Part shown: one piece after another, positions 1-52,152 of the stretch
How the letters are laid out: every line of letters starts with the position of its first letter
Position numbering within the stretch: position 1 is the stretch's first letter
Source: Gamarada debralockiae
Taxonomy: Eukaryota > Ascomycota > Leotiomycetes > Helotiales > Hyphodiscaceae
DNA: 52,152 nucleotides
NCBI GenBank assembly: GCA_002803225.1
Contig: NXFV01000492.1
Span: 1 to 52,152, forward strand
Direction of reading: 5' to 3'
The notes under the pieces: generated by a model
What the model saw: the letters and a program-made list of their open reading frames with translations, nothing else
What the model was told of the DNA's origin: nothing
The model's database searches: none
Program-made: the position numbers and the translations under genes

Positions 1-19
1 GTGCCTTAGGCAGCAGTTC

Positions 20-592
20 ATCTGACACTATCCCCTTCCGGTTGTAGATGTGCCAGGCTCTTGGGTGCAGAAATAAGTGGCCGAAATTGGCGCGTGCGCA
101 ACACCAAATCCTTTATTTCAGCGATAACAAAACTTCCACAGAACTCAATCAAATTTGCTGAAATTTGATTTCAGAGTTCTAAAGAAGTCAAGCTATCTTC
201 CCTTCAACTTTTGGAAATTTTCATTAAGTTTTGTGGTTATCCTCTGAGTCTGAAAGTAGGACGTAGGCGCAGACCAATATCGGCCACTTATTTCTGCACC
301 GAAGAGCCAGGTAGGGGTACGATGGTACGTGCACTGGAAGAACATCAAAACCAGTCCTTTTTTTCAGTAGAACCGTAGTGTCAATAGCCCCCCTTTTGAA
401 TTTCAATTTTGATATTTGTGTAAGTCGTGTACTTTTTATTGGTAATTTATAATTTGTATATTTTAAATTGATGTGATTGGCCTGATGGAGGAGGTTTATG
501 CGAATTTTCGCGTAAAGTGGGTTTTACTAGCAACAAATTCTGCCCCTGGTTGAAGTGGCACATCTACACCGGAAGGGATACTAATGTCAGAT
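20..592. repeat. MITE-like inverted-repeat element with a split right arm
   Basis: The left arm (20-90) is contiguous. Its reverse complement is found in two pieces: 274-308 matches 56-90 with about two differences, and 556-592 matches 20-55 with a few small gaps. If 309-555 is removed, the right arm becomes continuous, so the simplest reading is a roughly 326-bp element with 70-bp terminal inverted repeats, interrupted by a 247-bp insertion. A second small hairpin lies inside at about 138-180. There is no transposase, so this would be a non-autonomous element. No clear target-site duplication was seen. Confidence 0.6.
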
Positions 593-1030
593 GCCTATGA
601 CCTAATGCACTGGCAGAAGGCTCTTGCGACGCTTTGCAAATGGGGATGGAGATATTAGGCGATAGTTGAAGAATTAAATTTCTGTAAGCAGCTACAAGAT
701 GCGAGTACTGTGCCGTAGTCCCGATTGTGATACGGTGCAGGACTAGTCGGCAGGGATCTCTGTCTCCCCCGCTAGTAAAAACATGGCTAGATTAAGGCTA
801 CTTGGTAAGAAGCTTAATGCGGACAAAATAAGGATTTTTGGTCATTAGTCAAGTGATGCAAGTCAGCTGATAAAAATTCCTCTTGCTGACCTCGCACCTT
901 ATGTATGTAAAAAAATTAAAAAAGGGCACTAGTGCTCTTTAGGCTTAGCCGGGCGGAATCGACTTCATCCTCATCCATCAACAACAATTGTAAACACAAA
1001 GGTTGTAACTTAGAAGAACACATCAAAATC
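593..1030. other. Intergenic region upstream of the repeat-protease gene
   Basis: No ORF of note and no recognisable motif. The reading frame of the downstream gene extends back to about 932 but contains no ATG before 1031, so this stretch is read as promoter and leader. Confidence 0.5.
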
Positions 1031-4000
1031 ATGGACAATCTGGCTACAGAAATCAAGGATAATCTAGCTACAGTGGCGGCAGGAATCCGGGGAAGTGACG
1101 TATCAACGATGCAGAAACTTCTGAGCCAGCTTGACGATACTGTAAGCATCCCAGTGGAGGTGTTTGCAACGGCAGCCAGAAATACATGGGGAGGAGCCGA
1201 GATGATAGAGTTATTGTTAGAGAGGGAGGGTGAGACAGAAATGATAACAGAACAGGTAGTATTAGAGGCATGTGCTAATTATAGGATTGGAGAGGAGATT
1301 ATGAGGAAGTTACTGGACAAGAGGGGCAGTGAAGTCGTGATTACAGAAGGAGTAATACAAGCCGCTGCAAAAAATGAAGGCAAGGGGAAGGAGGTGATGA
1401 GCTTACTACTAGAGCGGGGCAGCGAATTTGTTATTACTGATAAAGTGGTACAAGCCGCGGCGGGGAACAGAAAGAGCGGGGAAGAGGTGATGAGGTTACT
1501 ACTAAAGGAGCGGGGCAACGAGGTCGTGATTACTGAAGGAGTATTGTATACAGCTGTAAGGAATCAAAGGAGTGGGGCAGAGGTGATGAGGTTGCTGCTA
1601 AAGGAGCGGGACAACGAAGTTGTGATCACTGAAGGAGTGGTGCAAGCAGCTATAGAGAACGGAAAGAGTGGGAAACAAGTGCTGAGGTTGCTGCTAGAGG
1701 AGCAGGGCAGCAAGGTCGTGATCACTGAAGGAGTAGTGCAGGCTATTGCGCGGGAATTTGATGAGGAGGTAATGAGGCTACTGCTAGAGCGGGGCAGCGA
1801 AGTTGTAATTACTGAAGGAGTAGTGCAGGCAGCGGCGGGGAACAGAATTAGTGGGGCAGAGGTGATGAGGTTGCTGCTAAAGGAGCGGGGCAACGAAGTT
1901 GTGATCACTAAAGGAGTAGTGCAGGCAGCAGCGGGGAACAGAATTAGTGGGGAAGAAGTGATGAGGTTGCTGCTAGAGGAGCGGGGCAGCAAGGTCGTGA
2001 TCACTGAAGGAGCAGTGCAGGCTATTGCGCGGGAATTTAATGGGGAAATGATGAGGTTACTACTAGAGCGGGGCAACGAAGTTGTAATAACTGAAGGAGT
2101 AGTGCAGGCAGCGGCGGGGAACAAAAGTGGTAGGGAACAAGTGATGAGGTTGCTGCTAGAGGAGCAGGACAGCGAGGTCGTGATCACTGAAGGAGCAGTG
2201 CAGGCTATTGCGCGGGAATTTAATGAGGAGGCTATGAGGTTACTGCTAAAGCGGGGCAGCGAAGTTGTGATCACTGAAGGAGTAGTGCAGGCAGCGGCGG
2301 GGAACAGACATAGTAAGGAACAAGTGATGAGGTTGCTGCTAGAGGAGCGGGGCAGCAAGGTCGTGATCACTGAAGGAGCAGTGCAGGCTATTACGCGGGA
2401 ATTTAATGAGGAGGCGATGAGGTTACTGCTAGAACGGGGCAACGAAATTGTGATCACTGGAGGAGTGGTGCAGGCAGCGGCGGGGAACAGAAGTAGTGGG
2501 AAACAGGTGATGAGGTTGCTGCTAAAGAAGCGGGGCGGCAAGGTCGTGATCACTGAAAGAGCAGTGCAGGCTATTACGCGGGAATTTGATGAGGAGGCAA
2601 TGGGGTTATTGCTAGAGTGGGGCAACGAAATTGTGATCACTGAAGGAGTAGTGCAGGCAGCTGCAGGGAACAGAAAGAGTGGGGAAGAGGTGATGGGGTT
2701 ACTTCTAGAGGAGCGGGGTAGCGAAGTCGTGATTACTGAAGGAGTAGTGCAAGCAGCGGCGGGGAATAGAAGTAGTGGGGAACAAGTGGTGGGGTTGCTA
2801 CTAGGGGAGCGAGGCAGTGAGGTCGTGATCACTGAAGGAGTGGTGCAAGCAGCTATAGAGAACGGAAAGAGTGGGAAACAAGTGCTGAGGTTGCTGCTAG
2901 AGGAGCGGGGCAGCAAGGTCGTGATCACTGAAAGAGCAGTGCAGGCTATTGCGCTGGAATTTGGTGAGGAGATGGTGAGGTTACTGCTAGAGCGGGGTAA
3001 CAAAGTTGTGATCACTAAGGCGGTTGATAAAGAGGGACGGATGCCTCTCCATGATGTCGTTCGGGCTGGCTTTAAAGACGCTATGCAAGAGCTCGTGAGC
3101 CAGGGCGCCGATATCGAGGCGAGTTCGGCTGGAATTTCTGACCGAATACAATCTCCTACTTCAAGTGGCACGGTGACTGGATCATCTGATACGGCCTACT
3201 ACCACGGTATCAGAGGCGGCTTAGGCCTCCTCGCCAGCACTATTCCGAGACAAGCTTGGCCACCGAATCCTACTGACAGAGGATATACTAGCAAGAAACA
3301 CTTCTTTCCTGTTGGCACTCATCCAATTTCAGACAAATGGGAAACCGAGATTCTACCACTAATTATCCCCCTGAATACCCGTGGTAGTTGGCTGTCGATC
3401 CACTGCTTACGCATTGGTTTTGAGACTAAACCTGGGGACAATCCTGTCATCTTGCTACTGGTGAAGCTTTCGTCCGTTCCACCTGTGGAGGCTGAGGAAC
3501 TCGCAGGCTCAATCAAATCTATCTGTGAAGGGTTCATGCTCGAGGACGTGGAAGTCGAAATAGCAGAGATGCCATTGATGCAAAGCAGGGCAGGAACTGG
3601 AGATCAAGCATTTGTCCTTTCTGGACCATTCGACAATAAACTCTATACTGGTGCTTCCATTGGCCCGTCCCTCCCGTCTGGCGACCCGGATGATTCATTG
3701 TGGTGTGGAACATTTGCTGCTTACCTTTCTGCGAGGGAAAACAAACATGCCAACAATCGCATTCTTCTCGCTTTGACAAACGACCACGTCTGCTTTGATG
3801 TTGATAAGAGGGATGAGAGAGGCGACATAACACGGGCAGTAAGGCCATGTTTGGAATCAAACCTCATCAAAAGAGCTTTTAAGAGCGAAGGTGCTAAGCA
3901 AGAATACCTGATGGTAACACCAGCAATCCCAGACTACACAGCCACGGAAAAAACCTTGGATGACGACTATAAACGCGCCAACGCTAAGTACGAGAGGCAC

Positions 4001-4883
4001 AAAACTTTACCTACGCAAGGACCTAACCACCCTACCACCATCAAAGCGAAGGAGAAGCTTGATCTGGCGACGAACGCGCTTTCCCACTTCCGTCAAGCGA
4101 AGAAGACTCTTGGATTGGTATATGGAACAGGAGGAGATCGAGTCGACGTTGGGAGCCGAATGCCAATGGACTGGGGCGTTATAAAAGCCCTAGATTCCGA
4201 CCCTGTTCACAATTGCTATAGTGCACTTAACAAGGCGAGTCAACTCCTAATTTCCCGAACAGAAAGCATGCCATTAACAAAGTCCAAAGCTACCCCCAAG
4301 GGTTCTCCAAGATCCAGTCAACACCGAAAGTGCCATCAAGCAAAGCACAATCCGACATCAAAAGAGGAAAACCCCTACCTTCAACGACCTACTAGACGAT
4401 ATAGATCTTGACGACACGCTCCCCACACAAATTTCTGAAATACGGTCCACTCCTCCCGAAACAGACGAAGTCTTCTTCAAAGTCGGCCGCACAACAGGCT
4501 GGACAGCAGGTGTCCCCAATTCCTGCCGTTCCGTCTACTTCGAAGTCTACAACGAAAGAGTACACACCGAGGCCGAGAAAGACGAGCATGAATACGCTAA
4601 TTATGGCGCGTGCTTAATGTGGTGTTTCCTTGGCGTCAGATCTGATAGACCGTTTAGTCAAGGTGGTGATTCTGGGAGTTTGGTGTTTGATAGATTTGGA
4701 AAGGCAGTTGGGTTGTTGCTCTGTGGGACGAATGAGAGGAGGAGTCCGACGGGGAGTTTTGTCGAGGTGCCGGATATTAGTTCTGTTGTGTCATTGGAGG
4801 TTGTGCTAAGGGATATTGAGAGGCAGTTGGAGTTGAGTGAGATTAAGTTTGCGAATAGGACGGCGGTGAAACGAAAATTTTGA
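1031..4883 (+). CDS. VVITEG-repeat / ankyrin / trypsin-like serine protease fusion
   Basis: Start chosen at the first ATG in frame (1031); the frame upstream begins only with GTG. Residues about 40-660 are some 20 tandem 29-32 residue units of the type 'VVITEGVVQAAAGN..SGEEVMRLLLEERGS', a repeat seen in fungal NACHT/ankyrin-type proteins. One ankyrin-like unit follows (GRMPLHDVVRAGF...GADI). The C-terminal half is a chymotrypsin-fold protease: His in LTNDHV (about H919), Asp in MPMDWGVI (about D1047), the family signature VFFKVGRTTGWTAG and the nucleophile in QGGDSGS (TCT at 4671). The protease crosses from one frame to another near 4240-4310. A 73-nt GT-AG intron at 4239-4311 would join the frames and give about 1259 residues; a frameshift is the alternative. 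No NB-ARC/NACHT domain is present. Its role is unknown; an immune or incompatibility effector is an inference from the repeat family. Confidence 0.7.
1145..3019 (+). repeat. Coding tandem repeat array (about 20 units of 87-96 nt)
   Basis: Two unit types alternate: a long one with VVQAAAGN..SGEEVM (32 aa) and a short one with VQAIAREF.EE.M (29 aa). From about 1700 onward many units are nearly identical at the DNA level, which implies recent expansion or conversion. All unit lengths are multiples of three, so the frame is kept. The opposite strand is open from 3171 to 1564 only because of this repetition. Confidence 0.85.
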
Positions 4884-5179
4884 ATTTTTAGAATGAATCT
4901 TGAATCAAATGAATCAAATTTATCATATATCGAAAGTCTAGAGCTCGACGCGAACCTTTTCAGCATTTTAGATGCTGCGTTCGATTCGTGATCTTCAATG
5001 CCTACTTCCGCTCTCGAAGGGTGCCACGATGTGGGTTGAGCTTTGCAAGGTGCAGATATGATTACTTGGTCCAAAGCTAGTTGATAGTATCAATCCCAGG
5101 AGACGATTACGCCAAGAGATGACGCCAATCCTGCCCTCGTAATTATCGACCTAAATTATGAGACAAAACATGCTCCCCA

Positions 5180-5461
5180 TCACATCTGCGCTACATATTG
5201 ATACTCAGGTCTACCATTCGACCACGACGGCATCAAGACCTCGACGTTAGAGGTCGCACCATATCCGTCCATGCATACGTCTCTCGAGCCTCCCTGAGCA
5301 ACCAAATAATCCATCTCATTCCTATAACTGTTGTGGGCGGTTTGAGGAAGGAGATCCAAGAATTCGAAGTACCAAGGCCCTCCATATGAGGGAGCGAAAA
5401 TTTGACCTTGGTAGGAGCTTCCACCATCCTTGGGCTGAGGTTCGGCTTCTATTGATGACAT
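5180..5461 (-). CDS. Small hypothetical protein (93 aa)
   Basis: ATG at 5461, stop at 5180. The composition (SSYQGQIFAPSYGG, MPSWSNGRPEYQYVAQM) looks more protein-like than the antisense frame, but no family is recognised, there is no signal peptide, and a plus-strand ORF (5386-5823) overlaps it. Further minus-strand open pieces at 5700-5963 may belong to an exon of the same decayed or spliced gene. It could equally be noise. Confidence 0.25.
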   Translation of the reverse strand: MSSIEAEPQPKDGGSSYQGQIFAPSYGGPWYFEFLDLLPQTAHNSYRNEMDYLVAQGGSRDVCMDGYGATSNVEVLMPSWSNGRPEYQYVAQM

Positions 5462-6733
5462 CAGTTATGCTTTGGGTTACAACTTATGCGGAAAATACCT
5501 CTATCAAAAGTGCAGGCCTTGAAATGAAGTTGCATCTTGTCATGTCTCTGGGTATATCCACAACCATTCAGGCAGGCACCTTTCTCGAATTGGTGTTTGT
5601 TCCTATGATGGCGATTGAGATCCGACCGTCTCCCGCAGCTGATAGGGCATTTTGCATACTCTTAAGGGACGTGACGATGTTGCTCAACTTGGTACAGCTT
5701 CAGCTTAAGAATACTGTAAAATATTGGAGGGCATCCTTTAATTTTGCAGTCATGCACATTCTTCCATGGCTAAAGGGGAGATCAAAGGTATCGTTCTCGA
5801 CTGCTAAAAGGTCCATGCGATAGCAACAAGAGAGTAGGTGAGGATCGAAGTCATCTTGTGTATTTGAAGTGGTGGCAGTGAAGCTGTATCCCTCAAAAGT
5901 AAGGGAAAGTGATGTTTCTAGCATGACCACGCACCTCAGCCATAACGATGCGCATGCCCTCATCTATCATACCCAAGTCATGAATTTGCTTAGTAAGGGG
6001 GTGAGTGTGTACTGCAGCTACCCGTTGTGCTATACAGGGCGTTGCTTCCCATCGCGACGCCTGCATACGCGAAGCACCGAAATGACGCCCTTCAACCTGC
6101 ACATACCCACCGTAGCACAGAAATGAATGCCTTCGGCGTTCGACTGGAGGGAGCTGAATGGTCCGTATGCCCATCTCGTTAGAGTATGCAGTGCAATTTC
6201 GTGGATGGTGCGAAGGCCTTGGCAAACCGGGCCCAATCACAGTCCACCCTCTTCCGGGCCGGGTTTTGAATCTCACCACAAATTTGCAGAAATGAAAGGC
6301 TTTCCCTCGGGATTTTCGGTTTTCGCTTCTGCCACACCCTGCCGTACACCAAAGTTAGTACTCCTACGGTGTCCTTGAGGGAACAGATCCCACGTTGACC
6401 AGTGTAGAATTGAAGATGATGATGCTATGGAGGGGGTTGAGAAAATGCTTTTAAGATTTGTTCAAGCACAGACTGCACAGTGAAGGGAAAAGTTTCTTCC
6501 TAGGAAGAGACCCATATGGCTTAAAAAGTCCCCGAATATGTGCTTCTTCCCCCTTTCTTGCGTTTTGGCTTCCCGTGTATATTAACATCTCCCTCAATTT
6601 TGGTCAGCAACCAGAGTTCGTGGTACTGGCTGTACAGAATACAGGATACAATGCAATGTACTTACCATTGAGTCAAGTAACCCACCACATTGGCTTTCAA
6701 TTCCATTACTGGTCAACCAGAGAGAAGAGGAGA
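5462..6733. other. Region without a supported gene
   Basis: Several short overlapping ORFs on both strands, none with a recognisable domain. The best coding-like piece is on the minus strand around 5700-5800 (ENDTFDLPFSHGRMC), not connectable to a start. Nothing else is seen. Confidence 0.4.
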
Positions 6734-6944
6734 GACATGCTGTCTTGAGTTACCAAAGCCACGCCTGCGTTGCAAAGAGACAAGACAAGTGGCAAGATCA
6801 TCCATCGTATTATCTCATGCTCTATTTGACCTCATCATCCGAGTATCTGTCGTTTGCCTTCTGGAGTCTCTGCGCAGTGGTTCCTTTTCCCTTGCCGACA
6901 GTCAGTCCTTGTGAATATACCCGTCGCACGGACCTCCGTTTCAC

Positions 6945-6953
6945 TATATATAA
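6945..6953 (+). promoter_or_regulatory. TATA box of the secreted Cys-rich gene
   Basis: TATATATAA lies 162 nt upstream of the ATG at 7115 and is followed by a pyrimidine-rich stretch, a typical arrangement for a strongly expressed fungal gene. The duplicated copy at 8.1-8.5 kb lacks an equally good TATA. Confidence 0.5.
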
Positions 6954-7114
6954 CCTCTTTTCTGGCCATCTGGCTTCCTTATCTCTTATATTCTCTTTAC
7001 ATTCTATGACAATACCGCCACTTCCAGACCACTTCGGAGTCCATAATTCGATTCCGCTTCTCTATTCATGACCATAGCCTGCGACCCCTGTCAACCACCG
7101 AACACCTCACCCCA

Positions 7115-7519
7115 ATGAAAGCGTCTCTCATTATTTCGCTGCTACCACTCGTCTATGGCATCAACATCAGCGCAACCAATTACTCCCAGTATGCTCCGGA
7201 CTGCCCATTCGACGGGAAGGTCCAGACATTTTCTATCGATGGATACTGTGTGAACGTCGGCACCAAGTGCAAGAAGCATAAGGATTGCTTTACCAAGAAG
7301 AACGATTACGCCATCAAGAAAGGATGCAAAGGGCACGGCATCCCTCTTGGTGCCGGAAATTCTTGCCTCGATGGAATATGCCGTCACTCCTTGTTTATGA
7401 CGGAGGGCTCTGCGTGCAGTTGCTTTGCACGTTGCGGGTATGTCGAAGGTGGATGGGAACGGGACCTCTATTGTATCAACAATGTGTGCCAACGGCTACC
7501 AGCCACTGTGCAGCCGTGA
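7115..7519 (+). CDS. Small secreted Cys-rich protein (134 aa), effector candidate
   Basis: Single exon with an ATG in CCCA-ATG context. The N-terminus MKASLIISLLPLVYG is a short hydrophobic signal peptide, cleaved near residue 15-18. The mature part has 12 cysteines, including GSACSCFARCG and LYCINNVC, and is Lys-rich; this fits a disulfide-bonded apoplastic protein. No Pfam family is recognised. A paralogue follows 1 kb downstream (8506-9103) and extends further at the C-terminus with another Cys-rich module; in this copy translation stops at 7519, and a decayed version of that module is still visible at about 7600-7720. Function as a plant- or microbe-facing effector is inferred only from size, secretion signal and cysteines. 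Confidence 0.75.
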   Translation: MKASLIISLLPLVYGINISATNYSQYAPDCPFDGKVQTFSIDGYCVNVGTKCKKHKDCFTKKNDYAIKKGCKGHGIPLGAGNSCLDGICRHSLFMTEGSACSCFARCGYVEGGWERDLYCINNVCQRLPATVQP

Positions 7520-7559
7520 AAGGCATTGATGACTGAGTATTAAGTATAAGTCTTGATGG

Positions 7560-7750
7560 AAAATACGCCCACCCACCCCATTTCGCTTCACGTCCATAAG
7601 TGCAGTCATTGCGCAGAGCATGACGGGAAGAGTGAGAGAATATGGGACATGTGCTGTGAGGATTGGACTTTTAGGAGGCGGATTTCTGCTGGGACTTGTC
7701 GGAGGAGGGTATCTACTCTTTGTTTTCAAGCCTTCACAGACGATAAGCAT
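7560..7750 (+). pseudogene. Relic of the C-terminal Cys-rich module of copy 1
   Basis: Beyond the stop of the 134-aa gene, the reading containing MCCEDWTF and AGTCRRR resembles VCCADGFC...STCRAD of copy 2 (about 9034-9090) in order and spacing. It is separated from the upstream gene by stops. The resemblance is by eye and moderate. Confidence 0.35.
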
Positions 7751-8505
7751 ATTGGCCAGAGTGGTCGTTCTTCAAGCGCTATAGCTTGAACGCCACTTTC
7801 TGCGATGCCTGATCTCCTCTGCTCCAATTGACCATTCTTGAGTACTGAAATATGTGGTTTGTGATATTTCTTAGAGGACTCCTTCAACATCTCATTTAGT
7901 GTTTCTCGATTCCATCATTGGCAGAGTGTGGCGTCCCAAGATGTAGCTAGGCAGGACTGCTTTTGTTTGAACGGATTGCATAGCACTTCAGGGGATGTAA
8001 GTACGATCTGACTTCCCGCAGAATCGACGATGTAATGTGCATTATTTGGGTTTACGAAGGTTATATCTGAAAGCTGTCATTGGTGGAACAAGTGACCTGA
8101 GGACATGTTTTCAGAGTTACCAAGCCACGCCTGTGCTATGGAGTAAGACGGGAAAGGAGAGTGATCGACTGGTGGTATTTCCAATCTTCTATATCATCGT
8201 TCCATCACCTCGCGTTTCGGCAGTATATCCACACCTCAGCAAAAGTTCCTTTCATTTTGCCTCCAAGTCCAATCCGTCGACGACATCTCATCACTTGGAA
8301 CACTTTCAAGACTGCTCAGACTCCGACAGTCTCTCGCGGTCATCTCAGCTTCTGCCACCATCACTCAAATCACGCTCAAGGCACATCAGCGACCTCCACT
8401 CCCTTCGTCTTCATCTCAGCTTCTGCTACTCGAGATCTCGTCTCTCTGTTTACAGTTCTTCATCAACGAACCTGAATACTGCCATCGTCAAAGCCTCTCA
8501 ATCCC

Positions 8506-9103
8506 ATGCAGTTTCACTCATCCTCTCTCTCTACGGCTCTCCACGGCATTGGCACCGCCGCCTTATCCAGATATCGTCCCAAATACAAATTCAATGACAA
8601 ACTCGAGGGGATCAGGACATATTTTGACTTTGAGGGGGTGATGTGCCGTCTTATGTGCCTGCCGGTCTGGCCTGCAACGAAAACAAGGATTGTCACATCA
8701 AAGAGACAGGAGAAGGTGTGAAGAAAGAGTGCAGTGGGATCCCAATCGAAGATATCCACCCTGGGGAATCTCACTGTGTCAACGGCTTTTGCTATTCCAA
8801 GGCGTCTCCTGGCAGGGGCTCGGCTTGCAGCTGTCTCGCACCCCGTGGGCACCAGTATCGGAAAGGATACATCTATTGAATCAGCAGCACGTGCGAACTG
8901 GAATGCGAAGAGACGCCAGAGAACGGTCGTTGTTGCGGTCGGGGTAGAATAGGGAAGGATGGGAAGTGTCACTACGCTTCACTTATCAAACATGCCGATT
9001 GTACAAAGGGATGGTTTTGTCATCAAGGAGTGTGTTGTGCAGATGGGTTTTGTAGTGAGAGCCCCTCGACCTGTAGAGCGGATCAATCTAGCGTCTTCTA
9101 GGC
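8506..9103 (+). pseudogene. Broken paralogue of the secreted Cys-rich gene (copy 2)
   Basis: The ATG at 8506 opens a frame that lines up loosely with the signal peptide region of copy 1. The conserved core (ACNENKDC, KKECSG, GSACSC) is in another frame from about 8640, so a frameshift lies near 8600-8640. The core then meets TGA at 8878-8880 exactly where copy 1 has Cys (YC-INNVC against Y-stop-ISSTC), consistent with a one-base change of a Cys codon. The same frame continues open to TAG at 9101-9103 and adds about ten more cysteines (ENGRCCGRG, GWFCHQGVCCADGFC). This tail shows that the ancestral protein was longer than copy 1. It is read as a pseudogene; stop readthrough is unlikely. Confidence 0.65.
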
Positions 9104-12100
9104 TTGATATTTCGAGGCTTTGATCAAGGTGGAAGGAATGGCAAGATGTGCGGACGCAATGTGACTGTTACTTCTTGGAGGATTCATTAATTCAGGATGG
9201 GTGGTGGGTGGTACTGGTGGATCTCGCTTCTTTCTTTCGAATTTAGGGATATGTTGTTTAGTTTTGAGAATTTGACATTGGTTGTTTTTTCCTTGATTCG
9301 AGTTACGGGAGATGCTCTTGACCTTGAGGATTCAATAAGGGATTATTACCTTTCGTTTCTCTATATATACGGAACTACTGTTCAGTCTTGAGTATTTTAG
9401 TATGGATTTGCTTCTTTCTTCTGAATTTAGTAATCTAACCTTGATAATTTGATATCGAACCCAGCCTGCATCACCACCTTTCATCCACCAAAATGTCGCA
9501 CTCCTGGTCGTGAAAACTATTCCTCGGTATCTCCTGTTTGAAGATACACCACTATAGGAGTTGCAATATAAGAGCGAAAGGTTGCTGAAAGAGGGCTTGT
9601 GGTGTGTACAGAACGGAAAATCAACTCGCAGCTTGGTACGACCAGATATACCCATAGTAAATCAATGTGGAAAAAAGGAAAATCCATTCTAATTAAATGG
9701 GAAAATTGCAACTGAATGAGGTTTTATGTTGTTTATAACTGGTAATTTCTTCTTGCTGCCTTTTCACTGGCCGCAGGATCCAACTTTCCAATCGTTCGCT
9801 CGAGGCGACCGAAAAGAGCAGCAGCTGGCTTCACGTATGGTATGCACAGTAGAAATAAGAGACTTATCTGGTAGTAATACATACCTCTAAATAACAATTT
9901 TTATAGTACTAATCTAATACGTACCATAAAAACTTTCCTGGTAACAAGATAAGCCCTATCAGGTCGTAAAGGGATAGGGGTCCTTCATTTTTACAGCCTT
10001 GTATCTTCCTACGAAAGAAAGCGAATTTTTAGGGGCCACAGGCTCGACGTGCAATATTTTAGAGTTCATGAGAGTTACGAAGGCGCGCTTTATTGAAATC
10101 CGTCCGAAAGCCAGAACACCAAAATCTCTACAGTTTGAATTCGCATAGAAAGTTAACAAAACTCCCCCAAATCTCTTGGTTGAAGTCTTATATGATAGAG
10201 AAGAAGCAAATGTTTTATTAAATTAAATTTTTGGGATAGTTTAAGTTAAGATGCAATTGTTCTAGATTTCTTATCGCGACACAAGCCTGGGCAGAATGCT
10301 CGCTTAAGAAATGGACGGACGGATTCCAATACCGTAAGTGCGGCATGTACATCTGAAACTCAAAAAAACTTATCTCTACCCGCGGGGAGCCGGATCGACA
10401 CAGGGAAGTTCTTATCGCAATGTCCTCTCAGCTTCCAGCATGAGAGCCACATCTCAACTGTAGTGAGGCAGATCTACATTCTTCAGTCCTTGTCAAATAT
10501 CAATAGGTTCGTCAATCACGAAGTTTATTTTCTTCTTTTACGAATATCCTCTTCCGGGCGCTGTAAGACGCGGCAGAGCCTTGTACAATACGGCTTTGCA
10601 AGTGCCGAGCTCAAAGAGTTCCCGAAAAACGGGTAATATGCGCTGGGTTAACGGCATCAAAGACCAGTTGTGCCGTGCCGTGTACCCTGAATAGATGCAG
10701 GTGATTGCAGACTGACGCATACACTGTTCCTCGTTGAGATTTCCTTTTTTTGAGCCGGAAAGGGGGAAGACTGAAGTGTGAAGTAGAGGCGTTGGGTTCG
10801 CCGCTTGAAGTTGTGTGTTCACTACGGTGACCGAACTGCACGACTGGCAGGATAAAATTGATTGCAGAGTTCAAGTTGCGACACTTGCTAGCTGATGCTT
10901 TTCACAGGACTACTACTCGGGTTTCAGGGGTCTACTCGTAAATCCTGAAAATGACGGTGATCGGTGCGTCTTAAGCGCGCTGGCATGCGTCCAAGCACAA
11001 GAGATCATGATCGCCGATGAACCTTGCCCTAATTAATCTGTTTGATAGGCGTCTGCCAAGCCTGCGTGCACCAGAAACTGTGGAGCTCTACACTCCCGTT
11101 ATGTGGATGAAATGGTTCGTTTTGAAGAATTTCGTGATAACTTCATGTGAAGGATCAGATATGATAGACGGTTGTTGCAGGGTAACATTCCCCCGATTCT
11201 TGCCTCTGGAAGACCCCGGATGTGGCCATATTGTGGCTTTCCCATTCCCCAATGTCTCCGCAAGATCTGTTCCGTACGTCATTGTCCAGCACGACCAATC
11301 CCTTGGGAATTTTCAGGCGATAGGCCAGGCTTGAAAGCGAGGAAGTGGACTTCGGGGTTCAGAGAGTCTAGACCAAGTTAAGGAACAAAACAATTGACTT
11401 TGCTGTGAGGCGCAAAGATTGGATGGAGAGCTATGAATAACTTTTAACAATCCGATAGATATTGCTTTTCTCCGAAGTCGTTTCTGACGGAAAGGCACGT
11501 CGATCCTTCCCGGATCTGAGGTTTTCTCGCTAGGAAAGACAGCCATTGGGTTTGATAGGGACACTTCCGTAGAGGCCGCCTGCTTTCACCGCTGCCCATT
11601 TCGATAATCTCTGACCAAAAACCCATGGCAATATTATGCAAATATTTCCTAACTAGACACCCTCTACCACACCCCCTCTAGCCGCAATGTGGCAAAATCC
11701 AGCCATCGCGTTCCTGTTGGCTCTTTCGGTGTCTGGGATTATGGAGAAATCCTTGCCCTTGCCCCATCTCTCTTCCGCCCTCGTCCTATGTGCTAGCTTC
11801 TCGTCCACCAAGTCTTGTTTAGTCTTCTGCACGCTTTCTCCCCACTGCGTCCCTAATTTCACTTTGCCTCTTTTCTACTCTCGAGCCTCATCGTCTTCTT
11901 GATTTCTTCTCGCAATGTCTGGAACTTCCGCATAAGAAATCGCCATCAAACGCCATAACATAAAAACTCTATCGGTCGCCACGATCTGCCTATCGCGCCA
12001 GGCTGCTGAGATTGATATCACCGTCATCGAGGTCATTGTTCGCGGCCGTGCATCGGAGCTTCTTCCAGCTTCAACCATCGCCATCCCGACTCTCGGTATC

Positions 12101-12178
12101 TTCACGGGCGCATCAATCGGGAGGGGGCTTTGGGGCAATATCAGTTCTACGGTTGATTTTACGTTTTAAAAGCCCGTC
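9104..12178. other. 3-kb gene-poor region, then SKN7 leader
   Basis: No supported gene. 9190-9460 contains two similar stretches (around 9220 and 9405, sharing GCTTCTTTCTT and GAATTTAG). 9840-10260 is AT-rich. About 11640-12178 is pyrimidine-rich and is probably the promoter and long 5' leader of SKN7; it includes a 71-codon upstream ORF starting at ATG 11687. Confidence 0.45.
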
Positions 12179-14401
12179 ATGGACAAAGGCGGCGACATGA
12201 GCGGGCAAGCCGCCGCCAACAATTCTAGTGACTTTGTGAGTGTATCCGGATCGCCGAACAATCAACGTATCTAATATTGGCGCAGGTCCGGAAACTATAC
12301 AAGTGAGCAGCGATTATCTCTTTCGGGCGAGATCAATTTGGGTGTATTAATGCGACAAATAGCTAATGCGTGGATATTTAGAATGCTCGAAGATCCTTCA
12401 TATGAATCGATCGTGCGCTGGGGAGAGGGTGGAGAAAGCTTCGTGGTTCTTGAAGTATGCAATTCAGTCGAGTTTGCCCACCATTACATACTGATACTAC
12501 TTACAGAACGAGAAATTCACGAAATTGATCCTCCCGAAGCATTTCAAGCACAGTAACTTTGCTAGTTTCGTCCGGCAATTAAACAAATATGATTTCCACA
12601 AAGTCAGACAAAATAACGAAGACAACGCTCCATCTCCCTATGGTCCCAACGTCAGTGGCTTTTGTGCCCCAGTCAGTTTTGGTTGTTTGCTAATCGTTAT
12701 CAGGCGTGGGAATTCAAACATCCCGAGTTCCAAGCAAACAAAAAAGATTCCTTGGATAATATCAGACGAAAGGCGCCAGCTCCACGAAAACCCACTACCA
12801 ACCTGGAAGATCAGTTTCCCGCTCAACAAATGGATCTTGTGAATAGCCAATTAATAGCTACTCAACAACAATTACAGCACCTCGCAGAAAGATACCAAGA
12901 TTTAGCACAAGGTCATGTTGTGTTATTACAGCAAGTTGTTCAACTACAGAAGTTTGTCAAGGCTCATGATGGGGTCATGCACAGGATTATGCCTTTCTTG
13001 CACAGCGTCGATGCGCAAAGACGGAACAGCAGGATAGGGTTTCCGGCCTGCACCCCTGGAATGGTTGGGGATCCCATGGCGAATGAACAGATAGATAACC
13101 ACCCGGCGTCACCGTTGCAGCGAGCATCAGAGCTCCTCGACGAATTCAATGCTGAGAACTTACCGAATAAGGAGCTCGAGCAAATGACACACGACTACCA
13201 TCTACGAAACGACTATGCTACCCCTCCAGATCATGGAAGCTCCTCTATGGCACCCCAATCCGAAGGCTCCATCGGATATCCAGTTGGCAATGATCTGGAT
13301 AGTTTGGTGTATCCTGTGGGACATACGAATGGCATTGATCCAGTCAACAGCGAACACATCAACAACATCCCTTACGCCCTTCCTACTAACGGAATGCTTC
13401 CTGTAGATGCTATGCCAGAGATATTGCCCGAAGGTCCAGCTCCCAGTGGTCGAAAGAAGAGAGTTGCGGATTCGGTGTGGGGCATGACGAAACCTCGGAT
13501 ATTACTTGTGGAGGATGATAAGGTATGCGCGAGGATAGGATCCAAATTCTTACAAGCTTTTGAATGTGGGGTGGAAACTGCTGTAAGTCCCACTCCTTTC
13601 TCAACTTTCAGCATTTCTGATATCATCTAGCGGGACGGCCTCGAAGCCGTTAACAAGATCAATCATGGCGCCAGCCAATTTGATTTAATTTTGATGGATA
13701 TCATCATGCCTCACTTAGACGGAGTTTCCGCAACCGTCTGTATACGAGAGATCCGACCACACATTCCGATCATTGCCATGACTTCGAATATTCGGGCCGA
13801 TGATATTGACATGTATTTCCGATATGGTGAGCCACAGACCGACTTCTTCCTTTGTTAATCTCTAACTCTTCCAGGAATGAACGATGTTTTGCCTAAGCCT
13901 TTCACGAAAGAGGGTATGCTTCGAGCGCTCGAGAAACATTTGCCGCAATTCAAAAAGGACGCACAATTCCCCAATTCAGCACCCATGCAACATCCAGCCG
14001 GCTTCGTCACACCGAACCAGACACAGGCACCTCTAGGCTTGAACATGGCTCAATTATCAGCAGCGCAGCCATTGAAAGACGACATTTCTCCTGGCAAATC
14101 TCCTGCGACGGGCTCATCATGGCACTCTCCGAACCAACTCCCTGGTACATCGCCCATTAACCCTCAAGGTGGCTACATGCAGCAGCAACAAATGAGAGAC
14201 AACGGGGCATATACCATGACGCCCACGCTCCCAAATCACCCTCAGTTTCCTGCTCAAAATTCTGCTGTGGCAGCGCCGAGAGGTACGCCACAGCAACACC
14301 GACGAGTCATGTCCGACATGGTAGGAGGGCCGGGTACGGATGATCATGCGGAGAAGAGGCAGAGGATGTATGCCCCTCCGCCAGGCAACTTCCCGCAATA
14401 A
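12179..14401 (+). CDS. skn7: Skn7-type HSF/response-regulator transcription factor
   Basis: Terminal response regulator of the fungal HOG/Sln1-type phosphorelay and oxidative-stress activator; nuclear. Seven exons by frame and splice consensus: 12179-12235, 12286-12302, 12382-12454, 12507-12650, 12704-13582, 13631-13826, 13875-14401, giving 630 residues. The HSF-type DNA-binding domain is at the N-terminus (DFVRKLYKMLED, then HSNFASFVRQLNKYDFHKVRQ), followed by a coiled coil (QLIATQQQLQHLAERYQDLA) and a receiver domain (PRILLVEDDK, phospho-acceptor Asp about 413 in LILMDIIMPHLDG, Lys about 463 in LPKPF). The C-terminus is Gln/Pro-rich. The four small 5' exons explain why no long ORF covers the DNA-binding domain. 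The 5' leader is long. The domain order is diagnostic, so identification is firm. Confidence 0.95.
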
Positions 14402-14412
14402 CAACCAAACCC

Positions 14413-15207
14413 CTAAAGTACGACTGTTCGCATAACCCAATTTTTGCTAATAGATTTTGTATATAGTATAAGTGGTCTTATGGATACAGGACTGTATTGG
14501 ATGATTATGTGGAACGAATTCGTGTCTGGATCTATTTTTGACGGACATTTCGATACAAGCGCAGGGGGAATTTTCGTTCGGGCTTCAGCGGCGTCTGAAG
14601 ATCTGAGGGAGCAGAGACATAGCTCGAGTGTTATATTAGCCAGGTGCTTGTGAAGCGCATTCTGGCGCCCGTGGGAATTCTGGCGGTCGATTCTCTGCGA
14701 AGTAATCAATCCAATTCCACAATGAATTACCTGCCCATCCGCCATCTCCCCCAAATAAGCCATCTTCGTGTAACCCCAATCTGCACGGAGCATCTCCACC
14801 CTCCCTGTGTCGCAGCCATCCACCACAATTCGTAATTTTGCATTCCCCTGAATCGTGCTTGCCGACAGACTTGACAGACCGGTTTTGACTCACGATGATA
14901 CAAGCAAAAAGAAGGGACTGACGTTGTAATAAAGTACCTTCCCCCCTGTATGAGAAATCGGATCATAAACAGTCCAGACTCTCATCGAACGCTGGTGGGC
15001 TGACAGGGCAAGTGCAGAGAACGATCCAGGCCATCCCTCAGCCTCGTGCGTGCGGGTCTTCCCTAGCGTGCTAAAGCCACTGGGATTGAAAGAAACTTTA
15101 TTTGCGCGCTGAGTCAAACACAGACGATTGGAGCTGTGACTCGACTGACGCACAATCTTATGACCCCCGCTGAGAGCTTCGCGGATACATACAACGCCTA
15201 ATTGCAC
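14413..15207 (-). CDS. Possible minus-strand gene of unknown function
   Basis: Two open pieces join well if a 75-nt intron (14848-14922, GTCAGT...TTCAG) is removed: ...VWTVYDPISHTGGKVLYYN then GNAKLRIVVDGCDTGRVEML.... The sequence around this junction looks genuinely coding. The 5' end is unresolved: the frame opens with GTG at 15207 just after a stop and the only ATG (14985) is internal, so an upstream exon or a relic is possible. The 3' part beyond 14731 looks less coding, and the open frame ends 12 nt from the SKN7 stop. It would be divergent from GCD6. No family recognised. Confidence 0.3.
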
Positions 15208-15305
15208 GAATTACAAGACGAAGAATACGGATTAATGTGTACGGAAGCGATAGATACCAAAATAAAGTGTTTTGGTGCTGTTGAATACGCGACGCCGGCG
15301 CGGAA

Positions 15306-17646
15306 ATGTCACAGAAATCTGCGAGGGGTGGCGCTGGTGGGGGAAAGGCACCTCCGAAGGGCAAGAAAGCTCAAGTTGGAGGAAAGAAGGTTGAGGATGA
15401 TAGAGAGGAGACTTTACAAGCTGTGGCATGTGGGATCTAACACTGTGGGCAATGGGGAGAAATACTAAGGATTGATAGATACTTGCGGATTCGTTCGAGA
15501 CGAGATTCAACCCTTTTACATTGGAGGTCCCAAGAGTAAGTTCACAGATCCGATTTCATACGGCAGGAGGATTGTTTGGAGAAGAGGAATATTGTAGGAT
15601 ACAGGCTGACCCTCACAGTGTCTCCTCCCCCTAGCAAACACACCGCTAATCGAATACACTCTCGAATTCCTCGCCATGTCCGGCGTGGCAGACATCTACA
15701 TCTACTGTGGCGCACACACGGCAGAAGTAGAACGCTACATCCAATCCTCGAAATGGTACCCACCCAACTCCCCAATCTCGCCTTTCAACTCCCTCGAAAT
15801 CGTCAAAACGACAGCCCGTTCCGTCGGCGACGCTCTCCGCGACCTCGACGCTCGCGACCTGATCACAGGCGACTTCCTCCTAGTGCATGGAGACCTGGTA
15901 TCCAACTTACCGATTGATGAAGCTCTGGCTAAACATCGTGCGAGGAGAATTGCGGATAAGAATGCGATTATGACTATGATACTGAGATCTGGGGGCTTGG
16001 GGGAACATAGAGCGAAGAGTCAGGGCATTACGCCAGTTTTTGTGGTTGATCCTACGAAGAATCGGTGTTTGCATTATGAGGAGATGCATCCTTTGCAAGC
16101 CAACAAATACGTCAACATCGACCCCGATCTGTTCTCTACACACAGCGAGATGGAGATCCGGACCGATTTGATTGATTGTGGAATCGATATCTGCACGCCG
16201 GATGTGCTGGCGCTATGGGCGGAGAGTTTTGATTATGAGGTCCTGAGACGGCATTTCTTGCATGGTGTGCTGAAGGATTATGAGTTGAATGGGAAGACGA
16301 TACGTACGGAGGTTGTGGAGGATCATTATGCGGCGAGGGCGTTCAACCTGCAGTCGTATGAAGCTATTAGCAAGGACGTTTTGGGCAGATACACATACCC
16401 CCTCGTCCCGGACAGCAATCTACTTTCTGGACAAAGCTATGGCTTTGAGAAAGGCGGTATTTGCAAGGAGAATGGTGTAATGTTGGCTAGGACGTGTAAG
16501 GTGGGGAAGAGAACTGTTTTGGGGAAGGATACGAGCATTGGCGATGGCTCTACGGTCTCGAACACTATCATTGGGAGGCGATGCCAGATCGGTAAGAACG
16601 TCACCATTAAGGACGCATACATCTGGGACGACGTAGTAATCGGCGATGGCTCAAAGATCGACAGAGCAATAGTCGCCAGCGAAGCAGTCATAGGCAGTAA
16701 CTGCAAGATCCAACCTGGAGCCCTCCTCTCCTACGGCGTCCGGATAGCAGACCACAAAGAAGTCGCTTCCAATGTCCGCATCACGCGAGCCAAGCGGAAA
16801 CCAGAAGACGACTACGACGACGACAAGCCCTTCGAGTCCGTCCCCTCCGATCCCACAATCGTAGGCGAAGGAGGCGAAGGCTACGAGTTCACCTCCGACT
16901 CCGACTCCGAAGACGAAGGACCCTCCGCATTCCACACAAACCTCATCTACAGCGCCGCCCACCTCAACATCTCATCTGAATCCATCTCAACACTCTCCTC
17001 CGAAATTTCCGCCGTCACACCCACAACCCGTTCCCGCCTCTCGAGTTTCGCAGGCTCGATCTCCGACGATGGAGATGCAGGCGGTTCCTCGAACGAGAAT
17101 TTCCACCATGAAGCTGTATCCGGCCTCCTCGACACCCTGCGCGAAGGTAGGGATTTCGATTCCGCAAAACTAGAATTCATGGGTCTTCGCCTCTCCAACG
17201 ACGCCACAGACCACCAAATCCGTCGCGCTATCGCCACCGCATTCACCAAACGCGTAGCCCAACTCGTTGAAAACGATAAGATGGAGGCATCCAAAGCAGC
17301 AGCTCAAACGTTTGGGATGGATGGTGCGAAGAAGTTTTTGAATGAGGTAGCGGTGGGTACGGAGAAGAGGGAGGAGGATCAGGTTGATTTTATTTCTTGT
17401 TTGCAGAAGGATTTGGTGCATAGGGCGAGTGGGGCAATTATTTTGGCGGCGGTTAGTCAGAAGTTGTATCAGGAGGATGTTCTTGAGGAAGGTGGGTTCT
17501 TGAAGTGGTGGGAGGCGGCTGAAGCGCTTGGCGATGCGGAGGATAAGGAGATGAAGAAGGTGAGGGAGAAGACGAAGGTGTTTATTGATTGGTTGAAGGA
17601 GGCGGAGGAGGAAGAGAGTAGTGAGGAAGACGAAGATAGTGATTAA
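15306..17646 (+). CDS. gcd6: Translation initiation factor eIF2B epsilon subunit
   Basis: Catalytic subunit of eIF2B, the GDP-GTP exchange factor of eIF2 in the cytosol. Three exons give 734 residues: 15306-15425, 15479-15535, 15619-17646. The Lys/Gly-rich start (MSQKSARGG) is followed by [36 protein letters not shown]... of the nucleotidyltransferase-like domain, hexapeptide (left-handed beta-helix) repeats around VGKRTVLGKDTSIGDGSTV, an acidic linker, and the C-terminal W2/HEAT domain (GGFLKWWEAAE, IDWLKEAEEEE) needed for eIF2 binding. The family requires the first intron to begin with GC (GCATGT at 15426), a GC-AG intron; no GT donor there keeps [10 protein letters not shown] in frame. Convergent with SEC14. 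Confidence 0.95.
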
Positions 17647-17967
17647 GGGCTGCAGCATTGTGTGTTATTTGCATTAGATCGAGCAGAATTATGGGACAGC
17701 CGGTCGAGACCATGGCAAGAATAGAAGTGCATGGTATTCTGCAAGACGATTATCCTCTCGCATGAGCAGAAGTTGTGATATTTAAGGTTTTGACCGGTTC
17801 CGCATTGTCTATACGTTTCATTCTCATCAAACGGCTCACTGCAATATGTCCATTTCAATGCTAGACTCTTAAAGCCCATCCGCTTCTCAGCCAAGCGTCT
17901 CCCACAAAATTTTCGACTCCCCATCTCACCCAAACCGCTAGACAACTCCATCCCACATCTCATCTAT

Positions 17968-19179
17968 CTACTGCGGTGCAGGAGCAGGCTTAATCTCATC
18001 ATCCGTACTGACAGCCGGAGTAGCAGGCGCAGTAGCAGCCGGTTGTCCAGCAGCACCAGCATCAGGAATCGTGCCTGGGTTGGTATTCTCGTTGTTGATG
18101 ACATTCTGCTCCGTAGCAGGTTGCTGCTGCCACTTCGGAGGCTTGGCCCACTTCGGATCAGTCCATGGACCTTCATCACTCAACGCGCAACCACCAGGAC
18201 AATCACAGCTGCCTCCGAAAATCACAGGCAGATTCTCAGCCGGGACCTGGCTCAGAAGTTCGTTCTGGTATCCGGCTCCCAAGACATGGATTTTCTCGAC
18301 GGTGACAGGGTCGAGCCAGCCCTTCACGACGTTGAACACGGTAGAGAAGCCCCAGGGTGCGTTGATTAGGTAGAGGCGGCCCAGACGCTCGGGGTAGTAG
18401 TTTTGCGACATGGCGGACGCTTGCTTGACGTATGAGTAGACGGAGGGCACCTTGCTGATTCCCACGCCCTTGAGATCCATTATTGTGCAGCAGGTTTCGA
18501 GAAGTTGGCCAGACTTGCGCGAGCAAGCGGGGAGTCGGGGGTCCGCGAGCTTCTCGTACTCGACGGCGAGGTTTTGAAGCATGCGTTCGGAGGTGGTGAT
18601 TTTGTACATGGCGGCTAAATCGATGTTGCCCATCTGCTCGATGTATACTGGTCGGCCATCCTGGCCATATGTTAGATGTGGGGTTGAGGGAGGGGGCGTA
18701 AGAGAGGTAGCACTTTATCTGTCTTGTGGTAATATTGCGGGTAGTATTCGAAAACTTGGGGCTTCTCCTTGTAATCGAAGTTGCGGACGAGGTAGTCGAG
18801 GTTGAAATCTTTGCGCCATTTCTCGCAGTCGACGAACCTATCTTTGTCTTAGTTTATGCTTTATATTTGGTTTGTGCAGAAACGTACATCTTCTTTGAAA
18901 GTTCCACATCGAACTTGCGGGCTCGTAGAAATCGCAGCTGGGAAACATTGTCAGCCTAATTCACCAAGTAAACGAGGTTTGGGTACGCACGAGAGTCAAG
19001 GTATCCAGTCGCTCAGTATAGCCAGCCTGTTCAAGCATGGTTCGCAATTGGAAGACCTTGGCATCTTGCTCTGGGGTTGTGTGGCCAGGGTGACCGCTCT
19101 GCTTGTTTGGGGAGGTGGTGGGGAAGTCATAGTGATCGTACTTGGGATCAAGTTGCATGGTTGGGTTTTCGGGCGCCAT
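17968..19179 (-). CDS. sec14: Sec14-type phosphatidylinositol/phosphatidylcholine transfer protein
   Basis: CRAL-TRIO lipid-transfer protein acting at Golgi membranes. Four exons: 18991-19179, 18888-18937, 18714-18837, 17968-18660 (351 residues). The N-terminal CRAL-TRIO helical part contains [17 protein letters not shown] and [17 protein letters not shown]; the lipid-binding lobe has [26 protein letters not shown] and [16 protein letters not shown], then [15 protein letters not shown]. The C-terminal 60 residues are Pro/Ala-rich low complexity ([14 protein letters not shown]), a variable extension. The ATG at 19179 gives [15 protein letters not shown], matching fungal orthologues in length. 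All splice sites are GT-AG and phases agree. Confidence 0.95.
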
Positions 19180-19512
19180 GATGAGAGTATTTATGAGGTT
19201 CGCAGAAAGTGGGACGCTGTTCTGGCGCGCAAGGAAGACACTGGCAACTTCAAGGTCTCGATTTTGAGGGGCAACTGCGACTACTTGAATGACGAAGTTG
19301 GCTCGAACTTGGGTGCGACTTAACTTTTAAGCGAATCTGGGAAATTAGGAGGCAACCAGCTTAGGAAAGGGTACTTCTACTTTGGGATTATTTTGTTGAT
19401 TTGGAAAGGGATATGTTTGAGAGCAATATAAATTATATCACATTATCAAGATTGCAAAGTCCTGGATTTTGGATTTCATTTGTGGTCTTTTTCTACGAGT
19501 GATATTGGCCCC
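19180..19512. other. SEC14 promoter / PAC10 3' region
   Basis: 333 nt between two minus-strand genes. AT-rich around 19380-19480. No motif stands out. Confidence 0.5.
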
Positions 19513-20406
19513 TCAACCATTAGGACTTCCACTCTTTCCAGTATCTTCAATTGCATCTTGCTCAATCTTCTCTTTCCGCTTCATAGTAACATCCCAATTG
19601 TAAACCCGTGCTGTAGCTACCTCCATAGTCTGATTCAAAGTTAGTAAATACCGACAAATTGTAGCCTTTTTGGCAACATTCTTGGAGCTACGTGCCGTGA
19701 TTTGCTCTCTTAAAAAGTCAAGATCTTCTTCACAGTTTGCCAAGTTTTGCTTCGCGACTAAGAGCTTGGAAGCAAGAAGTTCTTCCGCCTCGTCAATGGG
19801 ATATGACAGCATCACATTTGCCTATCACCCGTCAGCATTGTGTTCTGCCCAATCTCAGCCCCACGTGTATCGCATACTCCCAACCATAGATAGACCTCCT
19901 CCGTTGGTGGTACGTGGGCTTTTGCGTAGAGGGTATCGTTCAACTCGAAGGTAGCTTCTATTGGATCTGATCCAGGCTGGGCAAATCATCAGCATGACAG
20001 CTTCTTGATTCCTGAGCTGCAGACATACCTTTCGCGTCTTGAGGAATCGCACTGTGTCCAACGTCTTTTGAATATCAGGCATCTTGTCCTTCAGTCCTGC
20101 AGCTCGCCTTTGCTGGTTTTGCTCCATAAACTGGTATTTCCTGACCACCACATAAGTCCTTATCCGTGAATCCAAGTCGCAGAAACGTACGCTATCATCT
20201 CTTGGAAGGACTTCAAGGTCGTCTCCACTTCCGCCCGTGAGGAGACATAGTCCTCAACTTTGTCGACGAAAGGCGCGTATGGGATGCCTCGTGGATTCGT
20301 GGGCGCGAGGTCCTTTCTGTAGAACGTATTAGTTCTGCTGAGATAAATAGAACAAGCCACAATAAGGGGTAGCTATTGTCACTTACTTCTTCTCCTGATC
20401 TGACAT
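19513..20406 (-). CDS. pac10: Prefoldin subunit 3 (VBP1/Pac10)
   Basis: Alpha-type subunit of the cytosolic prefoldin hexamer that hands nascent actin and tubulin to CCT. Six exons: 20387-20406, 20191-20316, 20029-20140, 19878-19976, 19696-19821, 19513-19629, for 199 residues, the normal family length. Start MSDQEKKKDLAPTNPRGIPY. The N-terminal coiled coil contains KYQFMEQNQQRR and LKDKMPDIQKTLDTVRFL; the central beta-hairpins contain LYAKAHVPPTEEVYLWLGAN and VMLSYPIDEAEELL; the C-terminal coiled coil ends EEDLDFLREQIT-TMEVATARVYNWDV. The junction IT-TMEV fits the family only if the last intron uses a GC donor (GCACGT at 19695, branch TACTAAC, acceptor at 19630). That intron is 66 nt with no stop, so retention would insert 22 residues in frame. 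Confidence 0.92.
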
Positions 20407-21155
20407 CGTTGTCGTGTTTGGCGCAGCTTCCCAGAAAAAGAGATCAGCCGTGCGATCAATTCGTGAAGGCAGCAAAATTATTATCCATCAATAGGCGTAT
20501 CTATATCAAACGCTAGTCTTCCTTGGGTCCTTTCAGGTCCCGTGCACGTTTTTCGACAACATTGTGCAACCTGAGAGAGAAAGCAAATCCAAAACGGGGT
20601 GATTCATGCCAAACTCAGCTACATGAAAAAAGAGGTAATTCGCCAACCGGGATATCAAGGATACCTAGGATTCTCGTCCCGTGCCAGCAGTCCAAAGGCG
20701 GCCCGCCATACTGGCGTACAGTACATCTCACAAGGCTTAGGGGAGCTTTCAAGCCTTTCTTCCGATACCACTGTTCTAGTAGAGTATGGAGTGACGGAAT
20801 TAAGGATTAAGGTTATTGAAAATCTGCGTGGGGAAAGTTTTCTATGTTTAGTCCAGAGTGCTTCTTCATCAAATGGAAATACCCTGACTGGCCCCCTGTT
20901 TGCCGACGCCACAAGAAGCCTCTTCCACTCAGCTCGGCGGTTTTTGGCCAGTCATTTTAACGGCCTTAATTTCATATTTCAAAAGGGCAGTCGAAGGAGC
21001 CACGACGTTATACAATACTACCCTGTGGCTTTAAAATCTGTGAAAGTATACAGCTTTTCAGGGGAGCTCCTGGAGAAGGCTCCAACATATCAATGCACCG
21101 GTCTCCAAGCCTTCTCTTACCATCCTCAAATTCGTGCAAGACAAGATCTCTCACA
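20407..21155. other. Divergent intergenic region PAC10 / GPI-protein gene
   Basis: Promoters for both flanking genes. A plus-strand open frame (20599-21300) crosses into the downstream gene in another frame and is not supported. Nothing else recognised. Confidence 0.4.
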
Positions 21156-21974
21156 ATGCGCGTCTCTACTCTATTCCATCTGTTCTCCTCCGTCGCGTTT
21201 CTTCCCACTTTCTCAAATGCACAAGTTACTTTCAACCCTCTCTCAAATCCAGGCTGTTCCACTGTCGAATCTATTGTCCAATCTTGCGCGCCTAAGATAG
21301 CGAACGAAGCTACTGTTTCCTCTGTCGTATTCAGCTGCATCTGCTACGATGCCTCTGGAAACTATGCTCCCACCATTTATGGAGATGCTGCAACGGCTTG
21401 TACCAACTACATTCTGAGTGCCTTCAGCACGCAAGGCAATGCGTTTGTCGCGTATGCGGCAGGCTTCTGTACCGACCCTTCTTTCGCTCCCGTCGGTACC
21501 ACGTCGGTTGATACGACACCCACTGGTACTGGTGTTGGAGTTGTAAGCAGCAGTGGTGTAGCAGCTAAGGTCAGTGAGGAAGATGTCCTGCGTGTGGGAT
21601 TTCACCGCTGACTAGTCAATAGACAGGAACGACATCGACGTCCGCCACTATACTTCCAGGTGGAAGTATCTCAAGTTCCAGCTCGTCGCCGACTGCATCG
21701 GGCTCAGCATCGATTACATCCGTTGCGGCTCCCACTACAACTAAGGGCAGCTCAAGCAGTTCGGGCGGTGGAAGTGGTAGTGGCAGTAGCTCGAGTGCTT
21801 CTGTGGCTAGTACAAGCTCCAAGGCCGAAGGAGCGAAGATGGCAGCCGCAGTTCGAGATGGATCACTTTGGGTAAGTGGACTCGATTACTCTCCATTTGG
21901 AAGAGCGAATGAGCTAACTCGAGTTCCCATAGTCAATCTTCGGATATCTTCTCGTGGGCATTTTAGTCCTGTGA
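21156..21974 (+). CDS. GPI-anchored Ser-rich cell-surface protein
   Basis: Three exons: 21156-21569, 21623-21871, 21933-21974 (234 residues). Start chosen at the ATG in CACA-ATG context that begins a clear signal peptide (MRVSTLFHLFSSVAFLPTFSNA), rather than the in-frame ATG at 21093. A compact domain with six cysteines follows (PGCST, QSCAP, FSCICYD, TACTN, GFCTD), then a 90-residue Ser/Thr/Gly tail (GSSSSSGGGSGSGSSSSASV) expected to be O-glycosylated, and a hydrophobic end (SIFGYLLVGILVL) typical of a GPI-attachment signal. The six-Cys domain resembles those of fungal plasma-membrane/cell-wall GPI proteins but lacks the eight-Cys CFEM pattern. The last 14 residues sit on a separate exon. 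Confidence 0.8.
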
Positions 21975-22506
21975 TTTTGACGAGAGTTGCCAATATGTCA
22001 ACGAAGACATTGCGGAGCGATTTGTGATATTCAGTCTTTAATATCACTGTATAACGTGGTCGCAGATTTTAACGAGCTTGTGATGGTTTTATATGTACAT
22101 ATATCCGTATATATTTCTTCATTTCTTATTGAATCGCTGCCCTGCTCAAGTTACTCGCAGATGATACAATGACTGACTCGTATTTGACCAATTTATTCAC
22201 AGTAAAAATCCTCAGCGGTGAATCTTCAACTGGAAATGTTTCAATCCTCTTCCTTTGCGTTCAAGTCCCTAGAAACATTTCTTTCATAGAAGAAGAGTTT
22301 GGCAGGCTCGGCAGTGTTAAAAGGCATCCTGTGGAGGCTTCTGAGGCGCTAGTTTAGCAATTTTCGTTGTCTTATCTGATCATCTAATCTCTCGTCCGAC
22401 ATCCCGGCCGCCTTACAACCATCTACCCCAAGTACTCGCGGGTCATACAGAGTACATCTGTGTAAATTTACGATTCCCAGTCGTACTTGTACTACATGGA
22501 CTCCGA
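21975..22506. other. Intergenic region upstream of the ferric reductase gene
   Basis: No gene. An ATG at 22496 lies 11 nt upstream of the reductase ATG in another frame and would give a 22-codon overlapping upstream ORF, which could lower initiation at 22507. Confidence 0.4.
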
Positions 22507-24429
22507 ATGGGTTCGCGAAGCCCTTCGATTCTCCTCAAGACCGCCGTGTATACGTCATCGATAGACGATGGAAAATGGCCTCCCCAACAGCGAGATCCAA
22601 AGCTCCGGAAGCTTGTGGAAGGGATCTTATATTCTCGGGAATTTATTCCAACGTATAACTTGGTCATTTTGGGATTCCTAACTATAGTATCGGCCGTGCA
22701 TTGGTATGGGAAGACTATCCAATGGAGGAGAAGACGATCGTCGACATTGAGGAATTTGGACGCCGTTGGGGCGTACGATGGCGACGCAGAGTCCATCAAG
22801 CAAGGAGCGAGGGAAAGAGGGAAGAAAGGTAAGGATTTTGAGGGAGCGCCTTCGTCAGGGAGTAGGACTTTGGAGGGTTCAGCCAGTCCTCCGCAGAAGC
22901 ATATGGATGAAGATGAGGAGACTCCGCTTTTGCAACAGGGCCACAGACACCGGCCGATACAGCGTCGAAGATCGATACTATCTTACTTCAAGTCATTCTT
23001 GATGTATCAGCCTCGACCGATCCCATTCTTCAACAAGGTGCTACCTTCAAACGGGATGTCGCTGGTTGTTCTGGCTCTCTTTTCCCTGAACGTCTTCTAC
23101 TCGTTCTGGCACATCAATTTCACCATCTTCGAGTTATTCGTCCTGGCCGATAGATTTGGGTTAATATTCGTGGCCAATCTCCCACTTTTGTACCTTCTGG
23201 CCGCCAAGAATCAACCTTTGAATGTCTTGACCGGTTGTTCTTACGAATTTCTGAACATCTTCCACCGCCGACTAGGCGAAATCCTCTGCCTTCAGGCTTT
23301 TCTCCACTGCGTTGGAATGATCTGGGTCTGGTATACTTTGATACAACCTAATGGGTTCGGACTCATCCGCTTCTTGCTACTTCCGGTCATCTTGCTTGGA
23401 CTGGTAGCTTTCTTCAGTTATGAGATACTGTACTTCACTTCTTTGGCAAGCTTTCGCCAACGGTGGTATGAGCTGTTCTTATGCTTGCATGTCTTTCTCC
23501 AAGTCGTGGCCTTAGCTTTTGTCTTCTTCCACCATTCAGCAGGCAGGTCCTACGTTGGCGTCGCTCTGGGTATCTTCCTTATAGATCGACTGGTCTACCG
23601 TATTGGCCTCAAGAGCACGACTGTGAGAGCGGATATAATGGTTATGGAAGATGGAGAAACCGTCAAACTTTCAACGCAAATTATCAAGCAGCCTCTCAGT
23701 TCATCTTTCCAGGTGGTCGGAAGATGCATCAAAGATGGCTGGCGAGCAACCGACCACGTCTTCATAACTGTTCCTTCCCTTGGTCGTCCACACATCTTCC
23801 AAGCCCACCCCTTTACCATCGCCTCCGCCGCACCACAGGAAGAAGATGACCAGCACCGACTAGACCTTCTGATTCGAGCCCGGAGCGGCTTTTCTAGAGA
23901 TCTTCTGAAGAAGGCCAGACATCACAATCATCTGACGATGCGAATCGATGGTCCCTACGGCAGTTCCCACGCACGAACCATGCTCGAAGTCTCCGAACTC
24001 GCCATCGTCGTCGCGGGCGGTAGCGGAATCGCAGTCGTCTGGCCGCTCGTGCATCATCTCCTCGACAAGTCTCGCTCAACCGACACAGAAATCGCACCTT
24101 CATCATCACTTCGTAGACAAAAGGTTGTTTTGATTTGGGTAGTGCGCAAGAAATCCCATTTGTCTTGGATCAATAGCCATAAATTGGTGAAAGCAGCGAA
24201 TAATGGCGTTGATGTCATTATCCCGCCTGCGACGGAAGAGTCGGGTCGTCCGGATTTGGAAGTTATGATTGATGAGTTGGTGGAGAGATACGGAGTGGGG
24301 AAGGGGAAGAAAGTTGGGGTTGTGGTTAGTGGACCGGATGGGATGGGGCGGTTGGTTAGGAATACTTGTGCGAGGTTGGTGAGGGATGGAGGGAGGGTTG
24401 ATGTTACGATTGAGAAGTTTGGGTGGTAG
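22507..24429 (+). CDS. Ferric-chelate reductase (FRE/NOX family), plasma membrane
   Basis: Transfers electrons from NADPH via FAD and two hemes across the membrane to reduce ferric chelates for iron uptake. Single exon, 640 residues. One N-terminal membrane segment (YNLVILGFLTIVSAVHW), then the ferric-reductase transmembrane domain with the two heme-ligand pairs at H253/H267 and H328/H342, each 14 apart. The FAD motif is HPFTIAS (434-440), the NADPH loop is VVAGGSGIAVVWPLVHHLL, and the end VTIEKFGW is typical. The N-terminus lacks a signal peptide and carries a charged loop (WRRRRSS). Metal specificity and iron regulation cannot be read from sequence; no GATA-type SreA sites were systematically sought. 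Confidence 0.9.
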   Translation: MGSRSPSILLKTAVYTSSIDDGKWPPQQRDPKLRKLVEGILYSREFIPTYNLVILGFLTIVSAVHWYGKTIQWRRRRSSTLRNLDAVGAYDGDAESIKQGARERGKKGKDFEGAPSSGSRTLEGSASPPQKHMDEDEETPLLQQGHRHRPIQRRRSILSYFKSFLMYQPRPIPFFNKVLPSNGMSLVVLALFSLNVFYSFWHINFTIFELFVLADRFGLIFVANLPLLYLLAAKNQPLNVLTGCSYEFLNIFHRRLGEILCLQAFLHCVGMIWVWYTLIQPNGFGLIRFLLLPVILLGLVAFFSYEILYFTSLASFRQRWYELFLCLHVFLQVVALAFVFFHHSAGRSYVGVALGIFLIDRLVYRIGLKSTTVRADIMVMEDGETVKLSTQIIKQPLSSSFQVVGRCIKDGWRATDHVFITVPSLGRPHIFQAHPFTIASAAPQEEDDQHRLDLLIRARSGFSRDLLKKARHHNHLTMRIDGPYGSSHARTMLEVSELAIVVAGGSGIAVVWPLVHHLLDKSRSTDTEIAPSSSLRRQKVVLIWVVRKKSHLSWINSHKLVKAANNGVDVIIPPATEESGRPDLEVMIDELVERYGVGKGKKVGVVVSGPDGMGRLVRNTCARLVRDGGRVDVTIEKFGW

Positions 24430-25106
24430 ATATGAAGATATGAGATGATAATATATATGGCGTCGGTCTGGCTTTTTGGATTTTATGTTAAATATTGCAT
24501 TGTTCCTGGAGTTGGATCTGGAGCGTTGAGTTAGATGAGTTGATGAAGAGAAGATACATGAATCATGAATGCACGACTGTTAGAGTTTATGGATTTCATT
24601 TGATTAGTATCGTCATGTAAGGTAATTGTTTGGAGAGGTCATATTTCAAATTTGGCCATTTCATATGATCCGCATACTGTATTGGAACCACAGCCTTGTC
24701 TACTCCGTACAGTCAGTCTAAGAAAAGAAAAATTCCCCCACATCCTGGCCTTCTTCTTCCTCCAGTATAGAACTTCCTATCGGAATCCTATTTCCAGAAG
24801 ACTTTTCAAGTCTTTGTTGATCAGTAGATCTTCAAATGGAGCCACGAAGCTCGTGGCCGGAGGCATATTGCGATGAAATCCGGTGAATGCCTTTTCTACC
24901 ATTGTTACTCAGTCAATATGATGTACGAATTGATGGAAGACTCCCGAAGATGGATCTCAGATAATCCAAACGAAACTATCGATCACCAAAGTCAACAGCT
25001 TGTTGGCGCAAACGAATATATTATAAAAAGAAATGACATTGAACGCGTTACTTGTATCCTGTCCGCTGCGGACTCTTCGGATTTTCTTTCGGGTGTGTAG
25101 AAGTCT
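24430..25106. other. Gene-poor region upstream of the HET relic
   Basis: Contains 3' sequence of the ferric reductase and an open stretch (24873-25100, plus strand) that may be an eroded part of the HET-type relic downstream. Nothing firm. Confidence 0.35.
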
Positions 25107-25349
25107 ATGGTTTCTCCTTATAACAGGCCAATTCTCACCCAATATGGCTCTATTAGACGATGCAATACCAACATGAGGCTGGGAGATCTTGTATACATTC
25201 TTCTTGGGTGCGCTGTGCCCATGGTGTTTCGCCCAGTTGGCGTGCATTTGGAAGTGGTAGGAGAAGCTTACCTCTATGGGCTTATATGCGGAGAAGGCTT
25301 GACTCTTTTTCGGGCAACGTTGGCCTTGGAAGAGTTCGAGCTCCATTAA
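25107..25349 (+). pseudogene. Relic of a HET-domain (heterokaryon incompatibility) protein C-terminus
   Basis: The stretch MRLGDLVYILLGCAVPMVFR followed by PVGVHLEVVGEAYLYGLICG matches the characteristic C-terminal segment of HET-domain proteins (GD-x-I-x-ILLG-x-x-x-P-x-V/I-LR..., then VGEAYVHGIMxGE). No HET domain is found upstream, and the flanking sequence is full of stops. It is read as a fragment left by decay or truncation. Based on family memory. Confidence 0.5.
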
Positions 25350-26054
25350 GGTCAAGTAAATGATATCAATAAATTCATAGCCAACGCAGAGAAAGCTTGA
25401 ATGGCGAGCGTTCCTTCGAATACTGACCCGAATCCGGATCTCTTGCTTCGGAATGACCCTGCCGTAGAACATAGCAGAACTATAGACACGCAGAGGACGA
25501 ACATATTTAGCAGCGATGACCTTACACTAGACTGCAAGCGCCGAGATTCAAACGTGGCTAGCTTTGGTCTAGGCCTCCACTCGAGGCATTTCATGCTATA
25601 CTTCTTGAAAGTAGTACAAGTGGCCGGTTCGTATATTTGAGAATATCTACATCCAAGTAAATTTACCTGATCTCAAAACGCCAAGTCATGAAGTCTAATA
25701 TCCGAGTTAACATAGCTAGGAGAAACCGTTCCCAAATCCAAAAGTAAGAACACTATCAAACTCCCATTTTAATGCAAAATAACACAAGAGACCATTTCCT
25801 ACAGTAGTTATTTGGTTGACACGAGTTCGCCAGTGAATAGACCGTACAACCTTGATTTTCTCCCTGCCCTTGTTGGACAGAGCAGAATGACAGCGACCAC
25901 GCTTATCATAGCTAGGAGTATCTCCTGACTCTGGCTCTGGGCGACGCTGACAACTCGTGCATCAAACTCAACAACGATCTTGGTGTTCCAATGACTTTTT
26001 TCTTCGGTGAAGGATTTCGACTTCTTTGGCGGTGGTGATGGTATGTGGTGACTC
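25350..26054. other. Intergenic
   Basis: Short ORFs only, including a minus-strand ORF antisense to the HET relic. No recognisable feature. Confidence 0.4.
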
Positions 26055-27321
26055 CTAAATAATGATGGGAACTGGTGGCTTCGGGAAATTTGGGTGTTTC
26101 CGAGCGATGTGTCTCTTTGTATGATCGAGCCTCTTGAATGGCTCATTATCGCCGTCCAAACCGTGCTCGCATCCGGGATAGGGGCAAGGGAAAAGCTTGT
26201 CTCCAGGTTTGGTTCCGTGGATCCGCATGTGGCGTTGTAAGTCTCTTGAATTTGCTGCTGAATGCTGGCAACCGGGCTCCGAGCACTGGAAGGGCTTGGT
26301 GTGCGTCTTGAGATGTTTACTGTTATGCAATACATAAGCACGCTACTCATTGGCGACTTCAGACAAGAAAGGAGGGATGTTGACTTACTTGAGTAGACAT
26401 CTCGAGACTCGGCTCTTACTGCACAGTGCCCACTGACAGTTCGCAGGATCTTTCAGTGTTTGAGTGTGGGATGTGACATGATCACTACAGATTATCAGCA
26501 AAGATAACTTGGTCCGGTGTCATGATCCGCGAGCAACTTACTGGAGACGCCTGGAATTCGTGAAGGCTTGTCCACATCGCAACCATCGGCGGACGTGGCT
26601 GCTTTGACACATACTGGCATGCTTGCTGTCTTGCTGGACTAAGAGTGTGGGTGATGGTAACCTGAAAACGTCTTCATCTTGATCCATGGGCCCAGCAAGG
26701 AAGTTTGATGAGGCCTTTTGCTTCTGCGACGAGTAGTTTGAAGACAAGAAATCTCGTGCTACTGAGGTTGCTGGCTTTGATATCACAGGGTATGATTCAG
26801 CTTCATCCAGATCAATCCAGTCCGAGGGAATGACAGATGGGTAAGGGCCCGAGACCTGATCATTGTCAAGATCGACAGGTATAGGTCCATCACTGAGGGA
26901 GCCGAGAATATAAGCCGAATCCTGAGTCGTGAAACTTGACGACCAGACCTCATCCTGAATCGGACTGGGATTCCTGTGAAGGGAACTATCAGAGCTGGAG
27001 CTGCAAAATGTCGAATCGTATGCCAGAGCATTCCTGCTTGCCAGTGTTGAAGTCTGATTCTGAATTGGAGATATGAGTTTCTGAGATAGGGAGTCCGGCT
27101 GTAGCGTGGTTTGAAGGCTGCTCGTTAAATCAGGAGTGTCAAAGCCACCATTGTATTGAAGTCGTTATTGTAAGGAGTGCAGAAGAGTTCACCGTTGAAG
27201 AAGTTGTCGAAGTCGAAATCGGAAAATTATCAAAAGAATGTCCAAGACCGTCATTGTTAACCTGTGGTACATAGGGCGAGTTAGTGAATGAATTTCGAGT
27301 TGGTTTCTGGAACTCGGCTAC
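26055..27321 (-). pseudogene. C2H2 zinc-finger transcription factor with two apparent one-base losses
   Basis: The 3' half is intact: exon to 26542 (CGQAFTNSRRL), 26389-26484 (HDHVTSHTQTL and CQWALCSK) and 26055-26319 (KHLKTHT, then fingers [20 protein letters not shown] and CPYPGCEHG...[12 protein letters not shown]). Introns are GT-AG and phases agree. Upstream an acidic Ser-rich activation-like region reads well, but in three successive frames: PYVPQVNNDGLGHSFDNF, then SDFDFDNFFNGELFC, then NGGFDTPDLTSS. The switches lie at about 27221-27226 (a T run) and 27151-27158; each is explained by one missing base. The 5' end is not resolved (an intron acceptor near 27340 is likely). Either a young pseudogene or two sequencing errors; the latter would restore a normal gene. 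Confidence 0.6.
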
Positions 27322-27603
27322 GTGATGGAGGGACTACGAAGGTACAGACAATGCCAATAATCTGGAAGAGGAGATACTTATTACCAATTGTTGCCCATCG
27401 TCGCAGGAGATGTCTTCGCACGCGGGCTTCTCGCGAACCCGCTCGCGGTGCGGTGCAAAATAAGAATACGCTCTGGGAGCACAGGGCGAGACTGTCCCTG
27501 TATCCCCTGTGTGCTCAAGATGTTAAGACTTTTGCAGTGCCTGAAGATACAGCAAAAGATGAAGTGATGAAAACTAGACGGCAAGAGATATGCGTTTAAA
27601 CGT

Positions 27604-27745
27604 AGGCTGAGGCCCTCACTGGGCACGGGCCTCTGGGGGCCTACCATTTGGCCCGCCAAACAGTTAACTACTATACGTACGTACTCGACTCCGATTCGCT
27701 GAGGGCCCTCTCTCTGGAGGCCCTCCACTCGGTGGGCCTCCCAGA
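27604..27745. repeat. GC-rich island with GAGGCCCTC-type repeats
   Basis: Two related stretches start with GCTGAGG(G)CCCTC (about 27608 and 27697) and contain alternating GGGCCT/AGGCCC words. Between them lies ACGTACGTAC (about 27677). It stands out from AT-richer surroundings and may be the end of a mobile element, but no clear terminal repeat pair or coding capacity was seen. Confidence 0.3.
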
Positions 27746-30700
27746 TTCCACGAACTCATGTCTTGGTCTCTCTTGCAACTCAATATCAATAGAGGACAGC
27801 ACTGAACGGGAAATTCATGTGTGTTTAATGAAAAACCATGCCGCACTCGACAATTGCAGACTTACGAAATTCTGAAGACTTACGAAACTCTGTACTGGCT
27901 TGTCATACTTGGGCTATATCGCAGAACCTTCGCAAGATCGCGAACGACTTTCCGAAATCAGCCGCACGCTCCAGAGCTACGCCAGGAGGCTTCAGGCGGC
28001 CAATCATGAGATCCTATCCCTTTCCTCATACCTAAGGAGGGTAGGGGCAAGGGCTCTCTCAAGTTTCGACACCTATATTACACAGTATTTTCTCAACGAT
28101 TGCCATGAACACATCTGACTTTTCTGTGCCCTTCAAAGAGTTCTGTCATATTCGAATAAGAAAGCTGGGATTACAGCATGTTTGAAAATCAAAGGGAAAA
28201 TGCTCGTCGCGTTAGGTACAGAGGCAATGGTCCATTACGAAGAAACTTTGTCTTCGTTCGAGGAAATCTCTACGCGAATACAGCGTTCGTAAGCTCATGA
28301 TTTCTTTGATTCCTAGCGACAATTGTCGAAGACAAATATTTGGAGTTCTACTGATCCACATTGCTGGGATAGTGAGTTTCCAAAATGGTTTGTCAATGGT
28401 AACATACCAGTGGTATCAATCTTTGTTTCCATGGCATTAGTTGGGAAAGATGGCAAAGCGGGCGAATTTGAATTGCCAGCTCTATGCGCGGGACTCGTGC
28501 TTATCGCGGTCAAAGGATCCCCCAAAGTGGACAAACAGGATACAGTCGAGGACTTCACCAACTCAACTGTACCTCCGCATATGTGTGTATACGGCGCATC
28601 ATCCGCAGTTATCGGGCTCTGTGAAGCTTCACAGACGTCCAGAACCCGTGTTGAACATCCGCCAGGTCATGTATACATTCGCAGATATGTTTCCATCGTA
28701 TTCGACCAGCTATCACACATCCACAGTTATGTAATGCTTCGCAGACCTCCACCACCATCCAAGCAGTCGTTCAACGCAGCCCGGCCAGGAATCCCACAAC
28801 ATCTACACATCTATTCGGGATGAGGATCGCAGAGGAGGAGGTTCCGGGAGGATATTTTAGCTTGCGCTGTCGTCGTTCGGTTTTCGGCGGTTGGTACCTG
28901 TTGATAGCAAGAATCAGCATCACTTCGAAAAACAGAAGAGAACAAGTAAGCGTGCTTCAACTCACCCAGATCTGCCACCACATTCGACCGTATGCAGGAT
29001 TTCGGAGCGGCCATGGAGCTAATTCTTGAGGTCAGCACGAGCGCAATCTCGATACACACCTGCAATTCCTCTTCAAGATCATCGAAGGCACCAACACACT
29101 GCGTATGACCAACTACGCCTTCGGTGGATCCTCTGACTCATCATATTCGGATCGCTGAAGCGCTTCCGTACCAGCCTCTACCGCGTTGAGTGTTTGGACT
29201 CCAGGAGATGGGTGCGTTGTGATTCTCGATTCATTCGCTTTGAATAGCACTCAACACGACGCTCCTTGGTTGCTAGACTCAAACAATGTGCCCAGCCATC
29301 CGCAACCATCCTGACTTTCAGAGATCGATGCCTTGCGCATTCGAATCTTTGGAATCGTCCGCGCCGCTCCTCGGCACCCTTGTTCCTCTACCAGATCATT
29401 CGAATGACACAAACCCAACATAACGGAGTATACTGGGGCTGGTTGAGGTTTGGAGCCAGTGGCAATTCGGGGTCAGGAGGAGGCATAAATGCCAACAAAT
29501 AAGCACTCCCGAGTCATCGCCTTTAATCACATCTACAGCACGCACAGCCACGACCTCTGAAGCTTTTTCTGCGGGCGACTTGTGGTCTACCTTCAGATAT
29601 CAAAATTATATCTTCATTTCTTCACAAGCTGCCTTTCTATAACCGGTTTATGTGTCCCGTTTCTGGCTGGTATTGATGTGACTTGCTCCAGGAGAGTTCT
29701 ATCTGTAATTGCTTGATCAGCATTACTCAGACTCACCATTCCCCAAAGCCACCAAGTGGAAGGCAGTGCGATGTGAATAAACTTCTGAAAACGCCTTGCC
29801 CAGATATCAAAGCCTACCAAGCTGGATCCACGTCACGATGCTCTCGTCAAGGCACAAGCCACCTACCTTCCAGCACATCATGCGGATTCGTGCACCCAAC
29901 CATGATGCATCTGCCTAGAAGTCCATCAGTACTTCCCTTACCAATCTCAGGCTGTCAATCTTGCGGTAATCCGAATCAAACCCGCAAAATCGAAACTTTG
30001 TGAGGCCGTCACTGCTGGTTGCAAGAAATATTCTTGCCCGGCATGAAAGCGATGCAATAACACCTCAAAGTGTATACTACCGGACAAAATCAGTATGCTT
30101 AGTAGAAGCCATCAGTTTGCACATCTCTACTTCCCCTTGGTGTGCCTCTTCGAGCTCCTGGCAGAAAGCCATGTCATGATGCAAGGCTGGATGGTGTGCA
30201 TGTCTCTGAATGATGCGCTCTCGCAGCTGCCACTTGCCCAATATTCTGCAGCAAGGTTACAGGGACACAAAAAATGGCTATGATAAGCTTTATTGGAGGA
30301 CTTCAAATTCGGCGCTTTTTCGACAGTTCTTTTTCATAGCCAAGCCGGGCGTCGTTGAGACCCAGTAAATTCACTTAGCGAACTAATCAGCAACCGATAC
30401 CATCAACAGAGCCTCATCCTTCCCCCTCCCCGTCAATGTGACAGATTGGGCAGCATTGCATGTAGGAAGGATGGAATGGGGAATATTCGAAAGGATTTGA
30501 ATTTGAGGCTCATATGCTCCGCAGCTGCAACAAAATGCAACTTAACTGACAGTGACTGCCGAACATAGGCTGAGATACACACCTTTTCCCCCATACTGAT
30601 AGGTGGTCACCAATGTCTTTGGGGCGAAAATGTTTCTACTACTCGGCGTCGCTTTCTATTTTTGATTTCGGTTTGAGTAGGTATTTAGGCGATGTCCACA

Positions 30701-31234
30701 CTGCAAGTATTTGAACATTGCTGTGGATCTTTCCTTTTTTCTTGAGCTCTTCCCCTTTGAAGTTCAACGTTGTGTAGCATTTACGTGCATTGAACAGATT
30801 GTGTCACTACATGAAGCTGCCGTTGACGTTCAGAAGCTGGTGGTATGTTGGATCACATGACTGGAAAGTAATGTAATGTATGCATATCTACCCAACGTCG
30901 AGACACCACACACCCACCACTCGTTGAAAAACCTACTGACAACCGTTTCCAACACAGTTTCAAATTCTTTGGAGAGTGAAGAGACAGGGTACTGTTGCAT
31001 CAAGCCGTTCTGAGTTCGATGCTGCAGCTTTAATCTCATGCAAAAACTGGCTTGCACACGCCCTCAAGCCCATGACTTCGAGACATGCATGCTTCGCTGT
31101 CGCTACTGGTCCTTTCCCCATGCCCCAGATTGCAAAGAGAACGAATGAACGAGGTGTGACAAGGAAAGACCTTGGAGCATCGCAGAGCTCCTTGGTATTG
31201 GACGCTCTCCTCTTACCCCTCATCATTTCATAGG
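27746..31234. other. 3.5-kb gene-poor region
   Basis: No supported gene. The longest frame (28323-28823 plus) starts with TTG and has a stretch (WFVNGNIPVVSIFVSMALVG) that could be a fossil exon, without family resemblance. 29030-29300 has gene-like base composition but many stops. No transposase or reverse-transcriptase motif seen. Confidence 0.4.
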
Positions 31235-32514
31235 ATGGCAGAGATAATAGGCAGCATAGGCTTGATAGCCAGTGTGACACAATTGGTTCAATATGCCCAC
31301 AAAATCAGCGTTTTGATAAGGGAGATACATGGGAGGGTTCAGGGTGGTGCGCAGTTGCAGGTTTACGCGGATCAGCTGCAGCAGCTGCTGGAAACCACAC
31401 TCGAAATCCAGCAAAATAGCGCTCTTCATAGTTCTGCAGTCCACAAAAGGGTTGATGCATGTCGAACTGAGGCCGGACGTCTCCAGGTACTCCTCGAGAA
31501 AGCGGCAGCTGATTATACGACAGGGTTTGTGGGCAGACGGTATTATAAGGCAGCCATCGGGAGCAAAGAATCGAGAATCGCCAAATCTTTCCAGAAACTC
31601 GAAGAAGAGAAGACTTCGCTCCTTTGTTGTATTGCGCTTTCGAATACGGAGAAACTTGCGTCGATTGACAGAGGAGTAAAGGAGGTGAAAGAGCTTATGC
31701 CTAAACCGTTTTCGGAACTCAAGATGGACAACCAAGGGAGAAGAGCTTGCTATTACAGTACACCTGAGGTTTGAAAGAGTTCTGTGTTCTAATATTGCAG
31801 TCGCTAAGCAGTCTTCAGTCGGAGGAAGCGATGCAAGCGGAAGATGAAAGAGCTAACAGTGACAGCGCAAAACAAACATCAAGTAGGCCTTCAAATCCTT
31901 CACATGCCCCAACGACTGACATACCCGAAGGACCTCCGGCTCAATATTACCCAGACCAGGGCTCACTTTCGCTGAATCGGGTCGGAAACCCATACCAACA
32001 ACAGGTCGGATGGCATAACCAAGCAACAAGTCCATGGAACAGCGACTGGAACGGCGACTGGAACGACTGCCCACCTCAAAATACTCTCCCCTGGGATCCA
32101 CAAGCGAGTAATCAGTGGAACGGTAGGTACAACGCGAGCCCTCAATGTCCTCCCAGTGGATACTTCTTCAACCCACCACAGTTTCAACAACCTGTTGGTG
32201 GCTCGGTCCCTTTCAAAAACAGCTGGAAGAGTTGTAAGGTGACCGGAAGGGAGAGCGGCGTTGTTGGACAACAACAGAATGGGCATCTAGGGTTAAGCAA
32301 GGCAGAACAAGATAGCCATTATTACGAAGGATGTACCGTTGAGGGAAGTGGAAAGCAGTGGAATGGGTCTGCAAATGGAGAGGATGGTTTAGCTGCGGCG
32401 CATAGCTTCTGGAGTGATACGAAGAACACCGAATCAAAGAATAGCATCTTGGGAGATATAGATAAGTTCCTGAGCCGGAGATCAAAAAACAGAGACGGGG
32501 GGCGAAATTCCTAG
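31235..32514 (+). CDS. SesA-like effector candidate with C-terminal amyloid-like repeats
   Basis: N-terminal 150 residues (MAEIIGSIGLIASVTQLVQY, helical, then QQLLETTLEI and ESRIAKSFQKLEEEKTSLL) resemble the SesA/NACHT-associated N-terminal domain of fungal cell-death proteins. A Trp/Gln/Asn/Pro-rich linker follows (WNSDWNGDWNDC). Near the C-terminus two units share C-x-V-x-G-x6-G: one at about 312-333 (NSWKSCKVTGRESGVVG), one at about 345-365 (HYYEGCTVEGSGKQWNG). They are 33 residues apart, and Phe-Trp follows at 375-376. This layout recalls the HET-S prion-forming domain. Exons: 31235-31768 and 31819-32514 (about 409 residues), joined by a 50-nt intron with a weak donor (GTTTGA); a frameshift is the alternative. 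Function (membrane-targeting cell-death effector triggered by the NLR downstream) is inferred. Confidence 0.65.
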
Positions 32515-33295
32515 GATTGACCGTGGCGGTGAGAAGCGAACGGGAGCCAAATAGCATAGTCACAGCATGACCATGCGTGGCAAAGATTGACGCTAGTTGA
32601 TTTTGGCTCCAGAATCTCATTTCTACGGTCTCAGAGCGTCTTTTATAATTGGCAGCCGCAAAGTTGGCAGAATTGTTTTCAATCTTATTTGTTTAGTTGC
32701 CAATCGATCAAAATTCGCCGTATTATTTTCCTCTGTATTGGTGGAAGCTGCAATCTGCTACTTCGAGTCAGATCCTTGAATGCCAAACTTTCTACTTGTC
32801 TGAATTTCTATGCTTGGAGTGTTATTTTACATGACCATTATCTTGGGAAGGAACTCTCATTTCCTGCATTCTTGTGACGGACACCACCATAGGTGGAAAA
32901 CTCTGTCCATGCAGGACGCACTTGCAGAACTTTGGAATTAGCTTCACTCGCTTCTGCATTTTTCGGATGAAAAACAGGCAAGCTTACTGTCTTTTCATAT
33001 TCCTTGTCACCGAGTATTCAAACCGCCCAGGCCGGGAGCCCTGGATCCACCTGGCTTGAGCTATTGAGTCAACCAGATAGAGAGCCTTGCTTGCACAGCC
33101 CCCGGAGAGCAATAGGAGTACCGCCTGGGCGGATTTGGGTGAAAGGCAACTTTGATGTGCATGTGTTCACGAAACCTTTCCGTTCTATTAGTCTGTCATC
33201 CCTACCCGCCTGCGTCTTCTTCAATCAGCTTCCCAGTGGACGTGTTACGAGCTCATCGGATGAAGAATGAGAAGTGAGGACTAAGAGATCTGTAC
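32515..33295. other. Intergenic region between effector candidate and NLR
   Basis: 781 nt, AT-rich at 32600-32900. The two genes point the same way, so this is the promoter of the NLR gene. No motif recognised. Confidence 0.5.
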
Positions 33296-36200
33296 ATGGC
33301 GGCTTCGGGTCAATGGGCCAATGAACAGGCCGAAATCCAACACAATGGCCACAATTACGACAATCGAGTTCAACACAAGCAAGTTCAGATAAATGGCGTC
33401 AGTTTGGGTAACATAACACCACGCACCCATAGAGTCCTGGACCTCGGACCATACCAACTCTCAGACACCTATGTTGATCGGGCCGAGTTAACTGAGCTCA
33501 AGGACAAGCACAAGGAACTTGACAGCCATGGTAACGCTCAGCAGAGACTTCGGCTCTGTGGCATGCCAGGAACCGGAAAGACTCAACTGGCCATCAAATT
33601 CGCCACAGACGGTTTTGGCAAAGATAGGTACGCGCCTAATTCCCAATTACTGGTTTTGAAGTTAACAAGCGACCTCAAGATTTACAAACATCTGGCTCAT
33701 TGACGCGAGTACTCCCGAGAGAATCAAAGCTGGATTTGAGAAAATCGGCAAATACCTCGCGAGGCAGGAACGAAATGACGACTGGGAGCCGGACGCCGAA
33801 CAGCCATCCAATTTCGCAAAAATATGGCTAGGAAACAACAAGAACTGGCTTTTGATCTTGGACAACCTCTGCGACGTAGAAGAAAACCCTCTTCTTCCGT
33901 CATGGTACGAAGGCACGATTCTCATTACTACACAAAAGCATACACGGCATAGCCAAGAGATATCTGTTGGGAATATGAGTGAAGAAAATAGCATCAAATT
34001 ATTTCTTCAAACTGCCCACGAAAATGATACCACGGAAGAGGAGCGCCAGCAAGTACGGGACGCGGTGAACCTCTTGGACCGTCTTCCAATTGCAGTGTCA
34101 GCCGCCGGTTGTCTCATCCGTTATTACGCCACGATGCCACTGCTGGCTAAGGTCCAAAAATTCACAAAAGATTTTCGAGATGGGAAACATCATGGGTTTG
34201 AGAGGGTTTGGAGGGTCTTTAATCTTTCTATCGATGCTATCTTGAGCTCTCTACCAAGGCAAGATCTGGGTGTAATCCAGGAAGACGTTTGGGATATACT
34301 TCACTTTCTCGCGAATCTGGACTCGGGCAATCTATCGAGCGACGTGTTGAGATCCATTTACCACAACCTCCAAGGGAATATGGACAAGTTGTCGGCCTGG
34401 GAAAAATCGCATCTCTTTGGTGTGTTCACAAGGAGTACTGCTCGGACATGGATGGACCACAGGATCCACCGGTTGCTGAGCCTCCTGGCACAATACAACC
34501 TGATTGCGTTAAATGTTGATGCTAACAACGAATCGAGATTCAAATGTTCAATGCACTATATCGTTCAACGATGGCTTCTTAGAATTCAGCAAAGAGAAAG
34601 CCAGGCCAGTCCAAGTGATATGAACTCCATCTCCCCGGCTACTTGGAACAAGGCCGCTGTCACCCTCGCACAATCAATTTCATGGCAAACAAATTCTGAT
34701 GACCTGGAATACGATCATCGGCGCCTTGTGGTACCTCATATCATTGCGCTACTCAAAGTGGGTGAAAGTTCCCAAGCCAAAAGAAAGTTCTTTCACGACT
34801 TTTCTGAGAGTTCCATACTCGACCAAGTTGAGATTTCGCGCAAGTTCGCCCTCGCTTTTTATGAAGGAAGCTACTTTCACGAAGCGAGAGAGCTAAGAAT
34901 CAAGACTGAACAGGACCTCAAGTCGACCGGTCTCGCCACGCCAGAACTCAAACTGCTATATGCAAAGGCGAGAAGGGAGCTCGCGAGCTGCGAAGGCGAA
35001 CTTGGAGATATCAAGAGAGCCATAGAGCTTGTGACAGAAGTTTTGGAACACTCTCTGAGAGAGGGTAATATGAAGGACGACGAGATCTTGGTAGCGAAGG
35101 CGGACCTGGCGAGCTATTACCACGTACTGGGGGAGCGATCCGAGGAGTTACGACTACGCCAAGAGGTCTTGGACGGTTACAAAATCATCAAATCAGAAGA
35201 CGACGAAACAGTTTTGGAAGCGATGAGAATGCTTGCGAGCACTCTTTACAGCCTTGGACGCAGACCGGAAGCCTACAGAATTCGTCAAGAAGCATACGAG
35301 ATCAGGAAGACACTGAGAGGCCGGCCTCGTATCAAAATGCTCCAACTTGAAAGCGATCTTGCAGAGAGTCTAAGTGAAGAAGGGTGGTGGCTAGTGTCGC
35401 TGGAAATACGCAAGAGAATAGTCGACGAGGAGAAAAGAGCTTGGAGTCACTGTCGGCATCTCATCCTTCTCGCAATGACGAGGCTTGCCACAGGCTATAG
35501 CCAGGCGAAAATGAAGGATGAAGCCCGAGATCTAAGGCGCGAAACTTTGGCCCTCCATAAAGGGTACTATGGCGAAGAGCACCATGGGACATTGGAAGCG
35601 ATGGAACATCTCGCGAGCAGTGAAGCTGAGCTTGGAAATCTTGAAGAGGCTCTGTCATTGCAGAATCAGGTTGTCAAGATTCAAATGAGAAAATATGCGG
35701 AAGAGAGTCATCGACAGGTGTTGTTGGCCAATGACAAACTTGGGAGCCTGCTTTTTCGCCACGGCAACATGGAGCAGAAAAGGCAAGGACTGAGGTTGAA
35801 GCGAAAAGTATTAGAATACCGACGGCAGCAATTAGGTCCTGAGCACCAAGAGACTTTGATCGCAATGGAAAGGCTTGCAATTTGTCTGGACAAGCTAGGA
35901 AAGTCGGAAGACTCTGCACGACTTCGAAGGAAACTGGTCATTCTTCGATCTCGTCATCTCAAGGCGGGTGATGGCAAAATTCATCCTGAAACGCTGCGGG
36001 CAGTGATGGCGCTTGCCGATAATTATGATCGACTTTACCATAAACAAAGGGAGAAGAGTCAGGGAGTCGGACACAGACAATGTTTCAGCCGAAGTGTTGA
36101 CATGCAAAAACCTTTCAATCAGTACGAGTGGTGGGACAGCGAAATTTTTGAGGACTTGGTGGACAAGATTGACAGTCACGACGTCATCTCAGGACACGGG

Positions 36201-36593
36201 GACTTGGCTGTAATTGCTTTTCACATTCGAAAGAGTGTCCAGCGACACGTCGAAGATACCTTTGGACCCAAGCACAGGGTTACCCTCGAGCTCAAGACAC
36301 AGATCTCCGGTTGTGAAGCTTGTGCAAAACAGACGATGAAGGCTATTGAGATTCTGACGGAAGTGGTAGCCATTTTGGAGCAACAGCGAGGGAAAGATGA
36401 CGCAGAGGTGGTGCGGGTAAGAAAGCTCCGCTGGGAACATATGCAATACGTTGGGATCAATGACGAAGAACATGAAAGCGTTCCACTGGCTGGACTGCGC
36501 TCGTGGAGGCATAAGATCGTGTTGATCGGAGCTTCTCTTCTTCGTTGCATTGGATATTTATGTTGTTGCCGCCACGTAGAGACGGGAGTATAG
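33296..36593 (+). CDS. NB-ARC/TPR NLR-like receptor with N-terminal amyloid-like motif
   Basis: STAND ATPase of the fungal NLR type. Two exons, 33296-33627 and 33680-36593, joined by a 52-nt intron that restores DRFTNIWLIDASTPERIKAG; 1081 residues. The first 45 residues lack a folded effector domain and contain NYDNRVQHKQVQINGVSLGN (about 20-39). NB-ARC: Walker A GMPGTGKT at 89-96, Walker B LLILD at 168-172, sensor ILITTQ, and a GLPL-like LDRLPIAVSAAG. After a winged-helix-like part come kinesin-light-chain-type TPRs (LGDIKRAIELVTEVLEHS, LGERSEELRLRQEVLDGY, LGRRPEAYRIRQEAYEIR and more) that would sense the ligand. The C-terminus is hydrophobic and Cys-rich. The upstream neighbour is a matching effector candidate in the same orientation. 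Ligand unknown. Confidence 0.85.
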
Positions 36594-37793
36594 AATAAAT
36601 GTTTAATGATGTACCATAATAGAAGCCAGGAGCTCCAACGAGCTTGCGCCGCTGAACTTTTCAGCTACTCATGTCGGACTGGTAGACCCTACTTCTAAGT
36701 TATTTTGAGCGCATTACAAGCAAAGACAATAAAAATACCTCCAATTATCGAGTGACTCGCTTCACTGCTCTTCGGGCCTTCATTGTCTGATGATTCCCTT
36801 GAAGTCCCATTCGAACTAGGCGGGGTTGGCACTTGTTCTGCCCGGAATTCTAAAGTACCGCCACAAACACACTAGATGCCAATCAGACAACCGTGATTGT
36901 TTAATAACATCTGTACTAACACAAGTTTCTTGTTCGCAAGTACACCCTCCACTTCCCTTTTCATGTCCGCATTCTGATTTCGAACATACGTACGGCATGA
37001 CTGTATTTCATGCGGCCGTCAGCATAATCTAGAATCTCGCGATACACAGATTGAAGAGATGACGCACGAGCAAGTAAAATACACTCTCTCTTGGGGATCA
37101 AAAATATCACTCAGATACAAGCTGAGGGGAGTGTGGCGTCGCGCAAAACGCCAAGACAACAGTTCGCAGGTGGTTCGAGAGCTTTCGGAATCTGTCAGCT
37201 TTTTATGTTTTAGCCTTCAAGACGACAGTCGAGGCTCTTAACAGTCACACTACCAGATGCCGTATGCTGCTTGGATGTCATGCTTCAACTCCGCTTGGAG
37301 ATGTGTTGCTGCCCGATAGGCCTGATTTGGCCCATAAATTGGCGTGGCAGGTGCCAAGTCGATAAGCCGTCAAAACGATGCTGATTTGCGTCACACAAGG
37401 CAAACAGTACAGGGGCAAGCTTTAGCCATACAAAAAAAGTAGAGCATGGATCTGTACACGAAAGTATGTAGAAACAATCATGGTTGGTCCAATTGTTGCA
37501 ACCTCGAACGACCCCTTCGTTGGCCGTCAGCCTTGCTTGAGCGGGTGCCATTCCCGCTGACAGCCATCCGATCGAGTTGAATGATACGAAACTATTCGCA
37601 AGAAGAAATATCGATCATTATGACATTAATGCGAAGTGTGGCCTCCTTATTGATGGAAGGAAGAGGCCACGCAATTGGAGACAGAACAGCGACCGACCGA
37701 CCACGTGATGTCCTCCACAGGATTGACTCCGTTACTTGTTCCTAAGAAAAGCTAGCATTTCAATTGAAAGTCAACTTGAGACACTGCCATGGC
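36594..37793. other. Intergenic
   Basis: No supported gene. Short ORFs on both strands without recognisable domains. Confidence 0.4.
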
Positions 37794-39420
37794 TTAGACC
37801 AGAGAAGAGCAGATTATTCGCTCAGTTATCATTTCAAGGATCATTTCTACCGTTGGTCTATCATTTATGTATGCCCTTAAACCCCTATTATCCAACTCCG
37901 TACGTAGCATATGACACTTGTACAAATACAAAGGAATGTCAACTGAAAACACACCTTCCGCCTCCAACTCGAAAGGGCCCCACACTTGAACTATTGACAT
38001 ATCGGAGTTCAAACGCTTCTCCATCTTCGGCAGCGGGACCATAGCCTTGAAGAAAGTGCCCGGATAGCAGACCGTAAGCGCCAGGACAGCGATGCAGCAC
38101 ATACTACTCTCTTATCATTACAACACCCAAATAAGATGCCGAGAAGGAAGACTCACACTCTATTAGGAACAATATACTCTGCCTTATTTGGTATAATCGG
38201 ATTCGCCTAGCCCGTCGCGAGCTCTGCGATACGATATACATGTCAGTTGGAGCTGTATTTGGGGGGCGAAATATAGTGGCATTTCTAGACCTAGCTGATA
38301 TCTAAGGAGCTGAAATACAAGGAGGGGCAGAGCTCTCTTATATTACAAAAGAGGGCTATACCCAATTAGGCAATTCCAACCAACAATACACATCTAACGT
38401 ACAAAGCTAAGCTAGAAACGAAAATACTAATAGCGAAGATCTTGAAGTCTCTGCTGAATAGTATGGATGAGGCTTCGGCAGTCAAAGCGGATTGATTGCG
38501 TTGGAGGTTGAGGATGAATACTGTGGTCAAGCTATGGAGGAAGGTAAATGTCGCAATCTAGAACACGATACCAGTGAACATAATGTATCCGCCGAGCGCA
38601 GAGCTAGACGGCGTATTCGCAGTGGCTGCCGTGGCGCCACCGATGGCTTGAAGGAGGAGAGATAAGAAATTGCAGGTGATGAAGATCTAGGGGTAGAGGG
38701 GGGCTCTCAGCGGCGAGAATTGAGGACCGATGGCGCGCACTATGTGCTTGAGTGTAAGGTATATTGCTGCTGTGAAGGACTAATGTGATATTAGAACAAC
38801 TCTTACTTTAAGTGAGGTAGGGGATGCGACTCACTAGTGCGAATATATGAGTGCTGTTGGAATGCGAGTAAACAGTGATTCTGGTTCTAGGCACCATGGA
38901 CATGTCTAGGCATAAGTCATGGGACTCATCACATGACTTAGAGATCACTTGAACAGTGTCACGTGCTCTATGAGTAATTGGGAGATTTTTGTCTATGAGT
39001 ACAGACTACTGTACTTGGTTTGTTCGTTAGTATCTCCAGTATCTTCGCAACCTTAATAATCCAACCATATTGTTCCTTATTCTGTCACTCTCGTTAGTCA
39101 CGTAACCTTATTGGAAGAAAGTGCAAATCTGGATCTCGAAGCCAGTATTGCTCTATAGGTTAGAGTGTATAATGAGCCTGCCTATGTAGCCGATTGTTTC
39201 GCTCACAGCGCCGATAGTAACGAGGCTTTTAAAGAACTAAGTCTTATAGCGGAATAGGGGAATGAAATTAATAATCGGGAAGATTACGAAGTAGGCGTAG
39301 AAGGCATTTGCCCCGAGACAGGGGTAATGGCTATAGACTGTGGCTTCGACAGGATATTGGGGAGAGATCGAAGCGCAGTTTGTATAGGCGCCTATTTTGA
39401 ATTATGTTGAGGCCCTGAGG
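37794..39420 (-). pseudogene. RTA1-like lipid-translocating membrane protein, mutated
   Basis: Seven-TM RTA1 family proteins are implicated in resistance to toxic lipids and drugs. Family landmarks are read in order on the minus strand: YSHYPCLGANAFYAYFVIF (about 39340-39285), SETIGYIGRLI (about 39203), AAIYLTLKHIVRAIGPQFSP (about 38780), CNFLSLLLQAIGGATAATA (about 38670), LGGYIMFTGIVF, RIAELATG (about 38230) and CYPGTFF (about 38065). The frame carries TAG at places where the family has Trp or Gln: KT-stop-FF, NL-stop-SN, LYP-stop-IF, IVF-stop-IA and TG-stop-AN. All are G-to-A or C-to-T changes. Roughly 300 bp of unrelated sequence separates the third and fourth landmarks, more than one intron. 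The gene is clearly dead. Confidence 0.7.
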
Positions 39421-40057
39421 AGAGGATTGTGGTGTTAAAATTAACTTGCTAGCTGGTAACGAAACCGCTTGGTTGAGGATCGCAGAATTGAAATGCTGAA
39501 TTGATGAGAAAACAAAAGGCAATTATATAAATGAATAGGGAACCACTCATCTTTAACTTTTGGTACGGTGATGCGTACATTGCGGTGCAATTCGATGCGC
39601 AGCATTATCTTCGCATTCGACAAAGGGACGTACTCGGGTTCCCACCCCATCAGCTTCTTCTGAGAGAAGGGGAGTGGAAGAACATTAACCATCATGGCAG
39701 TGAAGATTCATTTCGCAGACGTTGAGGAGATGAAGCTATGGGCAGCATTTATAGCATATCAGTCGAAATGCAACGGGGTAACTTTCCCCAATCCTATATA
39801 CAATTGTATAATCATCACTCAAAGAAGACAGCTAACGACGGATTCGGATATTGAGGTCGAGCAAACTTATGAACGGCAGATGGTAAGGGGCCCAGAAATA
39901 TTCCACCGGGAGCGAGGATGACCCTTGGTCTACTCAAGTCATAGCACGACCCCCTCCATCTTCTACTAGGGCTTGGGACGGGCATTGTTAAGTGAACATC
40001 AATGGGCAACGTCAAAATAAGTAGCTTGTAATGCAAATTATGCAATTCCAAAACAAC
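39421..40057. other. Intergenic between RTA1 relic and GRC3
   Basis: Includes the likely degraded 5' end of the RTA1 relic and the 3' flank of GRC3. No supported gene. Confidence 0.4.
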
Positions 40058-42565
40058 TTAATCTCCCGATCTGCCGAGGTCTCTTCTCACTCTCCAGACT
40101 CGAGATCCAACAGCTCGTCCTTGCGAGCCTTCTTGTCTCTCAACCCAAGGAGCATTTTGGAAGCCTTCCCTTAAAGATCTTCCTTCTTGTCCATCATTGC
40201 CACCATCACTCTCTTCATCTTCTTCTCCGTCAACATTCAAGTCATCTGTCGTCTGATTCTTAGCCTCTTTGTCCAGCCACTGCCTCTGCACAAGTTCCTC
40301 GGTATATGCCCAGCCAGGCGTGTCAAACTTCCCACTGACCAACACGATTGATTTTCCGGCTTCATTGATCTCTTCGATCGCACTTCGTGATATTGGGGTT
40401 ATGATTTGAAGGCGTCGACGAGTTATGTTTATTCCTCTAACAAGAGCCAGTCCGATGCAGTGAGAGTGTTTTGGGTCGAGAGATATGACATTTGCGGGGT
40501 TGAAGTAGGGAATATCTTCTTTGGGTGTTCGGATAATGAATGGTTCGACCAGATGTTGTCGCTGTAGAGATTCATCATCGAAGGCTCCAAGCTCTGCATC
40601 TCCTGTATCCATCGGGTATGGCTGATCGCTTTGTGATTTCTGGTCTTCATCCATCATATCTTGCTCATCTGCCTGCCATCCTGGAATAGCCACCCTGTCA
40701 TCAATGGCAACTATCGCCAATAGTGACCCATTGATTGATTCAAGGAGAAGATCAGGCGGGGGCTGCTCGCCATAGCACATGATCCCGAGTATGCCAGCAT
40801 TGTCTCCAGAGTACCTAATCTCCCAAGGTGGAACAGATGATAGCGGCTGCGCACTCCACGTCAATTGTTTTTTTTCTATGAGTTTGATGTGGAAGTACGA
40901 CATAGCCTGCATCGTTCTCAGATGAGCGGCAGTCTTAGTGGCATATTTGCTGACTTGCGATGGTAATGTGAAAACAGGTGTTGTCTTTGCTGCATCTCGA
41001 AGACTTTCAACAACTTCCCAAGGACCCTCTTGGGACATATATATTACTTCGGTCGGTCGAATCTTGGTAATTAAGTCCACAAGAATCTCCAAGCCTGTGC
41101 CTAATACCCAACCGGGGGTGTTGATGACAAGGGGGCAATTTGGGATGATTGACAGCAAGTTGCGGTAATGTGCGAAGAGATCGAGAGCACATGCCATATA
41201 GAGACTTGGGTCCATCGAAGGCGTATTTGCGGCAATGCTATGAGCGCGAACAACGCGACCGTTGCCGTCTGGTATTGGATGTGAAAATGGTGGACCAAAG
41301 TTTGGCTCCTGGATGTGTACCAGAGATAGCAGTCCTGGGACACCGTACTCTGGTTGACCAGGATCAAGATCCAGTATAGCTACCCCTGAGGGTTTCTGAC
41401 CTTTTGGAAATGTTACCCTCTCGACCGTCGCTGAGAGTAGTCTGTTCGAGAGCAGTCTCGTGAATGTTGACTTGCCAGATGACTTCGGGCCACAGATCAA
41501 CATACGTGGAGCCGTTTGATCAGAACAAGCAGAAAGCTTTGATAGTGCTTCATTCCACTCTGGCGCTGAGATGATAGGTTGCAAGTACGCTCCCTTCGGA
41601 CCATCGTCAGAAGAAAATAGCTATTCACTATGTTAGTCTGTCTTAAGTGAACTTCGAAGCCGCATACCATCTGGAATGAGCTTTTCTTTAGCTTCAGAGG
41701 GGCCTCGAATTCGTGACCCAAAGGTCCGGAGCCATTATTCCATAGCCTGCCGAAGAGGGGAGAAAGAGACTTCAAATGGTCCAGCCCGGTTTCACATTGA
41801 TATAAACAGATTTCAGCATCGTTTAGATCTGTTGCCAAGCACCTTATAACTGGCAGGGAGTGCGATAATGGCACAGAGACTCTATATTTTGACTTCGAAG
41901 GCTGGAGAGTTGCGCCTAGTAGTGTGATTTGGCCCTTTTGGACTGAAATCTCGAATTGACCAAGAATGACTAGTCGCTAGTGGATATTAGAACCTATCCA
42001 TTTCAAAAATAAGATCATATCTTACCTCTCCAGGTGCCAATTTCAGGAATACTGTACCATCTTCAAGTTCCTCCACACTGTCTTTACTTGGTTTGAAAGT
42101 AGATAATGTGATTGCTGGTGTCTCAAGCAACACCTCAGGGGATTCAGCACGTGACTGAAAGCTGCATTTCTGTTAGAGCATGTGTGTAACTGAAGGCAAA
42201 AGTAAAATTGAGTGCATACGAAGAATCTGGATCATCGTTAAGGTCACTCAAGGCCTTCTCAGCAGTAGCCGACCGTGTTGCCGGAATAACAGGTCTTGAA
42301 CTTAGCGCAATAGTGTCTTGAAGGCTAAGATCGAACAGAATGCCTTTGTCGGGAGATGCTGGAATCGATGCTGAAGAGTCATCTTGACTTTGATTGCCAC
42401 TTGAAGGGATGCTTCTCTCCGTTTTCTGACTTTGCAGGCTTTTTCTTGCAGCAAAGGCACTTAATGCTGGATGCCGTGAGTGATCATATCTCTTTCGGAC
42501 TTGTACTCAGACTTACGAGGAGGATCTGATACCCCATTCAACTTCCGTTTCTTATTTGGAGACAT
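40058..42565 (-). CDS. grc3: Polynucleotide 5'-hydroxyl kinase Grc3 (NOL9/CLP1 family)
   Basis: Nucleolar RNA kinase that works with the Las1 nuclease in ITS2 removal from pre-rRNA and is linked to Pol I termination. Five exons: 42517-42565, 42220-42466, 42026-42161, 41668-41976, 40058-41620 (767 residues). Start MSPNKKRKLNGVSDPPR, a nuclear-localisation-like basic patch. The N-terminal domain includes GTVFLKLAPGE and LGQFEISVQKGQITLLGA. The kinase domain has Walker A GPKSSGKST (about 291-299), the family motif ILDLDPGQPEYGVPG and VINTPGWVLGTGLEIL. The long last exon continues into a C-terminal acidic tail (VDGEEDEESDGGNDG). All introns are GT-AG with consistent phases. Confidence 0.95.
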
Positions 42566-42769
42566 TCTTGTAGATTGGGTTGTTCAATATCAGGAGAGCC
42601 TATCAAGACGTCAGAAAGACAAGGCTGGAGAACGAAAATCCGCATCCGAGGTTTAACCGAGCCGCTAAGAAAAAAGTTCAGACTTGACCTCCGAATCTCG
42701 AGCATCAACGCGGTCCTACTTCTCACTTGAGAGTGATTTTCGGGACGACTCTGCGACATTACAGAAACC
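42566..42769. promoter_or_regulatory. Shared divergent promoter of GRC3 and RPA34
   Basis: Only 204 nt separate the two start codons, so both genes must be driven from here. No TATA box and no clear PAC (GCGATGAG) or RRPE element was spotted. Confidence 0.7.
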
Positions 42770-44687
42770 ATGCCTTCCCTCAATGCGATGACCAAAGAGG
42801 CCAAAAATAAGAAATCCGCTGCACCGAAGAAAGCTACCAAAAGAGTTTCACCTCCGACCAATTTGAGCACCGAATTTGTACAAGAGAGCGATATTGAGGA
42901 GGACGAGAAATCAGACAAGTCTTCGAGCAGCGACGATGAAGAATCACTGCCGGAAAACCCTGCAGCTGCACCCAAGAGCAATGACAGAGTTGCAGCACTA
43001 GCTACTGATAGCAGCTCAAGTGGAAGTGAGAGCGAGAGTGCCGAAGACAGCGAGAGCGAAGATGATGAGGACGAGGAGCCAAGCAAGACTGCGCAGAAGG
43101 ACTCAGCTGCATCAAAATCTGCCAAGTAAGTCCCTTTCTGATGGTGGCGCTTCTTTCGCTCATTCAATCGCAGGCGACAGCAATCGAAAGCGTCATCTGC
43201 GAAAACGGTGTCTTTCAAAGAGGCAGACCCATACCAACCTCCTACCGGGTTTGAGCTGGCTTCTCTTGAAGGGCCTTCAATCGCATCACAGCTATTCAAG
43301 AAGTCCAGTTTGGAAGGAAAGCAGATCTGGTATATCACTGCACCGGCCTCTGTACCCATCTCCTCGATACGAGAGTCCTCTTTGGCGAATATAATCCAAG
43401 GCAACGCGGTGCTATCTCACAACGAGAATGAGTATGGCTTTATTCAAGATTCTTCTGGGGATATCACACATACGAAGGTCATGGTTCCAAATGGTACTGA
43501 GGATGGTTATCGTTCTGGTAATTATTCCCTAGTCAATGCGGATGATCTTAAAAACTAATATCTTCCTAGGCGCAAAGTCCATTGATAGGATATTGCATTT
43601 GCAACAAATCGTGCAACTTCCGTCCGTTTACGATGCCACCGCTAAAGAAGTTGCAACTTCCAACTCCGCACGACCCACAGTTCCAGCCCAAAAACCTGTT
43701 CGTCAACAACCTCCGGGATTGAAGATGCGGTTCCGTCCAATTGGATTTGGCAATGGCGAAACCGGAACGATAGGCTCAAGCTCATCTTCTGCAGATGGAA
43801 CCACAGAAAGCACTTCAGACGAAGAGATGGAGGATGCGCCTGCACAATTCCGTCGCCCTGCCCCATTGGAACACGAAGAATCGGCAACTTCTTCAGATGG
43901 CTCTGAAGATGAATCGTCTTCAAGCTCCGACGCTGAGATGACTGATGCTCCGCCATTACCTTCTAAACCAACTGTCAAGTCGAAGCATGAAAAGTCAACA
44001 GCCAAAGAGTTACCCAAGGTGGCTGATCATCAACTGAAGAGAAAGCATAGTGATGGAGAGGATATGAAAAGAAAAAACAGTTCGTCTAGTTCAGCGACTT
44101 CAACTAACAACAGACAGCTAAATTCAGTCAAGAAAAAGCAGAAAAGCTCTCCAGCAGGCAGTCAATCAGTGTCAACTGAAGCTCATAAGGCCACGTCCTC
44201 GCAGCTCCTCCAAGCAGCCCGTTTACTATCAACTCCTATTCCACCTCCACAACCCAGACAAAACCACCTACCCTCGTCGTCGCAAAGTCTTCCTTCTCCA
44301 GCAAAACGCGCCCCTATCTTACCTCCGAAATACACTCAAATACCACCGGCTCGAAATTCTCAGCCCTCAATCGCCCATCCAAATTCTATGAAGGCGTTAG
44401 AAACGCCGTCGAGAGAGCTTCCTGTCAAGACGGGCCTTCATGCGGTTGATGTCGACCCCAGTGCAAAGGAGCGGGGGAAGGAAACCAAGGGATTGAAGAA
44501 GGATCAGTCAAAGCTCTTACCAAAATCAGAGGCTGGAGAATCGGTCACAAGTGTAAGTGATCCGGGAAAATCCTCAAGCCAGGTCCAAAATCTGCCTAAG
44601 TCAACATTAAACCCTCAAGAGAAGCGTACTTCTAAGGATGTAAAGAAGGAAAAGAAGAAAGAGAAAACGGCTGGGATGGAAAATTGA
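42770..44687 (+). CDS. rpa34: RNA polymerase I subunit RPA34.5
   Basis: TFIIF-like subunit of RNA polymerase I that dimerises with RPA49; nucleolar. Three exons: 42770-43125, 43174-43517, 43570-44687 (605 residues). An acidic Ser-rich N-terminus (SDIEEDEKSDKSSSSDDEES) precedes the A34 dimerisation domain: YQPPTGFELASLEG, SSLEGKQIWYITAPASVPIS and GNAVLSHNENEYGFIQD. The long C-terminal part is disordered, rich in Ser/Lys/Pro, and ends in a Lys-rich block (KDVKKEKKKEKTAG), as usual for this subunit although longer than in yeast. It shares a promoter with GRC3, another rRNA factor. Confidence 0.88.
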
Positions 44688-45118
44688 CGAAGGAAGGATA
44701 CAGCACCGAGGGTTTACAGCTCTTCACCCATACAACCTCCTGCACGCTCACAGTTCCACAATACCACCAACAACTGGCACTCCCAAGGCTGGCTTCATGA
44801 GGTTTATGCTAGCGGGGTTGCTGTTATTAATCACTTGTAATGATACCCAATGAACTCTGACTCTGCACCGCACGTAAAAACATCTCTTCTATTTATGTTC
44901 CTCCGGATTAGCAAGTTAAATGATGAATGGAGATCAACAGATGGAAGAGGGGTGACCCTCCACATTTCACAGCCTCGTCTGACAAACCCTGCATGATTGG
45001 CGGGGCAAAGAACGAGCTAGGCTCGCAACCCACCAAAAAATTCCTTTGTGCCAATGTTGAACCTTCTTTACAAAACATCTCAGAGACTGCAATTGTTCTT
45101 TCCCACCAAACTACGATC
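44688..45118. other. RPA34 3' flank / SHM2 promoter
   Basis: 431 nt. No supported ORF; nothing specific recognised. Confidence 0.5.
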
Positions 45119-46730
45119 ATGGCTTCCAACGGTGCAACCTATGCTCTCCCCAAAACCCACCAAGACGTAGGAAAAACTAGCTCTCTCCTCCAAATCTGAA
45201 GTTGACTCACTTTCGTAGATGCTGGAGAAATCCCTGCTCGAGACTGACCCCGAGATCGCTGAGATTATGGTAAGTTTTTTTTAAAGCTCTGTATGCGCTT
45301 TCAGTTTGTAACAAAACATATAGAAACTCGAGATCCAACGTCAACGCGAGTCAATCATCCTTATTGCATCCGAAAATGTTACCTCCCGCGCCGTCTTCGA
45401 TGCTTTAGGATCTCCTATGTCAAACAAATACTCTGAGGGTTACCCAGGTGCAAGATACTACGGTGGAAACCAGCACATTGACTCAATTGAGTTGACTTGC
45501 CAAGCTCGTGCTCTCAAGGCTTTCCGTTTGGATTCTGAGAAATGGGGCGTCAATGTTCAGTGCTTGAGTGGTAGCCCGGCCAATCTCCAGGTCTACCAAG
45601 CTATCATGAGACCTCATGATAGATTGATGGGTCTTGATCTGCCTCACGGTGGCCATTTGAGCCACGGCTACCAGACTCCCCAGAGAAAGTGAGTTACAAG
45701 AACGGAATTCTTAAATTGGGACAGTGAACTGACTCTAGAATGTAGAATTTCCGCCGTCTCAACCTACTTCGAAACCTTCCCATACCGCGTCAACCTTGAG
45801 ACTGGTATCATCGACTATGACAAGTTGGAGGAAAATGCCCTTATGTACAGACCCAAGGTCCTTGTTGCTGGTACTTCCGCGTACTGCCGTCTGATCGACT
45901 ATGCTCGCATGCGAAAGATCGCAGACCTTGTTGGTGCATACCTGGTTGTCGACATGGCTCATATCTCTGGTCTCATTGCTGCTGGCGTTATCCCCAGCCC
46001 ATTCGAGCACGCCGATATTGTCACTACGACTACACACAAGTCTCTCCGTGGTCCTCGTGGTGCTATGATCTTCTTCCGTAAGGGTGTCCGCAAGACGGAT
46101 GCCAAGACTGGCAAGGAGACTTTATATGACCTTGAGGGCCCAATTAACTTCTCCGTCTTCCCTGGCCATCAAGGTGGACCCCACAACCACACCATCACTG
46201 CTCTTGCCGTTGCTCTCAAGCAGGCAACCACTCCTGAATTCAAGCAATACCAGGAGCAAGTTGTCAAGAACGCCAAGGCCCTTGAAACCGAGTTCAAGAA
46301 GCTCGGCTACAAGCTTGTCGCTGATGGAACTGACTCGCACATGGTCCTCCTTGATCTCCGCCCACAATCCCTTGATGGTGCACGTGTCGAGGCCGTCTTG
46401 GAACAAGTCAACATTGCTTGCAACAAGAACTCCATCCCAGGTGATAAGTCCGCTCTTACACCCTGCGGTATCCGTATCGGTACACCAGCCATGACCAGCC
46501 GAGGCTTCGGTGAGGATGACTTCAAGAAAGTCGCCGATTACATTGACCAATGCATCAAGATCTGCAGAGAGGTCCAGGACGCCCTGCCCAAGAGCGACAA
46601 TAAGCTCAAGGACTTCAAGGCCAAGGTCGCTGGTGGTGAGGTTGCGAAGATCAACGAGATGAGAACTGCTATTGCCAGCTGGGCTGGCAGCTTCCCATTG
46701 CCCGTTGAGGGCTGGAGAGCCGAGCTTTAA
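45119..46730 (+). CDS. shm2: Cytosolic serine hydroxymethyltransferase
   Basis: PLP enzyme converting serine and tetrahydrofolate to glycine and 5,10-methylene-THF. Four exons: 45119-45166, 45219-45269, 45324-45688, 45746-46730 (482 residues). Start [20 protein letters not shown] without a mitochondrial presequence, which points to the cytosolic isozyme. Family landmarks: [56 protein letters not shown] and PLP lysine about K253 in [14 protein letters not shown]; then [13 protein letters not shown]. Codon use is strongly C-biased in the last exon, in line with high expression. One residue is odd: the family motif GTSAY-[PS]-R reads GTSAYCR here. Confidence 0.97.
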
Positions 46731-47402
46731 GCGAATTTCCTTCGTTTCGGTGTCTGGGAGTGGAATGAAAAGCATCAACGTCTTTGGGGGGTTTGTTCTC
46801 TTGGCTACTTCAACAGGCCTAGATATCACGGAGTAGCATGGAAAATGGTGGATTAGTCTTCAAAATTGGAATGCAAAGCAAATCTCCAATTAACACTCGT
46901 ACCTTATAAGTGGGCCACTCCTGCTCGAAGACGCAGCACCTGAGAACTCCGAAACCAATCCCAGAATTCCATTGGCATTCGGCTCGTGAAGAGGAGTCCA
47001 ATTAGACAAATACTCGTGTCTCCATAACTCAGGCAACAAGAGTTGAAAGCTACGTCTCCGGTTACTCGTAAGCCGATTCTTTTGACCACTGAAACGATTT
47101 GAGTAATTGACATCAACCTTCGAACTTTTAGAGTATTGTAGAGACATGGCTTTTTCGAAGACGAAATATCCTCATTCCTCATAAGCCGCGTCTTTTTAAA
47201 GCTGCCATCTCTTCGGGAGTACCTGAAAACTTAGCTCACTTGGCGCCAATCATGAGTCTGCTCAGCGCGTACCTATCCTCTTTCAAAATAAACCTCTAAC
47301 CATCGCCTCAAACATGGCGGCGAAAAGGAATTTATGTTTAGATTGACGTCTCTATTGTCCCAATGCCTGTTGACAGCAAAACTCTGACCGAAACTCTCCC
47401 AA
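46731..47402. other. Intergenic between SHM2 and the phosphoesterase relic
   Basis: Contains block B1 (47169-47230), which recurs at 48544-48612. On the minus strand that block reads as a short exon-like end (GTPEEMAALKRRGL then stop) preceded by TTTTCAG, perhaps a fragment of another gene. No complete gene seen. Confidence 0.4.
47169..47230. repeat. Direct repeat B, copy 1
   Basis: CCTCATAAGCCGCGTCTTTT through CGGGAGTACCTGAAAAC recurs at 48544-48612 with a few substitutions and an 8-nt insertion. The two copies flank the phosphoesterase gene. Confidence 0.8.
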
Positions 47403-48327
47403 ATGTCATGCCAAAACACAAGCTGCACTGTTCGTGCTGGTCGTACAAGTACGCAGTCACATTCTTCCATCATCGACAAGATCCGCTCCCTATTCAGCAA
47501 ATCCTCTTCGCCAGCCTTCCAAATTCTCTCTGACCTACATCTGGAAGTAGGCCAGCAATATTCCTCTTTCAAAATACCATCCTCAGCACCATATCTTATC
47601 CTCGCGAGTGACATTGGCCGTCTCATCGACTACGACTCCTACCTGGCATTTCTTGCGACACAAACTGCGCAGTTCGAACAAGTCTTCCTTATTCTTGGCA
47701 ATCACGAATTTTACGGCCTCTCGATCGCCGCCGGCCTAGAACAAGCCCGAAAGCTTGAACATGAAGCGGTTCTGAACGGAAAATTGATATTATTTCATCA
47801 GAAACGTTTTGATGTTCCGAATTCCGAGACGACAATTTTGGGGTGTACTCTCTGGTCTAAAGTTCCCGAGGATGCGAGAGAGGCGGTACGAATGAGAGTA
47901 TTTCGAGAAAATTGATAGCTGGACAATTGATGATCATAACGCAGCCCACGAGTCTGATCTCACGTGGTTGAATGATCAAACCGTGGAAATCCAACAACAA
48001 AATAAATCCAGAGCAAAGAGAGAACCAGAAAGGAACATATTAGTTGTTACACATCACGCACCTTCTATCCAAGAAACATCCAGTCCCAAGAACGTTAAAA
48101 ATTCATGGAGTTCTGCATTCGCGACTAATCTTCTCGAGGATGGAGATTGGGGGAACGTCAAGATGTGGGTTTTTGGACATACGTATTTCACGACAGAGTT
48201 TGAGAAGCGTGGAATTAGGGTTTTGAGTAACCAGAGGGGATATGTACTCCCGCAGAGTGGAGGGGGGAAGAGTGGGGAGAGGGATGGGGAGAGGGTGTTT
48301 GATGTGAGGAGGGTAGTTCGTGTTTAG
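47403..48327 (+). pseudogene. Calcineurin-like metallophosphoesterase, frameshifted
   Basis: Metallophosphoesterase fold: first metal motif SDLHLE (D-x-H), second LILASDIGRL (the usual GD is SD here), third LILGNHEFYG, fourth VVTHHAP, fifth WVFGHTYF where the family has GH-x-H, so a metal ligand is replaced by Tyr. The N-terminal part (47403-47880, to VPEDAREAV) and the C-terminal part (FEKIDSWTIDDHNAAHESDL to the stop at 48327) are in different frames. The switch is at about 47885-47907, and no plausible intron fits without deleting conserved residues or meeting a stop. Frameshift plus degenerate active-site motifs suggest a non-functional gene. Confidence 0.65.
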
Positions 48328-48439
48328 TGTTAAATGTATATGGAGAACGTGTGGCCTCTGTCCCTAAGGTCTCGGTGTAATTCATAACCTGCCCAATACT
48401 CCAATGTCCATCAGGATTCAATCAGTCCCGTCACCCTGA

Positions 48440-48550
48440 GTCTTCCACAAATTACACAATATTACCCAAATTTCAGCGTTTCAAGAGACCATTTTGTGAA
48501 TCGTTTAACCTATGATACTGTGATATGATACAGTTATCGTCTATTCTCAT
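48440..48550. repeat. Direct repeat A, copy 1
   Basis: About 100 nt (ACACAATATTACCCAAATTT ... GATACAGTTATCGTC) recurs at 48697-48806, roughly 85-90% identical by eye. Confidence 0.8.
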
Positions 48551-48612
48551 TCCTCATAAGCCGCATCTTTTTAAAGCTGCCATCGCCCATCTCTTCGGGC
48601 GTACCTGAAAAC
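48544..48612. repeat. Direct repeat B, copy 2
   Basis: Second copy of the 47169-47230 block, directly abutting repeat A copy 1. It contains an internal 8-nt duplication (CCATCGCCCATC). Confidence 0.8.
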
Positions 48613-48696
48613 GAGAAACATGGAGTGCAGCGTGGGCGTTGACTTATTTGCCGCCAAATCGCAGGCTCCGCTAATCGGCCAGAACTCACGTGAAAA

Positions 48697-48806
48697 CTTT
48701 CCAGAAGTTTACACAGTATTACCAAGTTTCAACGTTTTAAGAGTCCATTTCGTGAATCGTTTAACCTGTGATACCGTGATAAGATACAGTTACCGTCCAT
48801 TATCAT
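48697..48806. repeat. Direct repeat A, copy 2
   Basis: Second copy of 48440-48550, 257 nt further on; sits in the upstream region of PEP4. Confidence 0.8.
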
Positions 48807-49061
48807 AAATGCGAGTTTCCAGTGATGATCAAATGATCGTGTGGTCAAGTCAGGAACCGCCAAGGATTTATTAGCGCGCCCGTTTTGTTGCCTAGGACAA
48901 TCGTCATTCAAAAGGACTTCCCGCCTCCGAGAGCTCCTCCTCTTCTTCTTATCAACAACCCGACCCAACCATCAACAATTGACTCTGGGTTGCGCATCAT
49001 CTCATCCAAACATCTCAACCTATCACTTTGACAGCGATAGTATTTTAAACAAGCCGCAATC

Positions 49062-50364
<1,303 letters not shown>

Positions 50365-50778
50365 ATAACGCTTCGAATAAACGAAAAAGCAAGGGAATAG
50401 ATTGGATACAGAGATGACCAGTATTGAGAGAGTTTTCCTTAATTGTACTCTAGGAAGTCTGTGATGTCTTCTCTCCGAATAGTGGATGCGTGACGTTTAC
50501 TCAATGGGCCCGGCTTGTATTTCAAGGCGATGATTGCTAGGCGAGAAATGAATTCTCTTTTGTTACATAGCTCGAGAAATACATACTCCTCAATGAACTG
50601 CCGCAGGTCACTGTGAACGCATGCTTGTAATATTTGTTAGTGGCCAAGTCTGCATTGAGGTTTGTACAAAATAGCTACTGCCTCTTTGGTTCTCTCATCA
50701 CAGTTCCACGCTCACTCTACTCTGCCCACCTTCCTGCAAAGTCAAACTTGCACAACACGCATTGCATGCCCACCTGCC
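50365..50778. other. Intergenic between PEP4 and the 2EXR relic
   Basis: Convergent 3' regions; no feature recognised. Confidence 0.5.
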
Positions 50779-51676
50779 TCACTGCTTCTTGAATGGTAGT
50801 GGTTTGCTTTTCATCACATCCTTCAAGGTCCCCATCGGTACCCACTTTCCATCCTTCCTTTCCCAAAACTGGGGGTTACGGGGCGCAACCCCCGCAGTCG
50901 AATGCCTCGCAGTCCGTATTGTCCGTACAGGAACGTAATTACCACAACATCTCTTCCCTCCAACAGTGGTGACCTTCACTTCGACTTTTGGTGCCTTCCA
51001 GTCCTTTGCCTCTGGAAATTTCCCCTTGAGAAAATCAACGTCTAACTGGAAGTCTTTGATGGCGTTACCGCACGCTCGGATTGAGGTCTCATTTGAAGAA
51101 TCGATGAACAGATTGAGCAGTCGAAGGCTGAATTGAGATCCGCATCATGGTATTCGCACTGCCAGTCGTGCACACCATGGTGATGGTCTTTAGAAGAGGG
51201 AGTTTGAAGAGTTTCTTAAACATAGGCACGAAGTCGAACCCCTCCACTTTGCGTATATCCGACTACCATATGCCGAATGCTGAGAAACTCGTCACGGGCG
51301 ACGATATATTCAACATGAGCCGACTTCGCCACAAATACAATGTCCTGTTCGGAATGTATTGATGCGATGGATTCCTCGCTTCGTTTTCGGTCGTTCTTGC
51401 CAACACACGGGCGCAGGATTCTTGGCACACGGAGTGGAGGACGGAAAGGCTATGTAGAATTGTAGGGCTCGCAGTTTTGGCTCGATACCCTTGCTCAAAG
51501 GGTGCTCGAAGCCTCTTGGCCAGACTACCTCAATGATTTTGCGGGCCGGAGACGATGCCCCAGATCTTGAGACGGCGTTCGGGAGGGAGTTTGTTGAATG
51601 GGTGGAATATTTGAAGCTGGCTATCACGAGCGTCTGTGACTTTGGCTTGTTTGTGTGTAGCGCTTCTGAGTTGCAT
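50779..51676 (-). pseudogene. 2EXR-domain (F-box-like) protein gene with frameshifts
   Basis: ATG at 51676 opens MQLRSATHKQAKVTDARDSQ, then the 2EXR signature IFHPFNKLPPERRLKIWGIV. The signature continues in another frame as RKIIEVVWPRG; the switch at 51541-51550 could be a lost CG in CCGCGC. A second switch near 51460-51475 leads to PTILHSLSVLHSVCQESCAR, which fits the P-x-LLHVCRESR part of the family. The end (GKRCCGNYVPVRTIRTARHS to PLPFKKQ, stop 50779) is open again in a further frame. At least three frame changes, so this is read as a pseudogene. 2EXR proteins are a large, poorly understood fungal family. Confidence 0.55.
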
Positions 51677-52015
51677 CGTGGCTGCAAGAGTTGAGACACG
51701 TCAGACGTGGATTGATTTTGGGGCGTTTATGAGCTGGGAAACCTAGGACGCAGCACTATTTATCACGGTATTTATCCCAGGCTTGGCTCGTTGTGTTGAA
51801 AGAATTGGACTTGAAAGGTTCAAAGGTACTGAGACGTTCGCGGTGCGAACTTTGAGTGAAGTCACACTTTCTTCTTCTCCTTTATCTTACATACGCTGTG
51901 TTTAGGAGAAGTTTCCAAGCGTCAAGACGGGGTTGTTTCGGTTGTGCACAAACATTCAGACACGCCAAGGCCCTTCACTTGAATCTACGACGAGCCCCCA
52001 AGGGATTCGTCTGTT
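51677..52015. other. Upstream region of the 2EXR relic
   Basis: No supported gene; runs into the tandem repeat at the window end. Confidence 0.4.
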
Positions 52016-52152
52016 TTCCTTCATATATCTTTGACCTCTGTCCGCTCCTCGCACCAACATGACCTTCACTCCCAAACTAGATACCTTCCATTCCTTCATA
52101 TATCTTTGACCTCTGTCCGCTCCTCGCACCAACATGACCTTCACTCCCAAAC
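52016..52152. repeat. Tandem repeat with 75-nt period, cut by the window end
   Basis: 62 nt from 52016 (TTCCTTCATATATCTTTGAC ...) are repeated without change from 52091 to the last base; period 75. As 75 is a multiple of three, the minus strand stays open and reads a 25-residue repeat (VKVMLVRGADRGQRYMKE). Copy number beyond the window is unknown. Confidence 0.85.

Follow-up and report, generated by a model that had tools for sequence, protein, structure and literature searches.

A candidate split NLR/effector cell-death module with conserved Q/N/G-rich termini in Gamarada debralockiae

In fungal gene pairs of the HET-S/NWD2 type, a motif at the N terminus of an NLR receptor passes an amyloid fold to the C-terminal motif of a neighbouring effector, which leads to cell death, and the HeLo domain of HET-S damages membranes once released. 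Five motif families, HRAM, sigma, PP and PUASM 1 and 2, figure in current detection work on fungi (PMC12261475). PNT1, which carries the PP motif, is an NB-ARC/TPR protein (PMC7889193), and work from 2012 described STAND proteins associated with sesA that carry NB-ARC and TPR (PMC3321046). Amyloid receptors of the NB-ARC/TPR type and sesA/NLR pairs are thus in the literature already, and the difference from the classical NACHT/WD40 receptor to which an earlier note on the DNA described here pointed is not new. A link between RHIM and HET-s amyloids has also been drawn (Kajava 2014, as cited in PMC5485727).

Gene models and domains

The window, a 52,152-nucleotide stretch of contig NXFV01000492.1, contains an effector gene (31235-32514, + strand) encoding a stand-alone SesA-domain protein and a receptor gene encoding a 1081-aa NB-ARC/TPR protein with one intron. 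The two form a real gene pair, laid out as follows:

31235..31768 (+): effector exon 1, with the SesA domain at residues 7-124 (nucleotides 31253-31606)
31801..32514 (+): effector exon 2, a low-complexity tail with a conserved motif block, with evidence from five homologs (P0001, P0007-P0010)
33296..33627 (+): receptor exon 1, with the N-terminal motif and the start of NB-ARC (GMPGTGKT from residue 89)
33628..33679 (+): receptor intron, 52 nt, GT...AG
33680..36593 (+): receptor exon 2, with the remainder of NB-ARC followed by TPR repeats
36474..36590 (+): receptor C terminus with a hydrophobic, Cys-rich tail at its end (LIGASLLRCIGYLCCCRHVETGV)

As the earlier note had it, the genes share an orientation and are separated by 781 nt, from the effector stop (ending at 32514) to the receptor ATG (33296). 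The end of effector exon 1 is uncertain: introns that begin at 31676, 31685 or 31769 all leave the frame open, whereas a donor at 31758 does not, and the full-length protein has 384, 387 or 415 aa by intron choice, of which over 200 aa follow the SesA domain. A Pfam scan bore out the proposed SesA-like effector upstream (PF17107, 27.4 bits against a cut-off of 26.3, residues 7-124) and, once the 52-nt intron was removed, recovered both domains proposed for the receptor: NB-ARC above cut-off at residues 73-296 (approximately 33512-34235, intron included), together with TPR repeats whose best-scoring stretches lay at approximately 35205-35681. No Pfam match over cut-off preceded receptor residue 73, in agreement with the proposed lack of a folded N-terminal effector domain. 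In a structure model, the SesA domain was predicted as a four-helix bundle; a Foldseek search with this model gave no match at E 0.001 or better, and no HeLo entries among the 50 matches listed, an absence that does not count against a HeLo-like fold. When solved structures were searched by sequence, neither the SesA domain nor the motif profiles had a credible match; matches to O-GlcNAc transferase (E 0.019-0.025) covered only 16 positions and were taken as chance. The fold prediction for the effector tail reached a pLDDT of 34, and this model was discarded.

Conserved termini and motif families

Relatives of both proteins were found in metagenome data (receptor, P0003-P0006; effector, P0001 and P0007-P0010), and none among viral contigs. 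With these, the following features were delimited at the two termini:

32104..32133 (+): first effector QxNG unit, ASNQWNGRYN, with SNQWNGR unchanged in 6/6 orthologs
32218..32298 (+): putative effector repeat r1, NSWKSCKV...GQQQNGHLGLS
32314..32385 (+): putative effector repeat r2, SHYYEGCTVEGSGKQWNGSANGED
32389..32412 (+): effector segment after r2, LAAAHSFW, with Phe-Trp at its end
33335..33412 (+): Q/N/G-rich motif at the N terminus of the receptor (residues 14-39), IQHNGHNYDNRVQHKQVQINGVSLGN, containing two QxNG units

The receptor motif, placed by the earlier note at residues 20-39 and drawn here as 14-39, was recognisable in the four N-terminus homologs, three of which lack five middle residues. 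Counts of the Q-x-N-G unit, which was chosen post hoc from the sequences so that the figures are descriptive and no clean tests, stood at three in effector exon 2 of all six orthologs (reached by 2-6 of 5000 shuffles), two within receptor residues 1-50 of the window, P0003 and P0005 (2, 2 and 13 of 5000) and one in P0004 and P0006 (635 and 250 of 5000). At least two units occurred in 3 of the 4023 six-frame segments examined. A longer pattern, Y-x-[NGDS]-x(7,9)-Q-x-N-G, likewise post hoc and descriptive, had five six-frame matches (four in three proteins under study, one elsewhere) against 0.65 in shuffles. The 20 loci covered were picked as SesA or NB-ARC loci and do not form a random sample. 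The case for related units near the effector C terminus is weaker than the earlier note had it. The tail and the receptor terminus did not align pairwise above chance (787/1000 shuffles scored as high). With a gap cost of 5, the alignment of their profiles was reached by 16/300 shuffles of receptor columns and 10/100 of effector columns, and with a gap cost of 7 by 25/300 and 12/100; at gap cost 5, QxNG units were not paired with r1 or r2. We therefore rejected direct homology of the two at the pairwise level and regard it as borderline at the profile level, where at gap cost 5 it does not run through the QxNG units. With a gap cost of 5 or of 7, 2/100 column shuffles equalled the self-alignment of r1 and r2; with a gap cost of 4, 7/100 did.

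The families were scored with our own codings of published consensus texts for HRAM, PP, sigma and PUASM, not the authors' HMMs, alongside Pfam. By the HRAM rule, effector r2 earned 8/9 points in 6/6 orthologs (1-6/300 shuffles as good), and r1 fits the 21-position rule only with an insertion. Ungapped scoring found no HRAM motif in the receptor N terminus of the window (5/9 points, 248/300 shuffles as good) or of the other four receptors (5-6/9, 73-260/300). The classical HET-s profile was rejected, as Pfam scans found HET-s_218-289 in none of the six effector tails; this weighs little, because the profile matched only 38 of 155 double-repeat proteins (PMC4518210), and a search of the genome, which had no match anywhere, carries no information. 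PP scores of the receptors were 6-7/11, with 33 (window), 3 (P0003), 53 (P0004), 2 (P0005) and 27 (P0006) of 300 shuffles as good, and the strict PP consensus was absent from the receptor N terminus. At the effector C terminus, PP scores were also 6-7/11 (9-130/300), the low figure (P0007, 9/300) lying away from the QxNG units. Pfam NACHT_sigma was found in none of the six effector tails or five receptor N termini; two further frames of this genome carry it alongside SesA. The sigma rule score was at chance in 5/5 receptors (21-55/60 shuffles as good), for which the motif was rejected, and mixed in effectors (0-2/60 in four, 6/60 in P0009, 33/60 in P0010), with a control locus (L051) at 2.35 (0/60). 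The r2 of the window resembles sigma unit A (GSGKQWN), a likeness undercut by the chance-level P0010 score, and the genome's own sigma segment aligned above shuffles with none of the five receptors (318-844/1000) or six effectors (186-533/1000). PUASM membership was also rejected: FxGxGxQxxGxGxF scored 2/7 in receptors (265-297/300), 4/7 in four effectors (23-37/300) and 3/7 in two (249 and 287/300), neither partner carries the consensus, and the effector domain is not PNP_UDP. The comparison with HRAM, PP and sigma motifs that the earlier note proposed thus gave an HRAM-like score for effector r2, but no HRAM motif in the receptor, no PP motif in the effector and no sigma motif shared by both partners. 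No Pfam profile places the motif, which accords with the earlier note's inability to assign it to a named family.

Under the published rules, the tail of the effector resembles HRAM and the motif of the receptor PP/RHIM; the two do not look like one family, and no family tested here would fit the motif of the pair at both ends. A possible explanation is that these are amyloid motifs of different families, the HRAM-like double repeat of the effector answering another receptor and the receptor motif driving another effector, with their adjacency a relic. The r2 score beside chance-level HRAM in the receptor, and receptor PP scores that 2-53 of 300 shuffles equal, point that way. We nonetheless find this rather improbable, since a relic would not explain a linkage that is probably conserved in a relative, and no further effector tail of this sort turned up in the genome (it and the paralog tails each found only themselves, in a search insensitive to short motifs whose first pass was coarse for short repeats).

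Linkage, SesA relatives and a proposed relay

One receptor relative and one effector relative share a longest-contig figure of 32,771 bp, so receptor/effector linkage is probably conserved in a relative. Co-variation of the motifs was a different matter: a 5 x 6 score matrix showed no within-pair excess of similarity, with the window and the inferred P0004/P0009 as its only true pairs, and three of the five receptor sequences lack five motif residues with no matching change in the effector sequences at hand. Of the conserved pair with co-varying motifs that the earlier note looked for, the linkage therefore probably stands and the co-variation was not seen; orthologous motifs that do not co-vary, which it had named as counting against its reading, were found in part, in a thin test with one further inferred pair. 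The genome contains numerous SesA-like frames (40 matches at E up to 0.1), so adjacency by chance is possible, or the effector may be the leftover of a split SesA-NB-ARC gene, in either case with no shared pathway. This we regard as very unlikely, given that both proteins have conserved homologs, that the linkage is probably conserved and that the r1-r2 windows are 47-93% identical to P0009 and P0010, compared to 20-87% in other parts of the tail.

Elsewhere in this genome, relatives of the SesA domain precede NB-ARC or NACHT modules by 0.3-0.7 kb, and a SesA domain may thus act in cis without an amyloid motif. One paralog (C552) has a SesA domain 42% identical to that of the effector; its tail is devoid of QxNG and aligns with the C1074 tail (5/1000 shuffles as good), but not with that of the effector (771/1000). 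An internal repeat was judged by eye in the C552 tail. A split module could accordingly signal by ordinary contacts, for example with an NB-ARC/TPR wheel recruiting the SesA bundle, and the Q/N/G-rich termini would then be conserved linkers or docking peptides. That the two motifs neither align above shuffles nor co-vary agrees with such contacts, but the receptor has only a short N terminus before NB-ARC, and receptor motif and effector tail are both conserved with QxNG units in common; we consider signalling by ordinary contacts unlikely.

Of the amyloid-controlled pair that the earlier note proposed, the two-gene NLR/effector module is well supported, and an amyloid relay between receptor and effector is plausible from the sequences, although motif co-variation was not seen. 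Starting from the gene models, the domains they encode, the conservation of both termini and the SesA family ahead of NB-ARC/NACHT modules elsewhere in the genome, we favour a split cell-death module whose receptor, once activated, would act as a template that brings the C-terminal QxNG repeats of its neighbour into an amyloid-like fold (probability about 0.5). Ligand binding by the TPR repeats would cause NB-ARC to oligomerise and the N-terminal motifs to cluster, and the clustered motifs may form a beta-rich seed to which the tail of the effector is drawn. Its SesA helical bundle would then be freed to damage membranes, by analogy with the HeLo domain of HET-S.

Significance and comparison with known systems

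If the relay is real, it would add one motif to the five fungal families (PMC12261475), probe whether motifs that look mismatched can cross-seed, and expose a blind spot of screens, as an effector of 384-415 aa exceeds what some retained. The 2015 HRAM survey was limited to proteins under 310 aa (PMC4518210), and a 2022 paired-motif search to effector tails of 10-150 aa; the other 2022 search, without that tail limit, took NLRs with known motifs and covered the C-terminal 100 aa of their neighbours (PMC9815663). A bolder reading, which we hold to be distinctly improbable, is that repeated Q-x-N-G is an undescribed amyloid motif, HRAM-like on the effector and PP/RHIM-like on the receptor, that bridges families held separate, would represent a surviving intermediate in line with the common origin proposed for the HET-s and RHIM amyloids, and was missed since screens kept short effectors or short tails.

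Among the described systems, sesA/sesB/het-eN (sigma) of Nectria haematococca and relatives likewise has a SesA-domain effector adjoining a STAND/NLR gene, and Q/N/G-rich segments at the effector C terminus and receptor N terminus (PMC3321046); it differs in that Pfam NACHT_sigma is in neither terminus of this pair. The GDQN SesA/NLR pair of Fusarium oxysporum is similar in that a new motif was recently proposed for a SesA effector together with a probable NLR (PMC12261475), but neither GDQN nor GxQ[YFW]xxxGxGxQN occurs as a string in either protein of this pair or in any of P0001-P0010. HET-S/NWD2 and the HRAM families share with this pair two putative C-terminal effector repeats with a loop between them, an aromatic stretch downstream of r2, a motif carried by the receptor, and the fit of effector r2 to the positional rule (PMC4518210). 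Here the effector is SesA instead of HeLo, though sesA proteins do occur in the HRAM survey (PMC4518210); r1 needs a 5-residue insertion, positions 18-19 of the effector motif are N-G where hydrophobic-G is usual (PMC4518210), and the receptor motif falls outside the rule. PNT1/HELLP (PP, RHIM-like) offers an NB-ARC/TPR receptor with a short N-terminal motif (PMC7889193), and while the effector QxNG units form no PP motif above chance and the receptor motif departs from the first half of the PP consensus (PMC3321046), its second half follows that consensus (V-Q-I-x-G-x-N-x-G-x-I in P0003).

Gene models and homologs

The window takes up all of contig C203 in a 54.3-Mb genome whose gene content marks it as fungal, and the two genes of the proposed split cell-death module were modelled on it as follows.

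31235 (start) to 32514 (end of stop codon): effector gene, three possible introns, product of 415, 387 or 384 aa
33296 to 36593: receptor gene, 52-nt intron at 33628-33679, product of 1081 aa

The effector intron is ambiguous: a single acceptor at 31800 can be joined in open frame to three GT donors, and a fourth donor breaks the frame; the 32-nt option is unusually short for an intron. Exon 1 encodes a SesA domain (Pfam PF17107, 27.4 bits, cut-off 26.3), and the receptor carries NB-ARC at residues 73-296 plus TPR repeats, bearing out the SesA-like effector and NB-ARC/TPR receptor of the earlier note. The receptor C-terminus (36474-36590) has a hydrophobic stretch with CCC, a possible site of membrane anchoring or palmitoylation. 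Near the contig start, an ORF (932-4411) contains ankyrin repeats and 15 stretches matching DUF7104 (model of 31 positions), with tandem DNA repeats in the region (period 93-279, 71-79% matches).

Protein searches of metagenome data matched receptor exon 1 to four homologs (P0003, 94%; P0004, 66%; P0005, 63%; P0006, 60%) and effector exon 2 to five (P0007, 89%; P0001, 87%; P0008, 85%; P0009, 66%; P0010, 57%). QHNGH was kept in all five receptor sequences, while SNQWNGR, QQNGHLGLS and KQ-x-NGSANG were each kept in 6/6 effector sequences. Since the longest contigs given for P0004 and P0009 are of equal length (32,771 bp), this receptor and effector probably share one contig, and the gene pair is probably kept together in a relative.

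The QxNG unit and published motif families

Two Q-x-N-G (QxNG) units were found in residues 1-50 of the window receptor, P0003 and P0005, one in P0004 and P0006, and three in the effector tail of 6/6 orthologs. The window and 20 chosen loci gave 4023 six-frame segments of at least 35 aa, of which three carried two or more units: the window receptor, the window effector and a SesA-like paralog on contig C1074. The related units proposed for both proteins are less well supported than the earlier note had it: QxNG is repeated in each, but the receptor and effector tails aligned no better than shuffled sequences did. Of the five receptors, an effector-unit matrix picked out the motif in two, the window and P0003, and missed it in P0004-P0006. 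Similarity was no higher within receptor/effector pairs than between them, and no co-variation, which the earlier note proposed to look for, was seen among these few orthologs.

Published rules for HRAM (PMC4518210) and PP (PMC3321046) were scored in our own coding. Putative effector tail repeat r2 reached 8 of 9 HRAM points in 6/6 orthologs, but the receptor scored 5-6 of 9, at chance level; the receptor matched 6-7 of 11 PP positions (equalled by 2-53 of 300 shuffles), whereas the effector was mostly at chance. By our own scoring, sigma was not satisfied on both sides, nor was the PUASM rule. A Pfam scan of both termini, with a positive control in this genome for sigma alone and none for HET-s, PP or PUASM, returned no known prion motif. 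The sigma scan is functional here because SesA with NACHT_sigma was recovered in two other frames, on C671 above cut-off and on C7 above cut-off solely when neighbours were counted. None of these rules fitted both proteins and no Pfam prion profile matched, in keeping with the earlier note, which could not assign the motif to a named family.

SesA relatives and NLR neighbours in the same genome

SesA relatives lie 327-663 nt upstream, on the same strand, of NB-ARC (C352, C1041, C769, C1098) or NACHT/NPHP3_N (C862, C319), each possibly forming one intron-joined gene; SesA is only weakly matched at C1098 and C319, and the C1098 NB-ARC was detected solely by comparison with the window receptor (E 0.012). 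We inspected 16 other NB-ARC loci, comprising C1098 and 15 from 43 matches among which the window receptor was unlisted. Upstream of these were a Pfam effector domain in nine and a SesA-like frame in four, with no effector domain within the frames scanned at 3/16 (L039, L046, L048). The window receptor is therefore distinctive in carrying a conserved motif on a short N-terminus. The SesA and sigma motif frames lie directly upstream of a NACHT/NPHP3_N frame (C671) and of a frame NB-ARC-like by eye, with no NB-ARC match in the profile scan (C7), either intron-fused or as separate genes.

Paralog loci provided further frames.

G000:C1074:100-10000, 5814-6797 (-): SesA-like paralog
G000:C1074:100-10000, 7201-7827 (+): adjacent divergent frame
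G000:C552:8800-18700, 4149-4493 (-): tail exon of the closest SesA paralog, 42%

In the C1074 paralog (27% to the effector SesA domain, without a Pfam match), the tail holds two repeats, one ending in QVNG and the other in QLNG. The match of this tail to that of the effector spans both units (2 of 6 orthologs tested); among receptors it aligns with P0003 alone (20 of 1000 shuffles as good, against 68-167 of 1000 for the others). The divergent frame encodes a low-complexity protein with two repeats similar by eye and a C-terminal CAIM, resembling a CAAX prenylation box, and its product could be a membrane-anchored partner. In the C552 tail, the repeat Y-x-N-V-x-T...F-V-G-G occurs three times, at spacings of 27 and 24 residues, and is HRAM-like by eye. 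Scans for NB-ARC alone found no match in either 9.9-kb locus.

Module, mechanism and known systems

That receptor and effector form a split module is well supported (probability about 0.8). Amyloid relay is the best single mechanism for its switch, at only about even odds. A literature search by general terms, covering text passages, turned up no published SesA/NLR pair of the QxNG type. The NB-ARC/TPR architecture, which the earlier note took as a departure, is already known, and it is combined here with a motif that has no family placement.
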